Positions 1-64,000 of a stretch of DNA of 64,000 nucleotides are shown piece after piece. The notes below the pieces were generated by a model. The model had not been told where the DNA came from and ran no database searches. It worked only from the letters and a program-made list of their open reading frames with translations. Origin of the DNA: Flavobacterium sp. (GTDB lineage: Bacteria; Bacteroidota; Bacteroidia; Flavobacteriales; Flavobacteriaceae); contig CP051546.1 of assembly GCA_012837155.1 (NCBI GenBank), positions 2,855,699 to 2,919,698 on the forward strand, in the 5' to 3' direction. The translations under genes and the position numbers were made by a program. Positions within the stretch are counted from its first letter, which is position 1. Each line of letters starts with the position of its first letter.

Positions 1-1
1 A

Positions 2-1627
2 ATTTTACAAAAAAACACCAATGAATTAACCTCATACAACGTAAGAAACACGTTGAGCTACAAAAATACGTTTCGTGAAATCCATGAACTAGAAAGCTTT
101 GTAGGACAAGAAATTCGGTATGTAGATAGAGGGAATGATAATTTTACAGCCTATGGATTACAATACGATCGAGGCTATACTGCTTTTACCGACCCAAGAG
201 TGCTTGCAAAATTAATTGGTCAAGGAGATTCTTACTTTAACTTTGGTCAAGAAAGAGAACGAACTATAGGCTTTTTCGGAAAAGCAAATTATACCTATAA
301 CCGCCGTTTTACCGCTTCGCTAGTAGGACGTTACGATGGTTCAAACCAACAAGGAATAAGTGGTTCTTCTAGATGGTTGCCTACTTATACCCTTAGTGGG
401 CGGTGGAATGTAAATGAGGAAAAGTTTATGAAAAATATTGATTTTATAAGTCTGCTTACTCTAAGAGGAGGATATGGTTTGACTGCTACTGCGGGACCTG
501 CCACCAACTCCTTAGCCATATACCGAAGTTTTGTGACCAATAGATTAAATCTTGACAATAGAGAAAATGGATTAAATATCAGCGAATTACAAAATGCTAA
601 TCTAACTTGGGAAAAACAATATGAAACCAATGTAGGTTTAGATTTAGGTTTATTCAACAATCGCATTCAATTCACAGCCGATGCCTATAGCAGGCGAGGA
701 TTTGATTTGGTTGATTTTGTAATAACAGCTGGAATTGGGGGACAAAAAATCAAACAAGGAAACAATGCTAACATGAATACCAAAGGATTGGAACTCTCAT
801 TGATTACAAAAAATTTGGTAAATACCGACTTAAAATGGACTACTAATTTTACCTTCTCTATTTACAAGCAAGAAATTACTAGCCTACAAAATACACCTAA
901 TGTATTTAGCTTAGTACAAGGATTAGGAGGAAATGTTGTTGGAAGACCTCGAAATTCATTGTATTCAATTCAATTTAACGGTTTGAATAATGAAGGACTC
1001 CCTACGTTCAAATTACCAGCAGATGTAACCGATAAAACTGGGGGTGTTAATTTTCAAGATACGGATAAAATTACAGATTATTTGAAATATGAAGGTTCTG
1101 TAGAACCTAATACCTCTGCGGGATTATCCAATACCTTTACGTATCAAAATTGGTCATTGAATCTTTTTGTGGTTGCTTCAGGAGGAAACAAAGTTCGCTT
1201 AGCTCCCTTATTTACCAGTAAATCAACTGACTTAACTGTATTTACCAAAGATTATATTAACCGCTGGATTAATCCAGGCGATGAAGCAATTACGAACATT
1301 CCTGTAATTCCTGATAATAGACTAATCACTAATCATGGAATTAATGCTTTAACAAAAGCGTACAATGCCTATAACTATTCGGATGTTCGAATAGCCGATG
1401 GCTCTTTTGTTCGACTAAAAACCGTTTCGCTAAGCTATGAATTCCCAAAAGATTTCAAGAAAAAACTAGGATTAGCTACATTTAACCTAAAAGCAACAAC
1501 AGCGAATCCGTGGTTGATTTATTCGGATAAAAAACTAAATGGTCAAGACCCTGAATTCTTTCGTTCTGGAGGAGTATCCTTACCTATTACCAGTCAATAT
1601 ACTTTTACTTTAAATCTTTCTTTATAA
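2..1627 (+). CDS. SusC/RagA-family TonB-linked outer-membrane receptor, C-terminal part
   Basis: The frame is open from the window edge, so the 5' end lies upstream; about 541 residues are visible. These correspond to the beta-barrel of a SusC-type TonB-dependent transporter: alternating polar/aromatic strands, many NxxGL/RYDGS-like turns (RYDGSNQQG near residue 110) and a strand-like C-terminus (YTFTLNLSL). No plug or carboxypeptidase-like N-terminal domain is in view. The next gene encodes a SusD lipoprotein 12 bp downstream, which is the canonical pairing: SusC forms the barrel and SusD the lid for import of oligomeric nutrients. The two following lipoprotein genes suggest a peptide or protein-derived substrate rather than a polysaccharide, since no glycoside hydrolase is visible. 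That substrate is inference. Confidence 0.9.
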   Translation: MLQKNTNELTSYNVRNTLSYKNTFREIHELESFVGQEIRYVDRGNDNFTAYGLQYDRGYTAFTDPRVLAKLIGQGDSYFNFGQERERTIGFFGKANYTYNRRFTASLVGRYDGSNQQGISGSSRWLPTYTLSGRWNVNEEKFMKNIDFISLLTLRGGYGLTATAGPATNSLAIYRSFVTNRLNLDNRENGLNISELQNANLTWEKQYETNVGLDLGLFNNRIQFTADAYSRRGFDLVDFVITAGIGGQKIKQGNNANMNTKGLELSLITKNLVNTDLKWTTNFTFSIYKQEITSLQNTPNVFSLVQGLGGNVVGRPRNSLYSIQFNGLNNEGLPTFKLPADVTDKTGGVNFQDTDKITDYLKYEGSVEPNTSAGLSNTFTYQNWSLNLFVVASGGNKVRLAPLFTSKSTDLTVFTKDYINRWINPGDEAITNIPVIPDNRLITNHGINALTKAYNAYNYSDVRIADGSFVRLKTVSLSYEFPKDFKKKLGLATFNLKATTANPWLIYSDKKLNGQDPEFFRSGGVSLPITSQYTFTLNLSL

Positions 1628-1639
1628 AAATTTAAGAAT

Positions 1640-3117
1640 ATGAAACCATTTAAAATACTTGCATTATCACTTATTCTGATAGGAATGAGTAGTTGCGAAA
1701 ATTACCTTTCGGAGGTACCCGACAATCGAACACAATTGGATTCTCCTAGCAAGATTTCAGAAATATTAGTCAATGCCTATCCCACAGATAACTATATGGA
1801 ATTTGCAGAGACAATGACCGATAATGTTTTTGATAGCAGCGACCTAAATAAAAATAGAGATAACAACACAGCTTCCTATAATTGGAGAGATATAACCGAA
1901 ATAGGCAGAGACACTCCTTCAAATTATTGGGATGCTTGCTATGATGCGATTGCTCACGCCAACCAAGCCTTGGAGGCTATTGACAAGCTAGGAAATCCAA
2001 CTAGCTTAAACCCGCAAAAAGGAGAAGCTTTGATGGCACGTGCCTACGCCCATTTTATGTTAATCACTTTTTGGTCTCAAAGATACAATCCTGCTACGGC
2101 TGCCACCAACTTGGGGATTCCTTATGTGCTAGAACCCGAAACACAATTAATCAAGAATACAAACGCAATACCGTAGCTGAAGTATTTACTTATCTTGAAA
2201 AAGACATTGAAGAGGGTTTAAAATACGTAACTGACAATTACAAACAACCTAAATTCCACTTTACCAAAGCTGCCGCCAATGCCTTTGCTAGTCGGTTTTA
2301 CCTAATCAAAGGAGATTGGAATAAAGTATTAAGTGTAACTGAATCATTGGGAAACAAACCTCAAGGATTATTAAGAGACTATCAATCCTACCTAAATGTT
2401 GATTTTACAACAGGGCAAATCAAATACGGTTCAACTAACGAAGAGACTAATCTACTTATTGCTTCAGCTAATTCTATCTATTCACGTTCGTTTTACTCCA
2501 ACCGTTTTATGTTAACGGGAGCAAGACGAAATGATATTTTTGGAGCAGCAACTAATTTATTTAATAAGAACTGGCTTTATCGACCTCTTTCCTATGACGG
2601 GCAAATAACCATTTTTGTACCTAAATTTTATGAATATTTCAAACTTAACAATTCCAATGCAGGAACTGGATTGCCTTTTGATAATTTAGTTTTATTAAGT
2701 AACGACGAAATGTATCTCAATCGAATTGAAGCACATATTATGACTAACCAATTAGCATTAGCTAATGAGGAATTGGCTTATTTTGTAGGCACTAGAACAC
2801 AAGGATACAATCCAATAACCGATGTGATAACCCAAGCTAACATCGTAGCTAGGTATCCTGTAATTACTGATGAATATACTCCTTTTTACACCTTAACCCC
2901 TGTACAGTCTTCCTATATAAAAGCCATTGCTGAGGTACGAAGAAGAGAATTTATTCATGAAGGTGTTCGCTGGTTTGATATTAAACGCTTTAATTTAAAA
3001 GTAACCCATCAAACTTATAATACTCCTGATGCTGTATTACAAAAAGATGACAAACGAAAAGCACTTCAAATTCCTCAATATGTATCTGATACAGGTGTAG
3101 AAAAAAATCCTCGTTAA
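1640..3117 (+). CDS. SusD/RagB-family nutrient-binding lipoprotein (frameshifted)
   Basis: About 492 residues once one frameshift is bridged. A lipoprotein signal ends in GMSSC (Cys about residue 19), then a SusD-like N-terminal region with TPR-type helices (ALMARAYAHFML). The C-terminus carries the family's conserved RRREFIHEGVRWFDIKRF segment. The frame breaks near 2152: reading atcaagaatac with one extra A restores GIPYVLEPETQLIKEYKRNT and joins the two halves. A missing homopolymer base is therefore the simplest explanation. It acts at the outer face of the outer membrane as the lid of the upstream SusC barrel. Confidence 0.9.
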
Positions 3118-3133
3118 TCCAAATAATCCGATT

Positions 3134-3996
3134 ATGAAAATAAACCATTATATCAAAAAAAACAGCATTAGCCGCAACATTGGTCGCTATGCTTAGCTCT
3201 TGCACCAACGAAGACAAACTTACCGAAAGTCAGTTGGACCTTACCAAACCAACCCTAACCACATTGGATACTTGGATTGAAAATAATTTTGTAAATCCCT
3301 ATAATATTGCCATACAATACCGATGGAATCAAAACACAGTAGACAATAACCGCTATTTGTATCCTCCTACTCAAGACAAAGTACTACCAGCCTTGGAAGT
3401 AGTTCAAAAAATATGGCTAGATAGCTACAAAACCGTTGGAGGGGCCTGATTTTGTAAAAAAAATTGCTCCGAGGGAATTTGTACTTGTTGGAGGAATTAA
3501 TTTGAATACCACAGGAACTATCACTTTAGGATTAGCGGAAGGCGGTATGCGGATTACTTTGTTTAATACTGACTATCTTGACAAAAAAGACAGAGCAAAT
3601 GTGAAACGATTTATTCATACCATTCAGCATGAATACATCCATATTCTAAATCAAACCAAGCCGTTCGACGAAACTACTTGGGCTAAAATTACACCCGCAG
3701 GCTACACCTCTAATTGGTATGCAACTTCTACAACAGTAGCAAGAACTCAAGGATTCATAACCGATTATTCTCGCTCAAATGTAACCGAGGATTTTGCCGA
3801 AATGGCGTCCTTTATGTTGGTAAATTCCAAAGCCGAATACGCTGCAGTTCTTGCCTCTATAACCGACCCTGTCTCAAAAGCTGCTATTATTGCCAAAGAA
3901 GCATTGGTTGTAAAATATTTCAAAGAAGCCTTTAATATGGATTTTTACAAATTAAGAGATGCTGCTGAACAAAATACCAACGCAGTAACCAATTAA
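3134..3996 (+). CDS. HExxH zinc metallohydrolase lipoprotein linked to SusC/SusD (two frameshifts)
   Basis: About 286 residues after correcting two shifts. The start at 3134 gives a lipoprotein signal ending LSSC if the A8 run near 3154 is read as A7. A second shift lies in the GGGG run near 3436, where one G fewer yields KTVGGPDFVKKI. The metallopeptidase signature HEYIH lies in the middle of the protein, and a downstream ED/E-rich segment (NVTEDFAEMAS) is a plausible third zinc ligand region. This matches the 'substrate import-associated zinc metallohydrolase lipoprotein' family, which normally sits directly after SusC/SusD, as here. It probably acts on the imported substrate at the cell surface; the substrate is unknown. 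Confidence 0.82.
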
Positions 3997-4014
3997 CGTA
4001 TAAAAAATAAAAAC

Positions 4015-5381
4015 ATGAAACTCGAAACAATTATTAAGTCATCATTAGTAGCTTTTTTAGCACTGTATATGACCTCATGTAGCAAAGATGGGGCAGATTC
4101 TCTTTTTGATAAAACCCCCACAGGGCGTGTTAATGCTCGAACTAAGGAACTGAACGATTTACTAACATCGTCTGAATTCGGCTGGAAAGCCGTTTATTTT
4201 ACCGACAATACTCAATTAGGAGGTTTTACTCATTTATTCAAATTCAAAGATGCCAAAAATGTAGAAATGGCTTCTGATTTTGATGACGATACTACAAAAT
4301 ACTCTAGCGAATACAGTATTGAACTGGGCAGTACCGTAAGTTTGGTTTTTACTACCAAAAATCGAATCCATCTGCTTTCCGATTCTTATAATGCACCAAC
4401 AGATGCTTTGCTTGGAAAAGGATACAAAGGCGATTTTCAGTTCCTTTATTACGGAAAAGAAAATGACCAAATTATCTTTAAAACCAATCGAAGCCATCAG
4501 GAATTACGCTTTGTAAAAGCCACAGCACAAGACTGGTTAGATTTAACTGCCAATCGAGCCATGATCCCTAATGTAATAGGAGCACCTACCCGCCCTTTGT
4601 TTCGTTTACTAGAAACCAATGATGGCACTAAAATTAGCAAATTCGATTTCACTTTTGACGATGCACCGCGTTTTGCAACAGCCAATTCTATCGATTCAGG
4701 ATCCTTATTAAGCTACAATATCGGAATTGCGTACACTCCTACTGGAATTCTCGTAAGTCCTCCGGTAGAAGTAGCTGGTCAAAATTAACCGCCTTTACCT
4801 ATGATGCAGCCTCTGGTAACTTTAATGCTAAAGGCACTAACAATGTAACTGCTTCCATAAAATATACTACTAGACCATTAATAATAACAGATGATTACAA
4901 AATGTTATTACCAGGCAATCTGAATAATGTATATGCGTATATTTATAATTTAACAAATACAGCCTCCACTAATTCTTTATTATTCAATACCATATTAACA
5001 GAACTAAATTCAAGTGTAAGGGCATCAGGAGCTCAAGTAACCAGAATTCAACCTTGGTTTAATAACCTTGATGGGAGCAATTATGTAGAGTATCGTTTTG
5101 GGAATGCTTCAGGAGCAACTATTGCAAGATATTATCATTACTTTACAGTTACAGAAGACCCTATAAATAAAGTAATTATCCTAAATCCATCACAATGGAA
5201 AACAAGTACTCTTCCATCTGCCCTTCCAATTGCAGCACCCGCTTTTTTGAAAAAAATGGATGATCAATTAATGAATCCGCAAGGTTTGTATTTTATCAAA
5301 CAAAGTGGCCTTTCTTATCCTGCTTTTACTATAACGGGCGTTAACAGCAATTTTAGAATGACAGCTTATTCATTTCAGTAA
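4015..5381 (+). CDS. DUF4302-type lipoprotein (frameshifted)
   Basis: About 455 residues with one frameshift bridged. A lipoprotein signal ends YMTSC (Cys about residue 23), followed by a beta-rich domain starting TGRVNARTKELNDLL and GWKAVYFTDN, typical of the DUF4302 family found with SusC/SusD/zinc-lipoprotein loci. The first frame stops at 4788 after VEVAGQN. Adding one T in ggtcaaaa restores AGSKLTAFTYDAAS and the frame continues to 5381. It starts 18 bp after the zinc lipoprotein and is surely in the same operon. Family function is unknown; a surface accessory of the uptake complex is inferred. Confidence 0.75.
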
Positions 5382-5402
5382 ATATAATCCTTAAATAATA
5401 CT

Positions 5403-5745
5403 ATGAGAAAATTAATATTAATTATTACTATTCTAATTGGCATAAATTCTTTTGCACAAAAAATTTATAATGACCCGAAAGATTGGTTTTGCTTTTGATA
5501 AAGAAAAGGCAGAATGGGTTGCTATTAATTGCGACGAATATGGATTTTTAAAAAAAGATAAAAATGGGCGCTTCGGAATACATTCAAGAAAACCAGAAGA
5601 AAATCCATCTTTTAATAATGATAATGAATATAGAGTGCTGCAATACTTGCCATCAGTTCAAGAAGCAGGAGATTTAATCTATTTGCACCTTTTAATTTTA
5701 ATGTATGGAGGCAATCCAAGATGGTTGGGACCTTTTATATTGTAA
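5403..5745 (+). CDS. Small secreted hypothetical protein (frameshifted)
   Basis: The start at 5403 gives a clear Sec signal peptide (MRKLILIITILIGINSFAQ), but that frame stops at TTTTGA near 5498. Removing one T from the preceding tttt run joins it to the frame encoding DWFAFDKEKAEWVAINCDEYG and onward to 5745. A further shift near 5687 could move the end to 5753 (tail YIVKD). I do not recognise a family. The position 20 bp after the DUF4302 gene suggests it is the last gene of the uptake operon. Confidence 0.5.
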
Positions 5746-5922
5746 AAGACTAAACGCATCTAATGAAATAAGTATTAAAACACTTCACAACGTAGAAATA
5801 ATATACGAATGTAAAAATTAAAATTCATAACATATCATAAATACTTTCCTATTGATTTTTTATGAAATGTATCCATTTAGTATTTGGTCATTTTTTCGTT
5901 TGTGACTTATTATTGACAAAAA

Positions 5923-5950
5923 AAAAGCTGCCCCACAAAGGCAGCTTTTA
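5923..5950 (+). terminator. Rho-independent terminator after the uptake operon
   Basis: Ten-bp stem aaaagctgcc/ggcagctttt with a 7-nt loop, flanked by an A run and a T run. It lies in the 333-bp gap between the small secreted gene and the OmpW-like gene, where I see no gene. Confidence 0.75.
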
Positions 5951-6611
5951 TATTTACCCCCATGTACCCTTCATATCCCTCCAAAAAAAATTAGGGTTAA
6001 TATAATTCTAAAAATATGATTTATATCAGGTTTTCTAAAAATGTGCGGTTGTAAATTTGTTGATAATCTTTAAATTAAAATCAATATGAAGAAATTTATT
6101 TTTATCCTTATGACATTTTCTTTTCTGATGACCAATGCGCAAACAGAAGAAAAAAACGAAGTGAAAAATTTTGACAGATGGCAAGTCAGACTAAGAGGAA
6201 TTGGTGTTTTTCCTTATGAAAAAGCAAAGATTGGGGTTATTGCTGGCGGCATTGACATTTCCGATACTTTTGTTCCTGAATTAGACTTCAGTTATTTTTT
6301 ACAAAACATATTTCGGCCGAATTAATTCTTGCGACAACAAAACATAATGTACATACTGTGGGATCAAATATCTCTGCCGTTGGAGGCTCAACAAGTGCAA
6401 ATGTAGACTTGGGTAATGTTTGGTTATTACCCCCTACGCTTACCGCTCAATATCATTTTACCCCACTAGACGAAAAAGCATTTAAGCCCTATGTAGGTGC
6501 GGGATTAAATTACACCCTGTTTTATAATGAAGATGCCGGAAACACAATAAAAGGAATCTCTTATGAAAACAAATTAGGATATGCTGTTCAGCTCGGTTTT
6601 GATTTAATGCT

Positions 6612-7566
6612 ATAGGTATAGGCGTTTAAGCCACACTTGATTTTGTTGATATTTTATCGTTTTTGACCATTCTTTTGACCAACACATTGAATATTGTATC
6701 CATATTTGACCTTCTATTGTATCTAAAATGATATTCATTCAGATAATCTTGTATATGTTCTTTACTACAATGATGATGTATTCCTCTGAGCCAACCTTTG
6801 ATGTTCATTATATGAATATGTAACTCTTTAAAGTTTTTCCCATCATTAGAATCTAGTTGTTTTAGATTCGGAAACTCTTTTTTTAGTGGACTATATCCCC
6901 TCCATTTATCTGTAATTATAGTTGCTTCTTTTGCAATATATTTTCTCAGAAAAGCACCTAATTCATTTGCAGAAGAATGCTCAATAACTTCAGCATAAGC
7001 TCTACCAACTCCATCATCTAAAACTTCAACATCTAGAACAATAAGCTTTTTTAATCCTTTACTTCTGCCTCTTTTATCTTCTTCTGGACCACCAACCATA
7101 AACTCGTCAACGTGAATTGTCCCTGTTAATGGGTAATTAAGACTACTTTTCATAGCTTGTTGTATCTTTAATTTAAAAGACCAACATGTTTTTTGTCGAA
7201 GTTCAAACTCGGAACTCAACTCCAAAGAAGACATTCCTTTTTTCTTTGTACTTATTTTAAAGACGATATGAAACGCAATCAATATTGAAAATTTTAGTTT
7301 TTCCAACATAGTCCCTGTTGTTGGACTTTCATCATATCTACATTTAGTACATCTTCTATTATATGGATTTTTACCGTTACAAAATTTATCGTTTTGACAT
7401 CTTTTACAAACAAAACCATTTTCCCATTTTATTTGAGAAAGATAATCTAAACAATCATTATCGTCTTTAAATCGTTGATTAAATTTTATCGAATTCACAC
7501 CTCTGAAAATATTTGAATCTGCCATTTGGCAAAATAATCTATTGCGACCTAAACGCCTATACCTAT
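6612..7566 (-). mobile_element. IS1595-family insertion sequence (955 bp)
   Basis: The terminal inverted repeat is ataggtataggcgttt at 6612, with its complement ending at 7566. The target-site duplication AATGCT lies at 6606-6611 and 7567-7572. One intact minus-strand transposase gene fills the element. Intact ends and target duplication imply a recent insertion. Confidence 0.9.
6626..7525 (-). CDS. IS1595-family transposase
   Basis: 299 residues, the full family length. The N-terminal zinc-ribbon has CKRCQNDKFC and CTKCRY (about residues 40-63). The DDE-type (ISXO2-like) domain follows with VDEF (first Asp), TDKWRGY (second Asp) and HIHIMNIKGWLRGIHHHC followed by a Glu in YLNEYHFRYNRR. No frameshift, so it is probably active. 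Encoded inside the OmpW-like gene on the opposite strand. Confidence 0.93.
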   Translation of the reverse strand: MADSNIFRGVNSIKFNQRFKDDNDCLDYLSQIKWENGFVCKRCQNDKFCNGKNPYNRRCTKCRYDESPTTGTMLEKLKFSILIAFHIVFKISTKKKGMSSLELSSEFELRQKTCWSFKLKIQQAMKSSLNYPLTGTIHVDEFMVGGPEEDKRGRSKGLKKLIVLDVEVLDDGVGRAYAEVIEHSSANELGAFLRKYIAKEATIITDKWRGYSPLKKEFPNLKQLDSNDGKNFKELHIHIMNIKGWLRGIHHHCSKEHIQDYLNEYHFRYNRRSNMDTIFNVLVKRMVKNDKISTKSSVA

Positions 7567-7752
7567 AATGCTAAATGATACCTATTTTTTGAATTTTGAT
7601 GCAAAAAAAATATTCTTAAAAACACAAGTTACCGTTGACGCTTCAAACCTAGCAGCCAACTTAAGCATTCCTGCTGATGTAACTATCGACCCATTAGTAT
7701 TGGGTTTTGGTATAGGAATGAAGTTTTAAAATTTAGCCCTTTAAACGCAAAA

Positions 7753-7778
7753 AACCTCTAAAATTAGAGGTTTTTTTT
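7753..7778 (+). terminator. Rho-independent terminator after the OmpW-like gene
   Basis: Stem aacctct/agaggtt with an aaaatt-type loop followed by T8, 24 bp after the OmpW-like stop codon. It also faces the 3' end of the convergent tRNA gene. Confidence 0.8.
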
Positions 7779-7789
7779 GTTCAATTTAG

Positions 7790-7862
7790 TAGCGGGAACA
7801 GGACTCGAACCTGTGACCTTCGGGTTATGAGCCCGACGAGCTGCCTACTGCTCTATCCCGCG
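7790..7862 (-). tRNA. tRNA-fMet (CAT), initiator
   Basis: Minus-strand cloverleaf with anticodon loop ctCATaa. Three consecutive G-C pairs in the anticodon stem (GGGctcataaCCC) and an unpaired C1/T72 position at the acceptor end are initiator signatures. T arm ggttcgagtcc is present. No encoded CCA. Confidence 0.88.
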
Positions 7863-8101
7863 ATGTTTCGGGTGCAAATATACGACGAATTTTAAGATAC
7901 ACAAGCTAATTTAATAAAAAATATTTTCACATTGTGTATTGTACTGACCAGATAACAGTTAACAAAAAAAATCCATAAAACCTTGGCTTAGTACACCTCC
8001 TTCTTACACAAAGAAAATTTCGTTTTCTTCTCTACACAAAAAGACAATTAAACTAACGTTTTTGACAATTAACGTTAATCACATTATTAAAAAATAGCCA
8101 T
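7863..8101. other. Intergenic stretch with no gene seen
   Basis: AT-rich spacer between the tRNA and the LRR gene terminator. I find no convincing coding frame or RNA in it. Confidence 0.6.
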
Positions 8102-8126
8102 AAAAAAACCTGTAAATCATACAGGT
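8102..8126 (-). terminator. Terminator of the LRR gene
   Basis: Stem acctgta/tacaggt with a 5-nt loop. On the minus strand it is followed by T7, about 77 bp after the LRR stop codon. Confidence 0.75.
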
Positions 8127-8202
8127 CTAGTTAATTATAAAAGCGTTTTACTTTATGAAATAATATACTTTTTAAAATGTTAAAAATTTACTGATACAAT
8201 GG

Positions 8203-9057
8203 CTACTCTTCAGAAACAATTGCCTCATTTTTATCGCTAACGGTAGTGAGCACCACAGCAACCCCTTTATCATTAATCATGGTCATATTCAACACATCTA
8301 GCTTCGCTAAATCTTTAGACACCAATCCACTAAACATATTATAGGAAATATTCATTTCTTTCAAGTTTTTCAATTTTTCTAAATCAAAAGGAACCTGACC
8401 AATCATTTTATTATCAAACAAACTTAACAACTGAAGTTCGGTTAAATTTGATATAGAATGATTCAAAGAACCCGTCAATTTATTGCTATTCAAAAGCAAT
8501 ATCTTTAAATGTTTCATGTCATAAACAGAAGATGGAATTTGACCTTCAATTTCATTATTATATAAGGATAATGTCTCTAAATTGCTCAATTTCCCAATTT
8601 CAAAAGGAATTGTCCCTGTAAACCCATTCATAAACAACTCTAAACTTTTTAAAGAAGTTGCATTGCACAATGAAACCGGAATTGCTCCAGATAACTTGTT
8701 AAATGACAAATTAAGCGATTCAATAGATTTCATGGAGCCAATAGAGGCCGGAATTGTTCCCGAAATAGAGTTTTTAAATAGATTAAGGTTTTTCAAATAA
8801 ACCAAGTCTGAAATTTCAGATGGCAGCACTCCAACTAAATTATTATTAGATAATTGAACTGAAATAACTTTATCCTCTTGTAATTCTACACCAAACCAAG
8901 AAGAAACTGGAGCCTTTAAATCCCATTTGATAATCCAATTATTACCGTTTGTAGCATTATACAACTTTACAAGTGCATTTTTTTCAGAAACTGAAACATC
9001 CGCTTTCATTATAAATGAAAACATGGTAAGTAATAATAAAGTGAATATATTTTTCAT
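8203..9057 (-). CDS. Secreted leucine-rich-repeat protein (plant-type LRR)
   Basis: 284 residues: signal peptide at 1-19 (MKNIFTLLLLTMFSFIMKA), an LRR N-cap-like segment (ALVKLYNATNGNNWI...W) and then about seven 24-residue repeats (residues 65-245). The consensus LxxLxLxxNxLxGxIPxxIGxLxx is the plant-specific subtype. No C-terminal T9SS sorting domain is evident; it ends in an acidic tail KNEAIVSEE. Exported proteins of this type in Flavobacteria usually serve binding or adhesion; that is inference. A lone gene with its own terminator. Confidence 0.85.
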   Translation of the reverse strand: MKNIFTLLLLTMFSFIMKADVSVSEKNALVKLYNATNGNNWIIKWDLKAPVSSWFGVELQEDKVISVQLSNNNLVGVLPSEISDLVYLKNLNLFKNSISGTIPASIGSMKSIESLNLSFNKLSGAIPVSLCNATSLKSLELFMNGFTGTIPFEIGKLSNLETLSLYNNEIEGQIPSSVYDMKHLKILLLNSNKLTGSLNHSISNLTELQLLSLFDNKMIGQVPFDLEKLKNLKEMNISYNMFSGLVSKDLAKLDVLNMTMINDKGVAVVLTTVSDKNEAIVSEE

Positions 9058-9321
9058 GTGTTGCTATTTATTGATTTTTATCGGTCATGCTCATTTCATA
9101 ATAAAAAAAATTATGTGAACTAAATCTTCGTCTAAAGTAGACACATTATTCGTTACAGACAAAAATAATCGACAAAATACACTTTTTTGATGATAACATA
9201 TACATATTCTTACAAAATAAACAAGTGCTGTTATGTCCAAAAAAATATAATTTTAATCTAATGCACAACACTAAACACATAATTTATTATATTTGATAGC
9301 ATAACTTTAAATCAAATTAAT

Positions 9322-9810
9322 ATGGAAATTAACATTTATTCGCTGCCATTGGCAGCGCTATCAACACTAGTTGTAGGATTTGTTTGGTATCATCCAAAAA
9401 TTTTTGGCACAATTTGGATGAAAGAATCTGGGATGACTCAGGAAAAAATGAAAGGAGGAAATATGCTCATTATTTTTGGGATTTCCTTTCTTTATGCATT
9501 TTTTATTTCATTCCTATTACAATTTTCGGTTATCCATCAATTTGGCGCATTAAGTTTAACTGGCGGCGATGCATCTAAAGCTTTACCCTCTTATGCTGCC
9601 TTTATGAAAGATTACGGAAATGCTTTTCTCTCCTTTAAACATGGCGCACTACATGGTTTTTTAACTGGATTACTTATGATTCTTCCTGTGATTGGCACCA
9701 ACGCCTTATATGAAAAAAGAAGTTTTAAATACACTTTGGTAACAGGTGGCTTTTGGGTTGCTTGCTTTACTGTCATGGGCGGTATTATTTGTTCTTTAAT
9801 GCAGTTTTAA
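9322..9810 (+). CDS. DUF1761 family integral membrane protein
   Basis: 162 residues with four predicted membrane segments (about residues 5-25, 48-70, 110-130, 138-160). Family features include GFVWYHPKIFGTIWMKESG at the first loop and TGGFWVACFTVMGGII at the end. Function unknown. A possible TATATTTG -7 element lies at 9288-9295 without a clear -33 box. Confidence 0.8.
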   Translation: MEINIYSLPLAALSTLVVGFVWYHPKIFGTIWMKESGMTQEKMKGGNMLIIFGISFLYAFFISFLLQFSVIHQFGALSLTGGDASKALPSYAAFMKDYGNAFLSFKHGALHGFLTGLLMILPVIGTNALYEKRSFKYTLVTGGFWVACFTVMGGIICSLMQF

Positions 9811-9825
9811 CATATTTTATAAATT

Positions 9826-9858
9826 AATCGCTCTACATTTGTGGAGCGATTTTTTTTT
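9826..9858 (+). terminator. Rho-independent terminator after the DUF1761 gene
   Basis: Eleven-bp stem aatcgctctac/gtggagcgatt (one G-T pair) followed by T8. It overlaps the possible 5' end of the next gene. Confidence 0.8.
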
Positions 9859-11017
9859 GAATTTGAACACACCTACAACCATAGAAATAGAAATATACTC
9901 CTCTGTAAATCAACTTCCAAATAACTGGAATGACTTGTCTATAAATACTATTTTTTTAAGTAAAGAATATTTAGAAATATTAGAAAATGCATCGCCAAGC
10001 AACATGATTTGCCATTTTATAGGTTTTTTTAGTGAAAATGAATTAGTGGGAATTGCACTTTCTCAATTTTTAGACCTTAACAAACTGGCTTCTTTTGGAG
10101 AAAGAGACAAGTGCATAAAAACTTCTATCCGAAATTTTGTTTTCAAAAACTTTTGTTCTCATGTTTTAATTATTGGAAACAACATGCTTACAGGTCAAAA
10201 TGCATTTAATATTTCAGATAAAATAAACAAAATTCAGTCCCTGAAAGCTTTAAAAATGGCTTCCGAAAAATTAAAAACTAAGCTTAAAAAAGAAGGATTC
10301 AAAGTACATGTAACCACTTTTAAAGACTTTTCAGAAGAAGAAACCACTAACTTTCAACTGGCTGGGTTTAATGATTCATATCAGTTTTCAACCCAACCCA
10401 ATATGCTTTTTGATATTCCTAATCACTGGAAAACTGAGCAAGATTATATCGATGCCCTATCAAAAAAATACCGAGACCAGTATAAGCGTGCCCGAAAAAA
10501 ATTAGATGGAATTACCAAACAAAAAATGCAATTAAAAGACATCATAAAACACGAAGAAACTATTTATGATTTGTATCATCATGTAGCTAAAAATGCCCAT
10601 TTCAATACTTTTTTCCTTCCAAAAAATCATTTTAGCATCTTTAAAAAATTACTTCAAGACAAATTCCATTTTTATGGCTATTTCCTTGATGAAAAACTAA
10701 TAGGATTCAACACCATCATCAAAAATGGAGCCGTAGTAGATACTTATTTTCTAGGGTACGATGACACCGTCCAACGTGAAAAAATGCTATATTTAAACAT
10801 GCTTTATGATATGATTGCCTACTCCATCAACAATGGATTCAAGGAAATTATTTTTGCTCGAACCGCACTCGAAATTAAAAGTTCAGTAGGAGCAAAACCC
10901 AAAAAAATGTTTGGGTTTATAAAACACCATAATGCGTTCCTCAATCTTGTCATCGAGAAGGTTTTTAATTATCTCGACCCAGAGGTAGTTTGGCAAGAAC
11001 GAAATCCTTTTAAGTAG
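9857..11017 (+). CDS. FemAB/GNAT-like acyltransferase-fold protein
   Basis: About 386 residues. The C-terminal half looks like a GNAT/FemAB-type transferase: a basic helix KKYRDQYKRARKKL (about residue 205), then FYGYFLDEKLIGFNTIIKNG and DTYFLGYDDTVQREKMLYLNMLYDMI, the usual acyl-CoA-fold strand and helix pattern. No membrane segments. The start is uncertain because there is no ATG near the 5' end; TTG at 9857 or 9863 is in frame, just inside the T run of the upstream terminator. A missed indel hiding an ATG is possible. Substrate unknown. Confidence 0.6.
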   Translation: MNLNTPTTIEIEIYSSVNQLPNNWNDLSINTIFLSKEYLEILENASPSNMICHFIGFFSENELVGIALSQFLDLNKLASFGERDKCIKTSIRNFVFKNFCSHVLIIGNNMLTGQNAFNISDKINKIQSLKALKMASEKLKTKLKKEGFKVHVTTFKDFSEEETTNFQLAGFNDSYQFSTQPNMLFDIPNHWKTEQDYIDALSKKYRDQYKRARKKLDGITKQKMQLKDIIKHEETIYDLYHHVAKNAHFNTFFLPKNHFSIFKKLLQDKFHFYGYFLDEKLIGFNTIIKNGAVVDTYFLGYDDTVQREKMLYLNMLYDMIAYSINNGFKEIIFARTALEIKSSVGAKPKKMFGFIKHHNAFLNLVIEKVFNYLDPEVVWQERNPFK

Positions 11018-11041
11018 TTCCACAAAAGCATAGGATTAACT

Positions 11042-12954
11042 TTATAAACCAGCATGATCAATCTCTTCCTGAACCATCTCCCAATCAAGAAGCAACTGAT
11101 CCAATTCTGATTTTTTCTTGTTGTATGCCATAAAAAATTTTGCATCTTCAATATGCTTATCGTAATTAGAAGACAACATTTTATCGTCGTTCTGAATATC
11201 TTTTTCGAGTTGCTTAATCTGGCTTTCTATTTTACTTAATTTATTTTGAAGTGCTTTGCCTTTCTTCTGATCTTCATACGATGCTTTGTTGCTTTCTTTT
11301 GGAACCAATGCTTTTAAGGTGTCACTTTTCTCGACTTCGCGCATGTTTTCAAGGTTACGTTGCTCTAAAAAGTAATTTACGTCGCCTAAATATTCTTTTA
11401 TTTTTTGATCCTTAAATTCATAAACAATGTTCGACATTCCTTGAAGAAAATCCCTATCATGTGAAACCAAAAGTAGCGTTCCTTCATATTTTTGTAAAGC
11501 AGCTTTCAACACATTTTTAGATTTTATATCCAAATGGTTTGTGGGCTCATCCATAACCAAGACATTGATGGGTTGCAAAAGCAATTTACAAAGTGCCAAA
11601 CGGTTTCTTTCGCCTCCTGACAGAACTTTTACCTTTTTTCGACTTCATCTCCACGAAAAAGAAATGACCCCAACATATCACGTACTTTAGAGCGATTTGT
11701 ATCTGTGGCGGCATCCTGCATGGTTTGCAATAAGGTAATTTCGCCATCTAAATATTCTGCTTGATTTTGGGCAAAATACCCTACTTGCACATTATGTCCT
11801 AATTTTATTTCTCCTTCAAATTCAAATTCATTGACAATTGCCTTAATAAAAGTCGACTTTCCTTGTCCGTTTTGTCCAACAAAAGCTATTTTACTTCCAC
11901 GTTCTACCAAAAGCGAAATGTCTTTCAAAATGGTTTTATCGCCATACCTTTTGGTAACGTTCTCGGCTTCGATAACCACTCTTCCTGGAACTTTCGAAAC
12001 GGGAAACGAAATATTCATAACCGAATTATCGTCTTCATCTACTTCGATTCGCTCGACTTTGTCTAATTTTTTAATGAGCGATTGCGCCATAGATGCTTTC
12101 GACGCTTTGGCACGGAACTTCTCGATTAATTTTTCGGTTTCTTCAATTTTTTTGGCCTGATTTTTCTGGGTTGCCAATTGCTTTTCACGAATTTCGTGAC
12201 GCAATTCTAAATATTCCGAATAAGGTTTATTAAAATCGTATGCTTTCCCAAGCGAAATTTCGATTGTTCTATTTGTGACATTGTCTAAAAACATTTTATC
12301 GTGCGAAACAATCACTACAACGCCAGGATAATTACGCAAAAAACTCTCCAGCCAAATAATACTTTCAATATCCAAGTGATTCGTGGGCTCATCCAAAAGC
12401 AAAACGTCGTTTGACTGTAATAATAATTTGGCCAATTCGATTCGCATCCTCCATCCTCCCGAAAAAGTTTCGGTTTGATTATTAAAAACTTCCCTTTTAA
12501 ACCCTAATCCAAGAAGAATTTTTTCGGTGTCGCCCACATAATTATAACCTCCAAGCAATTCGAAACGATGTGTATAATCAGATAAATCTTCAATAATTTG
12601 CCCATATTCCTCGCTCTCATAATCTGTCCTCGTAACTAAAAGATGGTTGATTTCTTCCAATTTCTTTTCTACAATTTTAATATCGGTAAAAGCTTCGTAG
12701 GCTTCTTCTAATACCGTTCTTCCTTGCTCAAAATCGATGTCTTGACGCAAAAAGCCCATTCGAACTTCTTTTTCTTGAGAAATAACACCAGAATCAGGAG
12801 CAAAATCCCTAGCAAGAATCTTTAGCATTGTCGATTTTCCAGCTCCGTTTTTACCAACAAGACCTACGCGGTCTCCGGCACCTAATCTAAAAGTTACTTC
12901 TTCAAATAAATAAGTTCCTCCAAAAGAAACGGACAAATTGTGTATATTAAGCAT
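11042..12954 (-). CDS. ABC-F family ATPase (Uup/YheS-like; frameshifted)
   Basis: About 637 residues across one frameshift. It is a soluble protein with two ABC domains and no membrane segments: Walker A GKNGAGKST and signature FSGGWRM with LLLDEPTNHLD in the first half, and GQNGQGKST, SGGERNR and LVMDEPTNHLD in the second. A linker carries the ABC-F interdomain helices (EKQLATQKNQAKKIEE). The C-terminal coiled coil (EDQKKGKALQNKLSKIE) fits Uup-like members. The frame breaks near 11636, where one more A gives DEVEKKVKVLSGGERN. ABC-F proteins act on ribosomes, in translation or antibiotic protection; which applies here cannot be told. Confidence 0.9.
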
Positions 12955-12995
12955 ATTTAAGTTACTGATGTTACATTAAGAAAAGGACAAAACTG

Positions 12996-13003
12996 TACCT
13001 TTG
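12996..13003 (+). promoter_or_regulatory. Possible -7 element for the DUF983 gene
   Basis: TACCTTTG matches the Bacteroidota TAnnTTTG motif 29 bp before the start codon. The -33 box is not clear. Confidence 0.4.
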
Positions 13004-13031
13004 CTGAACCGAAGTCGTATGACCAAACGGA

Positions 13032-13433
13032 ATGAAATTAAATTTTTTGCAAATGTTAAAAAAAGGATCCAAACTAAATAGTATTTTAACAGGAACTTGT
13101 CCTCGATGTCAGAATGAGAGTATGTATTTGGTTAAAAATCCATTACATTTTTCGAAATTAATTAAAATGAACGAAAAATGCAGTCATTGCGGTTTGAGAT
13201 ATGAAATTGAACCTTCCTTTTTTTATGGGGCAATGTATGTGAGTTATGGCTTGAATGTCGCTCTTAGTATTGCCGCATTTATTGTATCGTATCTTTTTTT
13301 TAAATCAAGCATAAAAACAGCTTTTATTGTCATTGTCATTTTTAATGTTATTTTATTTCCTTTTGTTTTAAGATGGTCCAGAAATATATACATCAATATG
13401 TTTGTGTCTTATGACAAGAAATTTAAAAAATAA
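13032..13433 (+). CDS. DUF983 zinc-ribbon membrane protein
   Basis: 133 residues: N-terminal CPRCQNESM and CSHCGLRYE (about residues 24-60), which form a likely zinc ribbon, then two membrane helices (about 72-94 and 97-117). This matches the DUF983 family; function unknown. Its last 25 bp overlap an antisense HlyD-like remnant, which suggests a deletion joined the two here. Confidence 0.82.
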   Translation: MKLNFLQMLKKGSKLNSILTGTCPRCQNESMYLVKNPLHFSKLIKMNEKCSHCGLRYEIEPSFFYGAMYVSYGLNVALSIAAFIVSYLFFKSSIKTAFIVIVIFNVILFPFVLRWSRNIYINMFVSYDKKFKK

Positions 13434-13573
13434 ACCATCCACGATACAAAAAGCAAGGACAATAAAATAAACAAAACCACAACCGAACCCCAACGAATCA
13501 TCCAATGAGGCACTCGTGTCAAAATTTCTTGTACTTCTTCGCTTCGTAATTCTATTTCTTTAACTTCTGTCAT
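13409..13573 (-). pseudogene. Truncated HlyD-family secretion adaptor (N-terminal remnant)
   Basis: 54 residues starting MTEVKEIELRSEEVQEIL, then VPHWMIRWG and one hydrophobic helix ending FVSWMV. This is the cytoplasmic N-terminus and membrane anchor typical of HlyD-like adaptors that work with peptidase-containing ABC exporters in Flavobacteria. Family members run to about 430 residues; here the similarity ends right after the helix (before the usual YPD) and the frame stops inside the convergent DUF983 gene. I infer a deletion remnant of a bacteriocin-export locus. A genuine 54-residue membrane protein is the alternative. Confidence 0.6.
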
Positions 13574-13625
13574 CTGTTTGGATTATAATTTAAATTAATT
13601 TAACTTTGATTCAAATTTATTTGTT

Positions 13626-13889
13626 ATGGCACTCGCAGTTACTGAAATACAACTTTTTAATTCTCTTAAAGAAAGACTCGGCAGTAAAGAAGCCGAAGAA
13701 TTAGTATCGTATGTAAAACACTCTATTTCGGAAGGTTTGAACGAGCAGTTACCTCATCTTGCTTCAAAAGAAGACTTGTTAAAATTAGAAACTAAAATAT
13801 CTGAAACCAAAGTTGACATTATCAAATGGGTTGTAGGCGTGTTCTTTGCTTTAGCAATGATGATTATTGGTTTATATCTAAAAAATTAA
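13626..13889 (+). CDS. Small coiled-coil membrane-anchored protein (DUF1640-like)
   Basis: 87 residues: an alpha-helical segment with LGSKEAEELVSYVK, a heptad-like stretch (SKEDLLKLETKISETKVDI, residues 47-66) and a C-terminal membrane helix (68-85). This matches small DUF1640/CCDC90-like bacterial proteins that often sit in mobile or accessory regions. Function unknown. Confidence 0.6.
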   Translation: MALAVTEIQLFNSLKERLGSKEAEELVSYVKHSISEGLNEQLPHLASKEDLLKLETKISETKVDIIKWVVGVFFALAMMIIGLYLKN

Positions 13890-13981
13890 GAACCCAACTG
13901 CAATTGATTCCGCACCAATTCATAATTTGTCAAATTGTGATTGATAGAATTTTGGTGTTGACAGTAATTATAAATCAGAAA

Positions 13982-15025
13982 ATGAAAAGACTACTTTTTT
14001 TAATAACAATTCTTTCTTTTAATTTAAATTTTGGACAAAATAATCTTTCAGAAATATATGGGAATTGGATAAAATATAAAGTTGAAATGAAAGATGGAAG
14101 TAAACTTTTTGATAGATTTTTAGAAGATTCAACTTATATCGAATACTCTATTAATAAACAAAAGCTATGTATAAATTCAAATCCAATACATAAAACAAAT
14201 GAAAGCTGTTTAGATTATACATTGATAAATAACTTCATAAAGACATCTCAATATTCAGGACTTTTAATTGAAAAAATAACTAATGATTCTTTAATTGTTA
14301 GTGAGAAAATTGATGGCTTAACAAATGACAAGCTAAAAAGGTTTTATTTTAAAAAACAAGAGCTTGTACTCTCAAAGTTTAAGGAAGAAAATAAAAACAA
14401 AAGAAACATAATTGCTTCAAAATTATTTACACCAAAAACTAATTCGACAATTGAATTAGAATTAAATAAAGCTTTTAAGAATAACTTTTCGAATTTTGAA
14501 TTAATCAGCAATCTGAAAATTTATCCGAAAGAAAAAAGAGTAAAAACACAAATTACATTTTCAACACAAAAAGATTCCTCGAGAATAAGAACTATTAAGA
14601 AAGTTATTGATAGCTCATTTGAAAAATGGAACTTGACAAATTTTAATGAATTTGAATCAATTGAATTACCATTTGTTTTAAAAAGTGAAATCACAAAAAG
14701 GTATTGGGGAATTAAAGTAATATTTTTCACAAATGATTTGAATGAGTTCGAGATAGTTTATGGTGGAAAATTAGAAGATATGAGAAAATCTTCTGAATTA
14801 TTTGAAAAAGGAATCAAAACATATCAAGAAAAAAAATATCTTAAAGCGATAGAATACTTTACCGAATCTTATAAAATTGACCCAAAAAATATTGATGCGC
14901 TTTATAACAAAGCAGCTATTTATTTTGAATCCAGAGATAAAAAAAATGCTTGTATTGTATGGAAAGAGATTTCGGAACTGGGTCAAATTAACGGAAAAGA
15001 ATTATATCAGAATAATTGTAACTAA
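13982..15025 (+). CDS. Secreted protein with C-terminal TPR
   Basis: 347 residues. I place the start at 13982 because it gives a signal peptide (MKRLLFLITILSFNLNFGQ); the frame is open further upstream. The N-terminal 130 residues (IYGNWIKYKVEMKDGS) look lipocalin-like or DUF-like. The middle resembles a TonB-C-like pseudo-domain (RIRTIKKVIDSSFEKWNL). The C-terminus has a TPR (YLKAIEYFTESYKIDPKNIDALYNKA). Base composition is noticeably more AT-rich than neighbouring core genes, which suggests acquisition. No family recognised. Confidence 0.6.
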   Translation: MKRLLFLITILSFNLNFGQNNLSEIYGNWIKYKVEMKDGSKLFDRFLEDSTYIEYSINKQKLCINSNPIHKTNESCLDYTLINNFIKTSQYSGLLIEKITNDSLIVSEKIDGLTNDKLKRFYFKKQELVLSKFKEENKNKRNIIASKLFTPKTNSTIELELNKAFKNNFSNFELISNLKIYPKEKRVKTQITFSTQKDSSRIRTIKKVIDSSFEKWNLTNFNEFESIELPFVLKSEITKRYWGIKVIFFTNDLNEFEIVYGGKLEDMRKSSELFEKGIKTYQEKKYLKAIEYFTESYKIDPKNIDALYNKAAIYFESRDKKNACIVWKEISELGQINGKELYQNNCN

Positions 15026-15040
15026 TAAATAACTACTGCC

Positions 15041-15091
15041 AACAGCTAGGGTTCGTTGCATGCGCAGCACGAACAATGAAGCCTAGCTGTT
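15041..15091. repeat. Long imperfect palindrome downstream of the TPR gene
   Basis: Outer arms AACAGCTAGG (15041-15050) and CCTAGCTGTT (15082-15091), inner arms GTTCGT (15051-15056) and ACGAAC (15069-15074), and a tgc/gca centre. More GC-rich than its surroundings. It folds into a bulged hairpin reminiscent of cassette-associated recombination sites, but no RYYYAAC/GTTRRRY core is clear. Confidence 0.55.
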
Positions 15092-15135
15092 ATTTGCAAA
15101 TCCCTTTCAGCAGTTAAATTTACTAAGACAAATTG

Positions 15136-15363
15136 CTAATATGGGCCTCTATCTGCATATCTTTTAGTATAGGAGGCAGGCTTCCCGCTAGAATAATTAG
15201 TTTTGTAATCGTACACCATAGGTTCTATAGTCTTACCGACTATTTTGTCAAAAATATAGCCCCAAACAAAATCTCCAATACCTGCAGCCATGACGGTTTT
15301 CATTTCGTTTCTAGTAAGTTTGCCATCTATGCTGTCAAGACTCCTTTTTTCTAATTTTTTCAT
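15136..15363 (-). CDS. Bacteriocin-like peptide precursor with double-glycine-type leader
   Basis: 75 residues. The N-terminus MKKLEKRSLDSIDGKLTRNE leading to MKTVMAAG resembles leader peptides of Bacteroidota bacteriocin-type precursors (ExLxxxELxxIxGG pattern, here ending in small residues AAG). The predicted core of about 47 residues (IGDFVWGYIF...GPY) is Trp/Tyr-rich and basic. Such leaders are cut by peptidase-containing ABC exporters working with HlyD adaptors. No exporter is intact nearby, only the HlyD remnant 1.6 kb away. Target and activity unknown. Confidence 0.55.
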   Translation of the reverse strand: MKKLEKRSLDSIDGKLTRNEMKTVMAAGIGDFVWGYIFDKIVGKTIEPMVYDYKTNYSSGKPASYTKRYADRGPY

Positions 15364-15477
15364 GATTTTTAAAATTTAAAGTTAAAAATATTTTTTCTGA
15401 AAAATCCAAACAATCCATTTTAAATCTACCACGTCGACTTGGCTTTTTAGAAACGAATGTAAGAATAATTTTTACTA

Positions 15478-15508
15478 AGTTAAATAGTTGTTCTTAAACT
15501 ATTTAACT
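15478..15508. promoter_or_regulatory. Perfect 12-bp inverted repeat
   Basis: Arms AGTTAAATAGTT (15478-15489) and AACTATTTAACT (15497-15508) with a 7-nt loop, followed by gtttttt on the plus strand. It lies upstream of the minus-strand leader-peptide gene. It could be an operator for that gene or a plus-strand terminator; no plus-strand gene ends just before it. Confidence 0.5.
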
Positions 15509-15649
15509 GTTTTTTAGCCTTTTTTTACGATTTTTTGGGTGTTGCCTTTAAGTAAACTACAACATTTCAGATAGTTATGTTTTTTTGTAAGATAAAAACT
15601 TTTTTTTATTTCCGCCAGAAATAACTTTAATGGAAAGATTTAAAAAAAA

Positions 15650-16636
15650 TTTGATTGTCCGTAATTACACATAATTGAATAAAAAGCCTTATATTTGATA
15701 AAAAAATAGCGATGAATCTATTCAATTTTACGGCAAATTTTGGGAGTGAAGAGTCTTGTAGACTTCATTTTAAAGAAGAAAGAGATAAAATCGGAGTTCA
15801 ATGTAAATGCGGAAGCAAAGAACATTTTTGGATAAAAAGCAGATGGAGTTATGAATGTAAAAAATGTAGGAGCAGAATTTCGTTACGTAGCGGAACGATA
15901 ATGCAAAGTTCTAATTTATCATTTTTGATTTGGTACAAAACGATGTTCCTTTTAACGGCAACAAAAAAAGGATTCTCAAGTAAAGAAATTCAAAAGCAGC
16001 TGGGTTTGAAACGTTACGAACCAGTTTGGTCTATGGTTCATAAGTTGCGAAAAGCAATGGGTAATAGGGATGCGCGTTATACTCTGGAAGGAATGATTGA
16101 ATTTGACGAAGGATATTTTACAATTGAATCTTCTGAAATTGAACAAGAAAAAGGAATTCGTGGGCGTGGTGCTGTTGGAAAATCCAACGTTGCAATTATG
16201 GCAGAGTCAACAATTTTAGAAGATATTGAAACTGGGGGAAAATCAAATCATTGCAGATATTTTAAAGCAAAGGTCTTGACAGATCATACATCGGAACAGA
16301 TAAATCAAACAATCCAGGAATCTATTTCTGAAAAAAGTATTCTATTTACAGACAAAAGCACATCATATATAGATATTGCAGATTATGTAGAGATACATAT
16401 TACAGAAAAATCGAATAAAGAAACAACAACAGAAACTTTAAGATGGGTACATATTGCAATTAGTAATGCTAAAAGGAATTTCTTAGGAAATTTCCACAAA
16501 ATTAAAGGAAAATATCTCCAATTATACCTAAACGAGTTCGTTTACAAGCTTAATAGACGGTATTTTGAGGAAAAATTATTTGATAGACTAGTAATAGCAA
16601 GCATTACAGGGTTATGACTAAAAACGGACAATCAAA
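15650..16636 (+). mobile_element. IS1595-family insertion sequence (about 987 bp), second type
   Basis: Inverted repeats tttgattgtccgt at 15650-15662 and its complement at 16624-16636 bracket one transposase gene. The ends differ from those of the element at 6.6 kb, so it is a distinct member. The flanks are A-rich, so a target duplication cannot be assigned safely. Confidence 0.85.
15712..16617 (+). CDS. IS1595-family (ISXO2-like) transposase
   Basis: 301 residues, intact. Zinc ribbon CKCGSKEHFW...CKKC (about residues 33-58), then the DDE domain: FDEGYF (first Asp), FTDKSTSYID (second Asp), WVHIAISNAKRNFLGNFHK and YLNEFVYKLNRRYF (final Glu). Only distantly similar to the transposase at 6.6 kb. 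Full length suggests it can still move. Confidence 0.92.
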   Translation: MNLFNFTANFGSEESCRLHFKEERDKIGVQCKCGSKEHFWIKSRWSYECKKCRSRISLRSGTIMQSSNLSFLIWYKTMFLLTATKKGFSSKEIQKQLGLKRYEPVWSMVHKLRKAMGNRDARYTLEGMIEFDEGYFTIESSEIEQEKGIRGRGAVGKSNVAIMAESTILEDIETGGKSNHCRYFKAKVLTDHTSEQINQTIQESISEKSILFTDKSTSYIDIADYVEIHITEKSNKETTTETLRWVHIAISNAKRNFLGNFHKIKGKYLQLYLNEFVYKLNRRYFEEKLFDRLVIASITGL

Positions 16637-16695
16637 TAAAAAATTTTGGGTATTGGGTTGTAAAAAGAGTAAAAGGAAAGAAATAAATAAATAAA

Positions 16696-16737
16696 GAATG
16701 AATGAATGAATGAATGAATGAATGAATGAATGAATGA
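16696..16737. repeat. (GAAT)10 tetranucleotide microsatellite
   Basis: Ten perfect GAAT copies (16696-16735) preceded by AAAT repeats. It lies between the IS element and the 3' end of the FAD oxidoreductase gene, so length changes would not alter a reading frame seen here. Confidence 0.9.
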
Positions 16738-16806
16738 GAGTTATGAAAAATAAGGATTGTTATTTTCTATAAATAAATTAATATTAAGATTTTAATAAAA
16801 ATAACC

Positions 16807-17854
16807 CTATATTTTTTTATCAAATCTTCGGATGTCAATTGATTTATCTAATGGTTTTTGATGTTCAATAGTATCGAACAAAGACATTGCCATTGCTGGC
16901 CCTAACATTACACCTCGTGTTCCCAAACCATTGAGAATATGAATCGAATTATGATTTGCATACGTTCCTACTAACGGTCGCCTGTCCTTTACCGTAGGTC
17001 GAACCCCTGCAAAATGAGACACAATTTCGAAATCGCAACGAATTACTTCTCTAATTTTTTCGACTAATTCTAACTTTCCTTCTTCGGTAGGAAGAGCGGT
17101 CTTGTCCTCCCAATTATAGGTGGCACCAATTTTAAACAAATCATTGCCCAGCGGTAAAATAAAAACACTTGAATTCATAATTACATCTAAATCCAGTTGT
17201 GGTGCTTTTATAATAAGCAATTCTCCCTTTGTTCCGTCTAAAGGCAAATGACAAAAATAAGGGTTGGCGTGCATACCAAACCCTTCGGCAAAAACGATAT
17301 GTCTCGCTTGAATGCCTTTGTATTGAATGAAATTGTCTTTCTCTTTTAAAAGAGAATAATCGAAAGATTCTTCAAGAAAAAGTCGATTTCTTACAAGGTA
17401 TTTCCTGTAATTATCCAACAGCCATGCGGTGTCGATATAACCCGTTTGAAGCACTTCGCCATATCCAAAAGGCGAATCAATTGCATTATACTTTTTAAAA
17501 ATTAAATGGGTCGATAAAAAAGAAGAGAGCTTTGGTTTATCGGAAGATGCAAACCAATTGTTTTGCTCTTCAATCGAAAAAAAATCGCCTCAGAATTGGG
17601 GTTTTAAAATCAACTTTTGTAGTTAGCTTTTCCTCTAATGCAGAAAAGAATTCATGCATAATAAGCAAATGTTCTTTAGCTTGATCTACTTCGCTGAAAC
17701 GTTTTAAAATTACGGGATTATATAAACCCCCAGCAATTCTTGAAGAATTTTGCGAATCATTATCCAATACTAAAATAGACTTTCCGTTTTTTAAAGCCAC
17801 TTCAGAAAACGAAATGCCTGCTAAACCAGAGCCTACTATTAAATAATCGATCAT
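16807..17854 (-). CDS. FAD-dependent amino-acid-oxidase-like (DAO) oxidoreductase (frameshifted)
   Basis: About 349 residues after one frameshift. The start at 17854 gives MIDYLIVGSGLAGISFSE, a Rossmann FAD-binding motif GSGLAG. GVRPTVKDRRPLVG and NGLGTRGVMLGPAM near the C-terminus are typical DAO-superfamily closing motifs. The break is in a T8 run near 17580; T7 joins LRRFFSIEEQNNW. Lying just after gldN on the same strand is the usual flavobacterial order, though no role in gliding is implied by its sequence. Glycine oxidase or D-amino-acid dehydrogenase activity is possible; substrate unknown. Confidence 0.85.
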
Positions 17855-17958
17855 TTGAAGTGGGAAGTTAGAAGTGGGGAGATGGAAGTAAACCAAAATA
17901 CTTTAAAACAAAGAACTCTCGCATTTAGCAAGAGTTCTATATACATTTTGATATACTA

Positions 17959-18849
17959 CTAGTAATTCCACATATTTTCCTCGAAACTGCGAATTTTTTC
18001 TTTTACTCTATCCGATTCCAACAACTGATTTTGAGCATTATCTTTCATATAATTTGCAATTGTTCGGTCGCCATACACATTTTCTTCCTGATAAACTGTA
18101 GCATTAAATCGCCTTGAATTTAATATTTGATCAAAGGAAACAGGCATTGCCGAGTTTTTATCATTAAAAGCTTTGGCTTCGTGCAACACCTCTCTTGAAG
18201 CTGGGAAAAACACCCAAAATAATTCGATATAATCTTTTTCGTCGCTGTTCATTGTATAAACGTCTGGTGTTACAGGACAAATACCTATCAATCTATACTT
18301 TAACTCACTTTGACGTGTGTCAAAATACCAATAGCCTTTAATTTTATATTGAGTAACATCCTGAGCAGTAAGATCTTGCTTAACAATGTATTCTGGCGAA
18401 ACTTTTTGTCCAGCGTTTATTTGTTCTTTACCAGCATCTGTCGTGTCGATACGCGATAAAGAAGCTTGAATATCCTTATATGATTTTTTAGTGTTGAAAT
18501 AACTATCCGTATAGACTTCGGTAATTTCTCCGTTTTTAATCGCTTTTGTTAACACATCATACAATGATCGCCTGTCAGGTCCAATATTTGTGGTATCAAT
18601 AGGAAAATATAAGGAAAAATTAATCCTTTCGCTTAAATCGATAATCTCCCAAACGGTTTTTCCCATCAAAACATCTCTATCATCCACATAACCATATTCT
18701 AATGGTCTATCATTGTTGAGATCGAGTTGTGCTTTTGACTTCATCCCAATTTCTTCGGGTATCTTTGCATTAAGCAAATTAGCCTGCGCATAAGAAGCCA
18801 CCCCACAAAAAATGGAAATCGTACCTATTAAAAAATTTCTTGCATTCAT
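17959..18849 (-). CDS. gldN: Gliding motility / type IX secretion protein GldN
   Basis: About 296 residues from the start at 18849, which gives a signal peptide (MNARNFLIGTISIFCGVASYAQ); an in-frame ATG at 18888 would add 13 residues. The body matches GldN: AKIPEEIGMKSKAQLD, a WEIIDLSERINFSLYFP segment and IGICPVTPDVYTM. GldN is periplasmic and forms, with GldK, a ring under the outer membrane in the T9SS. It follows gldM by about 48 bp, completing the gldK-L-M-N operon. Confidence 0.95.
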   Translation of the reverse strand: MNARNFLIGTISIFCGVASYAQANLLNAKIPEEIGMKSKAQLDLNNDRPLEYGYVDDRDVLMGKTVWEIIDLSERINFSLYFPIDTTNIGPDRRSLYDVLTKAIKNGEITEVYTDSYFNTKKSYKDIQASLSRIDTTDAGKEQINAGQKVSPEYIVKQDLTAQDVTQYKIKGYWYFDTRQSELKYRLIGICPVTPDVYTMNSDEKDYIELFWVFFPASREVLHEAKAFNDKNSAMPVSFDQILNSRRFNATVYQEENVYGDRTIANYMKDNAQNQLLESDRVKEKIRSFEENMWNY

Positions 18850-18897
18850 CATACTATCATTATAAGTTATAGAAGTAGTTTTCCTCAAACTCCTTAT

Positions 18898-20444
18898 TTA
18901 TTGTATTTCATAAATTACTGGCGCAGTTCTTGGCAACAAATAACTGCCTGCTCCAACTAATTTGGTTTTAATCTCAGAAATGGTAACCTGATCACCTCTT
19001 CCTGCTCTAGAAAGAACGGATTTACATTGTGCATTCAATTTGTTTCCTACAACAACAACTGTTGGTTGTCCAGCAACTTTAAAATTGAAACCAACAACAT
19101 CCAAACCAACTTCAAAGTCAAAATCAACTAGTTTGGCTCCAATTGTTGAAATTTCTAAACTTGATTTAGGCCCTTTTACAACACCCATTTCTCCTCTAAT
19201 TGTTCCTGTTGGCCCTGGAATTCCCTTGATTCTAAAAGATTTTTTGTCTAAAACTGTAGAACCATCAGGAAGTGTTCCTGTAACATTGATAACAACCTCG
19301 CTTCCTGTACCTGGACTCATGTTGTATCTCCCTCCACCCGCAGAACTTAAGCCTGGTGCAGAAGCTGAAACCTTATCAGGAGAAATTCCCGCAAATGAAA
19401 TCGTCATTGGATTTACAACGCCACGATACACCACATTCATTTTATCGGCAGAAATCGTAGCTGATTTTGGTCTAGCCACAACAACATATTTGTCTTTAAT
19501 TGGCAAACTAATTACTTTGCCATTTTCGTCAAAGTTAAAATTACCGCTAATTGGATGTTCTCCAATATTGCCTGAACCAAAAGAAAAATTAGCCTGACCT
19601 GCCTGAGCTTGTACACTTAAACCATTTACAACTACTGATTTTGCAGTTAAAGACGGGTCAAATTTACCAAGGATAATTTTTCCTTTTACCGCTTCTCCCT
19701 GAAAGAAAACCGATTTTTCAAGAACAACTATGGGCTGATAAGCCGTAAGCGAAGCCGCTGCAACTAAGTCTGATTGAAACATTCCCGTCATGACATCACT
19801 TTCGGTTGTTTTAATATCCGCTTGCAATTGTGTCAATTTAGTGATTGTTGCAATTAAAGGAAAACCGTGATAGTTGTATTCCATCCAAGAAATTTTTGCT
19901 CCCGCTTTTTCTGAATAAATAGGATTCGTTTCGAAACGTTTCTCTATTTTTTTCATTTCAACATCAGCAACAGAACTTCCTCCAATTTGCTTAATCTGGG
20001 CTGGATAATTTTGAATTTTGGCCAAAAACTCTTTTCCTTTTGCCGATAATTTTTCTTGACTAAAAAGCAATCTATCGATTAAGTCTCCTTTATCCATTTG
20101 TTCGTAAGGATAATTTCCTTCTTTATCTTTTGGATATTTTTTAGTTACTTCAATTTTAAGATTTTCTATGTAATCCGAAAATTCTTTAGATAAAGCTCTT
20201 ATTTTTCAACTTTTGCTCTTTTTTCTCCATATTGACCTGGCTGATCTTGTGCTTTTTGAGACAATTGCAAAAACGAAGATTCGTTTCTACTGTCTGTAAG
20301 CAAATTAGATTCTACAATCTTTTTGTTCAAGATTCCAAAAGCAGACAACACTTCTTTTGACATATTTAATGCTAACATCGCGATAAAAACCAAGTACATT
20401 AGGTTTATCATCTTCTGTCTAGGGGTTAATTTTCCTCCTGCCAT
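18898..20444 (-). CDS. gldM: Gliding motility / T9SS motor protein GldM (frameshifted)
   Basis: About 515 residues across one frameshift. The N-terminus MAGGKLTPRQKMINLMYLVF with a single membrane helix is diagnostic of GldM, the inner-membrane part of the proton-driven GldL/GldM motor. The large periplasmic part contains four beta domains, ending PRTAPVIYEIQ. The break is at 20199: one more A changes VEK-stop to VEKIRALSKEFSDYIENL. The organism could not assemble a T9SS if the stop were real, so I treat it as a sequencing indel. Confidence 0.94.
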
Positions 20445-20488
20445 ATTTTCTAGTAATTAGTTATTATTTTTATAAAAGTCTGAACTAA

Positions 20489-21141
20489 TTATCCTTTGTT
20501 ACTCATTGCAGAAAGCATTCCTCCATACACATTGTTTAATGATGACAAGTTTGAAGTTAATGATTGCATTTGCTCTTTTAATTTTACATTGTTTTCCAAA
20601 ACTTCATCGTTAATTTGAGCGTTTTTTGAAGCCGATTCTAATTGTACTTTGTATAATGCATTAATCGATTCCATCTGAGAAGCAGCTAAAGTTAATTCTT
20701 CGCTGTATTTTTAGTTGAAGCCAAAGATTCAGCCGTAGGAGCGATTGTTTTTGAGGCTGCTTCAAAATTCTTAATGCTATTTCCTAAACTAGCCATTAAT
20801 TCACCATCAATTTTAGCCTCTTTAAGCATAGCATCTAATTTTTTAGACAACATTCCTTCTGAGTCTGAAGCTACTTCAGTCTTAGCAGTTTTAACTGGCG
20901 CAGCAGTTTTATCAATCAATTGAGGGTATACATTTTCCCATTTATATTCATCATCAACAGGCTCAAAAGCCGAAAGTGCAAAAATTAAAGCTTCGACTAC
21001 CAAACCCACAGTAAGCATTGCGTTTCCTGTAAAAATTGGAGGAAACTCAAGGTGTGTTATTTTAAATAAAGCGCCAACAATTACTACTGCTGCTCCTAGA
21101 CCATAGGCCATGTTCATCACTTTTTTACTTAATAATGCCAT
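20489..21141 (-). CDS. gldL: Gliding motility / T9SS motor protein GldL (frameshifted)
   Basis: About 217 residues after bridging one shift. Two N-terminal membrane helices (about 10-28 and 38-60) contain ITHLEFPP and a conserved glutamate in VGLVVEALIF, the residues proposed to carry protons in the GldLM motor. A cytoplasmic coiled-coil tail follows (NDEVLENNVKLKEQMQ). The first frame stops at 20692 (STKNTAKN); with one more A in actaaaaatac it reads STKKYSEELTLAASQMESIN and runs to 20489. Confidence 0.94.
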
Positions 21142-21187
21142 AATGTTTTTGTGTTAGGTTAGATTAATATAATTTGAATTAGGTTAG

Positions 21188-22600
21188 TTACTTTTTCTTT
21201 TTGATTTTTTCAGTTGTTTGGGTTCCCATATAATCCTGAACCGTTCTAAAACCAATGTAGCTTCTTGCAGAATCCGCATATTCAAATGTTCGTGTACTTA
21301 CTTGAAGAAAATAAGCTACGTCTTTCCATGAACCTCCACGAACCACTTTCCGTTTATTAGAATTATCCATATTGTTTGGGTTCATTGAGGATACATATTC
21401 ATAGGCGTTGGGATCATAAGCTGAATCCGTCCATTCAGCAACATTGCCCGCCATATTATAAAGATTATACCCGTTTGGTTCATACGATTTTGCTTCTACA
21501 GTATAAAGCGATTGATCCGCGGCATAATCCCCTCTCATTGGCTTAAAGTTAGCAAGAAAACAGCCTCTGTCATTTTTGGTGTAAGGACCACCCCAAGGAT
21601 AGGTAGCAGATTCTAACCCTCCTCTAGCTGCATATTCCCATTCTGCCTCCGTAGGCAATCTAAAATTATTAGTCAAATCACGACCTTTCTTTTTAGATTT
21701 TATATACGTATTTTTGTTTAATGTTCTCCAAGCACAAAAGGCTTTTGATTGATTTTGGTTTACACCCACTACTGGATAATCTCCATAAGCTTGATGCCAA
21801 AAATAATCATTATGCATTGGCTCATTGTAAGAATACGCAAAATCTTTAATCCATACGGTCGTGTCTGGATAGACTTTTACTTGTTCTGTTCGTATAAAAT
21901 CTTTTCTCTTTCCTACTTTGGCTCTTGCCGCAGCCTGAATATCCATCCACGAATATCGGAATTTTAGTTTATTAACATCTATTGTTCTTAACCCATTATA
22001 CGATTCTTCTAAGGGTAAATACATAGAATCCATAACCTCTGTATAATATTCATCTGGATACAACTTAGTATCTTTTATCAATTTTACTTTATGATTCAGT
22101 TTTCTTCCAGCATAAGGATCGTCATCTGTACCAACACTATAATAGTTATCGTACATGTACTTGTCATAAGCCGTCATTTTTGCAGGATCTTGATCATTAA
22201 AAGCAAAATCTCCAATACTTCCAGAGTTTTTTCCTTTACCGCCTTTAGCAGCAGTACCAGGTTTTATTCCAGATTCATCAGCCAAAATAGCCAATCGCAC
22301 TCTCATTGTCGAATCTTTTACCCATTCAACAAATTGACGGTATTCTTTATTGGTTATCTCCGTCTCATCCATATAGAAAGATCGAACAGTAACTGTTTTT
22401 GTAGTCGCATCGCCAACATTGGCAATGTCCTCGTCAGATTTTCCCATAATGTAAGAGCCTCCTGGAATTAAGGTCATCCCATAAGGTTTCTCAGGATGCC
22501 ATTTTGCTCCTTTAACTCCAACTAATTCTCCTTTGTCGCTTGATTTACCACAGCCAATCAGTAGGGTTAAAATTGCCGTAAATGCAATGAACTTTTTCAT
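21188..22600 (-). CDS. gldK: Gliding motility / T9SS lipoprotein GldK
   Basis: 470 residues, intact. Lipoprotein signal ends LLIGC (Cys about residue 17). The body is an FGE-sulfatase (SUMF1-like) fold: MTLIPGGSYIMGKSDED, FYMDETEITNKEYRQFV, RLPTEAEWEYAARGG, YNMAGNVAEWTDS and RGGSWKDVAYFL. In GldK this fold is structural: it forms the periplasmic ring with GldN below the outer membrane. First gene of the operon. The 268-bp upstream gap is AT-rich, without a clear TAnnTTTG promoter. Confidence 0.96.
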   Translation of the reverse strand: MKKFIAFTAILTLLIGCGKSSDKGELVGVKGAKWHPEKPYGMTLIPGGSYIMGKSDEDIANVGDATTKTVTVRSFYMDETEITNKEYRQFVEWVKDSTMRVRLAILADESGIKPGTAAKGGKGKNSGSIGDFAFNDQDPAKMTAYDKYMYDNYYSVGTDDDPYAGRKLNHKVKLIKDTKLYPDEYYTEVMDSMYLPLEESYNGLRTIDVNKLKFRYSWMDIQAAARAKVGKRKDFIRTEQVKVYPDTTVWIKDFAYSYNEPMHNDYFWHQAYGDYPVVGVNQNQSKAFCAWRTLNKNTYIKSKKKGRDLTNNFRLPTEAEWEYAARGGLESATYPWGGPYTKNDRGCFLANFKPMRGDYAADQSLYTVEAKSYEPNGYNLYNMAGNVAEWTDSAYDPNAYEYVSSMNPNNMDNSNKRKVVRGGSWKDVAYFLQVSTRTFEYADSARSYIGFRTVQDYMGTQTTEKIKKKK

Positions 22601-22868
22601 ATAAATTAGGGTTATATTTTCATTATTATTAAGCCCGTAAACCTATTTATTATTCTTTAATAAAACAATTTTTTGTTTCACTATTTATTTTATTGACCAA
22701 AACTAAAATTAAAAATGGTAATAAAAAAATATTTTATCGATAAAATGCTTAAAAACATCGACTAAGTGTTATTATGATACATTTTTATAAGTTTTTATTT
22801 ATAATAAAATAGTTTTACCGAATCCTCAAACGCTTTAATTAGGGTTTTAAACACCCTTTATCGATAGT

Positions 22869-24017
22869 TTATACCACATTCTTGCGCTGTGCCTTCCACC
22901 ATCTTTCTGGAATTTCCTGATTACAGGCGCCCAAATACTCTTCATAAGAGCAAGGTAATAACGTGTTTTTCTTTAACTTATTATTGCCATTTGAAATAAA
23001 TGGTATTTCAATCCACCACCGGTCAGTCTTATTGCTTTTATAAAAAACCAACTCGTTTTCCAAAGGTATGATATATTTGGTATAATTCTTTTTACTTCCA
23101 AAAGGATATTCATTAGAACGATAATGAAATCCTTCTATAAAATACCAAATAATTTGAGCCATCAATACCGATTCATGCTTAGAACTGTTATGATTAAAGA
23201 TTCCAAAAAGCGAAACCTTATCACTAATTCCGGCATATCGCGACAAAGCACAAATTTCTTTTCCGTCGAATCCATTGGGTGTAAATGGGTTTGTATTTCC
23301 AGAATCAGCTGATTTTACAGCGGTCAAATCAATACTTACAAGATCAGCATCTCTAAAAACAGGCTCTGCAATGGCAATAGCATTCGAAACTTCTCCCAAA
23401 CGATAGGCCTCAAAGAATAGTTTATCAATCAAATCGATTTCTTCTTGCGAATTATAATAGGTTTGAAAACCAATATTGCTAAAATTGAAAAGATTATTTG
23501 GCTCGTCAATAATTATTTTGGTCAAATAAGAATCGGCAGAAACAACATCGCTCTCTTTTCCAAAATCAAATTTGTTATCAATTGAAACCAAATTAACCAT
23601 TTGCTCTAACTCATCATAAGCCCTATAAAGTGCATAAGTCAAATCTTGCGAACCACCAATAACAATGGGAATAATTTTCTTTTTAATTAAACTAGAAACC
23701 ACCTTTTTTAAAGCAAAATAGGTATCCGAAGCAGAATCTCCCGCAAGAATATCGCCTAAATCTGCAATAGAAGCATCCCAATTACCAGGAAACAAACGAT
23801 ACAATTCTTTTCGAACGGGAAACAAATTAACCGCTGCCGTTTGGTGTATATCGCCTCGATTTTCTAGAACTCCAATGATAGCAATTTTGATTTTATTTAA
23901 ATCCGGAAAATCCTTTTGGGTATGAAAAACGACTTTACTTCCCAATTGCTGAGAAGAAAATTCCTTAACCAGCTCAAGGATTTCATTGTCTAAGGGTTTT
24001 AGAAAATCAAATTCCAT
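22869..24017 (-). CDS. Arginase/formimidoylglutamase-fold protein with degenerate metal sites
   Basis: 382 residues, intact. The fold and motif order are those of the arginase/agmatinase/formimidoylglutamase family, but metal-binding motifs are altered. The GGDHS motif is GGSQD (121-125), the DAHxD motif is DNKFD (147-151), and SxDxDxxDP is SIDLTAVKS (228-236). Both metal-binding histidines and one Asp pair are lost, so Mn2+ catalysis is unlikely. It starts only 3 bp after the topA stop codon and precedes gldK. That conserved flavobacterial position hints at a structural or regulatory role, which is inference. Confidence 0.85.
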   Translation of the reverse strand: MEFDFLKPLDNEILELVKEFSSQQLGSKVVFHTQKDFPDLNKIKIAIIGVLENRGDIHQTAAVNLFPVRKELYRLFPGNWDASIADLGDILAGDSASDTYFALKKVVSSLIKKKIIPIVIGGSQDLTYALYRAYDELEQMVNLVSIDNKFDFGKESDVVSADSYLTKIIIDEPNNLFNFSNIGFQTYYNSQEEIDLIDKLFFEAYRLGEVSNAIAIAEPVFRDADLVSIDLTAVKSADSGNTNPFTPNGFDGKEICALSRYAGISDKVSLFGIFNHNSSKHESVLMAQIIWYFIEGFHYRSNEYPFGSKKNYTKYIIPLENELVFYKSNKTDRWWIEIPFISNGNNKLKKNTLLPCSYEEYLGACNQEIPERWWKAQRKNVV

Positions 24018-24020
24018 ATC

Positions 24021-26540
24021 TTATTTCTTTTTAGCAACAGCTTTCTTCGCAGCGGGTTTTTTAGCGGCAGTAGTTTTCTTGGTTGCAGCTTTTTTGGCTG
24101 GCGTTTTTTTGGCAATCATTTCCTGAACTTCTGCTAATGTCAATTTCGAAGCATCAACATCTTTGCTCAGTTCGATTTTAATTTTTCCCTTGGTAATTAC
24201 TGATCTTCCCCAACGGGCTTTTTCAACCAAAATTCCTTCTTCTGTCCAATTATGCAAAACCTTATCGATATTTTTCTGCAACTTATCTTCTATCAATTCC
24301 TCGATTTCCGATTGCGATAAGTTATCAAAATTATATTTCTTACTGACATTAATAAAAATACCATTCCATTTAATAAATGCCCCAAAACGCCCCACTCCTT
24401 TTTGAACTGGTTCTCCTTTGTATGTAGCAATTGGCGCATCCGCTTTTGCCTTATCATCAATTAATTCCTGTGCTCTTTCCGCAGAAACGTCAAGCGGATT
24501 TTCGCCCTTTGGCAAAGAAATAAAAACACTTCCGTGACGAATATAAGGACCAAAACGACCATTACTTACCTCAACTTCCTCTCCTTTGTAAGTGCCCAAG
24601 TTTTTGGGCAACAAAAACAAATTCAACACTTCTTCTAAAGTAATATTTCCAATGTTTTGCTCCGCCATTAAACTGGCAAATTTCTTTTCTTCATCATCTG
24701 CCGCACCAATCTGAGCCATTGGTCCAAATTTACCCAAACGAACCGAAACTGGTTTTCCTGTTTTGGGATCTGTCCCCAAGATTCTTTCCCCACTTTCTCT
24801 ATCCGCATTTTCTTCTACATCTTTCACAATTGGATGAAATTTATCGTAGAATTCTTTCATCATTTTTGACCATTCTATATTTCCTTCGGCAATTTCATCA
24901 AAATCCTGTTCTACTTTGGCAGTAAAATTATAATCCAAAACAGTTCCGAAATTCTTAACCAAGAAATCCGTAACAATGGTACCAATATCCGTTGGAACTA
25001 ATTTTCCTTTATCGGAACCTGTATTCTCCTTGAGCAACTTCTCGCCTAGCTTTCCTGATTGCAAAGTCAGTTGTGTATAATTGCGCTCTTGACCGTCAAG
25101 ATTTCCTTTTTCAACATAATTTCTGTTGATAATTGTCGAAATCGTTGGCGCATAAGTCGACGGACGACCAATACCCAATTCTTCCAGTTTTTTTACCAAA
25201 GAGGCTTCGGTATATCGTGCCGCCGGACGAGAATATCTTTCGGTAGCCGTGATATAATTATTTTGTAATTTTTCGTTGACTTTCATCCCCGGCAACATGC
25301 CTTCCTGCTCGTCTTCATCCTCATCATTTCCTTCAAGATATACTTTCAAGAAACCCTCAAAAAGCAATACTTCGCCTGAAGCAGTAAATAGTTCCGCATG
25401 ATTATTGGCTTCAATTTTTACATTAGTTCTTTCTAATTTAGCATCACTCATTTGTGAAGCCAAGGTTCGTTTCCAAATCAAATCATACAATCTAGCCTGA
25501 TCTCTGTCGATGTTTACGGTATGACGCGACATATCCGTAGGACGAATTGCCTCATGCGCTTCCTGTGCACCTTTGCTTTTATTGGCAAAAGTTCGTGGTT
25601 TAGAAAATGCTGCACCGTAGGATTTAATAATCTCGGCTTGAGCCGCATCCATTGCCTCTTTCGACAAGTTTACGCTGTCGGTTCTCATATAAGTAATCAA
25701 CCCCGCTTCGTACAAACGCTGTGCGAGTTGCATCGTGATTCCAACAGGTAAATACAATTTCCTTGCGGCTTCCTGTTGCAAAGTCGAAGTGGTAAAAGGA
25801 GCGGTTGGCGATTTTTTAGTAGGTTTTGTTTCTAAATCCGAAACGGTATAAATAGAACCTATATTCTTTTTTAAGAAATCCTCCGCTTCTTTTTTAGTAT
25901 TTAAATTCTTTGGTAGTTTTGCTTTGAATGATTTTCCAGCTTCATTAGTAAATTCAGCCACAATCGAATAAGTGGCAACGGCATTAAAGTTCTGAATTTC
26001 TCTTTCTCTTTCGACAATCAAACGAACTGAAACCGATTGTACCCGCCCAGCCGAAAGTCCTCCTTTGATTTTTCTCCAAAGTACAGGCGACAATTCATAA
26101 CCCACTAATCGATCCAGAACACGGCGTGCTTGTTGGGCATTGACCAAATTATAATCTATTTCTCTTGGATTATCGATTGCTTTTAGAATGGCAGTTTTCG
26201 TAATTTCATGAAAAACAATTCGTTTGGTTTTCTTTTTATCTAACTTTAATTCTTCGGCTAAATGCCAAGAAATGGCTTCTCCCTCTCGATCTTCATCACT
26301 TGCTAACCAAACCATATCAGCATTTTTAGCCAACGCTTTTAGCTTAGAAACCAATGCTTTTTTATCAGACGAAACTTCATATTTTGGTTTAAATCCATGG
26401 GCTACATCTACTCCAATTTCTTTAGAAGGCAAGTCGGCAATATGACCATAACTCGATTCTACTTGATAATCATTTCCGAGAAATTTTTCGATTGTTTTTG
26501 CCTTTGCAGGTGACTCAACGATAACTAAATTCTTTGCCAT
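24021..26540 (-). CDS. topA: DNA topoisomerase I
   Basis: About 839 residues. I choose the start at 26540 (MAKNLVIVESPAKAKTIEKF) because the in-frame ATG upstream at 26561 falls inside a likely -7 promoter element. TOPRIM domain at the N-terminus with WLASDEDREGEAISWH; catalytic tyrosine in GLITYMRTDSVNL (about residue 280). C-terminal topoisomerase repeats (RFGPYIRHG, RFGAFIKWNG) replace the zinc fingers of E. coli TopA. A Lys/Ala-rich tail (TKKTTAAKKPAAKK) is common in Bacteroidota. It relaxes negative supercoils. Confidence 0.96.
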   Translation of the reverse strand: MAKNLVIVESPAKAKTIEKFLGNDYQVESSYGHIADLPSKEIGVDVAHGFKPKYEVSSDKKALVSKLKALAKNADMVWLASDEDREGEAISWHLAEELKLDKKKTKRIVFHEITKTAILKAIDNPREIDYNLVNAQQARRVLDRLVGYELSPVLWRKIKGGLSAGRVQSVSVRLIVEREREIQNFNAVATYSIVAEFTNEAGKSFKAKLPKNLNTKKEAEDFLKKNIGSIYTVSDLETKPTKKSPTAPFTTSTLQQEAARKLYLPVGITMQLAQRLYEAGLITYMRTDSVNLSKEAMDAAQAEIIKSYGAAFSKPRTFANKSKGAQEAHEAIRPTDMSRHTVNIDRDQARLYDLIWKRTLASQMSDAKLERTNVKIEANNHAELFTASGEVLLFEGFLKVYLEGNDEDEDEQEGMLPGMKVNEKLQNNYITATERYSRPAARYTEASLVKKLEELGIGRPSTYAPTISTIINRNYVEKGNLDGQERNYTQLTLQSGKLGEKLLKENTGSDKGKLVPTDIGTIVTDFLVKNFGTVLDYNFTAKVEQDFDEIAEGNIEWSKMMKEFYDKFHPIVKDVEENADRESGERILGTDPKTGKPVSVRLGKFGPMAQIGAADDEEKKFASLMAEQNIGNITLEEVLNLFLLPKNLGTYKGEEVEVSNGRFGPYIRHGSVFISLPKGENPLDVSAERAQELIDDKAKADAPIATYKGEPVQKGVGRFGAFIKWNGIFINVSKKYNFDNLSQSEIEELIEDKLQKNIDKVLHNWTEEGILVEKARWGRSVITKGKIKIELSKDVDASKLTLAEVQEMIAKKTPAKKAATKKTTAAKKPAAKKAVAKKK

Positions 26541-26558
26541 AGGTATGTTTTTCTGGAA

Positions 26559-26566
26559 CAAAAGTA
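26559..26566 (-). promoter_or_regulatory. Probable -7 promoter element of topA
   Basis: On the minus strand TACTTTTG matches TAnnTTTG, 18 bp before the chosen ATG. No good -33 box at the usual distance. Confidence 0.45.
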
Positions 26567-26720
26567 GCAGAAATTTTTAAATATTAAGATTTTGATTTAG
26601 TTTTTACAATTATTTAAATTGAAAATACGCAGCAATAACAAAGATAAATATGCCTTTTTAGTCTCAATATATTTCACTATGTTTACTGTACAAACCCATT
26701 GCCTCGGATAAAGCAACTCT

Positions 26721-28304
26721 ATGAATCGACCAGAACAATTAGCCAAACTTCAACAAATCCCAATTTGGGATATTATTATAATAGGTGGCGGTGCCTCTGG
26801 ATTAGGAACCGCAGTCGATGCAGCAAGCCGAGGCTACAAAACCATTTTGGTCGAAGCCGTTGATTTTGCCAAAGGAACTTCCAGCCGAAGTACAAAATTA
26901 GCCCACGGAGGAGTTCGTTATCTAGAACAAGCAAATTTTTCTCTAGTCATAGAAGCCTTAAAAGAACGTGGTTTGATGGCAAAAAACGCCGAACATTTAG
27001 TGCGAAATCTTTCTTTTGTGATTCCAATTTACAACTGGTGGGGTGGCTATTTTTACACCCTCGGACTGACCTTATACGATGTGTTGGCAGGACGTTTAAG
27101 TTTAGGAAAATCGAAATATATTTCGAAGAAAAAAACCATAGAACTACTTCCCACGATTGAACAAAAAGGATTGCGAAGTGGCGTTATGTACCACGATGGG
27201 CAATTTGATGATGCTCGGATGGCAATTAATTTAGCACAAACCGCAGTAGAAAATGGCGCTTGTATTTTGAATTATACCAAAGTAATTCATCTTCTAAAAG
27301 ACAAAAACCACAAAGTCATTGGCGTAGTTATCGAAAATCAGGAAACGGGTACGAAACACGAAATAAAAGGAACTGCGGTTATTAATGCGACCGGTGTTTT
27401 TACCAATTCGATTATGAAGATGAATGACAAGGTATATAAAAAATACATTGTGCCCAGTCAAGGAATCCATTTGGTTTTCGACCAATCTTTTCTACCAAGC
27501 ACAAATGCAATGATGATTCCAAAAACAAGCGACGACAGAGTACTATTTGCTGTTCCCTGGCATGGCAAAATTGTTGTTGGCACGACCGACACCTTGATAA
27601 AAAGCCACAGTTTAGAACCAATCGCCACCGAAAAAGAAATCGAATTTGTGCTAGAAACTGCTCAACGATTCCTATCTAAAAAACCAACCAGAGCCGATGT
27701 TTTATCTGTTTTTGCAGGATTAAGACCTTTGTCTGCGCCAGAAGAAAAAGGAATGAGTACCAAAGAAGTTTCCAGAAGCCATAAAATCATTGTTTCTGAA
27801 ACAGGTCTAATTTCCATTACTGGCGGAAAATGGACTACCTATCGAAAAATCGCCGAAGACATTGTAAACAAAGCCATAAGCGTACATAATTTACCTGAAA
27901 AAAGCTGCCAAACAGAGCATATTGCCATTCACGGCAATCAAAAAACAACTGCATTAGACCGAGAAAACCACCTTTATATTTATGGAACTGATATTCCTGC
28001 GATTTTGCAATTACAAGAAAACGAACCCGAATTAAAAGAAAAATTACATCCTGATTACGACTACACCCTAGCCGAAGTGGCTTGGGCAATTCGCAATGAA
28101 ATGGCGCGATCTATAGACGATGTTTTGGCAAGACGTGTGAGATTGCTCTTTTTAGATGCTCGCGCAGCAATTGCCTGTTCCGAAAAAGTAGCTGATTTAT
28201 TAGCTAAGGAATTGGGTCATGATGACACTTGGAAAGAAAATCAAATTACGGCATTTAAAACTCTGGCTAATGGGTTTTTGTTGAAGGAATTTCGATTAGA
28301 ATAA
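26721..28304 (+). CDS. glpD: Aerobic glycerol-3-phosphate dehydrogenase
   Basis: 527 residues, intact. FAD-binding motif IIGGGASGLGTAVDAASRG (residues 20-38), SSRSTKLAHGGVRYLE, and GIHLVFDQSFLP and FAGLRPL in the DAO domain. The C-terminal helical domain (ALDRENHLYIYG... DDVLARRVRLLFLDARAA) is specific for GlpD. It oxidises sn-glycerol-3-phosphate to DHAP and passes electrons to quinone at the inner membrane. Its stop codon TAA is built by an IS630 insertion: TA is the target dinucleotide and the final A is the element's first base. Before insertion the same codon would have read TAG. Confidence 0.95.
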   Translation: MNRPEQLAKLQQIPIWDIIIIGGGASGLGTAVDAASRGYKTILVEAVDFAKGTSSRSTKLAHGGVRYLEQANFSLVIEALKERGLMAKNAEHLVRNLSFVIPIYNWWGGYFYTLGLTLYDVLAGRLSLGKSKYISKKKTIELLPTIEQKGLRSGVMYHDGQFDDARMAINLAQTAVENGACILNYTKVIHLLKDKNHKVIGVVIENQETGTKHEIKGTAVINATGVFTNSIMKMNDKVYKKYIVPSQGIHLVFDQSFLPSTNAMMIPKTSDDRVLFAVPWHGKIVVGTTDTLIKSHSLEPIATEKEIEFVLETAQRFLSKKPTRADVLSVFAGLRPLSAPEEKGMSTKEVSRSHKIIVSETGLISITGGKWTTYRKIAEDIVNKAISVHNLPEKSCQTEHIAIHGNQKTTALDRENHLYIYGTDIPAILQLQENEPELKEKLHPDYDYTLAEVAWAIRNEMARSIDDVLARRVRLLFLDARAAIACSEKVADLLAKELGHDDTWKENQITAFKTLANGFLLKEFRLE

Positions 28305-29393
28305 GTACATTCTAAAAATTAATAATACATTTTGTTCCAAACCCATTCAAAACATCATTTAGGTTCAATTTTAAATTTTCAAATGAAGTATAAGCTTCAA
28401 ATTTTAACCATTTATATTTAACAAATCTCCACAAGATTTCAATTAAGTTCAATTCTGGCGAGTAAGGTGGAATAAAATAAATAAGTAAATCTAACTCTTC
28501 CCATTCTTTGATTTTTTCTTTGAATTTCTTACTGGTATGAAGCGAAGAGTTATCCAAAACCACAACTGTTTTTTTAGTTATATTCTCAACAAATTTGTCA
28601 AAAAAGACAATCATCTTTTCAGAATTTATTGTTGTTTCAAAAATATCAAAAACCAAATTACCCAATGTATTCATTAAACCAAAAACACTTACGCTTTTCC
28701 CCCGAATTGCAGGCAATAAATAGGTTCTCCTTCAGCTTGCCAAGCATACGGAACATTCGGCACTAAACTAAAATGACTTGCGTCACCGTAATATAAGTCA
28801 ATGTATTGTTCCTGATTTAATTGTGACAATTTATCCAATTCCTTTTTTGAATTTAGAAAAGCGCTCTCACAACGTTTTTTTTTCAAAGATTTACGGCATC
28901 TTATCCATTTATATTTTAGTCTCTTTTAAAAAATTTATGAGTGTTTGTTTTGTTATTTTTATTTGATGCTCTCGCTCTAAAATATCCAAAACCACATTCA
29001 AATTTCTACTGTTTTCCTTTACTAGTTCAGGTATTAGGTCAGCTACTTTTTTTAGTTTTAATTTTGCGCCACGACCTTTTTTAACGCCTAATGTTTCCTG
29101 TTTGTCTTTTAATGTTTTAGCCATTTCCCAAGCATTAAAAAACAATGTTACTCGTAATCTTCCAACCTTCATAATTCTAGAAATTTCCATTATGGATTTT
29201 TTGTCAACAGAAAGTTTTAGAAACATACAGCGCTCCCTGACTACCGAATTAGGGGAGTTTCTATACAAATAATCCACTACTTTTTTTTCCTCCTCTAATA
29301 ATTCTACATATCTCATTTATGTCGTATTTAAAATATAAATATACGAAAAATATGTCAAAAATAAAAATGTATTACTAATTATTTTCAAGTACT
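28304..29393 (-). mobile_element. IS630-family insertion sequence (about 1090 bp)
   Basis: Ends agtac...aattaataatacatttt and, inverted, agtac...aattagtaatacatttt (one mismatch in the last 17) give inverted repeats of about 30 bp. The TA dinucleotide is duplicated at 28302-28303 and 29394-29395, the IS630/Tc1 hallmark. It contains one frameshifted transposase gene. Confidence 0.85.
28312..29316 (-). pseudogene. IS630-family transposase (two frameshifts)
   Basis: About 335 residues when bridged. N-terminal HTH (SIMEISRIMKVGRLRVTLFF) and linker, then a DDE domain: YYGDASHFS (first Asp), VVLDNSSLHTS (second Asp), PPYSPELNLIEILWRFVK (Glu). Shift one is near 28911 (one A too many in actaaaata); shift two is near 28724 (one T missing, restoring EPIYLPAIRGKSVSVFG). 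They may be real decay, an expression-control shift, or sequencing indels like those elsewhere; the order HTH-D-D-E is complete. Confidence 0.85.
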
Positions 29394-29550
29394 TAGTTAG
29401 ACGTAAGACTAAAAAGGATTAACGAAACAATTCCAAATTTCTAATTCAATATCAATTTTTCTTTCTAAATACATTTGTTTTGATAAAAATCCAAATCAAT
29501 CCCCTTTCAACGAATTCATTTATTATGAGCATTGAAGCGGGAAATAGCTT

Positions 29551-29576
29551 CTCCCTTCGACTGCGCTCAGGATGAC
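29551..29576. repeat. Intergenic repeat fragment (CTTCGACTGCGCTCAG type)
   Basis: The GC-richer segment ctcccttcgactgcgctcag followed by gatgac stands out from the AT-rich spacer between the IS630 element and miaB. Similar segments are common dispersed intergenic repeats in Bacteroidota. Only one copy is in this window. Confidence 0.4.
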
Positions 29577-29615
29577 AAAAAAATACAAAATACTGTTAAT
29601 TCTTCGGCTGACATC

Positions 29616-29647
29616 TTGTCATATTCATTCAAATAATTGTAACTTTG
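29616..29647 (+). promoter_or_regulatory. Promoter of miaB
   Basis: TTG (29616-29618), 21-bp spacer, TAACTTTG (29640-29647): a full Bacteroidota promoter, 33 bp before the ATG at 29681. Confidence 0.7.
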
Positions 29648-29680
29648 CATTCTTAATACAACACACTTTTGAAAGTGACT

Positions 29681-31126
29681 ATGGAAAAGATTATTGAAGA
29701 AAGCAAGCAAGGCGAAAGCCTCGTTTTAGATTATAAACCGGAGAATACCAAGAAACTCTTTATAGAAAGTTACGGCTGTGCGATGAATTTTTCGGATAGC
29801 GAAATCGTGGCTTCCATCCTATCGTCAAACGGGTATAATACCACGCAAATCCTTGAAGAAGCCGATTTAGTTTTGGTAAATACCTGCTCCATTCGGGACA
29901 AAGCGGAACAAACCATCCGAAAACGTTTAGAGAAATACAACGCCGTGAAACGCACCAATCCGAAGATGAAAGTAGGCGTTTTGGGCTGTATGGCAGAACG
30001 TTTGAAAAGTCAGTTTCTGGAAGAAGAAAAAATTGTTGACCTCGTTGTAGGACCAGATGCATACAAAGATTTACCGAATTTATTGAGCGAAGTTTCAGCA
30101 GGTCGCGATGCGATTAACGTGATTTTGTCGAAAGACGAAACTTATGGCGATATTTCACCTGTTCGATTGAATTCGAATGGCGTTTCGGCTTTTGTCTCTA
30201 TCACACGTGGTTGCGATAATATGTGTACGTTTTGTGTGGTGCCTTTTACCCGAGGTCGCGAACGCAGTCGGGAACCACAAAGTATAATGAAGGAAATTCA
30301 AAATTTGTGGGACAAAGGGTTTAAGGAAATTACCCTTTTGGGACAAAATGTCGACAGTTATTTATGGTATGGCGGCGGACTGAAAAAAGATTTTACCAAC
30401 GCTTCCGAAATGCAAAAAGCAACCGCGGTTGACTTTGACCAATTACTCGAAATGGTAGCGGTTGGTTTTCCAAAAATGCGCATTCGGTTTTCGACTTCTA
30501 ATCCGCAAGACATGCACGAAAGTGTGTTGCACGTGATTGCGAAACATTCGAATATTTGCAATCATATTCACTTGCCAGTCCAATCGGGAAGCAATAGAAT
30601 CCTCAAAGAAATGAACCGTTTGCACACTCGGGAAGAATATATGACTTTGATTGATAAAATCAGAACTATCATTCCGAATTGCTCCGTTACACAAGATTTG
30701 ATTTCAGGTTTTCCAACTGAAACTGAAGAAGATCACCAAGATACTTTGAGTTTAATGGAATACGTGAAATACAGTTTTGGCTATATGTATGCTTACTCAG
30801 AACGCCCTGGAACACTGGCTGAACGCAAAATGAAAGATGACGTTCCAGAAACCACAAAATTGCGAAGATTACAAGAAATTGTGGATATGCAAAGAAACCA
30901 TAGTGCGATGAGAACTCGGGAATTCGTAGGGCAAACCGTGGAAGTTTTGATAGAAAAAGTTTCGAAAAAATCAGAAAACGATTGGTCTGGAAGAAATTCA
31001 CAAAGTATTGTGGTGGTTTTCCCAAAAGAGAATTATAAAATTGGTGATTTTGTGAATGTAGAAATTACAAGCTGTACCAGCGGGACTTTGATTGGAAAAG
31101 CGGTTGGTTTGAGTGAGATGAATTAA
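29681..31126 (+). CDS. miaB: tRNA-2-methylthio-N6-dimethylallyladenosine synthase
   Basis: 481 residues, intact, start at ATG 29681. N-terminal MTTase domain with cysteines in YGCAMNFSDSE, LVNTCSIR and GCMAERL. Radical-SAM cluster motif CDNMCTFC (in TRGCDNMCTFCVVPF) and IHLPVQSGSNRILKEMNR. C-terminal TRAM domain ending SGTLIGKAVGLSEMN. It adds the methylthio group to ms2i6A37 in tRNAs. The last ~110 bp of the coding region are the first copy of the tandem array that follows. Confidence 0.96.
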   Translation: MEKIIEESKQGESLVLDYKPENTKKLFIESYGCAMNFSDSEIVASILSSNGYNTTQILEEADLVLVNTCSIRDKAEQTIRKRLEKYNAVKRTNPKMKVGVLGCMAERLKSQFLEEEKIVDLVVGPDAYKDLPNLLSEVSAGRDAINVILSKDETYGDISPVRLNSNGVSAFVSITRGCDNMCTFCVVPFTRGRERSREPQSIMKEIQNLWDKGFKEITLLGQNVDSYLWYGGGLKKDFTNASEMQKATAVDFDQLLEMVAVGFPKMRIRFSTSNPQDMHESVLHVIAKHSNICNHIHLPVQSGSNRILKEMNRLHTREEYMTLIDKIRTIIPNCSVTQDLISGFPTETEEDHQDTLSLMEYVKYSFGYMYAYSERPGTLAERKMKDDVPETTKLRRLQEIVDMQRNHSAMRTREFVGQTVEVLIEKVSKKSENDWSGRNSQSIVVVFPKENYKIGDFVNVEITSCTSGTLIGKAVGLSEMN

Positions 31127-31704
31127 TTTTTTAGCCACAGATTAAAAAGATTTTCACAGATTTTTTGAAATCCTTTTTAAGTTGTGGTTTTTCAAAAAGA
31201 GAATTATAAAATTGGTGATTTTATTTAGTAGAAATTAAATCGTGTACATCAGGAGCACTAATTGGAAAAGCGGTTGGTTTGAGTGAAATGAATTAATTTT
31301 TTAGCCACAGATTAAAAAGATTTTCACAGATTTTTTGAAATCCTTTTTAAGTTGTGGTTTTCCCAAAAGAGAATTATAAAATTGGCGATTTTGCGAATGT
31401 GAAAATTAAGAGTTGCACCAGCGGGACTTTGATTGGCGAAGCGGTTGGTTTGAGTGAAATGAATTAATTTTTTAGCCACAGATTAAAAAGATTTTCACAG
31501 ATTTTTTGAAATTCTTTAAATCCTTTTTGAGTTGTGGTTTTTCAAAAAGAGAATTATAAAATTGGTAATTTTATTTAGTAGAAATTAAATCGTGTACATC
31601 AGGAACACTAATTGGAAAAGTGGTTTGAGTGAGATGAATTAAAAAATTTCGCCACAGATTAAAAAGATTTTCACATATTTTTTGAAATTCTTTAAATCCC
31701 TTTT
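31010..31704 (+). repeat. Tandem array of the miaB 3' end plus a palindromic element (4 units of 170-180 bp)
   Basis: Units begin near 31010 (inside miaB), 31181, 31351 and 31531. Each contains the terminal miaB codons (gagaattataaaattggt ... ggttggtttgagtga), the miaB stop region, and then a palindromic element starting gccacagattaaaaagattt. Unit 3 still encodes a miaB-like tail (NYKIGDFANVKIKS, TSGTLIGEAVGLSEMN). Units 2 and 4 share other changes (ttatttagtagaaatt, cgtgtacatcagga), so the array seems to have grown by doubling of a two-unit block. It fills the 600-bp gap before the GxxExxY gene. Confidence 0.9.
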
Positions 31705-31714
31705 AATCTGCGGC
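31651..31714. repeat. Palindromic element, copy next to the GxxExxY start
   Basis: gccacagattaaaaag at 31651 pairs with cccttttaatctgcggc ending at 31714, a hairpin of about 16 bp with few mismatches. It ends 14 bp before the GxxExxY start codon. Related copies lie at 31134-31187, 31304-31357 and 31475-31537, with the weaker partner arm cctttttaagttgtgg. Confidence 0.8.
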
Positions 31715-31728
31715 AAAAAAAAGTAACA

Positions 31729-32100
31729 ATGGACGGATATAGAGAAAATGAAACATATAAAATTATAGGAATTTGTATGGAAGTCCATAGAATCCTTGGC
31801 CCAGGATTGTTAGAAATTGTTTATAAAGAAGCACTAGAAATCGAATTTAAAGAAAACAATATCCCTTTCGAAAGAGAAAAAGAATTTATAATTGAATACA
31901 AAGGCAAATTTTTATCTCATAGATTTTATGCTGACTTTATTGTGAATGGGGACATAATTTTAGAGGTAAAAGCAGTAAAAGAATTTTCTAATGAACATAT
32001 AGCTCAAATTCTAAATTATATAAAGTTAGCTGATTCTGAGATTGGCTTAATGGTCAATTTTCAATCAAAATCACTACAATATAAAAGATACGCTTTATAA
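31729..32100 (+). CDS. GxxExxY family protein (PD-(D/E)XK nuclease-like)
   Basis: 123 residues, intact. The name motif is present as GLLEIVY (residues 24-30). The PD-(D/E)XK core can be followed: Glu in GLLEIVYKEALEIEF, FYADFIV (Asp), ILEVKAV (E-x-K), then HIAQILNYIK. Family function is unproven; the fold predicts nucleic-acid cleavage or binding. The gene is bounded by inverted copies of one palindromic element (31647-31675 and 32105-32133), its stop codon touching the right copy. This gives it the form of a single-gene mobile unit. Confidence 0.88.
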   Translation: MDGYRENETYKIIGICMEVHRILGPGLLEIVYKEALEIEFKENNIPFEREKEFIIEYKGKFLSHRFYADFIVNGDIILEVKAVKEFSNEHIAQILNYIKLADSEIGLMVNFQSKSLQYKRYAL

Positions 32101-32104
32101 AATC

Positions 32105-32133
32105 TGTGAAAATCTTTTTAATCTGTGGCGAAA
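32105..32133. repeat. Inverted half-copy of the palindromic element
   Basis: tgtgaaaatctttttaatct followed by gtggcgaaaa is the reverse complement of 31647-31675 over 29 bp. It lies 5 bp after the GxxExxY stop codon, forming the right boundary of the inverted-repeat-flanked unit. Confidence 0.85.
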
Positions 32134-32201
32134 AAATAAAATGAAAATTGTGAAATTAACATTTTAAGCATTGATTTATTTTACAATACTAACATAAAAA
32201 A

Positions 32202-32348
32202 ATGACAAGAAAAAACATACTTATCGCTTTAGTTACATTCATTATTGGATTCGGTTCCACTTTTTATATCATTAGAACCTATTTTCCAAAACACAAAGTA
32301 GAAAAAACAGTGCCTGTAAAAGATACGTTGACAAAAACCAAGAATTAA
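32202..32348 (+). CDS. Small single-pass membrane protein
   Basis: 48 residues: MTRKNILIALVTFIIGFGST with one membrane helix (5-25), then a Lys/Thr-rich tail ending KDTLTKTKN. No family recognised. It lies between the GxxExxY unit and the sigma-54 regulator. Confidence 0.55.
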   Translation: MTRKNILIALVTFIIGFGSTFYIIRTYFPKHKVEKTVPVKDTLTKTKN

Positions 32349-32360
32349 AAAAAGTTTAAG

Positions 32361-32402
32361 GTTTAAGGTTTAAAGTTCTTGCGAAAACTTTAAACCTTAA
32401 AC
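32361..32402. repeat. Palindrome GTTTAAGGTTTAAAGT (16-bp perfect arms)
   Basis: gtttaaggtttaaagt (32361-32376) and actttaaaccttaaac (32387-32402) are perfect arms with a 10-nt loop (tcttgcgaaa). A related palindrome sits between murD and ftsW at 62245-62271, so this is a dispersed intergenic repeat. Confidence 0.75.
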
Positions 32403-32427
32403 AAAGAAAACTTTAAACAAAAATAGT

Positions 32428-33683
32428 ATGGAAACAGTTCAATCAATAAAACAACGGTTCGAGATTATCGGGAATGACCCGAAACTCAATCGTGCGATAG
32501 AAAAAGCCATTCAAGTAGCACCAACCGATATTTCGGTTTGGTGGTGGGAGAAAGTGGTGTTGGAAAGGAAAGTATTCCAAAAATAATTCACACCCTTTCG
32601 CACAGGAAACACGGCAAATACATCGCCGTAAACTGCGGCGCCATCCCAGAAGGAACCATTGACAGTGAGCTTTTTGGCCACGAGAAAGGCTCTTTTACCG
32701 GAGCGACAGGAACTCGCGAAGGGTATTTTGAAGTCGCAAACGGCGGAACTATTTTTCTTGACGAAGTGGGCGAATTACCCCTGACAACTCAGGTTCGATT
32801 GCTTCGTGTGTTAGAAAATGGCGAATTTATAAAAGTAGGTTCTTCGCAAGTACAAAAAACAAATGTGAGAATTGTGGCTGCAACCAATGTCAATTTATTC
32901 AACGCCATCGAAAAAGGAAAATTCCGAGAGGATTTATATTACCGCTTAAGCACCGTAGACATTACCTTGCCTCCTTTACGTGATCGAAAAGACGATATTC
33001 ATTTGTTGTTTCGAAAATTTGCTGCTGATTTTGCTCACAAATACAAAATGCCTCCCATAAAATTAGATGAAAATGCAGTTCAGTTATTGCAAAAATTTCG
33101 CTGGAGCGGAAACATCCGGCAGTTGCGAAATGTGGCAGAACAAATTTCGGTTTTAGAAACCAATCGAGACATAACCGCAGCAACATTGCAATCTTATTTA
33201 CCAAACGAAGGAAGCCACTTACCCTCGATTATAAAGGATAAAAAAAACAAAAACGATTTTAGCACCGAAAGAGAAATTTTGTACAAAGTGCTTTTCGACA
33301 TGAAAAGTGATTTGAATGATTTGAAAAAACTGACTTTAGAATTGATGCAAAACGGCGTCACAAAAGTTCAGGAAACCAATTCAAATTTAATCAAAAAAAT
33401 ATATGGTTCTAATGCAGATGATAGCGAAATAGATTTTGAAGAAGAACCAAGAGCAGATGTAATCACTACACAAATTGACGAAAATAATTATCAGGATCAA
33501 GAGGATAATTTCCAATTTGCCGAAAGCGTCGAAGAGGAAGAGGTCTTAAAACTAGAACAAAAAGAGGTCGAAATGATAAAAAAATCATTAGAAAAAAACA
33601 AAGGAAAACGAAAAATTGCCGCCGATGAATTAGGGATTTCAGAAAGAACTTTGTATCGAAAAATAAAACAATTTGATTTGTAA
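32428..33683 (+). CDS. Sigma-54-dependent transcriptional regulator (frameshifted)
   Basis: About 418 residues. ATG at 32428 begins [20 protein letters not shown]; the frame breaks near 32537, where one more T gives [20 protein letters not shown]+ domain with Walker A GESGVGKE, the sigma-54 contact loop GSFTGA, Walker [13 protein letters not shown] and the R-finger region [18 protein letters not shown]-terminal HTH ([22 protein letters not shown]). It lacks a receiver domain, so its input is unclear. It heads an apparent operon with lptE, a TPR-like gene and secG. A sigma-54-like site precedes groES 2 kb downstream. Confidence 0.92.
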
Positions 33684-33792
33684 TCCTCGCTTCAAGAACG
33701 AGCGAGTTAAACCCTCAATACTGAATTGATAATAAAAAATGAATATCTTTGACCCAAGCGTTAGCAAATTGGCGAAGCAATTTAAAATACAA

Positions 33793-34296
33793 ATGAAGCA
33801 CATTAAATACATCTTAGTCATTGCAATCCTTTTCACATTCAGTGAATGCTCAGTTTATAACTTTACTGGAACAGGAAAAATAGATGCGAAAACCTTTCAG
33901 GTCAATTATTTTCAAAACAACTCCCAGTTAATAGAGCCTGGTCTCGACAGAACCTTTACCCTAACATTACAAGATATTATCCAGAATCAAACCAATTTGA
34001 ATTTGACAAAAACTGGTGCCGATTTGACATACGAAGGAGAAATTGTAGATTACAGAATAAGTCCAATGACGGCAACAGCCGATCAACAAGCCTCGCAAAA
34101 CAGATTGACAATCCGAGTAAACGTAAGGTTTACCAATAAAAATAAAGAGACTGATAATTTTGAAAAAACATTCGACTTTTATTATGATTATCCCGCAACC
34201 AGGCAACTTACAGGATCCACTTTAAGTAGTGCCATAAAAGTAATTTTCGAAAGAATCACACAAGATGTTTTTAATGAATCATTAGCAAAATGGTAA
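33793..34296 (+). CDS. lptE: LptE-family LPS-assembly lipoprotein
   Basis: 167 residues from the start at 33793, which gives a lipoprotein signal MKHIKYILVIAILFTFSEC (Cys 19); a frame start at 33739 would hide it. The body is the LptE-like fold of Bacteroidota: YNFTGTGKIDAKTFQVNYF, LDRTFTLTLQDIIQNQTNL and ADLTYEGEIVDYRISPM. LptE supports LptD in inserting LPS in the outer membrane. Confidence 0.82.
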   Translation: MKHIKYILVIAILFTFSECSVYNFTGTGKIDAKTFQVNYFQNNSQLIEPGLDRTFTLTLQDIIQNQTNLNLTKTGADLTYEGEIVDYRISPMTATADQQASQNRLTIRVNVRFTNKNKETDNFEKTFDFYYDYPATRQLTGSTLSSAIKVIFERITQDVFNESLAKW

Positions 34297-34383
34297 AATA
34301 AGTTGGTAGATAGCAAAATTCAGGTGTTAACTAAAATCGAATCCGAGCTTCAGTAAACTGGCGAAGCAAATTAAAATCTAAAA

Positions 34384-35228
34384 ATGAACGCAACCGATTA
34401 TACTTATTTAATTAATAAACCAGATGCTATCAACGAGAAACAAACGGATGCATTAGGAAAGATGCTGGATGAATTTCCGTTTTTTCAAAGTGCTCGGGCT
34501 TTGCGATTAAAAGGACTCTACAATCAAAATAGTTTTAAATATAATTATGCTTTAAAAGTTACGGCAGCTCACACTACCGACAGGACAGTTCTATTCGATT
34601 TCATCACTTCGGATACTTTTGTTGCCATTCAAAAAGGCTTATACGACAAAAAAATACTCGAACTACTTGACATAAATGTAGTTGATATAGAAGTCATCAG
34701 ACCTGAAATAAAGCTAGAACCAAAAACAAATACTTTAGAACAGTCTATCCTTACAACTATAAAAGAGGCTTCACAAATAGAAATAGAAACCACAAAAACC
34801 GCAGTCGAAAAGCTAGACATTGGCAAGCCCTTGGACTTTTCTGCAAACGAAAAACATTCTTTTCAGGAATGGCTTCAACTTTCCCGAATTCAACCGATAG
34901 AAAGAAATAAGGAAACGACAGACCATTCAAAAACAGATGTATTAGATGATGAAAAAAGAAAAAATCAGACTTGATTGATAAATTTATCGAAGCCAGTCCA
35001 AAGATTTCGCCCATAAAACAAGGCGCATCGTCGGTCTATTTTGAACTCAACAAACAAGATGATTCTTCTTTGATGACCGAAACTTTGGCTAGAGTTTACT
35101 TAGAGCAAAAAAAATATCAAAAAGCAGTTCAAGCTTATGAAATATTAATTTTGAAATATCCAGAAAAAAGTAGTTTCTTTGCAGACCGAATCTCGGATAT
35201 TAAGATTTTACAACAAAATAATAATTAA
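34384..35228 (+). CDS. TPR-like hypothetical protein upstream of secG (frameshifted)
   Basis: About 281 residues once a missing A near 34965 is restored (EKRKKSDLIDKFIEASPKI). The N-terminus (YLINKPDAINEKQTDALGKM, FPFFQSARALRLKGLY) and the C-terminal tetratricopeptide-like repeat (TLARVYLEQKKYQKAVQAYEIL) are typical of a flavobacterial gene regularly found between lptE and secG. No signal peptide; cytoplasmic. Function unknown. Stops 3 bp before secG. Confidence 0.8.
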
Positions 35229-35231
35229 GCA

Positions 35232-35579
35232 ATGAGTACATTTTCAATTTTTTTAGTTTTAATAACAATAGTTTGTTTCCTACTAGTTGTAGTAATAATG
35301 GTTCAAAACCCTAAAGGTGGTGGATTGTCATCTTCATTTGGTGGATCGGCTCAAATGGGAGGAGTTCAAAAAACAACTGACTTTCTTGACAAAAGTACTT
35401 GGACATTAGCAACCATTTTAATTATATTAATAATGCTTTCTAGCTTAAGTTTTGGAGGTTCTATGAGCGATACAGGGTCTAAAATTATAGGCAATACGGA
35501 AACACCTGCTGCTCCAGCAACTAAAACTCCAGCAGTTCCTGCTCAAAATACACCAACAGGTACAACTCCAGCAAAATAG
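35232..35579 (+). CDS. secG: Preprotein translocase subunit SecG
   Basis: 115 residues, two membrane helices (about 3-22 and 53-75) separated by the conserved loop VQNPKGGGLSSSFGGSAQMG, then an Ala/Pro/Thr-rich tail. It helps SecYE-SecA drive protein export. Followed by a strong terminator. Confidence 0.95.
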   Translation: MSTFSIFLVLITIVCFLLVVVIMVQNPKGGGLSSSFGGSAQMGGVQKTTDFLDKSTWTLATILIILIMLSSLSFGGSMSDTGSKIIGNTETPAAPATKTPAVPAQNTPTGTTPAK

Positions 35580-35600
35580 TTTTTTTTTGCTAAAATATAT

Positions 35601-35634
35601 AAAATGCCAGCCTGTCAAAGCTGGCATTTTTTTT
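35601..35634 (+). terminator. Rho-independent terminator after secG
   Basis: Stem aaaatgccagc/gctggcatttt with an 8-nt loop followed by T8. Confidence 0.88.
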
Positions 35635-35660
35635 AAGAAAAAATGTCAGTTTTTAGCCCT

Positions 35661-35675
35661 TGGCACAATTTCTGA
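35661..35675 (+). promoter_or_regulatory. Sigma-54-like site upstream of groES
   Basis: TTGGCACaatttctga resembles TGGCAC-N5-TTGC: the -24 half is perfect and the -12 half is weak (CTGA). It lies 49 bp before the groES start. Confidence 0.35.
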
Positions 35676-35723
35676 AATGTGAATTTCCATCAAATTAAAC
35701 AACATTAAAAATATCTTAACACT

Positions 35724-35999
35724 ATGGCTTTAAACATTAAACCACTTTCAGACCGAGTTCTTATTGAACCCGTAGCTGCTGAAACGCAAACTGCTTCAGG
35801 GATTTTTATTCCAGACAACGCAAAAGAAAAACCACAAAAAGGAACCGTAGTTGCTGTTGGAAACGGTACCAAAGAACACGAAATGACCGTAAAAATTGGC
35901 GACACCGTTCTTTACGGAAAATATGCTGGAACCGAATTAAAACTAGAAGGAAAAGATTATTTGATAATGCGCGAAGACGATATTCTAGCGATTATTTAA
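35724..35999 (+). CDS. groES: Co-chaperonin GroES
   Basis: 91 residues, full length. [20 protein letters not shown] and the mobile loop [15 protein letters not shown] are diagnostic, as is the roof/base end [14 protein letters not shown]. Caps the GroEL cavity. Directly upstream of groEL with a 53-bp gap. Confidence 0.97.
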
Positions 36000-36022
36000 A
36001 ATTATTCCATCTAAAAAAATAA

Positions 36023-37680
<1,658 letters not shown>

Positions 37681-37698
37681 AACTTTACAACCGTTTAA

Positions 37699-37733
37699 AA
37701 AAATCCGAAGTTTATTAGCTTCGGATTTTTTTG
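37699..37733 (+). terminator. Terminator after groEL
   Basis: Stem aaatccgaag/cttcggattt with a 7-8 nt loop and T7. Confidence 0.85.
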
Positions 37734-37753
37734 TTTTAGATTAAATTCTAATT

Positions 37754-38428
37754 TTACAAATGCACTCTTTTCTTTAAAAGCTTCCATAAAACAGGAGCTG
37801 TGGTTACAAAAACTATTCCTATAACAATGTATTCAATGTGACTTTTTAAATCGATATTAAATTTTTCCATGAAAAGAGTCGATAAATAATGCCCCGCAAA
37901 AATCATTGTAAATGACCAAAGAATAGAACTCACGATATTAAAAAACATAAATTTCTTTTTGTCCATGCCTGCAATCCCAGCAACTATGGGGGCAAAAGTT
38001 CTAAAAATGGGCAAAAATCGAGCAAAAACAATTGCTTTTCCTCCGTATTTTTCGAAAAAATCTCTTGATTGTAAAAGGTATTTTTCTTTAAACCAAAAAG
38101 TATCTTCTTTGTTATAAAGATAACTTCCTCCTTTTACTCCAAACCAATAACCAACCATATTGCCAAGAATTCCTGCCAAAGAAACCAATGAAGACAGAAA
38201 AACTAAATTCACTAAATCGTTTCCTACTGAAATTTGTTTTGTCAATAGTTCGCTATAAATCCCTGCTAAAAACAACAAACTGTCTCCAGGCAGAAAAAAC
38301 CCTGCAAACAATCCTGTTTCTGCAAAAATTATAAAAAGCAAAACAAACAATCCAATTTTAACCCCTCCAAATTCTAATAAGATATAAAACTCTGGGTTTA
38401 CTAATTGTTTCCAGTCAAAATTATGCAT
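37754..38428 (-). CDS. DedA-family membrane protein
   Basis: 224 residues with about five membrane segments. Conserved DedA (SNARE-associated/VTT) motifs: ETGLFAGFFLPGDSLLF near residue 37, LGNMVGYWFGVKGG, and FARFLPIFRTFAPIVAGIAGM (about 138-158), whose Arg/Pro-rich motif is typical of lipid-flipping DedA proteins. Probably undecaprenyl-phosphate or phospholipid scrambling in the inner membrane; the specific substrate is not predictable. Confidence 0.9.
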   Translation of the reverse strand: MHNFDWKQLVNPEFYILLEFGGVKIGLFVLLFIIFAETGLFAGFFLPGDSLLFLAGIYSELLTKQISVGNDLVNLVFLSSLVSLAGILGNMVGYWFGVKGGSYLYNKEDTFWFKEKYLLQSRDFFEKYGGKAIVFARFLPIFRTFAPIVAGIAGMDKKKFMFFNIVSSILWSFTMIFAGHYLSTLFMEKFNIDLKSHIEYIVIGIVFVTTAPVLWKLLKKRVHL

Positions 38429-38547
38429 AAAACTATTTTAAAATTTTTGGTTGTGAAAGTAACTATAATTTGGCAAAACTGCACCATCAAGACAATTGAT
38501 TTGCTATTATTTAATAAATATTTAATAAAAAAGTGCCCGTATTTTTT

Positions 38548-39903
38548 TTATATAGCTACTTCTTGCCCCATCAAAGGGACAACACAATCAAAATGGTATC
38601 TTTCAATAATTTTTACACGAAGTTCATCTGCGGCTTGATTTTCGCCATGAACTAAGAATATTTTTATGGGCTTATTTTCTAGAACAGAAAGCCAATCAAG
38701 TAACTCTTTTTGATCGCCATGAGCAGACAGAGCTTCGATTTCGAGAATATTTGCCATTACTGGATACTGTTTTCCGTATATTTTTATCTCTTTGGCACCC
38801 TCTAATAATTTCCTGCCACGTGTACCTTCGGCTTGGTAGCCAATGATAATTACAGTTGTTTCGGGCAAACCAATATAACGCTCCAAATAACTCAAAACCC
38901 TACCTCCCGTAATCATTCCGCTCGCAGCAATAATAACTTTCGGTTGTTTGTTATAAATAGTATCAATGGTTTCTTGATAGCTAGAAACCATCGAGAACAT
39001 TTTACACATTCCTATATAATGATCTTCGGGCAATTTATGCCATTTTCTATTGTTGACAAAAATACCCAAGGTACTAATTCCCATTGGCGTATCAATTATA
39101 TAAGGAATATTAGGGATTTTACCTTCCTCTTTAAGTTGCCAAAGCAAATACATAACGGTTTGTGCTCGCTCTACGGCAAAACTTGGGATGATGATTGTCC
39201 CCCCTTTTTCGACCGTGGTATTGATGTGCATTTCGAGTGCTGCCTTCGCATCAGTCTGGGGATGCAATCGATTACCGTAAGTGCTTTCTAGAAATATATA
39301 ATCGGCTTTTTTAGGTTTTGTTGGCGGATACATCAATACATCATTGTCACGCCCAAGATCTCCTGAGAAAACCAAGGTTTTATTTTCTAAATTTAATTCG
39401 ATGGTACAAGCGCCAATAATGTGCCCTGCATTGGTAAAAACAGTAGAAATTTCGGCATCCAAAACAATCTTTTCATTAGCCTTTATCACTCTAAAAAGCG
39501 GAAAAACTTTTTCAGCTTCCTTCACGGTGTAAAGAGGTTGTGCACTTTCGTACTTGGAATAATACCCTTGATTTGCCTTATCCGCTTCGTCTTCCTGAAT
39601 TTTGGCACTGTCCAAAAGAATTAATTTAGCAACATCTTTTGTGGGGCTTGTGCAATAAATTTTTCCTTGAAATCCTTGACTTACAAGCCTTGGCAACCAA
39701 CCACAATGATCCAAATGACCATGGGTTAGCAACACAAAATCTATGGTCGAAGGCAAAATAGGCAACGGCTCCCAATTGAGTTCTCGCAAAGGTTTAACAC
39801 CTTGAAACTGACCGCAATCTATTAAAATTCGAATGCCATTGCTTTCGACCAATGTTTTTGAACCCGTTACGGTTCCTGCTCCACCAATAAATTTAATTTT
39901 CAT
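38548..39903 (-). CDS. MBL-fold beta-CASP ribonuclease-like protein
   Basis: 451 residues, intact. Metallo-beta-lactamase motifs THGHLDHCGW (about 59-68), NAGHIIGACTIEL and FSGDLGRDND. The beta-CASP insertion follows with IIPSFAVERAQTVMYLLW, ASGMITGGRVLSYL and ALSAHGDQKELLDWL. This is the CPSF/RNase-type family (two-zinc nuclease, YSH1-like). Bacterial members process RNA; the target is unknown. Confidence 0.92.
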   Translation of the reverse strand: MKIKFIGGAGTVTGSKTLVESNGIRILIDCGQFQGVKPLRELNWEPLPILPSTIDFVLLTHGHLDHCGWLPRLVSQGFQGKIYCTSPTKDVAKLILLDSAKIQEDEADKANQGYYSKYESAQPLYTVKEAEKVFPLFRVIKANEKIVLDAEISTVFTNAGHIIGACTIELNLENKTLVFSGDLGRDNDVLMYPPTKPKKADYIFLESTYGNRLHPQTDAKAALEMHINTTVEKGGTIIIPSFAVERAQTVMYLLWQLKEEGKIPNIPYIIDTPMGISTLGIFVNNRKWHKLPEDHYIGMCKMFSMVSSYQETIDTIYNKQPKVIIAASGMITGGRVLSYLERYIGLPETTVIIIGYQAEGTRGRKLLEGAKEIKIYGKQYPVMANILEIEALSAHGDQKELLDWLSVLENKPIKIFLVHGENQAADELRVKIIERYHFDCVVPLMGQEVAI

Positions 39904-39938
39904 CTGAGTTTTATTTTAATTAATTGGAATTTTACAAT

Positions 39939-40768
39939 TTAAATGTATTCACACAATTCCGAAGCTTCTTTCAAGACGTTTTTGATTCGATTGGAACTCA
40001 ATCCAATTTTTTCTAAGCATTCAGAATTGTTAATCACTTCTTTAACCAAAATAATGCCCATAACCAGCAATTTATCTTTTTCGGCAAGAGACAAAGTCGT
40101 CATACAAGTTATAGGATAAAGATGATTCGTGTCGTTTTTGGTTTTTAAATTATTAGTTTCGGGATAATTCCAACTCAATAAATTCAGTTTTGAGCATTTT
40201 GCAAAAGCAATAGCATCAGAAGTAAATCGATTATTTGTGACAATCCAACATTTGGAAACAAAATCATTTTTTGTAAAAATGGCATGTTTATTTTCTTTCA
40301 AATCATTGAATCGAGATAAAATATACATTGGGACTTTTACATCAGAATTAGTCTCTTTTCCATGTGAAATTTACATTCTACCATGGCAATAATTTCATTT
40401 TTTTTGACCAAAACATCGACTTCGTGCGAGACACATTTTCCTTGCAAAATCAAATTAGTTACGGTTTCAAAATGCTCGGAAGCAAAAAGACGGGCAATAT
40501 ATTTTTCGAAGAAAAATCCCGCTGGTCCAAGTAATCTAATAGCTTCTTTTAAATTATATCTGGCAGCATGGGAACCTGATATTTTTTTTAGTAACCCAAA
40601 AGCCATTTTGTAGATTTGCTTAGTAGAAATTCCTTTGTAAATTTCCTTTTCGATAGTTTTTAAAATAGAAGAAACCACCATTTGACTTGCCCCAGACTTC
40701 AAAAGAGATTGCCTAAGTTTTATGGGATTGTAATCGACAATACTCCCGGAATGCTTTATTATCTTCAT
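39939..40768 (-). CDS. ATP-cone plus restriction-endonuclease-like fusion protein (frameshifted)
   Basis: About 276 residues after one shift near 40355 (one more A gives HMEKETNSDVKVPMYIL). Residues 1-90 form an ATP-cone (KIIKHSGSIVDYNPIKLRQSLLKSGA), the nucleotide-binding domain of NrdR and class I RNR. Next is a PD-(D/E)XK-type core: SHEVDVLVKKNEIIAMVECKF supplies D and E-x-K. The C-terminus (SECLEKIGLSSNRIKNVL) has a helix-hairpin-like look. An ATP/dATP-sensing nuclease is plausible but unproven. Confidence 0.72.
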
Positions 40769-40885
40769 TAGTAAGCGATTTAATGATTATCAAATCAAAT
40801 GGGCTAATAAAGATACGAAAAAATTACTTGGTTTGTTTTTGATAATAAAAGGCAGGGAGAAATAACAGTAAAAAAAGAGGTTGAA

Positions 40886-41266
40886 TTAGAAATCTTCGAA
40901 TGTAAACAAAGTCATTTTATGGGTTTCGCCAAAATACAAAAGCACAAAAAAGAAGGTCATAATAAAACCCACAAAAAATAACAGATACAGCATTGATGCG
41001 AATTTAACGGCTTCAAAATCTTTAAACAAGGCATAAATTACACCCAAAGATATTACCGCATTCAGAGAATATCTAAAAACCAAACCAAGAAACAATTGAA
41101 AATTATCGATTTTAGGTAGTGGCAAATTATAGTAATCGGCTTTAAAATAATTTAAAAAAGGGTCATAAAACAAATCATCCTCATACGCTCGTATCAGAGT
41201 TAACAAGACTACAAGCGATATTGCACATACAATTCTGACTTTATGATTGACTATTTTTTGTAGCAT
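40886..41266 (-). CDS. Exosortase F system-associated membrane protein
   Basis: 126 residues with four membrane segments. The start IVNHKVRIVCAISLVVLLTL and RAYEDDLFYDPFLNYFK are characteristic of the small protein encoded next to XrtF. It overlaps the xrtF 3' end by 26 bp, a strong sign of translational coupling. Function unknown beyond partnership with the exosortase. Confidence 0.85.
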   Translation of the reverse strand: MLQKIVNHKVRIVCAISLVVLLTLIRAYEDDLFYDPFLNYFKADYYNLPLPKIDNFQLFLGLVFRYSLNAVISLGVIYALFKDFEAVKFASMLYLLFFVGFIMTFFFVLLYFGETHKMTLFTFEDF

Positions 41267-41797
41267 ATTTTGAAAATTTATTGACCCAAATTATCCACAA
41301 CACAAAAACGACTCCGTATATAAATAACGGAAAAAATACTCCATGCAAGAGGTGTTCTTGCTTGGGGAAATAATACATCAAAATACATAAAAGAGCAATT
41401 CGAAAAACATTCAGGAAATGAATAAGCAAACTTCCGCCAATGACATACAAAACAGTTGATTTTATCTTTCCTGAAAACGCCACCACAAATGAAATAAACA
41501 GAATAATCACACTTAAACCATTGCAACCTTCGATAATTCGCGCCATCATTTTTGATTAAAGAACAAATTTATTCCTAGCTCTTGGCTATTGGCAGTACTC
41601 TTGGCATCATAATTAAAAAACACCAACGCATTTTTAGATTGCTTTGCCACTAATTGTGTAAATCCATCAACCTCAAATTTCTTAGCATCAAATTGATTAA
41701 GATAGCTTTCATAAACAAAAGTCAAAAGCGAATAAACCAACAAAAACTTTCCTAAAAATAGAAGAAACGGCTTGTAGATGGTGAAATACTTTTTCAA
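41241..41797 (-). CDS. xrtF: Exosortase family protein XrtF (frameshifted)
   Basis: About 185 residues, family length, after restoring one A at NQK (41546), which joins FFNQKMMARIIEGCNG. Predicted active residues: Cys in EGCNGLSV, Arg in NVFRIALL and His in LLHGVFFP, within five to six membrane helices. Exosortases cleave and anchor C-terminal sorting signals of exported proteins. No substrate with a matching tail is visible in this window. Confidence 0.87.
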
Positions 41798-41868
41798 AAT
41801 TGATTTTTTAACAAATTTATATAAAAATAGACCACCACATTTAAATACTTTTACAAAAAATTAAGCGC

Positions 41869-42324
41869 ATGACTTTCGAAGAATTAAAACCAAAAGTAAC
41901 CGATATTATCTCGGATTTAGTGATTTCAAGAGAAGAAAAATTGCTGAAAATTTGCGAACTTCTAACAAACGCTATTGATTATTACAATTGGATGGGTTTT
42001 TATTTTGCAAACCATGAAACTAAAACCCTTCATCTTGGGCCTTATGTTGGCGCAGCTACGGATCATACTGTCATTCCTTTTGGAAAAGGAATTTGCGGAC
42101 AAGTGGCACTTTCTAACTCAAATTTTGTGGTTCCAGATGTGGCTGCCCAAGATAATTATATTGCCTGCAGCTTCACGGTAAAATCAGAAATAGTGGTGCC
42201 TTTATTTGTAAACGGAAAAAATATTGGCCAAATAGATATTGACAGCCATGTTTTAGATCCATTTACCACAGCCGACGAACATTTTTTGGAATTTGTAAAT
42301 CAAGAGATTTCTAAATTATTTTAG
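41869..42324 (+). CDS. GAF-domain protein, free methionine-(R)-sulfoxide reductase-like
   Basis: 151 residues, one GAF domain. GKGICGQVA and DNYIACSFTVKSEIVVPL keep the two cysteines typical of fRMsr enzymes. It probably reduces free Met-R-sulfoxide with thioredoxin as donor. Intact, divergently transcribed from xrtF. Confidence 0.8.
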   Translation: MTFEELKPKVTDIISDLVISREEKLLKICELLTNAIDYYNWMGFYFANHETKTLHLGPYVGAATDHTVIPFGKGICGQVALSNSNFVVPDVAAQDNYIACSFTVKSEIVVPLFVNGKNIGQIDIDSHVLDPFTTADEHFLEFVNQEISKLF

Positions 42325-42348
42325 AGCTACAAACTCTGTTTTTTTTTA

Positions 42349-42356
42349 TACATTTG
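42349..42356 (+). promoter_or_regulatory. Possible -7 element of the antiporter gene
   Basis: TACATTTG fits TAnnTTTG, 31 bp before the ATG; the -33 box is not clear. Confidence 0.4.
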
Positions 42357-42387
42357 ACACGCTTTTAAAAACAAAAATCACTACGAT

Positions 42388-43617
42388 ATGGGATTTGATA
42401 TGCCTCATTTTGAACTTCCTTTTTTCGCAAGCTTACTTTTATTACTAGCTGTCGCTCGCTTTTTTGGCGAAATAATGGAACGACTCAAACAACCTGCAAT
42501 GATAGGTGAGATTATAGCCGGAATCATGCTGGGTCCTTCCTTTTTAAACTTCATCCACAGAACCGAAGAATTAAAAGTAATTTCAGATTTAGGAGTCTTT
42601 CTATTAATTATTATAGCGGGATTAGAAATTAACATTGAAGGCATCGTTAAATCCACAAAAGGAAAAAGCATAGTCATCTCATTGTTAGCCTTTTTTATCC
42701 CTTTTTTGTCTGGAATATTAGTGGGTCATTTATACCATTTAGACGAAATGGCAACCATTTTTATTGGGCTATGCATTGCCATCACGGCACTTCCTGTAAG
42801 TATTAGAATCCTAATGGATTTTGGAAAACTCAACACATCCTTAGGTCAAAAAATTATCTCAATTGCCATTTTTGACGATATACTAGCTTTAACTATTTTA
42901 GGAATTATCCTAGATTTAAACCATATTGAACCAACATTTATCAATATAAGCAAAACAATATTTTTTACGATATTAAAGCTAAGCCTGTTTGTGTTATTAA
43001 TCGTTATTACCTACCGACTCATAAAACGTTTTTCACAAAAAGAAAACCTCATACAAGACAAATTGAATAGTATGTTGGAGATATTAAAAGGCAAGGAATC
43101 CTTATTTGCCATCTTCTTTGTTTTTATCCTAATTTTTGCAACAATTACAGAAAGTATAGGTTTGCATTTTATAATAGGATCCTTTTTTGCTTCGATGCTA
43201 ATTTCAAAAGAACTCGTAGGGGAAAAACATTTAACCGCTATTCATAACACCACGAATGGAATGACAATTGGTTTTCTAGCACCCATATTTTTCGCAGGTA
43301 TTGGTCTTGAGTTTCAATTTTCTGCGCTCAGTAATTACGGATTATTGCTGATTATAATCTTAGTTTCTTTTTCGTCAAAAATAATTGGAGGCTATGTAGG
43401 AAGCCGAATTACAAAACTAAACCATAAAACAGCCTTAGCCATTGGCATCGGGCTAAACGGAAGGGGAATCATGGAACTTGTTATAGCAAACATTGCCTAT
43501 AAGGCAGGAGTTATTTCGACGGAAATATTTTCGATGCTCGTTATTATGGGAGTTTTCACAACACTTTGCACTCCTTTTTTACTTAAAAAAGCGTTTTCAT
43601 TGGTAGAAAGGCCCTAA
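42388..43617 (+). CDS. Cation:proton antiporter (CPA2 family)
   Basis: 409 residues, about 12 membrane helices. KQPAMIGEIIAGIMLGPS near residue 35, GVFLLIIIAGLEINIE, and FDDILALTILGI, with the Asp pair typical of CPA2 exchangers; also NGRGIMELVIANIAYKAG. No TrkA-N domain is attached. Exchanges Na+ or K+ for protons in the inner membrane; which ion is not predictable. Confidence 0.9.
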   Translation: MGFDMPHFELPFFASLLLLLAVARFFGEIMERLKQPAMIGEIIAGIMLGPSFLNFIHRTEELKVISDLGVFLLIIIAGLEINIEGIVKSTKGKSIVISLLAFFIPFLSGILVGHLYHLDEMATIFIGLCIAITALPVSIRILMDFGKLNTSLGQKIISIAIFDDILALTILGIILDLNHIEPTFINISKTIFFTILKLSLFVLLIVITYRLIKRFSQKENLIQDKLNSMLEILKGKESLFAIFFVFILIFATITESIGLHFIIGSFFASMLISKELVGEKHLTAIHNTTNGMTIGFLAPIFFAGIGLEFQFSALSNYGLLLIIILVSFSSKIIGGYVGSRITKLNHKTALAIGIGLNGRGIMELVIANIAYKAGVISTEIFSMLVIMGVFTTLCTPFLLKKAFSLVERP

Positions 43618-43660
43618 AAAATTCTTCTGACCTTTGATCTTAAAACTTACAATACATTCA

Positions 43661-43691
43661 TTTGCAATTTCAAAAATAAAACTTACCTTTG
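43661..43691 (+). promoter_or_regulatory. Promoter of rpsO
   Basis: TTTG (43661-43664), 19-bp spacer, TACCTTTG (43684-43691): matches the Bacteroidota consensus on both boxes. Confidence 0.75.
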
Positions 43692-43747
43692 CAGCCGTCT
43701 TACAATAGATGTATGGCATACATAAAAATCATTAAAAAAATATTGGA

Positions 43748-44017
43748 ATGTATTTAACAAAAGAAGTTAAAGAAGAAATCTTTACTAAACACGGAGGATC
43801 TGCAACAAACACAGGTTCAGCAGAAGGACAAATTGCATTGTTCACACACAGAATCACTCACTTAACTGAGCATTTGAAAAAAAATCGTCACGATTATAAC
43901 ACAGAGCGTTCACTAGTTTTGCTAGTAGGTAAAAGAAGAGCTTTGTTAGATTACTTGAAGAAAACAGAAATCAACAGATATCGTGAGATTATCAAAGTAT
44001 TGAATATCAGAAAATAA
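43748..44017 (+). CDS. rpsO: 30S ribosomal protein S15
   Basis: 89 residues, full length. FTKHGGSATNTGSAEGQIAL, HRITHLTEHLK and LLVGKRRALLDYLKKTEINR are the S15 signature. It binds 16S rRNA in the platform. Upstream of pnp, the near-universal order. Confidence 0.97.
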   Translation: MYLTKEVKEEIFTKHGGSATNTGSAEGQIALFTHRITHLTEHLKKNRHDYNTERSLVLLVGKRRALLDYLKKTEINRYREIIKVLNIRK

Positions 44018-44025
44018 TCAATATA

Positions 44026-44054
44026 AAAAAGAGGTGCGAAAGTGCCTCTTTTTG
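44026..44054 (+). terminator. Terminator between rpsO and pnp
   Basis: Stem aaagaggtgc/gtgcctcttt with wobble pairs around a gaaa loop, then T-rich. A few bases after the rpsO stop. Confidence 0.75.
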
Positions 44055-44088
44055 TTTTACACAAAACCTATAAAATTTCAAAAATAGT

Positions 44089-44187
44089 ATGGGTTTCAAC
44101 ATTAAAAAAAGTTTGGTTTTTCATTGGGTTTCAGGCATTAACTACGCAACAACTACAACTACAACACAACTAGAATCCATTGTTTAA
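44089..44187 (+). CDS. Possible Thr-rich leader peptide upstream of pnp
   Basis: 32-codon frame: MGFNIKKSLVFHWVSG, INYA, six consecutive Thr codons (aca act aca act aca aca), QLESIV. It ends 15 bp before the pnp start. The Thr run resembles an attenuation leader, but no terminator hairpin follows and pnp is not a Thr-biosynthesis gene. It may be simple sequence in a 5' UTR. Confidence 0.25.
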   Translation: MGFNIKKSLVFHWVSGINYATTTTTTQLESIV

Positions 44188-44202
44188 TCACAAAAAAAAA
44201 TT

Positions 44203-46338
44203 ATGATTCCAAAAGTTTCAAGAGAAGTAATCGATTTAGGAGATGGAAGAAGCATCTCAATCGAAACCGGAAAATTAGCCAAACAAGCTGACGGTTCAGT
44301 AGTAGTACAAATGGGCGATGCAATGTTACTGGCAACAGTAGTATCTGCCCGAAAAGCAACACCAGGCGTAGATTTCTTGCCTTTAACATTAGACTATCGC
44401 GAAAAATTTGCCGCAGCAGGACGTTTTCCTGGTGGTTTTTTCAAAAGAGAAGCCCGACCTAGCGACAGCGAAGTATTAACAATGAGATTAGTTGACCGCG
44501 TTTTGCGTCCCCTTTTCCCAAAAGATTATCATGCCGAAACACAAGTTATGATTCAGTTAATGTCTCATGACGAAAACGTAATGCCAGATGCATTGGCAGG
44601 ATTAGCCGCTTCGGCAGCATTATCTTTGTCTGATATTCCATTTTCGACTTTAATTTCTGAAGTTCGTGTAGCACGTGTTGACGGAAAATTTATCATTAAT
44701 CCAAGTCGTACCCAATTAGAGTTATCTGATATTGATATGATGATTGGTGCTTCAAAAGATTCTATCGCAATGGTAGAAGGCGAGATGAAAGAAATCTCAG
44801 AAGCAGAAATGGTTGAAGCCATTAAATTTGCTCACGAAGCTATTAAAATTCAAATCGAAGCCCAAGAAAGATTGGTTGCTGCTTTCGGTAAAAAAGAAGT
44901 TCGCACCTATGAAGAAGAGAAAGAAGATGAGGCTATTTATGAAAAAGTAAAAGCAGCAGCATATAATTTGTGTTACGCTATCGCAAAAGAAGGAACAGCA
45001 AAACACGAAAGAACAGCTCAATTTGCCGAAGTAAAAGAAGTTGTAAAATCATTATTTACCGAAGAAGAATTAGCCGAAAACGGAGATTTAATTTCTAAAT
45101 ATTTCTCTAAAGCTAACAAAGAAGCCGTTCGTAATGTAATCTTAGATTTAGGATCACGACTTGACGGAAGAAAAACTACCGAAATCAGACCTATTTGGGC
45201 CGAAGTAGATTATTTACCATCGGTACATGGTTCTGCCATTTTTACAAGAGGAGAAACGCAAGCATTGGCAACAGCCACATTAGGAACTTCGAGAGAAGCC
45301 AACCAAATTGACTCTCCATCGCAGCAAGGCGAAGAAAAATTCTACTTACATTATAACTTCCCTCCTTTCTCTACCGGAGAAGCAAAACCGCTTAGAGGAA
45401 CTTCAAGAAGAGAAGTAGGTCACGGAAACTTGGCTCAAAGAGCCTTAAAAAATATGATTCCTGCTGATTGCCCTTACACTATTCGTGTGGTTTCTGAAGT
45501 ATTAGAATCGAACGGTTCTTCTTCAATGGCAACCGTTTGTGCTGGAACATTATCCTTGATGGATGCTGGAATTCAAATGATTAAACCTGTTTCTGGAATT
45601 GCAATGGGATTAATTACAGATGGAGATCGTTATGCTGTATTGTCTGATATTCTTGGCGATGAAGATCATTTAGGAGACATGGACTTTAAAGTAACTGGAA
45701 CTGCTGACGGAATTACCGCTTGCCAAATGGACATAAAAATTGAAGGATTAGCATACAACATCATGGAAGCCGCTTTAGCTCAGGCTCGTGATGGACGCTT
45801 GCATATTCTTGGAAAAATAATCGAAACATTGGCCGCACCAAGACCAACGGTTAAAAAATATGCTCCAAAAATTATCAAAGTGACCATTCCTGGTCAATTT
45901 ATTGGTGCGTTAATTGGTCCTGGTGGAAAAGTAATTCAAGAATTACAAAAAGCTACCGGAACAACCATCGTTATCAACGAAGAAAACGAGCAAGGTATTG
46001 TTGAAATTCTCGGAACCGATCCTGATGGAATTGAAACGGTATTACGCAAAATTGATTCCTTAACCTTCAAGCCACAAGTAGGAGAAGCTTATGATGTTAA
46101 AGTAATCAAAATGCTTGATTTTGGAGCCGTTGTCGAATATCTTGCTGCTCCAGGAAATGAAGTCTTGCTTCACGTTTCGGAACTAGCTTGGGAACGCACA
46201 GAAAACGTTTCTGACGTAGTGAAAATGGGCGATACTTTTCAGGTAAAATACCTTGGTATAGATCCAAAAACACGCAAAGAAAAAGTGTCAAGAAAAGCAC
46301 TTTTACCAAGACCTCCACGCGAGGAAAGAAAAGAGTAA
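44203..46338 (+). CDS. pnp: Polyribonucleotide nucleotidyltransferase (PNPase)
   Basis: 711 residues, intact. Two RNase PH cores ([40 protein letters not shown]), KH domain ([20 protein letters not shown], about residue 567) and S1 domain ([20 protein letters not shown]). Phosphorolytic 3'-5' mRNA decay. Ends in a basic RPPREERKE tail. Confidence 0.97.
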
Positions 46339-46371
46339 TCACATCTTAGTTTACTAAAGGTTCGTTTATAT

Positions 46372-46407
46372 AAAAACCCCGTTTGTCAAGGCAAACGGGG
46401 TTTTTTC
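46372..46407 (+). terminator. Terminator after pnp
   Basis: Strong stem aaaaccccgtttg/caaacggggtttt with a 6-nt loop and T6. Confidence 0.9.
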
Positions 46408-46514
46408 GATTAAAAATATTTCGCAATTTTACAGTAAAAACACCATTAACATAATACTCAATTCAAATAAAAAAAATATCTTTAACCGTTTTAATCTTAT
46501 AATTAAATTTAATT

Positions 46515-46907
46515 ATGACCTTTACAGTTATCCAAAACACTAAGATAAACACCGAAGTTTTTACCTTCTTAAATCCTGAAACGGTTACTTATCCTGTGGC
46601 GCCTTTAATTTCGGCAAAATTCTACAGCCCAAACGGTGTATTAACTCTAAAAATTAGAGCGACATTATACATTAATTCTGAAGACCCTAACAATCCTACA
46701 GTACAAGAGCCTACGGAAGAAGGCAATTTATTACAATTGTATTTTGCTTACAATTTCTCTGAAGCAACACCAGAAAGTTGCGATGTTTGGTATGTAGAAG
46801 TAGATTATACTTCGGATACTGTTGGTAATATTACCGAAATTGTATCTTATTTAAAAGATATTGACCCTGAAATTTCTAGAGGAACTACAACGCAAGTAAA
46901 GGCTTAA
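46515..46907 (+). CDS. Hypothetical beta-rich protein
   Basis: 130 residues, no signal peptide or membrane helix. FLNPETVTYPVAPLISAKFY and an acidic loop (SEDPNNPTVQEPTEEGN) between predicted beta strands. Negatively charged overall. No family recognised. A single gene between the pnp terminator and the sensor kinase. Confidence 0.6.
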   Translation: MTFTVIQNTKINTEVFTFLNPETVTYPVAPLISAKFYSPNGVLTLKIRATLYINSEDPNNPTVQEPTEEGNLLQLYFAYNFSEATPESCDVWYVEVDYTSDTVGNITEIVSYLKDIDPEISRGTTTQVKA

Positions 46908-46960
46908 TAAAAAAATCTACTTATCTTGCTTAAAGACATTTTCAAACCATAAAAATCACT

Positions 46961-48686
46961 ATGTCAAAAATAAAAAATAAAATTTCGCTTTTAATTTTCT
47001 TCTTTCCTCTTCTACTTGCTTCTCAAGAAGTGCAAACTAACAATTTCATTAATAATGTTCTAAAAAAAAAAGAATTTAAAAATGAAATAAACTTTAATAA
47101 GGCACAATTCTTTTTCCGAAACAAGAATGGGACTCTACCCTAATATATTCAATGAAACAACTAAACAAAAGCCCTAACAACGAATTGTCTGATTATTGTC
47201 ATTACTTTAGGGCTCATAGTTTTCAAAAAAAAAAGTTGTTTAAAAAAGCACTTTCAGAAATAAAATTAGTTTCAAAAAAATTTTTATTTCAAAATTTGGT
47301 ATATAATAAACTGGGGGGGATTTACTTAGAATTAAACGAATTAGAAAAATCAGTACGTTGCTTCAAAGAAGCAGAACGAACCTCAACTTCAAACACACAA
47401 GAACTCAAAATAAGCGACGTCTACCAAAATTTAGCTCTTGCCTATTTACACCTTAATCAATTTAAAAAATCTAAAGAATATTTTTTTAAAAGTCTTTCCT
47501 TACAAGAAAAAGATACTGCTTCTTTGTCTATATCCTATATGAATATTGCTAATTTATATTACGCACAATACAAAGACAAACAAGCTATACCTTACTTCGA
47601 AAAAGCCTATTCTTTATCCAAAAAAGTAAAAGATTTTGAAATAAAATTTAATACCACACTGAACATGGCAGTTGTCGAAGAAAACAGAAGCCACTTTAAA
47701 CAAGCTTTAATATATAGAAAAGAATCCGAACACTGGAAAGATTCTCTCAACAATCAAAACAAAGTCTGGGCCGTAGCCGATTTCGAGAAAAAGTTTGCCG
47801 TAGCCCAAAACAAAAGCAAATCAAAATACTTAAAGTAGAAAACCAACTTAAAAACAGCCAACGAAATAAGTTGTTCTTCTCTGCAATGGGCTTATTATTA
47901 CTATTAACCGTCGGGATTTATCTTTATACCCAAAAAGTAAAAAACGCCAAAATTATTCTGCGTCAAAAAAACAAACTTGACGAACTTAATGTCTCCAAAG
48001 ACCAACTTTTTTCTATTGTAAGCCACGATTTACGCTCCTCGGTAAATGCCTTAAAAACGAGTAATGCTAAATTATCGGCAACGCTAGAAACCAAAAATTA
48101 TGATGAGTTACACCAACTAATTATTCAAAATAGCGGCATAGCCAATGGTGCTTACAGCTTATTGGACAATCTGTTGCATTGGGCATTATTGCAAACCAAG
48201 CAATTGTATTTTCATAAGGAATCAGTGCATTTGTTTTCTATTGTACAACAAATAGAGCACAATTACAAACCTTTGCTTCTGGATAAATCCATAACTTTTG
48301 AGAATTTAGTTCCCAAAAATAGTTTTATCTTCGTAGATCTCGATTCGCTAAAAATTATCCTTCGCAATTTATTAGACAATGCTATCAAATTTTCTAACGA
48401 AAACGGTAAAATCAGTTTTTATACCCAAGAAAACAATGCTACTTTTTGCCAACTCGTGATTGAAGATAAAGGGCTAGGAATGAATGAAAAAACCATTGAA
48501 GAACTATTAAAAGACAGCGAATTATTAGCAAAAAAAAGTAATTCTGAAACCATCGGAACAGGTTTGGGAATGCAATTGTGCAAACAAATGATTAAGAAAA
48601 ACGGAGCTACAATACAAATAGAAAGTGAACTCCATAAAGGAACCAAAATCATAGTGACGTTCCCAAAAACAGAACAAAATGGATAA
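46961..48686 (+). CDS. TPR-type sensor histidine kinase (two frameshifts)
   Basis: About 575 residues bridged. Signal peptide MSKIKNKISLLIFFFPLLLA; TPR array (ELEKSVRCFKEAER, QNLALAYLHLNQFKKSKEYF, QAIPYFEKAYSLSKK) in the periplasm; a membrane helix (LFFSAMGLLLLLTVGIYLY); then HisKA/HATPase with SIVSHDLRSSVNAL (phospho-His), NLLDNAIKFS (N box), EDKGLGM (G1) and GTGLGMQL (G2). Shifts: near 47129 one T is needed (KNWDSTLIYSMKQLN), and near 47826 one A (SKILKVENQLK). Its 3' end overlaps the response-regulator start by 8 bp, so they are partners. Confidence 0.88.
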
Positions 48687-49425
48687 TATCAATGTGCTCA
48701 TAATCGAAGACACACCCGAGCAAAGTGAGGCACTCAGCAAAGTGCTTTTGGCAAACAAATACAATGTTGTAGGCATTGCCAAGAGTTATACCGAGGCATT
48801 AAAACTTTTTTATGAACACCCTATTGACATCCTTGTTATTGATGTTTTTCTAGATGGAAAACCAGACGGAATTACCTTTGCCGAAACTATCAATATCATT
48901 CCAAATGCTTCAAAACCGTTTGTATTTTTAACCAGTTCACAAGATCGCCAAATTTTTGAAAGAGCCAAACTGACCAAACCGTTCAGCTTTTTGATGAAAC
49001 CGTTTAATGAATTAGAAATTCTCTACGCTTTAGAGATGGCCGTCGAAAAATTTTACGAACAAACCAATGTCTTTCTTAGCGAAGATCAAGACACCGTAAT
49101 TAGCAATGACTATTTATTTATAAAAAAGAAAAATGCCCTCAAAAAAGTGGCCATCAATGACATCCTTTATATTGAAGTTGAAGACCGCTATTGCAACATT
49201 ATTACCGAAAACGAAAAGTTTGTACTATTGATTTCCTTAACAAAAATCAGCACCTTACTTGATGCTAATAAATTCATAAGAACCCATCGCAATATTATGG
49301 TTAATTCTAATAAAATTGAAGAAATAATTTTAGCCGACAACCTAGTTATTTTAAAAGGGGGGCATAAAGTAAATCTTAGCAATACCTACAAAGATTTTAT
49401 TAAAAAAATGAATATTTTGTCTTAA
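48679..49425 (+). CDS. LytTR-family response regulator
   Basis: 248 residues. Receiver domain with acidic pair in VLIIEDTPEQ, phospho-acceptor Asp in VIDVFLDGKPDG and Lys in LMKPFNELEI. C-terminal LytTR DNA-binding domain: IKKKNALKKVAINDILYIEV, FIRTHRNIMVNSNKIEEI and LSNTYKDFIKKM. Partner of the overlapping TPR kinase. Targets unknown. Confidence 0.92.
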   Translation: MDNINVLIIEDTPEQSEALSKVLLANKYNVVGIAKSYTEALKLFYEHPIDILVIDVFLDGKPDGITFAETINIIPNASKPFVFLTSSQDRQIFERAKLTKPFSFLMKPFNELEILYALEMAVEKFYEQTNVFLSEDQDTVISNDYLFIKKKNALKKVAINDILYIEVEDRYCNIITENEKFVLLISLTKISTLLDANKFIRTHRNIMVNSNKIEEIILADNLVILKGGHKVNLSNTYKDFIKKMNILS

Positions 49426-49454
49426 CAAAAACGACAACTAAAAATCCAATCCCT

Positions 49455-49484
49455 AAATCTTCTCTTCGCTGAGAAGATTTTTTT
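49455..49484 (+). terminator. Terminator after the two-component pair
   Basis: Stem aaatcttctc/gagaagattt, loop ttcgct, then T7. Confidence 0.85.
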
Positions 49485-49595
49485 GTTTATAGCCGAATGT
49501 ATAATTTCATGACAATAAAAACGCACTTCATGACAATTTAAATCACAAAAAGGGAAATGCAAATTACATTTGACACATAAAACAAACCAATTATC

Positions 49596-49817
49596 ATGTT
49601 AAAACTAATCGCACTTTGTCAAAAAATAATAACAAATCCATACCTCGGAATTTTAGTGTCCCTAGTATTGATTCTTCCTAGTTTATACATAATTTTAGAA
49701 GACATAACAGTAATAAGAAAAGAATACCTTCTTCTTGCAGTTGGAATTCCAATATACGTAAAATCCTTGAATAAAATTTTCGATGACATCTTAAATGGCG
49801 ATAAAAATCAGCTTTAA
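49596..49817 (+). CDS. Small two-helix membrane protein
   Basis: 73 residues: two hydrophobic helices (about 17-35 and 45-58; NPYLGILVSLVLILPSLYII) and a polar tail FDDILNGDKNQL. A TACATTTG -7 element at 49565-49572. No family recognised. Confidence 0.6.
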   Translation: MLKLIALCQKIITNPYLGILVSLVLILPSLYIILEDITVIRKEYLLLAVGIPIYVKSLNKIFDDILNGDKNQL

Positions 49818-50118
49818 AATGAATTAGTAAATACCCTTTTAAAAAACGGAATGTCGAAATTTAATTTGTGCCGTTTTATTTTTGATACAGACCGTTTCAT
49901 CAGCTTGGAACGGTTTTTTGTTAAATAAAAACCCTGTGGGGTGTAGTTTTTTGATACTGATTTTTTGTCAGTTCGATTTTCGATAGAAAATCGCTCGAAC
50001 TGACGGATGCGATTTACACCCAACGGATTAAATAAAAAATATTTTCGGTCATTTTGTAACTTATTTACCTCTCCTCCCGTATAACCGTCGTACACTTAAA
50101 AATTGAGGACACAAAAAC
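49818..50118. other. 300-bp spacer upstream of rpoD with hairpins, no gene
   Basis: Contains a weak terminator-like hairpin (accgtt at 49891, aacggt at 49909, then T6), probably for the small membrane protein, and a long imperfect hairpin 49969-50002 (listed separately). I see no coding frame on either strand worth calling. Confidence 0.6.
49969..50002. promoter_or_regulatory. Long imperfect hairpin upstream of rpoD
   Basis: cagttcgattttc pairs with gaaaatcg-ctcgaactg with a 4-nt bulge and gata loop, about 117 bp before the rpoD ATG. It could be part of the rpoD 5' UTR or an operator. Confidence 0.5.
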
Positions 50119-50982
50119 ATGAGACAACTTAAAATCACCAAGCAGGTTACCAATCGTGAAACTGCATCGTTAGACAAGTATTTACAGGAAATTGGTAAGG
50201 TAGATTTAATTACTGCGGATGAAGAGGTAGAATTAGCACAAAAAATAAAAGCAGGTGATCAAGCGGCATTAGAAAAATTAACTAAAGCCAATTTGCGTTT
50301 CGTTGTTTCGGTGGCCAAACAATACCAAAACCAAGGCCTAACACTTCCCGATTTGATTAATGAAGGCAATCTAGGATTAATAAAAGCAGCGCAACGTTTT
50401 GATGAAACCCGTGGTTTTAAATTTATATCTTATGCCGTTTGGTGGATTCGTCAATCGATTTTGCAAGCCTTGGCAGAACAATCGCGTATCGTTCGTTTGC
50501 CTTTAAATAAAATTGGTTCTATCAATAAAATCAACAAAATGTACGCTTTGTTAGAACAATCTAACGAAAGACCGCCAACAGCTGAGGAAATTGCCAAAGA
50601 ATTAGACATGACCGTAAATGATGTAAGAGAAAGTATGAAAAACTCTGGTCGTCACTTATCAATGGATGCGCCACTTGTAGAAGGAGAAGATTCAAATTTA
50701 TACGACGTTTTGCGCTCAGGCGAATCGCCAAATCCAGACAGAAACTTAATTCAAGAATCATTACGCACTGAAATTGAGCGTTCATTAGAAACATTGACAC
50801 CAAGAGAAGCCGATGTGGTTCGTTTGTATTTTGGTCTTGGAGACCAACATCCAATGACGTTAGAAGAAATTGGAGAAACTTTTGACCTGACTCGCGAACG
50901 TGTGCGTCAGATTAAAGAAAAAGCCATTCGCAGATTAAAACACACCTCAAGAAGTAAAATATTAAAAACCTATCTAGGGTAA
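50119..50982 (+). CDS. rpoD: Primary RNA polymerase sigma factor RpoD/SigA
   Basis: 287 residues, intact. The short form typical of Bacteroidota: region 1.2 ([20 protein letters not shown]), region 2 ([37 protein letters not shown]), region 3 and region 4.2 ([20 protein letters not shown]). No region 1.1. Recognises the TTTG/TAnnTTTG promoters noted elsewhere here. Confidence 0.96.
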
Positions 50983-51085
50983 AACAGTCGAATATCATAA
51001 CATCAAACGATATTATGACTTTTAACTTTCGACTAATAAAAGTAACGACAGCCTGATTAACTGTTCGTTTTTTGATTGATGATTG

Positions 51086-51119
51086 AAACTCCGGCTGATT
51101 ACCGGAGTTTTGTTTTTTT
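51086..51119 (+). terminator. First terminator after rpoD
   Basis: Stem aaactccgg/ccggagttt around ctgatta, followed by a T-rich run tgttttttt. Confidence 0.85.
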
Positions 51120-51125
51120 CTCTTG

Positions 51126-51180
51126 AAACAAAACTCCAGTCTGTTCGCACAATGTGCTCGGGTATCCGGAGTTTTGTTTT
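51126..51180 (+). terminator. Second, terminator-like hairpin after rpoD
   Basis: Twelve-bp arms aaacaaaactcc/ggagttttgttt around a 30-nt loop. Its right arm ccggagttttgtttt repeats that of the first terminator, so the two arose by duplication. The 312-bp gap to rpe holds no gene. Confidence 0.7.
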
Positions 51181-51242
51181 CCTTACCCTTTCTCGATAAA
51201 AAGAATTTTAAAAATCTTTTAGATGATTCTTTGCAAAAAACG

Positions 51243-51274
51243 TTGCCACCTTTACCCTTAAAATCTTATTTTTG
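51243..51274 (+). promoter_or_regulatory. Promoter of rpe
   Basis: TTG (51243-51245), 21-bp spacer, TATTTTTG (51267-51274), 21 bp before the ATG at 51296. Confidence 0.7.
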
Positions 51275-51295
51275 CACAAACAATACAACCACAAA

Positions 51296-51957
51296 ATGAA
51301 AAATACAATTATTGCCCCTTCAGTACTTGCCGCTGATTTTGCTAATCTGCAACGAGACATCGAAATGATAAACCGTTCTGAAGCCGACTGGTTTCATATC
51401 GATATTATGGATGGTGTTTTTGTTCCCAATATTTCTTTTGGAATGCCCGTCCTAGCAGCCATTACAAAACACGCCAAGAAAACAATCGACGTGCATCTAA
51501 TGATTGTAGACCCTGATCGATACATCAAAACTTTTGCCGATTTAGGAGCAACTATCTTATCTGTACATTATGAAGCCTGTCCGCATCTTCACAGAACCTT
51601 ACAAGCCATCAAAGCCGAAGGAATGCAAGCAGGTGTTGCCATAAATCCACATACAAATATAGACTTATTAGAAGAGGTAATTAACGACATCGATATGGTT
51701 TGTATTATGAGCGTAAATCCAGGTTTTGGAGGGCAATCCTTTATTGAAAATACCTATTCAAAAGTTAAAAATTGAAAGCTTTAATTGCTCGTAAAGGAGC
51801 AACTACTCTTATAGAAATTGATGGCGGTGTAACCAATAAAAATGCAGCTCAATTAGTAGAAGCGGGTGCCGATGTCCTCGTCGCTGGAAGCTTTGTTTTT
51901 AAAGCTAAAAACCCAATAGAAACCATTGCTGATTTGAAGAAGTTGACTGCTTTTTAA
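51296..51957 (+). CDS. rpe: Ribulose-phosphate 3-epimerase (frameshifted)
   Basis: About 220 residues. Start at ATG 51296 (MKNTIIAPSVLAADFANLQ); the in-frame TTG at 51272 lies in the promoter. Catalytic motifs FHIDIMDGVFVPN, TIDVHLMIVDP, IMSVNPGFGGQSF and EIDGGVTNKNA. Frame breaks near 51772; one more A gives YSKVKKLKALIARKG. Interconverts ribulose-5-P and xylulose-5-P in the pentose phosphate pathway. Usually essential, so the shift is probably an artefact. Confidence 0.94.
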
Positions 51958-51990
51958 GTAGCAAGTTTACAGATGGTATAGATTAATTCT

Positions 51991-52548
51991 ATGAATCGAT
52001 TTACTTTATTTTTCGTATTATTCAATTCCGCATTTGTTTATTCTCAAAACGAAGATAAAATTCATTTTATTGAATATGTAAATATGTCTTCATTTTCTAT
52101 TTCTAATAATTACGAAAATTATTATGCTATTCATATAGAAAGAGAAAATGGAGCTAGTGCTGGCTTTGATGTGAATACTATACATGGAATAAAGTTTTTT
52201 GAGAGAGTTTCAATTGCAGCAGGAATCAGCGTAGATTGGAACATAAATAAAACGTTCTTGTCGACTCCTTATATTTTAGATTTTCGTATTTACTCAAGCA
52301 GGAGCAATGAAAACGGTATGTTTGCTTATATTCAAACAGGTAAAAACATCAAATGGACTAATTCAATGGATGGAAACGGAGCAACTGCAAAATTAGGAAT
52401 AGGAGTGATTATTAATATTGATGACAATAGATGCTTTTACCTTGATTTATTTAAAAAATCAAAGGAACAAGTAACGGATGAATTCCAGAATAAGGGCTAT
52501 TATAAACTTAATGGTTATGGAATGTCCATAGGTTTAACTTTTAATTAA
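51991..52548 (+). CDS. Secreted hypothetical protein, likely small beta-barrel
   Basis: 185 residues. Signal peptide MNRFTLFFVLFNSAFVYSQ, then alternating beta strands (RVSIAAGISVDWNINK, YGMSIGLTFN at the end) that suggest an outer-membrane barrel. No family recognised. Eight bp upstream of a similar-sized secreted gene. Confidence 0.65.
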   Translation: MNRFTLFFVLFNSAFVYSQNEDKIHFIEYVNMSSFSISNNYENYYAIHIERENGASAGFDVNTIHGIKFFERVSIAAGISVDWNINKTFLSTPYILDFRIYSSRSNENGMFAYIQTGKNIKWTNSMDGNGATAKLGIGVIINIDDNRCFYLDLFKKSKEQVTDEFQNKGYYKLNGYGMSIGLTFN

Positions 52549-52555
52549 AAATAAA

Positions 52556-53101
52556 ATGAAAAATACAATTTATACACTCTTGACTATTATTATCAGTCAA
52601 TTTGCAAATGCACAAGTTGTTGGAGTAGAAAAATCAATCAACACCATTCAAGCAGGTGTTTTGGGGACCTGGGTAAACAATGAATACCGCTTAACGAATG
52701 AAATAAGTCTAAAAAGTGAATTCGGAATGATTCTTGGACTTAGGGGATGCAGCGATTGCAAAACAGAATATCTATTTGCTCCAACATTATCGGCAGAACC
52801 TAGATGGTATTACAACATGAATAAGAGAAGTTCTAAAGGAAGAATCATCAAAAATAATAGTGCCAATTTCGTTACACTAGGCTTTACCTATATCCCTGAT
52901 TGGTTTGTTATTTCTAATAAGTCAAATACACAGGTTGAAAATCAGATAACTATTATTCCAAAATGGGGAATAAAACGAACCATTTCAAACAGTAATTTTA
53001 ATTACGAATTGGGAATTGGAATAGGAAAAAGATATTATTTTGATTCCAGACAATGGGATACTGCTGCCGATTTACTCATTAGAATTGGTTATACTTTTTA
53101 A
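52556..53101 (+). CDS. Secreted hypothetical protein, likely outer-membrane beta-barrel
   Basis: 181 residues. Signal peptide MKNTIYTLLTIIISQFANAQ; beta-strand pattern (RLTNEISLKSEFGMILGL, LIRIGYTF ending in Phe, the usual barrel C-terminus). A cysteine pair in GCSDCKTEYL. Probably co-transcribed with the preceding gene. Function unknown. Confidence 0.65.
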   Translation: MKNTIYTLLTIIISQFANAQVVGVEKSINTIQAGVLGTWVNNEYRLTNEISLKSEFGMILGLRGCSDCKTEYLFAPTLSAEPRWYYNMNKRSSKGRIIKNNSANFVTLGFTYIPDWFVISNKSNTQVENQITIIPKWGIKRTISNSNFNYELGIGIGKRYYFDSRQWDTAADLLIRIGYTF

Positions 53102-53224
53102 CCTAATAAACAATATCTCTCTAAAGCATTATCTAAACTCGCAGAATTTTTAAGCAAAATAAACTCTGACAGTGTTACAATTTTTCTTTTTACAGGATTA
53201 TATGAATATAATGCCCCAAAACGA

Positions 53225-53258
53225 AAAAATCCAAAGACAAAATCTTTGGATTTTTTTT
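53225..53258. terminator. Bidirectional terminator between secreted genes and tRNA-Arg
   Basis: Stem aaaatccaaaga/tctttggatttt with a 5-nt loop, A run on the left and T8 on the right; serves both strands. Confidence 0.8.
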
Positions 53259-53259
53259 G

Positions 53260-53333
53260 TGACCTCGGAGGGGTTCGAACCCCCAACCCTCAGAGCCGAA
53301 ATCTGATATTCTATCCAGTTGAACTACGAGGCC
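53260..53333 (-). tRNA. tRNA-Arg (TCG)
   Basis: Minus-strand cloverleaf: acceptor ggcctcg/cgaggtc plus A73, anticodon stem tcaga/tctga with loop ttTCGgc, T arm gggggttcgaaccccc. No encoded CCA. Confidence 0.9.
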
Positions 53334-53410
53334 AATATGATTTAGGATTAAAAATTAACGATTTTAGATTTGTGATTTAAAAACATCAACATCCAAAGAT
53401 CCCAAATAAT

Positions 53411-53860
53411 TTATACTAAAAGTTTTTTAACGATTGCCGAAATAGTTTTCCCTTCGGCGGTTCCGCCCAATTGTGCCGAAGCTAATCCCATTACTTTTCC
53501 CATCGACGCGATGCCTGACGCACCTGTTTCGGCAATAATTTTTGCAATAACAGCCTCAACTTCTGCTTCGCTCAATTGTGCTGGTAAAAATTTCTCGATT
53601 ACTGCAATTTGGGCTAATTCTGGCTCGGCTAAATCTAAACGGTTTTGCTCTGTAAAAATTCTAGCACTATCCTTACGGGTTTTTACCAATTTTTGAAGCA
53701 ATTTAATTTCGTCTGCCGCTGCGATTTCTTCTTTTGACCCTGTGGCTGTTTGTGCTAAAAGAATTTCAGATTTAATAGCTCTTAAAGCTTCTAGTGCCAC
53801 AGTATCTTTGGCTCTCATGGCGGTTTTTATTTCCTCCATAATTTGTGTTGACAAACTCAT
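53411..53860 (-). CDS. GatB/YqeY domain protein
   Basis: 149 residues, intact. MEEIKTAMRAKDTVALEALRAI and EKFLPAQLSEAEVEAVIAKI, GASGIASMGKVMGL are typical of YqeY. Related to the GatB tail domain that contacts tRNA; cellular role unclear. Directly downstream of ftsZ in many Flavobacteria. Confidence 0.92.
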   Translation of the reverse strand: MSLSTQIMEEIKTAMRAKDTVALEALRAIKSEILLAQTATGSKEEIAAADEIKLLQKLVKTRKDSARIFTEQNRLDLAEPELAQIAVIEKFLPAQLSEAEVEAVIAKIIAETGASGIASMGKVMGLASAQLGGTAEGKTISAIVKKLLV

Positions 53861-54105
53861 TCTATTTTAGATTTAAATTTGGTAATTACTACAAACGGAT
53901 TTTTTTTGCCCCAGATGGAAGTGAAAAGCCTTTTTAGAGAAAATGTCCTTTTTCCTGAATACAAAAAGCGACCAAAGGAAGCTCTTTTGTGTTCTTTGGA
54001 AAAAAGCATTTTCGAAAAAAAGCTTGAAACGAACATCTGGATTAAGGCTCGACAAATCTAGAGAAATTTAATGGGATTAGCAATAGTCCGAGCGACTTCT
54101 TAAGA
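53861..54105. other. Spacer between yqeY and the ftsZ terminator, no gene
   Basis: Short frames on both strands (about 60 codons) show no signal, family or codon support. I consider them chance frames. Confidence 0.55.
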
Positions 54106-54145
54106 CAAAAAAAACAGCCCGAAAATTGAATACATTTTCGGGCTG
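54106..54145 (-). terminator. Terminator of ftsZ
   Basis: Twelve-bp stem cagcccgaaaat/attttcgggctg (54115-54126 / 54134-54145). On the minus strand it is followed by a T run. Confidence 0.85.
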
Positions 54146-54167
54146 GACAACTTTCTTATTAAATTAG

Positions 54168-56105
54168 TTAATCAACATTGGTCGTGCAAATATGAATTGT
54201 TCGAGAACGCAATTGAAGATCGTCATTGCTGTCAATTCCTACTGAAATTCTGGAATTTGTGTTGTTTGCCTGCTTATTTGAAAGATCGATTCCTAATCTT
54301 TTATAGGCTGGCTCTTTTTCTAATTCATCAATTTTTGAAATATTATTGTGAAATTTATAATTGAATTCCTTTAATTTTTTTCTTCTTTCATCGGCTCTAA
54401 ATCGCAAGGTTTCTTCGATAGTCATTTCCATTGGAGAAATATTTTCGAAAGTCGACGTTTTATTTTCAAAAGTCTCTACCCGTTTCATGGTAATATTCAT
54501 CTCTTCTGGAATCACTTCTTCAACCACGGCTGATGGTTTTGCCTCTGAAAGTACATTTTCTAATTCGGTAAATTCTTCGAGTGAATATCTGATGACTCCC
54601 TTGTCGGTTAATTCGGTTACTGGAACAAATTGAACGGGCTCATTAACTTTAATATTCCGAGTTTCATTTGTTAAATCAAATAAAATGGTGTTCTCCTCTA
54701 TTTCAGCTACTGGTTCAGGAGTCGCGGCTGGCGGACTAAAAAGCGGTAAATCAAACGAAAAAGCAGTTTGTTCTTCTCTTTCGATACTTTTTGACTCTGC
54801 AACATGAGTAGCTTTTGGCGTCTCAACCATAAAGTCGATGTCATTTATAGGTGAAACTATTTCGAAAGTCACGTCTAAATTTTTAATAAATTCCGACATA
54901 ACCATTAATTCTTCTTTGTTTATTGAAACAACTTCTGGCGTCGCAACAGTATCTTCTAATAATTCAAAAACAATTTTTTCAGTTGAATTTGAGGCTGGCA
55001 TTTCAGTATCCCAATTGAACGTAGGAACTGTTTTCTTGGTCAAATCATGCACACTTTTTTGTTCATCACCAAGTATGTGAATAATTTTATTGGGTGGTGC
55101 GTTTACAATTTCATTTTGTTGCTCAACATCAAATCCTGTGGCAATTATCGTAACCGAAATTGCGCTACCAAGGGTTTCATCTTCACCAACTCCCATAATA
55201 ATATTGGCATTATAACCCGCTTCTGTTTGGATAAAATCGTTGATTTCGCCAATTTCATCAATAGTAATTTCATCAGAGCCAGAAACGATGAGCAACAATA
55301 CGTTTTTGGCACCTGTGATTTTATTATCATTTAATAAAGGAGAATCTAAGGCCGAGATAATGGCTTCCTTAGCTCGATTTTCGCCCGAAGCAACGGCAGA
55401 TCCCATAATGGCAGTTCCGCTATTAGCCAAAACTGTTTTTAGCATCTTTTAAATCGATATTTTGCGTATAGTGATGCGTAATTACTTCGGCAATCCCTCT
55501 TGAGGCTGTTGCCAAAACTTCGTCTGCTTTTGAAAATCCAGCTTTAAAACCAAGATTTCCATACACTTCTCTTAATTTATTATTATTGATAACAATTAAC
55601 GAATCGACTTGTTTGCGTAATTTATCGATACCTATAAGTGCTTGTTCTTGGCGTACTTTCCCTTCGAATAAGAACGGTAAGGTTACGATCCCAACGGTTA
55701 AAATATCTTTTCTTTTGCAAGTTGGGCGATTACTGGCGCGGCACCAGTTCCGGTTCCACCACCCATTCCTGCGGTAATAAAAACCATTTTGGTATTGCTG
55801 TCGAGCATTTTCTCAATATCGGCAATACTTTCAATAGCCGATTGTTGCCCTACATCTGGGTTTGCTCCAGCTCCGAGTCCTTCGGTCAGGTTTACTCCTA
55901 ACTGAATTTTGTTGGGTACAGAACTGTTATCCAAGGCTTGCGAATCGGTGTTACAAACGATAAAATCTACGCCTTTGATACCTTGTTTAAACATGTGGTT
56001 TATGGCATTGCTTCCGCCTCCACCTACTCCAATAACTTTAATTACATTTGATTGGTTTTTTGGTAAATCAAATGAAATGCTTCCAAATTCTGAGTTGCTC
56101 ATCAT
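54168..56105 (-). CDS. ftsZ: Cell division GTPase FtsZ (two frameshifts)
   Basis: About 645 residues. [18 protein letters not shown] and the tubulin signature [12 protein letters not shown]; then SGDE-type loop ([13 protein letters not shown]). Residues beyond about 330 form a long, mostly disordered Flavobacterium-type tail rich in Glu/Thr, ending [11 protein letters not shown]. Shift near 55697: one more A gives AKEKDILTVG. Shift near 55449: one A too many; [13 protein letters not shown] is restored. FtsZ is essential, so both are taken as artefacts. Polymerises into the division ring. Confidence 0.96.
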
Positions 56106-56155
56106 CTTATTGGGTTTTTATATATTTATTATTTTTTATTCTTTTTTAATTTTCC

Positions 56156-57530
56156 TTATTCAGCGTTGTCTAAGAAATCTTTAATCTTATCTACATAGCG
56201 ATCAAAAAAGGATCTTCTTATTTTTGTTTCTGTAGATTCTTCTTTCTTCAAACTGTTTTGATTTTCTACTTCATTTTCTGGTTCCTCAACTTCTTGTTTT
56301 TGAACAACTGGTTCTCTGTAAATTGTTGCTTTTGGCAACTCAACCGCTTCCATTCTAACAGCACTTTGTGTGTTATTCTCGATGCTATTCATTACCAATC
56401 CGACTGCCGTAGCATATAAAGGACTGGAGATTTCTTCCTCTGAATTTCCCGCTAAATGCTCGTTTGGATACCCAATTCTAGTATCCATCCCAGTAATGTA
56501 TTCTACTAATTGTTTAATGTGTTTCAATTGTGCTCCACCACCAGTAAGTACAATTCCTGCAATCAATTTTTTACGAGGATCTTCGTGTCCGTAATCCTTT
56601 ATTTCTGTAAAAACCTGTTCAATAATTTCGACAACGCGGGCATGAATTATTTTAGACAAATTCTTCAGCGAAATTTCTTCGGTTCTCTTCCTCTTAAACC
56701 TGGAATCGAAACAATTTCGTTGTCTTTGTTTTCTCCTGGCCAAGCGGATCCAAATTTAACTTTCAATAATTCGGCTTGCTTTTCAATAATAGAACACCCT
56801 TCTTTTATATCATCGGTAATCACATTACCTCCAAAAGGAATCACTGCGGTATGACGAATAATTCCATCTTTAAAAATAGCCAAATCTGTTGTTCCTCCAC
56901 CAATATCGATCAATGCAACTCCGGCTTCTTTTTCTTCCTGACTTAAAACTGCATCGGCTGAAGCTAATGGTTCTAAAGTCAATCCAGACAATTCTATTCC
57001 TGAACTTTGGATGCATCTTCCTACATTTCGTATAGAAGAAGCTTGACCAACTACAACATGAAAACTAGATTCTAGTCGTCCGCCATACATTCCTATGGGT
57101 TCTTTTATTTCAGATTGTCCATCAATTTTAAATTCCTGTGGCAACACATGAATGATTTCTTCACCAGGCAACATTGCCAATTTGTTTACTTGATCAATTA
57201 AAAGTTGAATGTCATTTCCGCTATCACTTCTTCCGCACTACTTCTAATAATATAATCACTATGCTGAATACTGCGAATATGCTGCCCTGCGATTCCTACA
57301 ACAACATCTTTTATTTTATAGCCCGACTTGTTTTCGGCTTCAAGAACAGCTTGTTGTATGGATTGAATAGTTTGAGTAATGTTATTTACCACACCTCTTG
57401 CCACACCTAGACTTTTGGATTTTCCAACACCCAAAATTTCTAATTTTCCATATTCATTCTTTTTGCCTATCATGGCAACAATTTTGGTCGTCCCAATATC
57501 TAGACCTACTGCAATATTCTCTTTTTCCAT
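56156..57530 (-). CDS. ftsA: Cell division protein FtsA (two frameshifts)
   Basis: About 458 residues. Actin-fold ATPase: VGLDIGTTKIVAMIG, phosphate-2 motif ALIDIGGGTTDLAIF, adenosine motif GIVLTGGGAQLKHI. C-terminal amphipathic membrane-targeting helix RYVDKIKDFLDN. Shifts near 57203 (one more A: AENDIQLLIDQVN) and near 56690 (one more A: REPKEISLKNLSK). Tethers FtsZ to the membrane. Confidence 0.95.
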
Positions 57531-57536
57531 TATCTC

Positions 57537-58260
57537 TTATTTAGAACACACGACTTGTTGCACAAACCTTAGATCAATTGTTTTGTATTTATATAGCGAA
57601 CTATCTAAAACTGCTTTTTGAAAAAAAGCCTTATAATTATTAAATTTAGCTTTCATTCTTATCGTTCCACCAAAATCAATTTGATAATTAAAATTTCTAT
57701 TGAGCATTCTTAAGCTTCCGTTTGGCATAATTTGAACACCAATGATATTTTTTTTCAAAAATTCATCATCATGAATTATGCGAAATAATTCGGCTAAATC
57801 CTCCCTATTTTTTTTATTAATTTCCCCCGAAACAAGTGGAACTCTAGCTGTAAAATTGGCTGACAACGGCATTGTATTTCCTTTGTAATCAATATAAAAA
57901 GAATCGTCTCCGTTGAAAACTCTAGCTACAGGAGTTTTTTGCTTTACGATTGCTTTCAGCACTCCATCGACACTCACGAACACTTCTGATTTTTCAATCA
58001 TATCGTGCGAGTTTAAGACCTTTTCCAGCTTATTCAAATCTAATTTATCTTTACCAATACTTTGTGCGTCCCTATTATTTTCTATTAACAATTTATTAAC
58101 CGTTTCCTGATTCACAAATGGAGCGTTATCTCCTACAAAAATAACAATCGCTTTTCTGAGTTTTCTGCTTTTCATTCCGTTTTGAAGTGAATGAAAAAAG
58201 GAAAACCACCAATGCAAACATCAGCACTAATCGAATAGTTGTCCAATTAAATACTTTCAT
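57537..58260 (-). CDS. ftsQ: Cell division protein FtsQ (frameshifted)
   Basis: About 240 residues. Start at 58260 gives a cytoplasmic stub and membrane helix (KVFNWTTIRLVLMFALVVFL). The frame breaks near 58171 (one A too many), then KLRKAIVIFVGDNAPFVNQE, the POTRA-type start VNKLLIENN and the beta domain. Overlaps murC by 14 bp. Divergent from E. coli FtsQ, as usual in Bacteroidota. Confidence 0.88.
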
Positions 58261-59596
58261 TTAACGCATTTTTAATTAACGGAACCATTTCTCCAATATC
58301 ACCTGCTCCGATAGTCACAATAACTCTCGCATCACTTTCTAAAATCGAAGCAATTAATTCCTGTTTTGAAACTAATTTCTTATGATTGTTATGTATCTTT
58401 TCTAATAACCAAGTTGAAGTAATTCCCTGCATTGGCAACTCGCGGGCAGGATAAATATCCAACAAAATGACTTCGTCAAAAGCAGCAAGACTTTTGGCAA
58501 AATCATCGGCAAAATCCCTTGTTCTACTAAACAAATGAGGTTGAAAAACGGCCAATACTTTTTTGTCTGGGTACAATTCCCGAACCGCCTGATGAACCGC
58601 ATTTATCTCTGTTGGATGATGAGCATAATCATCGACATAAACTAGATTATCGGTTTTAATCTGGTACGAAAATCTTCTTTTAATTCCTTTAAATGAACGT
58701 AAGGCACTAGCAATGTCTTCGTTTGGGATGCCGAAAGTTTTTGCCATTGCCAATGCCATAAGTGCGTTCATTAAATTATGTTTTCCTGGCAAACCAAATG
58801 CTATATTCTGAATGATTTCCGAAGGCGTTTGTACATCAAAAACGTATTGACTATTCATAATTCTGATATTACATGCAGAAAAAATGGCTTCTTCGTTTAC
58901 CGCACAAGTAACCCCTTTAATAGGCAACTGTTTGGTAATAAAAAGTTTGCTTTTGTCCTCTACTTTATCCGCAAATTCTACAAACGACTCTTCAATAGAA
59001 GATTGATCGCCATAAATGTCTAAATGATCAGCATCCATCGATGTTACGCAGGCAATATTAGGATGCAAATGCAAAAAAGAACGATCAAATTCATCTGCTT
59101 CTACAACAGTAATTGTTTTTCCATTTCCAATCAAATTCGAATTATAGTTTTCGACTATTCCGCCTACAAAAGCTGTAACATCAACGCCGCTTTGAAACAA
59201 AATATGACCCAGTATTCCGGAGGTCGTTGTTTTTCCGTGGGTTCCCGCAACTGCAAAACAAAAAGTATCCTTTGTAATTATACCTAAAACTTCGGCTCGT
59301 TTCTTTATTTCGAAATCGCGTTCTACAAAATAATTCCACTCCGAATGTTGCATTGGAATTGCAGGAGTGATAATTACCAAAGTATTTTCGATGTAATAAT
59401 CGGTTGGAATTAAATCAATACTATCCTCAAAATGAATAGCTATTCCATGCTGTTGCAATTCTCTTGTTAGTTGGGTTTCGGTTTTGTCGTAACCCGAAAC
59501 ATGCTTACCAATGGCTTTGAAATACCGCGCCAAAGCACTCATCCCAATTCCTCCGATTCCTATAAAATAGACGTTATGTATTTGATTTAGATTCAT
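58247..59596 (-). CDS. murC: UDP-N-acetylmuramate--L-alanine ligase
   Basis: About 449 residues. Start at 59596 (MNLNQIHNVYFIGIGGIGMS); an upstream in-frame ATG at 59626 is less likely. ATP-binding AGTHGKTTTSGILGH, VVEADEFDRSFLHL, and YVDDYAHHPTEI. Adds L-Ala to UDP-MurNAc in the cytoplasm. Intact. Confidence 0.96.
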   Translation of the reverse strand: MNLNQIHNVYFIGIGGIGMSALARYFKAIGKHVSGYDKTETQLTRELQQHGIAIHFEDSIDLIPTDYYIENTLVIITPAIPMQHSEWNYFVERDFEIKKRAEVLGIITKDTFCFAVAGTHGKTTTSGILGHILFQSGVDVTAFVGGIVENYNSNLIGNGKTITVVEADEFDRSFLHLHPNIACVTSMDADHLDIYGDQSSIEESFVEFADKVEDKSKLFITKQLPIKGVTCAVNEEAIFSACNIRIMNSQYVFDVQTPSEIIQNIAFGLPGKHNLMNALMALAMAKTFGIPNEDIASALRSFKGIKRRFSYQIKTDNLVYVDDYAHHPTEINAVHQAVRELYPDKKVLAVFQPHLFSRTRDFADDFAKSLAAFDEVILLDIYPARELPMQGITSTWLLEKIHNNHKKLVSKQELIASILESDARVIVTIGAGDIGEMVPLIKNALNESI

Positions 59597-59683
59597 TTTA
59601 AATTTCAATTTCAATAGCAATTTCAAAATTCAAAAATTTAGAATTGTCATCACTATTGCATTAATTATATCTTTTGTTTTCAC

Positions 59684-59707
59684 ATTGACATTGACATTGA
59701 CATTGCC
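59684..59707. repeat. Short hexamer repeat (ATTGAC)3-4 between murG and murC
   Basis: Three perfect ATTGAC copies and one ATTGCC, with another attgac shortly after. Only 16 bp from the murG stop codon. Confidence 0.7.
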
Positions 59708-59723
59708 ATTTTAATTGACATTG

Positions 59724-60863
59724 TTATTTTATCAGTTTCACAATTTCGTCCACTATTTGTTTTGTTGCGTTTGGCAAAGCCAATTCCTTTATATTTTTAC
59801 TCAACTGATCTTGTTTTCCTTTATCATTTAGCAAAGCTTCAAAAACAAGGCTAAATTCTAATTCAAGTTCGCTTTCCTTAATCATAATCGCTCCTTTTTT
59901 GTCGACTATGGATTTTGCGTTTTTGGTTTGGTGATCTTCGGCAACATTTGGCGATGGAATAAAAATCACTGGTTTTCCCACAATACACAATTCTGATACA
60001 GAGGATGCTCCAGCCCGTGAAATCACAATATCAGCCGCCGCATAAACCAAATCCATTCGGTCAATAAATGCCAAAACCTGAACATTCTCAGAATTATATT
60101 TTTCATACTCTTCAAAATACAATTTTCCGCATTGCCAAATAACCTGTACCTTTTGAGAAACTATTTTCTCTAATTCCTTTTCGATTAATTGATTTACTTT
60201 TCTTGCACCAAGGCTTCCGCCAAGAACGAGAAGGGTTTTCTTATTCGGATCTAAATTAAAATACGCAATTGCTTCTTCTCTTTTGCTTTCAATGTCGATT
60301 AAGTCCTGACGAACAGGATTTCCTGTCAAAATCATTTTCTCTTTTGGAAAAAATCGCTCTAAATTTTCATAAGCAACACAAATTTTATCAGCCTTTTTAC
60401 TCAACAACTTATTCGTAATTCCCGGAAACGAATTTTGTTCCTGAATTACCGTTGGAATATGCATCATATTTGCCATTTGCAATAATGGTCCCGAAGCAAA
60501 ACCTCCCGTTCCTATGACCACATTAGGCTTAAACTGCTTAATTATTTTTCGGGATTTCCACAAACTAGCAATTAATTTAAATGGAAACATGGCGTTTTGC
60601 AATGTTACTTTTCGCTGTAAACCCGCAATCCAAAGCCCTTTAATTTTGTAACCCGCTTGAGGCACTTTTTGCATCTCCATTTTATCACTAGCACCCACAA
60701 AAAGAAATTCAGCATCAGGAAAACGAGACTTTAATTCATTAGCAATCGCAACCGCAGGATAAATATGTCCTCCGGTTCCGCCGCCACTTAATATGAAAGC
60801 CCGTCCCCGACCCTTCTCAAAGGGAAGAGAGTTTGGCATATTTATTTGATTTTCTTGACCCAT
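59724..60863 (-). CDS. murG: UDP-GlcNAc:lipid I GlcNAc transferase MurG
   Basis: About 379 residues. GT-B fold: [48 protein letters not shown] and [19 protein letters not shown]. Makes lipid II at the inner membrane. The N-terminus is extended by about 20 residues ([12 protein letters not shown]) that look like translated intergenic repeat; family members start within a few residues of FILSGGG. Start could be 60863 or 60839. Confidence 0.95.
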
Positions 60864-60876
60864 TTCTTTTCTTTAT

Positions 60877-62213
60877 TTATTCTTTAGAATTAGAAAATCT
60901 CATTCCTTTAATAGCTGTCATCGGATTTTTTGCTTTATCCTCTATCGAATACTTCTCATCTCCTTCTTCTATTTCCCCTTCGGGTGTAAGGAGGCTATCT
61001 TCTTCTAATTGCTTATCAATTAGTTTTTGAAGCGCGGCTTCTCTTCTTTCTTTGTCTTTTATTTCTTCGGCGATTTCTTCCTCTTTTTTAGTGACATTGA
61101 TGATAATTCCTAAGGCAATACTCGTCATCCAGATAGAACTTCCTCCGCTACTTATGAACGGCAAAGTCTGTCCTGTTACTGGCAATAATTCGACGGCAAC
61201 TGCCATATTAATCATCGCTTGAAAAATCATTGGAAAACCAAGCCCAACAACTAGTAATTTTCCAAATAAGGAATTGGCTTTATGTGCTGCAACTATAAAT
61301 CTAAAAAACAGCAATAAATACAAAAACAAAACACCTAAACCGCCTATTAATCCCCATTCTTCAACAATAATGGCATAAATAAAATCGGATGAAGATTGAG
61401 GCAAAAAGTGTTTTTGAACACTCTTTCCCGGGCCAAGTCCATAAATTCCACCCGAAGCGATGGCTATTTTTGCCTTTTCAATTTGGTAATCATCTTCGCC
61501 CGGTTTGTTTGACATAAAACTTTCGATACGACTCGGCCAAGTATTTACTCGGCTAAAAAAATGAGATTCGGGAAAGGCTTTCGACAATAAAACAAAAAAG
61601 ACAAGGCCCGCAATCCCAGCAACAATAATGATTCCTATATATTTTAGAGGATATTTTCCAACGAAGGCCAACATCAAAACCATTGAAAACAGTAATGCCG
61701 CTGTCGAAAAATTTGCAGGTAAAATAAACCCCAATGTGATAAAAACAGGAGTCCAAAGTTCTAAGAGAGATTCTTTAAATGTAATTCCTCCTTCTCTTTT
61801 TTTCGACAAATATCTCGCCACAAATACATACAAAACTAAAGCCGCCAATGTTGACGTTTGAAATGAAATTCCAATAAAGGGCACTTGAATCCACCGACTG
61901 GCATTGGCCCCAGCAATAACAGTCCCTTTGACTAAAGTATAACCCAACAACAACCACACAATGGGCAATGCAATTTTAGAAATTCCTCTGTAATAGTGGA
62001 ACGGCACTTTATGAACCCAATAAATAATGACAAATCCAATAAAGATATGAGCCAAATGTTTCAATAAATAACTTAATGTATTTCCTGTTCCGTGGTTCAA
62101 ATAAGCCAAATTACTACTCGCACTAAAAACGGGCATAAACGAAAACAACGCTAATAAAGCCACGAATGACCATATTACTTTATCTCCTTTTAAATTGTTA
62201 TTAGCTCTTTCAT
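60877..62213 (-). CDS. ftsW: Lipid II polymerase FtsW (N-terminal frameshift)
   Basis: About 445 residues, 10 membrane helices (SEDS family). The start at 62213 (MKELITNLKGDKVIW) needs one more A near 62191; otherwise the frame begins inside the first helix at 62163. Conserved motifs: GANASRWIQVPFIGISFQ, GGIYGLGPGKS, SSSDFIYAIIVEEWGLIGG and LPFISSGGSSIWM. A charged cytoplasmic tail (EEIAEEIKDKERREAALQ) follows. Peptidoglycan glycosyltransferase of the divisome. Confidence 0.95.
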
Positions 62214-62244
62214 TCTATTTTGTTTAAAGTTTTTCTTGTTTATG

Positions 62245-62271
62245 GTTTAAGGTTGTTGCGCAACTTTAAAC
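62245..62271. repeat. Second copy of the GTTTAAGG palindrome
   Basis: gtttaaggttg (62245-62255) and caactttaaac (62261-62271) with one G-T mismatch. Related to the palindrome at 32361-32402. Lies in the ftsW-murD spacer. Confidence 0.65.
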
Positions 62272-62289
62272 TTTAAATCTTAAACTTTT

Positions 62290-63624
62290 CTATAAATTCT
62301 TAACCTCTTTTTTAAATTGATTGCCTCTGTCTTCATAGTTTTCGAACAAATCAAAACTAGCGCAAGCTGGCGATAGCAACACCGTATCTCCTTTTTCGGT
62401 CAAGCGTTGCGCCATTTTTACCGCTGATTCCATGTTGTCAACTTCAAGGATGATGTCGATCACGTTGCCAAAAACATCGATAATTTTTTTATTATCGACC
62501 CCCAAACAAATAATAGCCTTCACTTTTCGCGAACCAAAGGCATCAATTCATTGTAATCGTTTCCTTTATCGACACCGCCTACAATCCAAACTGTTGGTGT
62601 GTTCATGCTATCTAAAGCAAAAAAAGTTGCATTTACGTTTGTCGCTTTAGAATCGTTGATGTATTGTACGTTTTGAATTTTTAACACCTTCTCTAAACGA
62701 TGTTCTACTCCTTGAAAATTAGACAAACTTTCTCTAATTGTCGTATTTCTAATTTTCATCAACTTGCCACAGATGCAGCTGCCATCGCATTTTTCATGTT
62801 GTGTTTTCCTTCTAGTGCAATGTATTCTGTCTCCATAATGAATTCTTCCTCGTTGATGCTATTTATTTCCATGTTTTTTTCTTTTATAAATGCTCCGTTT
62901 TCAACTGTTTTTGTCAATGAAAAAGGAATTAATTGCGCTTTTGTTTTGTTGTTTTTTAGCCATTCGGCAATCGCTTCGTCATCGGCGTCATAAATGAGAA
63001 AATCCTCCTCAGTTTGATTCTTAGTGATTCTAAATTTTGATGCAATATATTTTTCATATTGGTAATCATATCGGTCTAAATGATCGGGACTAATATTTGT
63101 AATTATAGCAATATGAGGCTTGTAATTTATGATTCCGTCCAGCTGAAAACTACTGAGTTCTAATACATAAGAATCATACTTGTCTTCGGCAACTTGCCAA
63201 GCAAAACTCTTTCCTATATTCCCTCCCAAACCTACATTCAAACCTGCCGATTTTAGCAAATGATACGTAAGCATTGTTGTGGTTGTCTTGCCGTTGCTTC
63301 CTGTGATTCCGATAGTGATTGCGTTTGTAAAGGGAGCGGCAAATTCTATTTCTGAAATGACTGGAATTCCTTTTGCAAACAGCTTTTTTACTATTGGAGA
63401 TTTCTCTGGAATTCCTGGACTTTTCATTACCACATCGGCATTCAAAATTAAATCTTCAGTATGCTTTTCTTCTTCCCAAGCAATGCCATTAATGATAAGA
63501 ACTTCTTTGTAATTTTCTTTATTTTTCCAAAATCGGACACAAAAACAGCATACCCTTTTTTCTTTCCAAGGATTGCAGTGCCTACTCCGCTTTCTCCACC
63601 ACCTAATATTACTAATCTTTTCAT
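62290..63624 (-). CDS. murD: UDP-N-acetylmuramoylalanine--D-glutamate ligase (three frameshifts)
   Basis: About 445 residues. Start at 63624 (MKRLVILGGGESGVGTAI). ITGSNGKTTTTMLTYHLL (ATP), LELSSFQLDGI, ISPDHLDRYD, NDSKATNVNATFFAL and LLSPACASFDLF cover all MurD motifs. Shifts near 63527 (one A: KIKENYKEVL), 62761 (one T: VASLMKIRN) and 62525 (one A: REKVKAIICLG). Essential enzyme adding D-Glu, so the shifts are taken as artefacts. Confidence 0.94.
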
Positions 63625-63638
63625 TTTTTTAATTGGTA

Positions 63639-64000
63639 TTATCGAAGTTTTAAAGTCACAATAGATAATATGGCGAGCATGATAGCAACAATCCAAAATC
63701 GGGTTACAATTTTACTTTCGTGGTATCCCTTTTTTTGATAATGATGATGCAAAGGCGCCATCAGAAAAATTCTTCGCCCTTCTCCAAAGCGTTTTTTGGT
63801 ATATTTAAAATACCCCACTTGCAATACCACCGAGAAATTTTCGACCAAAAATATTCCGCATAATAAAGGAATAAGCAATTCTTTTCGAACCGCAATTGCA
63901 AGAACCGCAATTACTCCGCCAATTGTTAAACTTCCTGTATCGCCCATAAATACGGTTGCAGGATACGAATTATACCAAAGAAACCCAATTAATGCCCCCA
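63639..64000 (-). CDS. mraY: Phospho-N-acetylmuramoyl-pentapeptide-transferase MraY, C-terminal part
   Basis: About 120 C-terminal residues; the rest lies beyond the window. [49 protein letters not shown] (the His-rich MraY motif) and the last helix. Makes lipid I. Ends 14 bp before murD. Confidence 0.95.

Follow-up and report, generated by a model that had tools for sequence, protein, structure and literature searches.

Most GxxExxY nuclease genes examined lie between private inverted heptamer arrays that covary with the protein and recur as gene-free palindromes

The window, the whole 64,000-nucleotide stretch of Flavobacterium sp. DNA analyzed here, contains a small nuclease gene of the GxxExxY family that stands between inverted arrays of a directional heptamer. 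This framing recurs across the family, each paralogue having a repeat of its own, and arms of the same type are found without a gene in many genomes of the genus. We consider it likely that the Cas4-like GxxExxY nuclease recognizes its heptamers and is thereby responsible for how the cassette and the gene-free palindromes spread and turn over, the recognition and the movement being what we infer from the comparisons given below.

The features of the window locus are collected in Table 1. The original prediction was that a GxxExxY gene of 123 residues is framed by inverted 29-bp copies of one element, and both the coordinates and the identity were borne out: the 29-mer TTTCGCCACAGATTAAAAAGATTTTCACA is identical at 31647-31675 (+ strand) and 32105-32133 (- strand), and it has five matches in the window at three or fewer mismatches where shuffled sequences predict none. 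The pairing extends to a 40-nt arm pair (31647-31686 and 32094-32133) that is 93% complementary, with 407 nt between the arms. The stop codon (32098-32100) had been said to touch the right copy; it lies within the 40-nt right arm, but falls 4 bp short of the 29-mer. The left copy is indeed a palindrome, as had been proposed, but it ends 10 bp before the ATG and not 14 bp. Its arms are 74% complementary, and the DNA fold of this region (31641-31721) has a z value of -2.9.

Table 1 Features of the GxxExxY locus and its neighbors, in coordinates of the window.
Feature	Coordinates	Strand	Remarks
miaB	29669..31126	+	Upstream border of the orthologous site
miaB 3' end and tandem duplicates	31010..31649	+	Units of ~170 bp, a palindrome closing each; second miaB match at G000:C1:2887046-2887162
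Gene-free palindrome copy 1	31130..31192	.	Past the miaB stop codon; fold of 31124-31192 has z -5.8
Gene-free palindrome copy 2	31300..31362	.	Within a tandem duplicate of the miaB 3' end
Gene-free palindrome copy 3	31471..31537	.	Within a tandem duplicate
Left end, whole palindrome	31647..31718	.	Arms 31647-31680 and 31685-31718; inward array CACAGATT-AAAAAGATT-TTCACATATT
GxxExxY gene	31729..32100	+	123 aa; Cas4-like PD-(D/E)XK nuclease, as predicted by model
Right inverted repeat	32094..32133	-	Equal to the left over 29 nt (32105-32133), 93% over 40 nt
Sigma-54-type regulator	32430..33683	+	Downstream border; name from reading the sequence; frameshifted near 32540 in this assembly

Four further palindromic copies had been expected upstream of the cassette, but only three were found (starting at 31130, 31300 and 31471). 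Given the tandem units of the miaB 3' end in which they lie and the TTGTGG microhomology seen by eye at the junctions of these ~170-bp miaB/palindrome units, the three upstream palindromes look like a single local tandem amplification and not separate insertions. Within 31010-31649 the miaB 3' end is repeated three times, and with it the palindrome, in an ABAB arrangement of 170-bp units. TTGTGG is common to the unit junctions and the end of the palindrome, which gives the impression that the palindrome end primed the duplication. Another palindrome, of the GTTTAAGGTTTAAAGTT type, lies at 32354-32402, 3' of a small ORF, and fragments resembling a broken IS630-type transposase, as judged from the ORF sequences, occupy 28312-29316. 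The groEL reading frame at 36053-37330 seems shortened, as only a short ORF is present. This cut frame and the frameshifted regulator at 32430 together suggest indel errors in this assembly. The genome of the window has the GxxExxY family at several further places, intact or broken, and the broken copies may in part be sequencing indels. The intact paralogues are just 39-50% identical to the window protein and the repeats around the paralogues vary by place (CACAGATT, CGCAAATT, GCAAAGACGCAAAG and others), with one copy (L003) having an array on its left side only.

The window protein scored 140.4 bits against the TIGR04256 GxxExxY profile (cut-off 35) and 126.6 bits against the PF13366 PDDEXK_3 profile (cut-off 22), PF13366 being the sole Pfam family to exceed its cut-off. 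A PD-(D/E)XK core with ExK and QxxxY is present, and every column that is invariant in the family alignment (L23, G24, G26, E29, Y32, D69, E79, K81 and Y97) is kept. As modeled, the protein is a small Cas4-like PD-(D/E)XK enzyme whose nuclease activity is predicted. Genes of the window's type are under strong purifying selection, with a median dN/dS of 0.09. A search by profile for a solved structure gave three matches at E 0.5-0.9, all unrelated, and a search for an RNA family gave six matches at E ≤1, all far under the gathering scores; both sets of matches were rejected.

As the repeats differ among the paralogues of the window's genome, we collected 80 loci from 11 phyla, these being the best 80 of at least 575 confirmed relatives. 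Six of the 80 were at contig ends, which left 74 usable loci. To score framing, the 200 bp upstream and the 200 bp downstream of each gene were compared for their best inverted match, and the threshold was set at 26. This threshold was reached by 55 of the 74 GxxExxY genes versus 16 of 595 neighboring ORFs of the same loci (Fisher p = 2e-49), and by 9 of 611 random intervals. Framing was present in nine of the 11 phyla sampled, and when 150-bp flanks were used 20 of 30 loci from phyla other than Bacteroidota scored 26 or more. The original prediction was made to depend on GxxExxY genes elsewhere having such a repeat, and they do. When all of the unique GxxExxY genes gathered were scored with 150-bp flanks (6 of 216 being left out for want of flanks), 157 of 210 were framed, although many of these genes are at one site and are not independent. 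The other 53 of the 210 scored under 26, and several low-scoring loci (L033, L151, L153 and others) nevertheless have arrays on both sides by eye.

GxxExxY genes were found in at least 50 of the 61 genus genomes sampled and in at least 74 of 148 genomes in the phylum, the window's own being counted in both. At one locus (L081, G151:C4:68683-69764) two GxxExxY genes separated by 740 bp have flanks that are almost the same, so that the cassette is duplicated in tandem. Table 1 of PMC12085832 annotates a GxxExxY protein in the alga-infecting virus CpV-BQ1, and by that annotation the family is also present in a virus of algae. Plasmids and phages were dropped as carriers of the family, as one tblastn query at E 1e-5 against 72,556 plasmid records and 50,697 phage records found it in 8 of the former and in none of the latter. 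The genus palindromes GTTTAAGG, GTTTCAGG, TTGATAATTG and GATTGCTTCG were also rejected as ends of GxxExxY cassettes, as they flank both sides in 0 of 210 genes.

A directional heptamer, C[AG]CN[AGT]A[GT], recurs in array form along the arms and points inward from both ends. Per 100 bp, the arms contain 5.47 heptamers, the opposite strand 0.30 and the far flanks 0.17-0.23, figures that are descriptive in that the pattern was defined after inspection of the loci. These densities and the 9 of 611 random intervals given above dispose of the concern, raised with the original prediction, that the repeat might be equally common at random loci. Self-similarity of the arms peaks at 9-10 and 19-21 bp, and the best heptamer period was 8-11 bp in 213 of 244 arms. 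The framing repeat is private to each paralogue: in 44 genes from eight genomes the left arm matched the gene's own right arm (score ≥30) in 28 cases, whereas left arms matched the right arm of another gene of the same genome in 2 of 214 comparisons. T-rich tracts lie outside the outermost heptamer at 60 of 127 left ends and, on the other strand, at 79 of 132 right ends; where present, they have the wrong orientation for intrinsic terminators. With a heptamer set trained on Bacteroidota, 11 of 30 genes from other phyla had arrays on both their sides versus 5 of 201 control ORFs, and with only 11 of 30 recovered the set was abandoned as a cross-phylum detector. The heptamer words differ between phyla, and therefore the motif-free inverted-repeat score is the better test.

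Repeat similarity goes with protein similarity in comparisons of genes with no flanking gene in common (Mantel rho 0.29, where the highest of 999 permutations gave 0.10). On the protein tree, some 20 changes are counted at heptamer position 5 (A or G) and some 21 at residue 9 of the protein (Thr or not), the tree being based on 118 columns with 16 of its 95 inner branches well supported. Position 5 was G in 39 of 41 clusters having Thr9 and A in 42 of 57 clusters having other residues. In nine independent pairs, a mean of 6.8 agreed and 0.1 disagreed (median sign-test p 0.016, range 0.004-0.375). Residue 9 ranked first of 274 tests with a value of 6.64. By comparison, 40 null simulations placed an independent trait on this tree (drawn with the aim of 18-22 changes and of 40-60 rows in state 1), and their highest value over all tests was at most 5.02. 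The residues ranked next were 105, 71, 13, 104 and 6; in the model, residues 6, 9 and 13 would lie on one face of helix 1 (residues 6-23). The window copy follows the rule, having Thr9 together with CACAGAT. The covariation points to direct reading of the repeat by the protein as its simplest account, and gives indirect support to the premise that the GxxExxY protein acts on its repeat. A recognition code at position 7 was rejected. In counts its agreement with residues 67 and 96 is near perfect (R67 in 57 of 60 G-type clusters and 1 of 38 T-type clusters), but there are only three changes on the tree and two independent pairs, and hence the correlation reflects one deep split of the family and lends the code no support. 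Position 2 was also set aside, its best value against any residue (3.53) lying within what the position 5 null simulations also produced.

Palindromes without a gene were sought in the 61 genus genomes by matching window-type arms with at most one mismatch. Such arms were found in 34 of the 61 genomes, with up to 89 per genome, versus three matches over all 61 genomes for a reversed control pattern. Of 20 places fetched, mainly paired matches, 12 were simple palindromes, 37-82 bp in length and for the most part located between long ORFs, and five (L358, L361, L364, L365 and L374) hold another palindrome type nested inside, which is the trace expected from insertion of one palindrome into another. 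The median arm number was 8 in the 17 genomes having a related GxxExxY gene at the miaB site versus 0 in the 44 others (p = 5e-5, kinship ignored), where the 44 are genomes not known to have the gene and include unread miaB sites, so that some may have it. Genome G052, with 89 window-type arms, has eight GxxExxY genes of which none has the window-type repeat by eye, and in G042, with 84 arms, no window-type gene was seen in the seven of nine GxxExxY copies read. Hence, a cognate gene is not required for persistence of the palindromes.

Empty sites in relatives had been proposed as a check of the original prediction, and were found: occupied, palindrome-only, relic and clean states alternate at two orthologous sites. 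The first lies between miaB and the regulator. Ninety loci were taken there, of which nine had no usable match (in two of these, L250 and L251, GxxExxY does adjoin miaB by coordinates), leaving 81 species. The GxxExxY gene is present in 30 of the 81, with some copies broken, and absent in 51. A matching pair of ends was found in 28 of the 30 cassettes, all except L170 and L179. The ends are of three kinds (CACAGATT, CACAAATT and CACGAATT) that broadly follow the protein group, the exceptions being L180 and L219, which belong to the third protein group by identity thresholds but have the second kind of ends. Occupancy is slightly clustered on the host tree made from the regulator, from which L166 was excluded for its frameshift: it requires 20 changes versus a shuffled mean of 23.8-24.0, with 21 of 500 shuffles as low, and the well-supported branches force at least eight changes. 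One tight clade of 25 species contains all three cassette groups as well as empty miaB sites. Species that lack the cassette often have other palindrome families in the gap. The palindromes GTTTAAGG, GTTTCAGG and TTGATAATTG, which are similar to the GTTTAAGGTTTAAAGTT type and have short internal repeats, fill cassette-free gaps between miaB and the regulator.

At the second site the 25 clade species have a ACACATAG-ended cassette (nine species), a left-truncated cassette (one) or a 3' relic (one), and the remainder have window-type palindromes (seven), parts or traces of them (five) or a clean site (two). Among the genes checked in these nine cassettes, that of G015 has a stop codon. The third site was readable in 23 of the 25 species and 22 of these have a palindrome, which is of the window type in three, of the window type with a CGCAGAT-type palindrome inside in six and of the CACGAAT type in 13, with five of the 13 lacking the outer GCC. 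Inspection by eye of the three orthologous sites and the nested copies showed no target-site duplication, though these are too diverged for certainty at the base level. Moves of the cassette to new sites look rare, since 508 of 515 gene pairs that are at least 80% identical share their flanking genes. The L118 pair (84.6% identical) was rejected as a fresh transposition, as its similarity continues past the repeats.

The mechanism we propose has three steps: (i) the GxxExxY protein would bind the heptamer arrays, likely through helix 1, (ii) it would cut the palindromes, either as hairpins or at their ends, and (iii) repair or replication of the cut would put copies into new intergenic places, perhaps with a preference for older palindromes. 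The system would thus work in the manner of REPIN/RAYT, with an unrelated enzyme and another repeat design. The repeats could instead be a static regulatory or repair signal, bound by the nuclease for control of its own gene or for hairpin processing, with the species differences arising by ordinary recombination and deletion. Simple binding would also yield the covariation, and the strong purifying selection and the presence of most close relatives at the same site are in keeping with such a signal. We nonetheless consider it unlikely, given gene-free palindromes at tens of sites, palindromes nested within others, differing palindrome types at one site in close species and clean sites beside occupied ones; moreover, the T-rich tracts face the wrong way for intrinsic terminators.

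Y1_Tnp (RAYT) genes are present in 19 of 20 of these genomes, and the palindromes might be REP-like elements moved by RAYT (HUH) transposases of the same genome, with the GxxExxY genes as cargo caught between copies. The arm-richest genomes, G052 and G042, in which none of the GxxExxY copies read (8 of 8 and 7 of 9) was of the window type, would agree with such capture. However, in 12 RAYT loci read in related genomes, one from each, none had two or more heptamers on either side (single heptamers were seen in two). Five of the 12 have a strong inverted repeat of their own that is unrelated in sequence (TTCCGTAGGAAT, GCTTCGGAGAAGC, GTTCCGAAGGAAC and GTTCCGCTAGGAAC types) and seven have none. 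Moreover, no Y1_Tnp match was found in G004, which has 48 window-type arms, and chance capture predicts neither a private repeat for each paralogue nor covariation of position 5 with residue 9. We therefore regard the capture of cargo by RAYT elements as improbable. Of the original suggestion of a RAYT/REP-like unit within its own repeat, the framing and its non-random nature stand, whereas the enzyme is a PD-(D/E)XK protein and the 12 RAYT loci are without arrays. The RAYT-like genes at L436-L447 have inverted repeat families of their own in five of the 12 (TTCCGTAGGAAT..GTCCCGTAGGGAC, GCTTCGGAGAAGC, GTTCCGAAGGAAC and GTTCCGCTAGGAAC). A homing-type selfish element, in which the nuclease cuts cassette-free alleles and the conserved flanking genes then serve the homologous repair that copies it in, would suit the PD-(D/E)XK fold, the rarity of moves to new flanks and the finding that very close species have different cassette types, or none, at one site. 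This reading is most improbable given that cassettes occupy many unrelated sites within one genome and that inverted arrays, for which classical homing has no need, stay at both ends and disperse without the gene.

Given nuclease-driven spread as the preferred reading, a broader proposal can be made, on which we are evenly divided: the GxxExxY system may represent a new class of prokaryotic mobile DNA, in which a stand-alone PD-(D/E)XK nuclease, without a DDE, HUH, tyrosine or serine transposase, moves its cassette and swarms of palindromes by reading a modular heptamer code (G at position 5 with Thr9, mostly A otherwise) and diversifies to a private repeat population for each paralogue. A link between a stand-alone PD-(D/E)XK nuclease and mobile repeats of any kind is not known to us. 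In the open-access literature searched, no report was found that links GxxExxY with palindromes, inverted repeats or transposition, and the family has incidental mentions and listings there with no established role found. The present results tie the GxxExxY family to a defined DNA target and account for a set of dispersed intergenic palindromes. The role of the family becomes directly testable, with an identified cognate array, hairpin and protein and with a residue that is a candidate for specificity. Should mobility be confirmed, prokaryotic mobile elements would gain an extra enzyme class and the REPIN/RAYT way of life would have arisen again with another fold. If mobility fails, the fallback is a nuclease with a coded DNA target.

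The GxxExxY system can be set beside several known ones. It resembles insertion sequences with MITEs in having one gene within inverted repeats, gene-free derivatives with the same ends, and both occupied and empty sites. It differs from them in having no transposase of a known class and no target-site duplication seen (by eye, at diverged sites), and in that the intact paralogues of the window's genome, at 39-50% identity, are not recent copies. A four-Cys Fe-S site is known from Cas4 and RecB-type nucleases. The window protein has a single Cys and hence no such site, and unlike the Cas4 and RecB-AddB-type nucleases it is a protein of 123 aa encoded by a stand-alone gene within repeats. The ends of Tn7 each contain several directional binding-site repeats, the two ends being mutually inverted, and TnsA is a PD-(D/E)XK nuclease. 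The GxxExxY cassette likewise has directional repeats at each end that are inverted to each other. Unlike Tn7, its repeats are of ~9 bp and the 407 nt between the window arms are too short to hold a DDE partner or a TnsC-like gene.

The closest comparison in way of life is with REPIN/RAYT, in which, as described by Bertels and Rainey (PMC3116915), a genome has several distinct enzymes, each with its own dispersed hairpin-forming inverted doublet. Coevolution of REP enzymes with their cognate REPs is likewise described in two papers (PMC3116915, PMC8266576). The GxxExxY system departs from this pattern in its enzyme, which is PD-(D/E)XK and not Y1/HUH, and in its arms, which are heptamer arrays with a period of ~9-10 bp. 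The GTAG and CGTC tags of REP ends, as given in PMC3733652, are absent from the ends of the window element (31647-31718 and 32105-32133 read). Like REPIN/RAYT, the window system has dispersed extragenic inverted doublets that form hairpins, a GxxExxY gene beside its own repeat type, and several distinct enzymes per genome.
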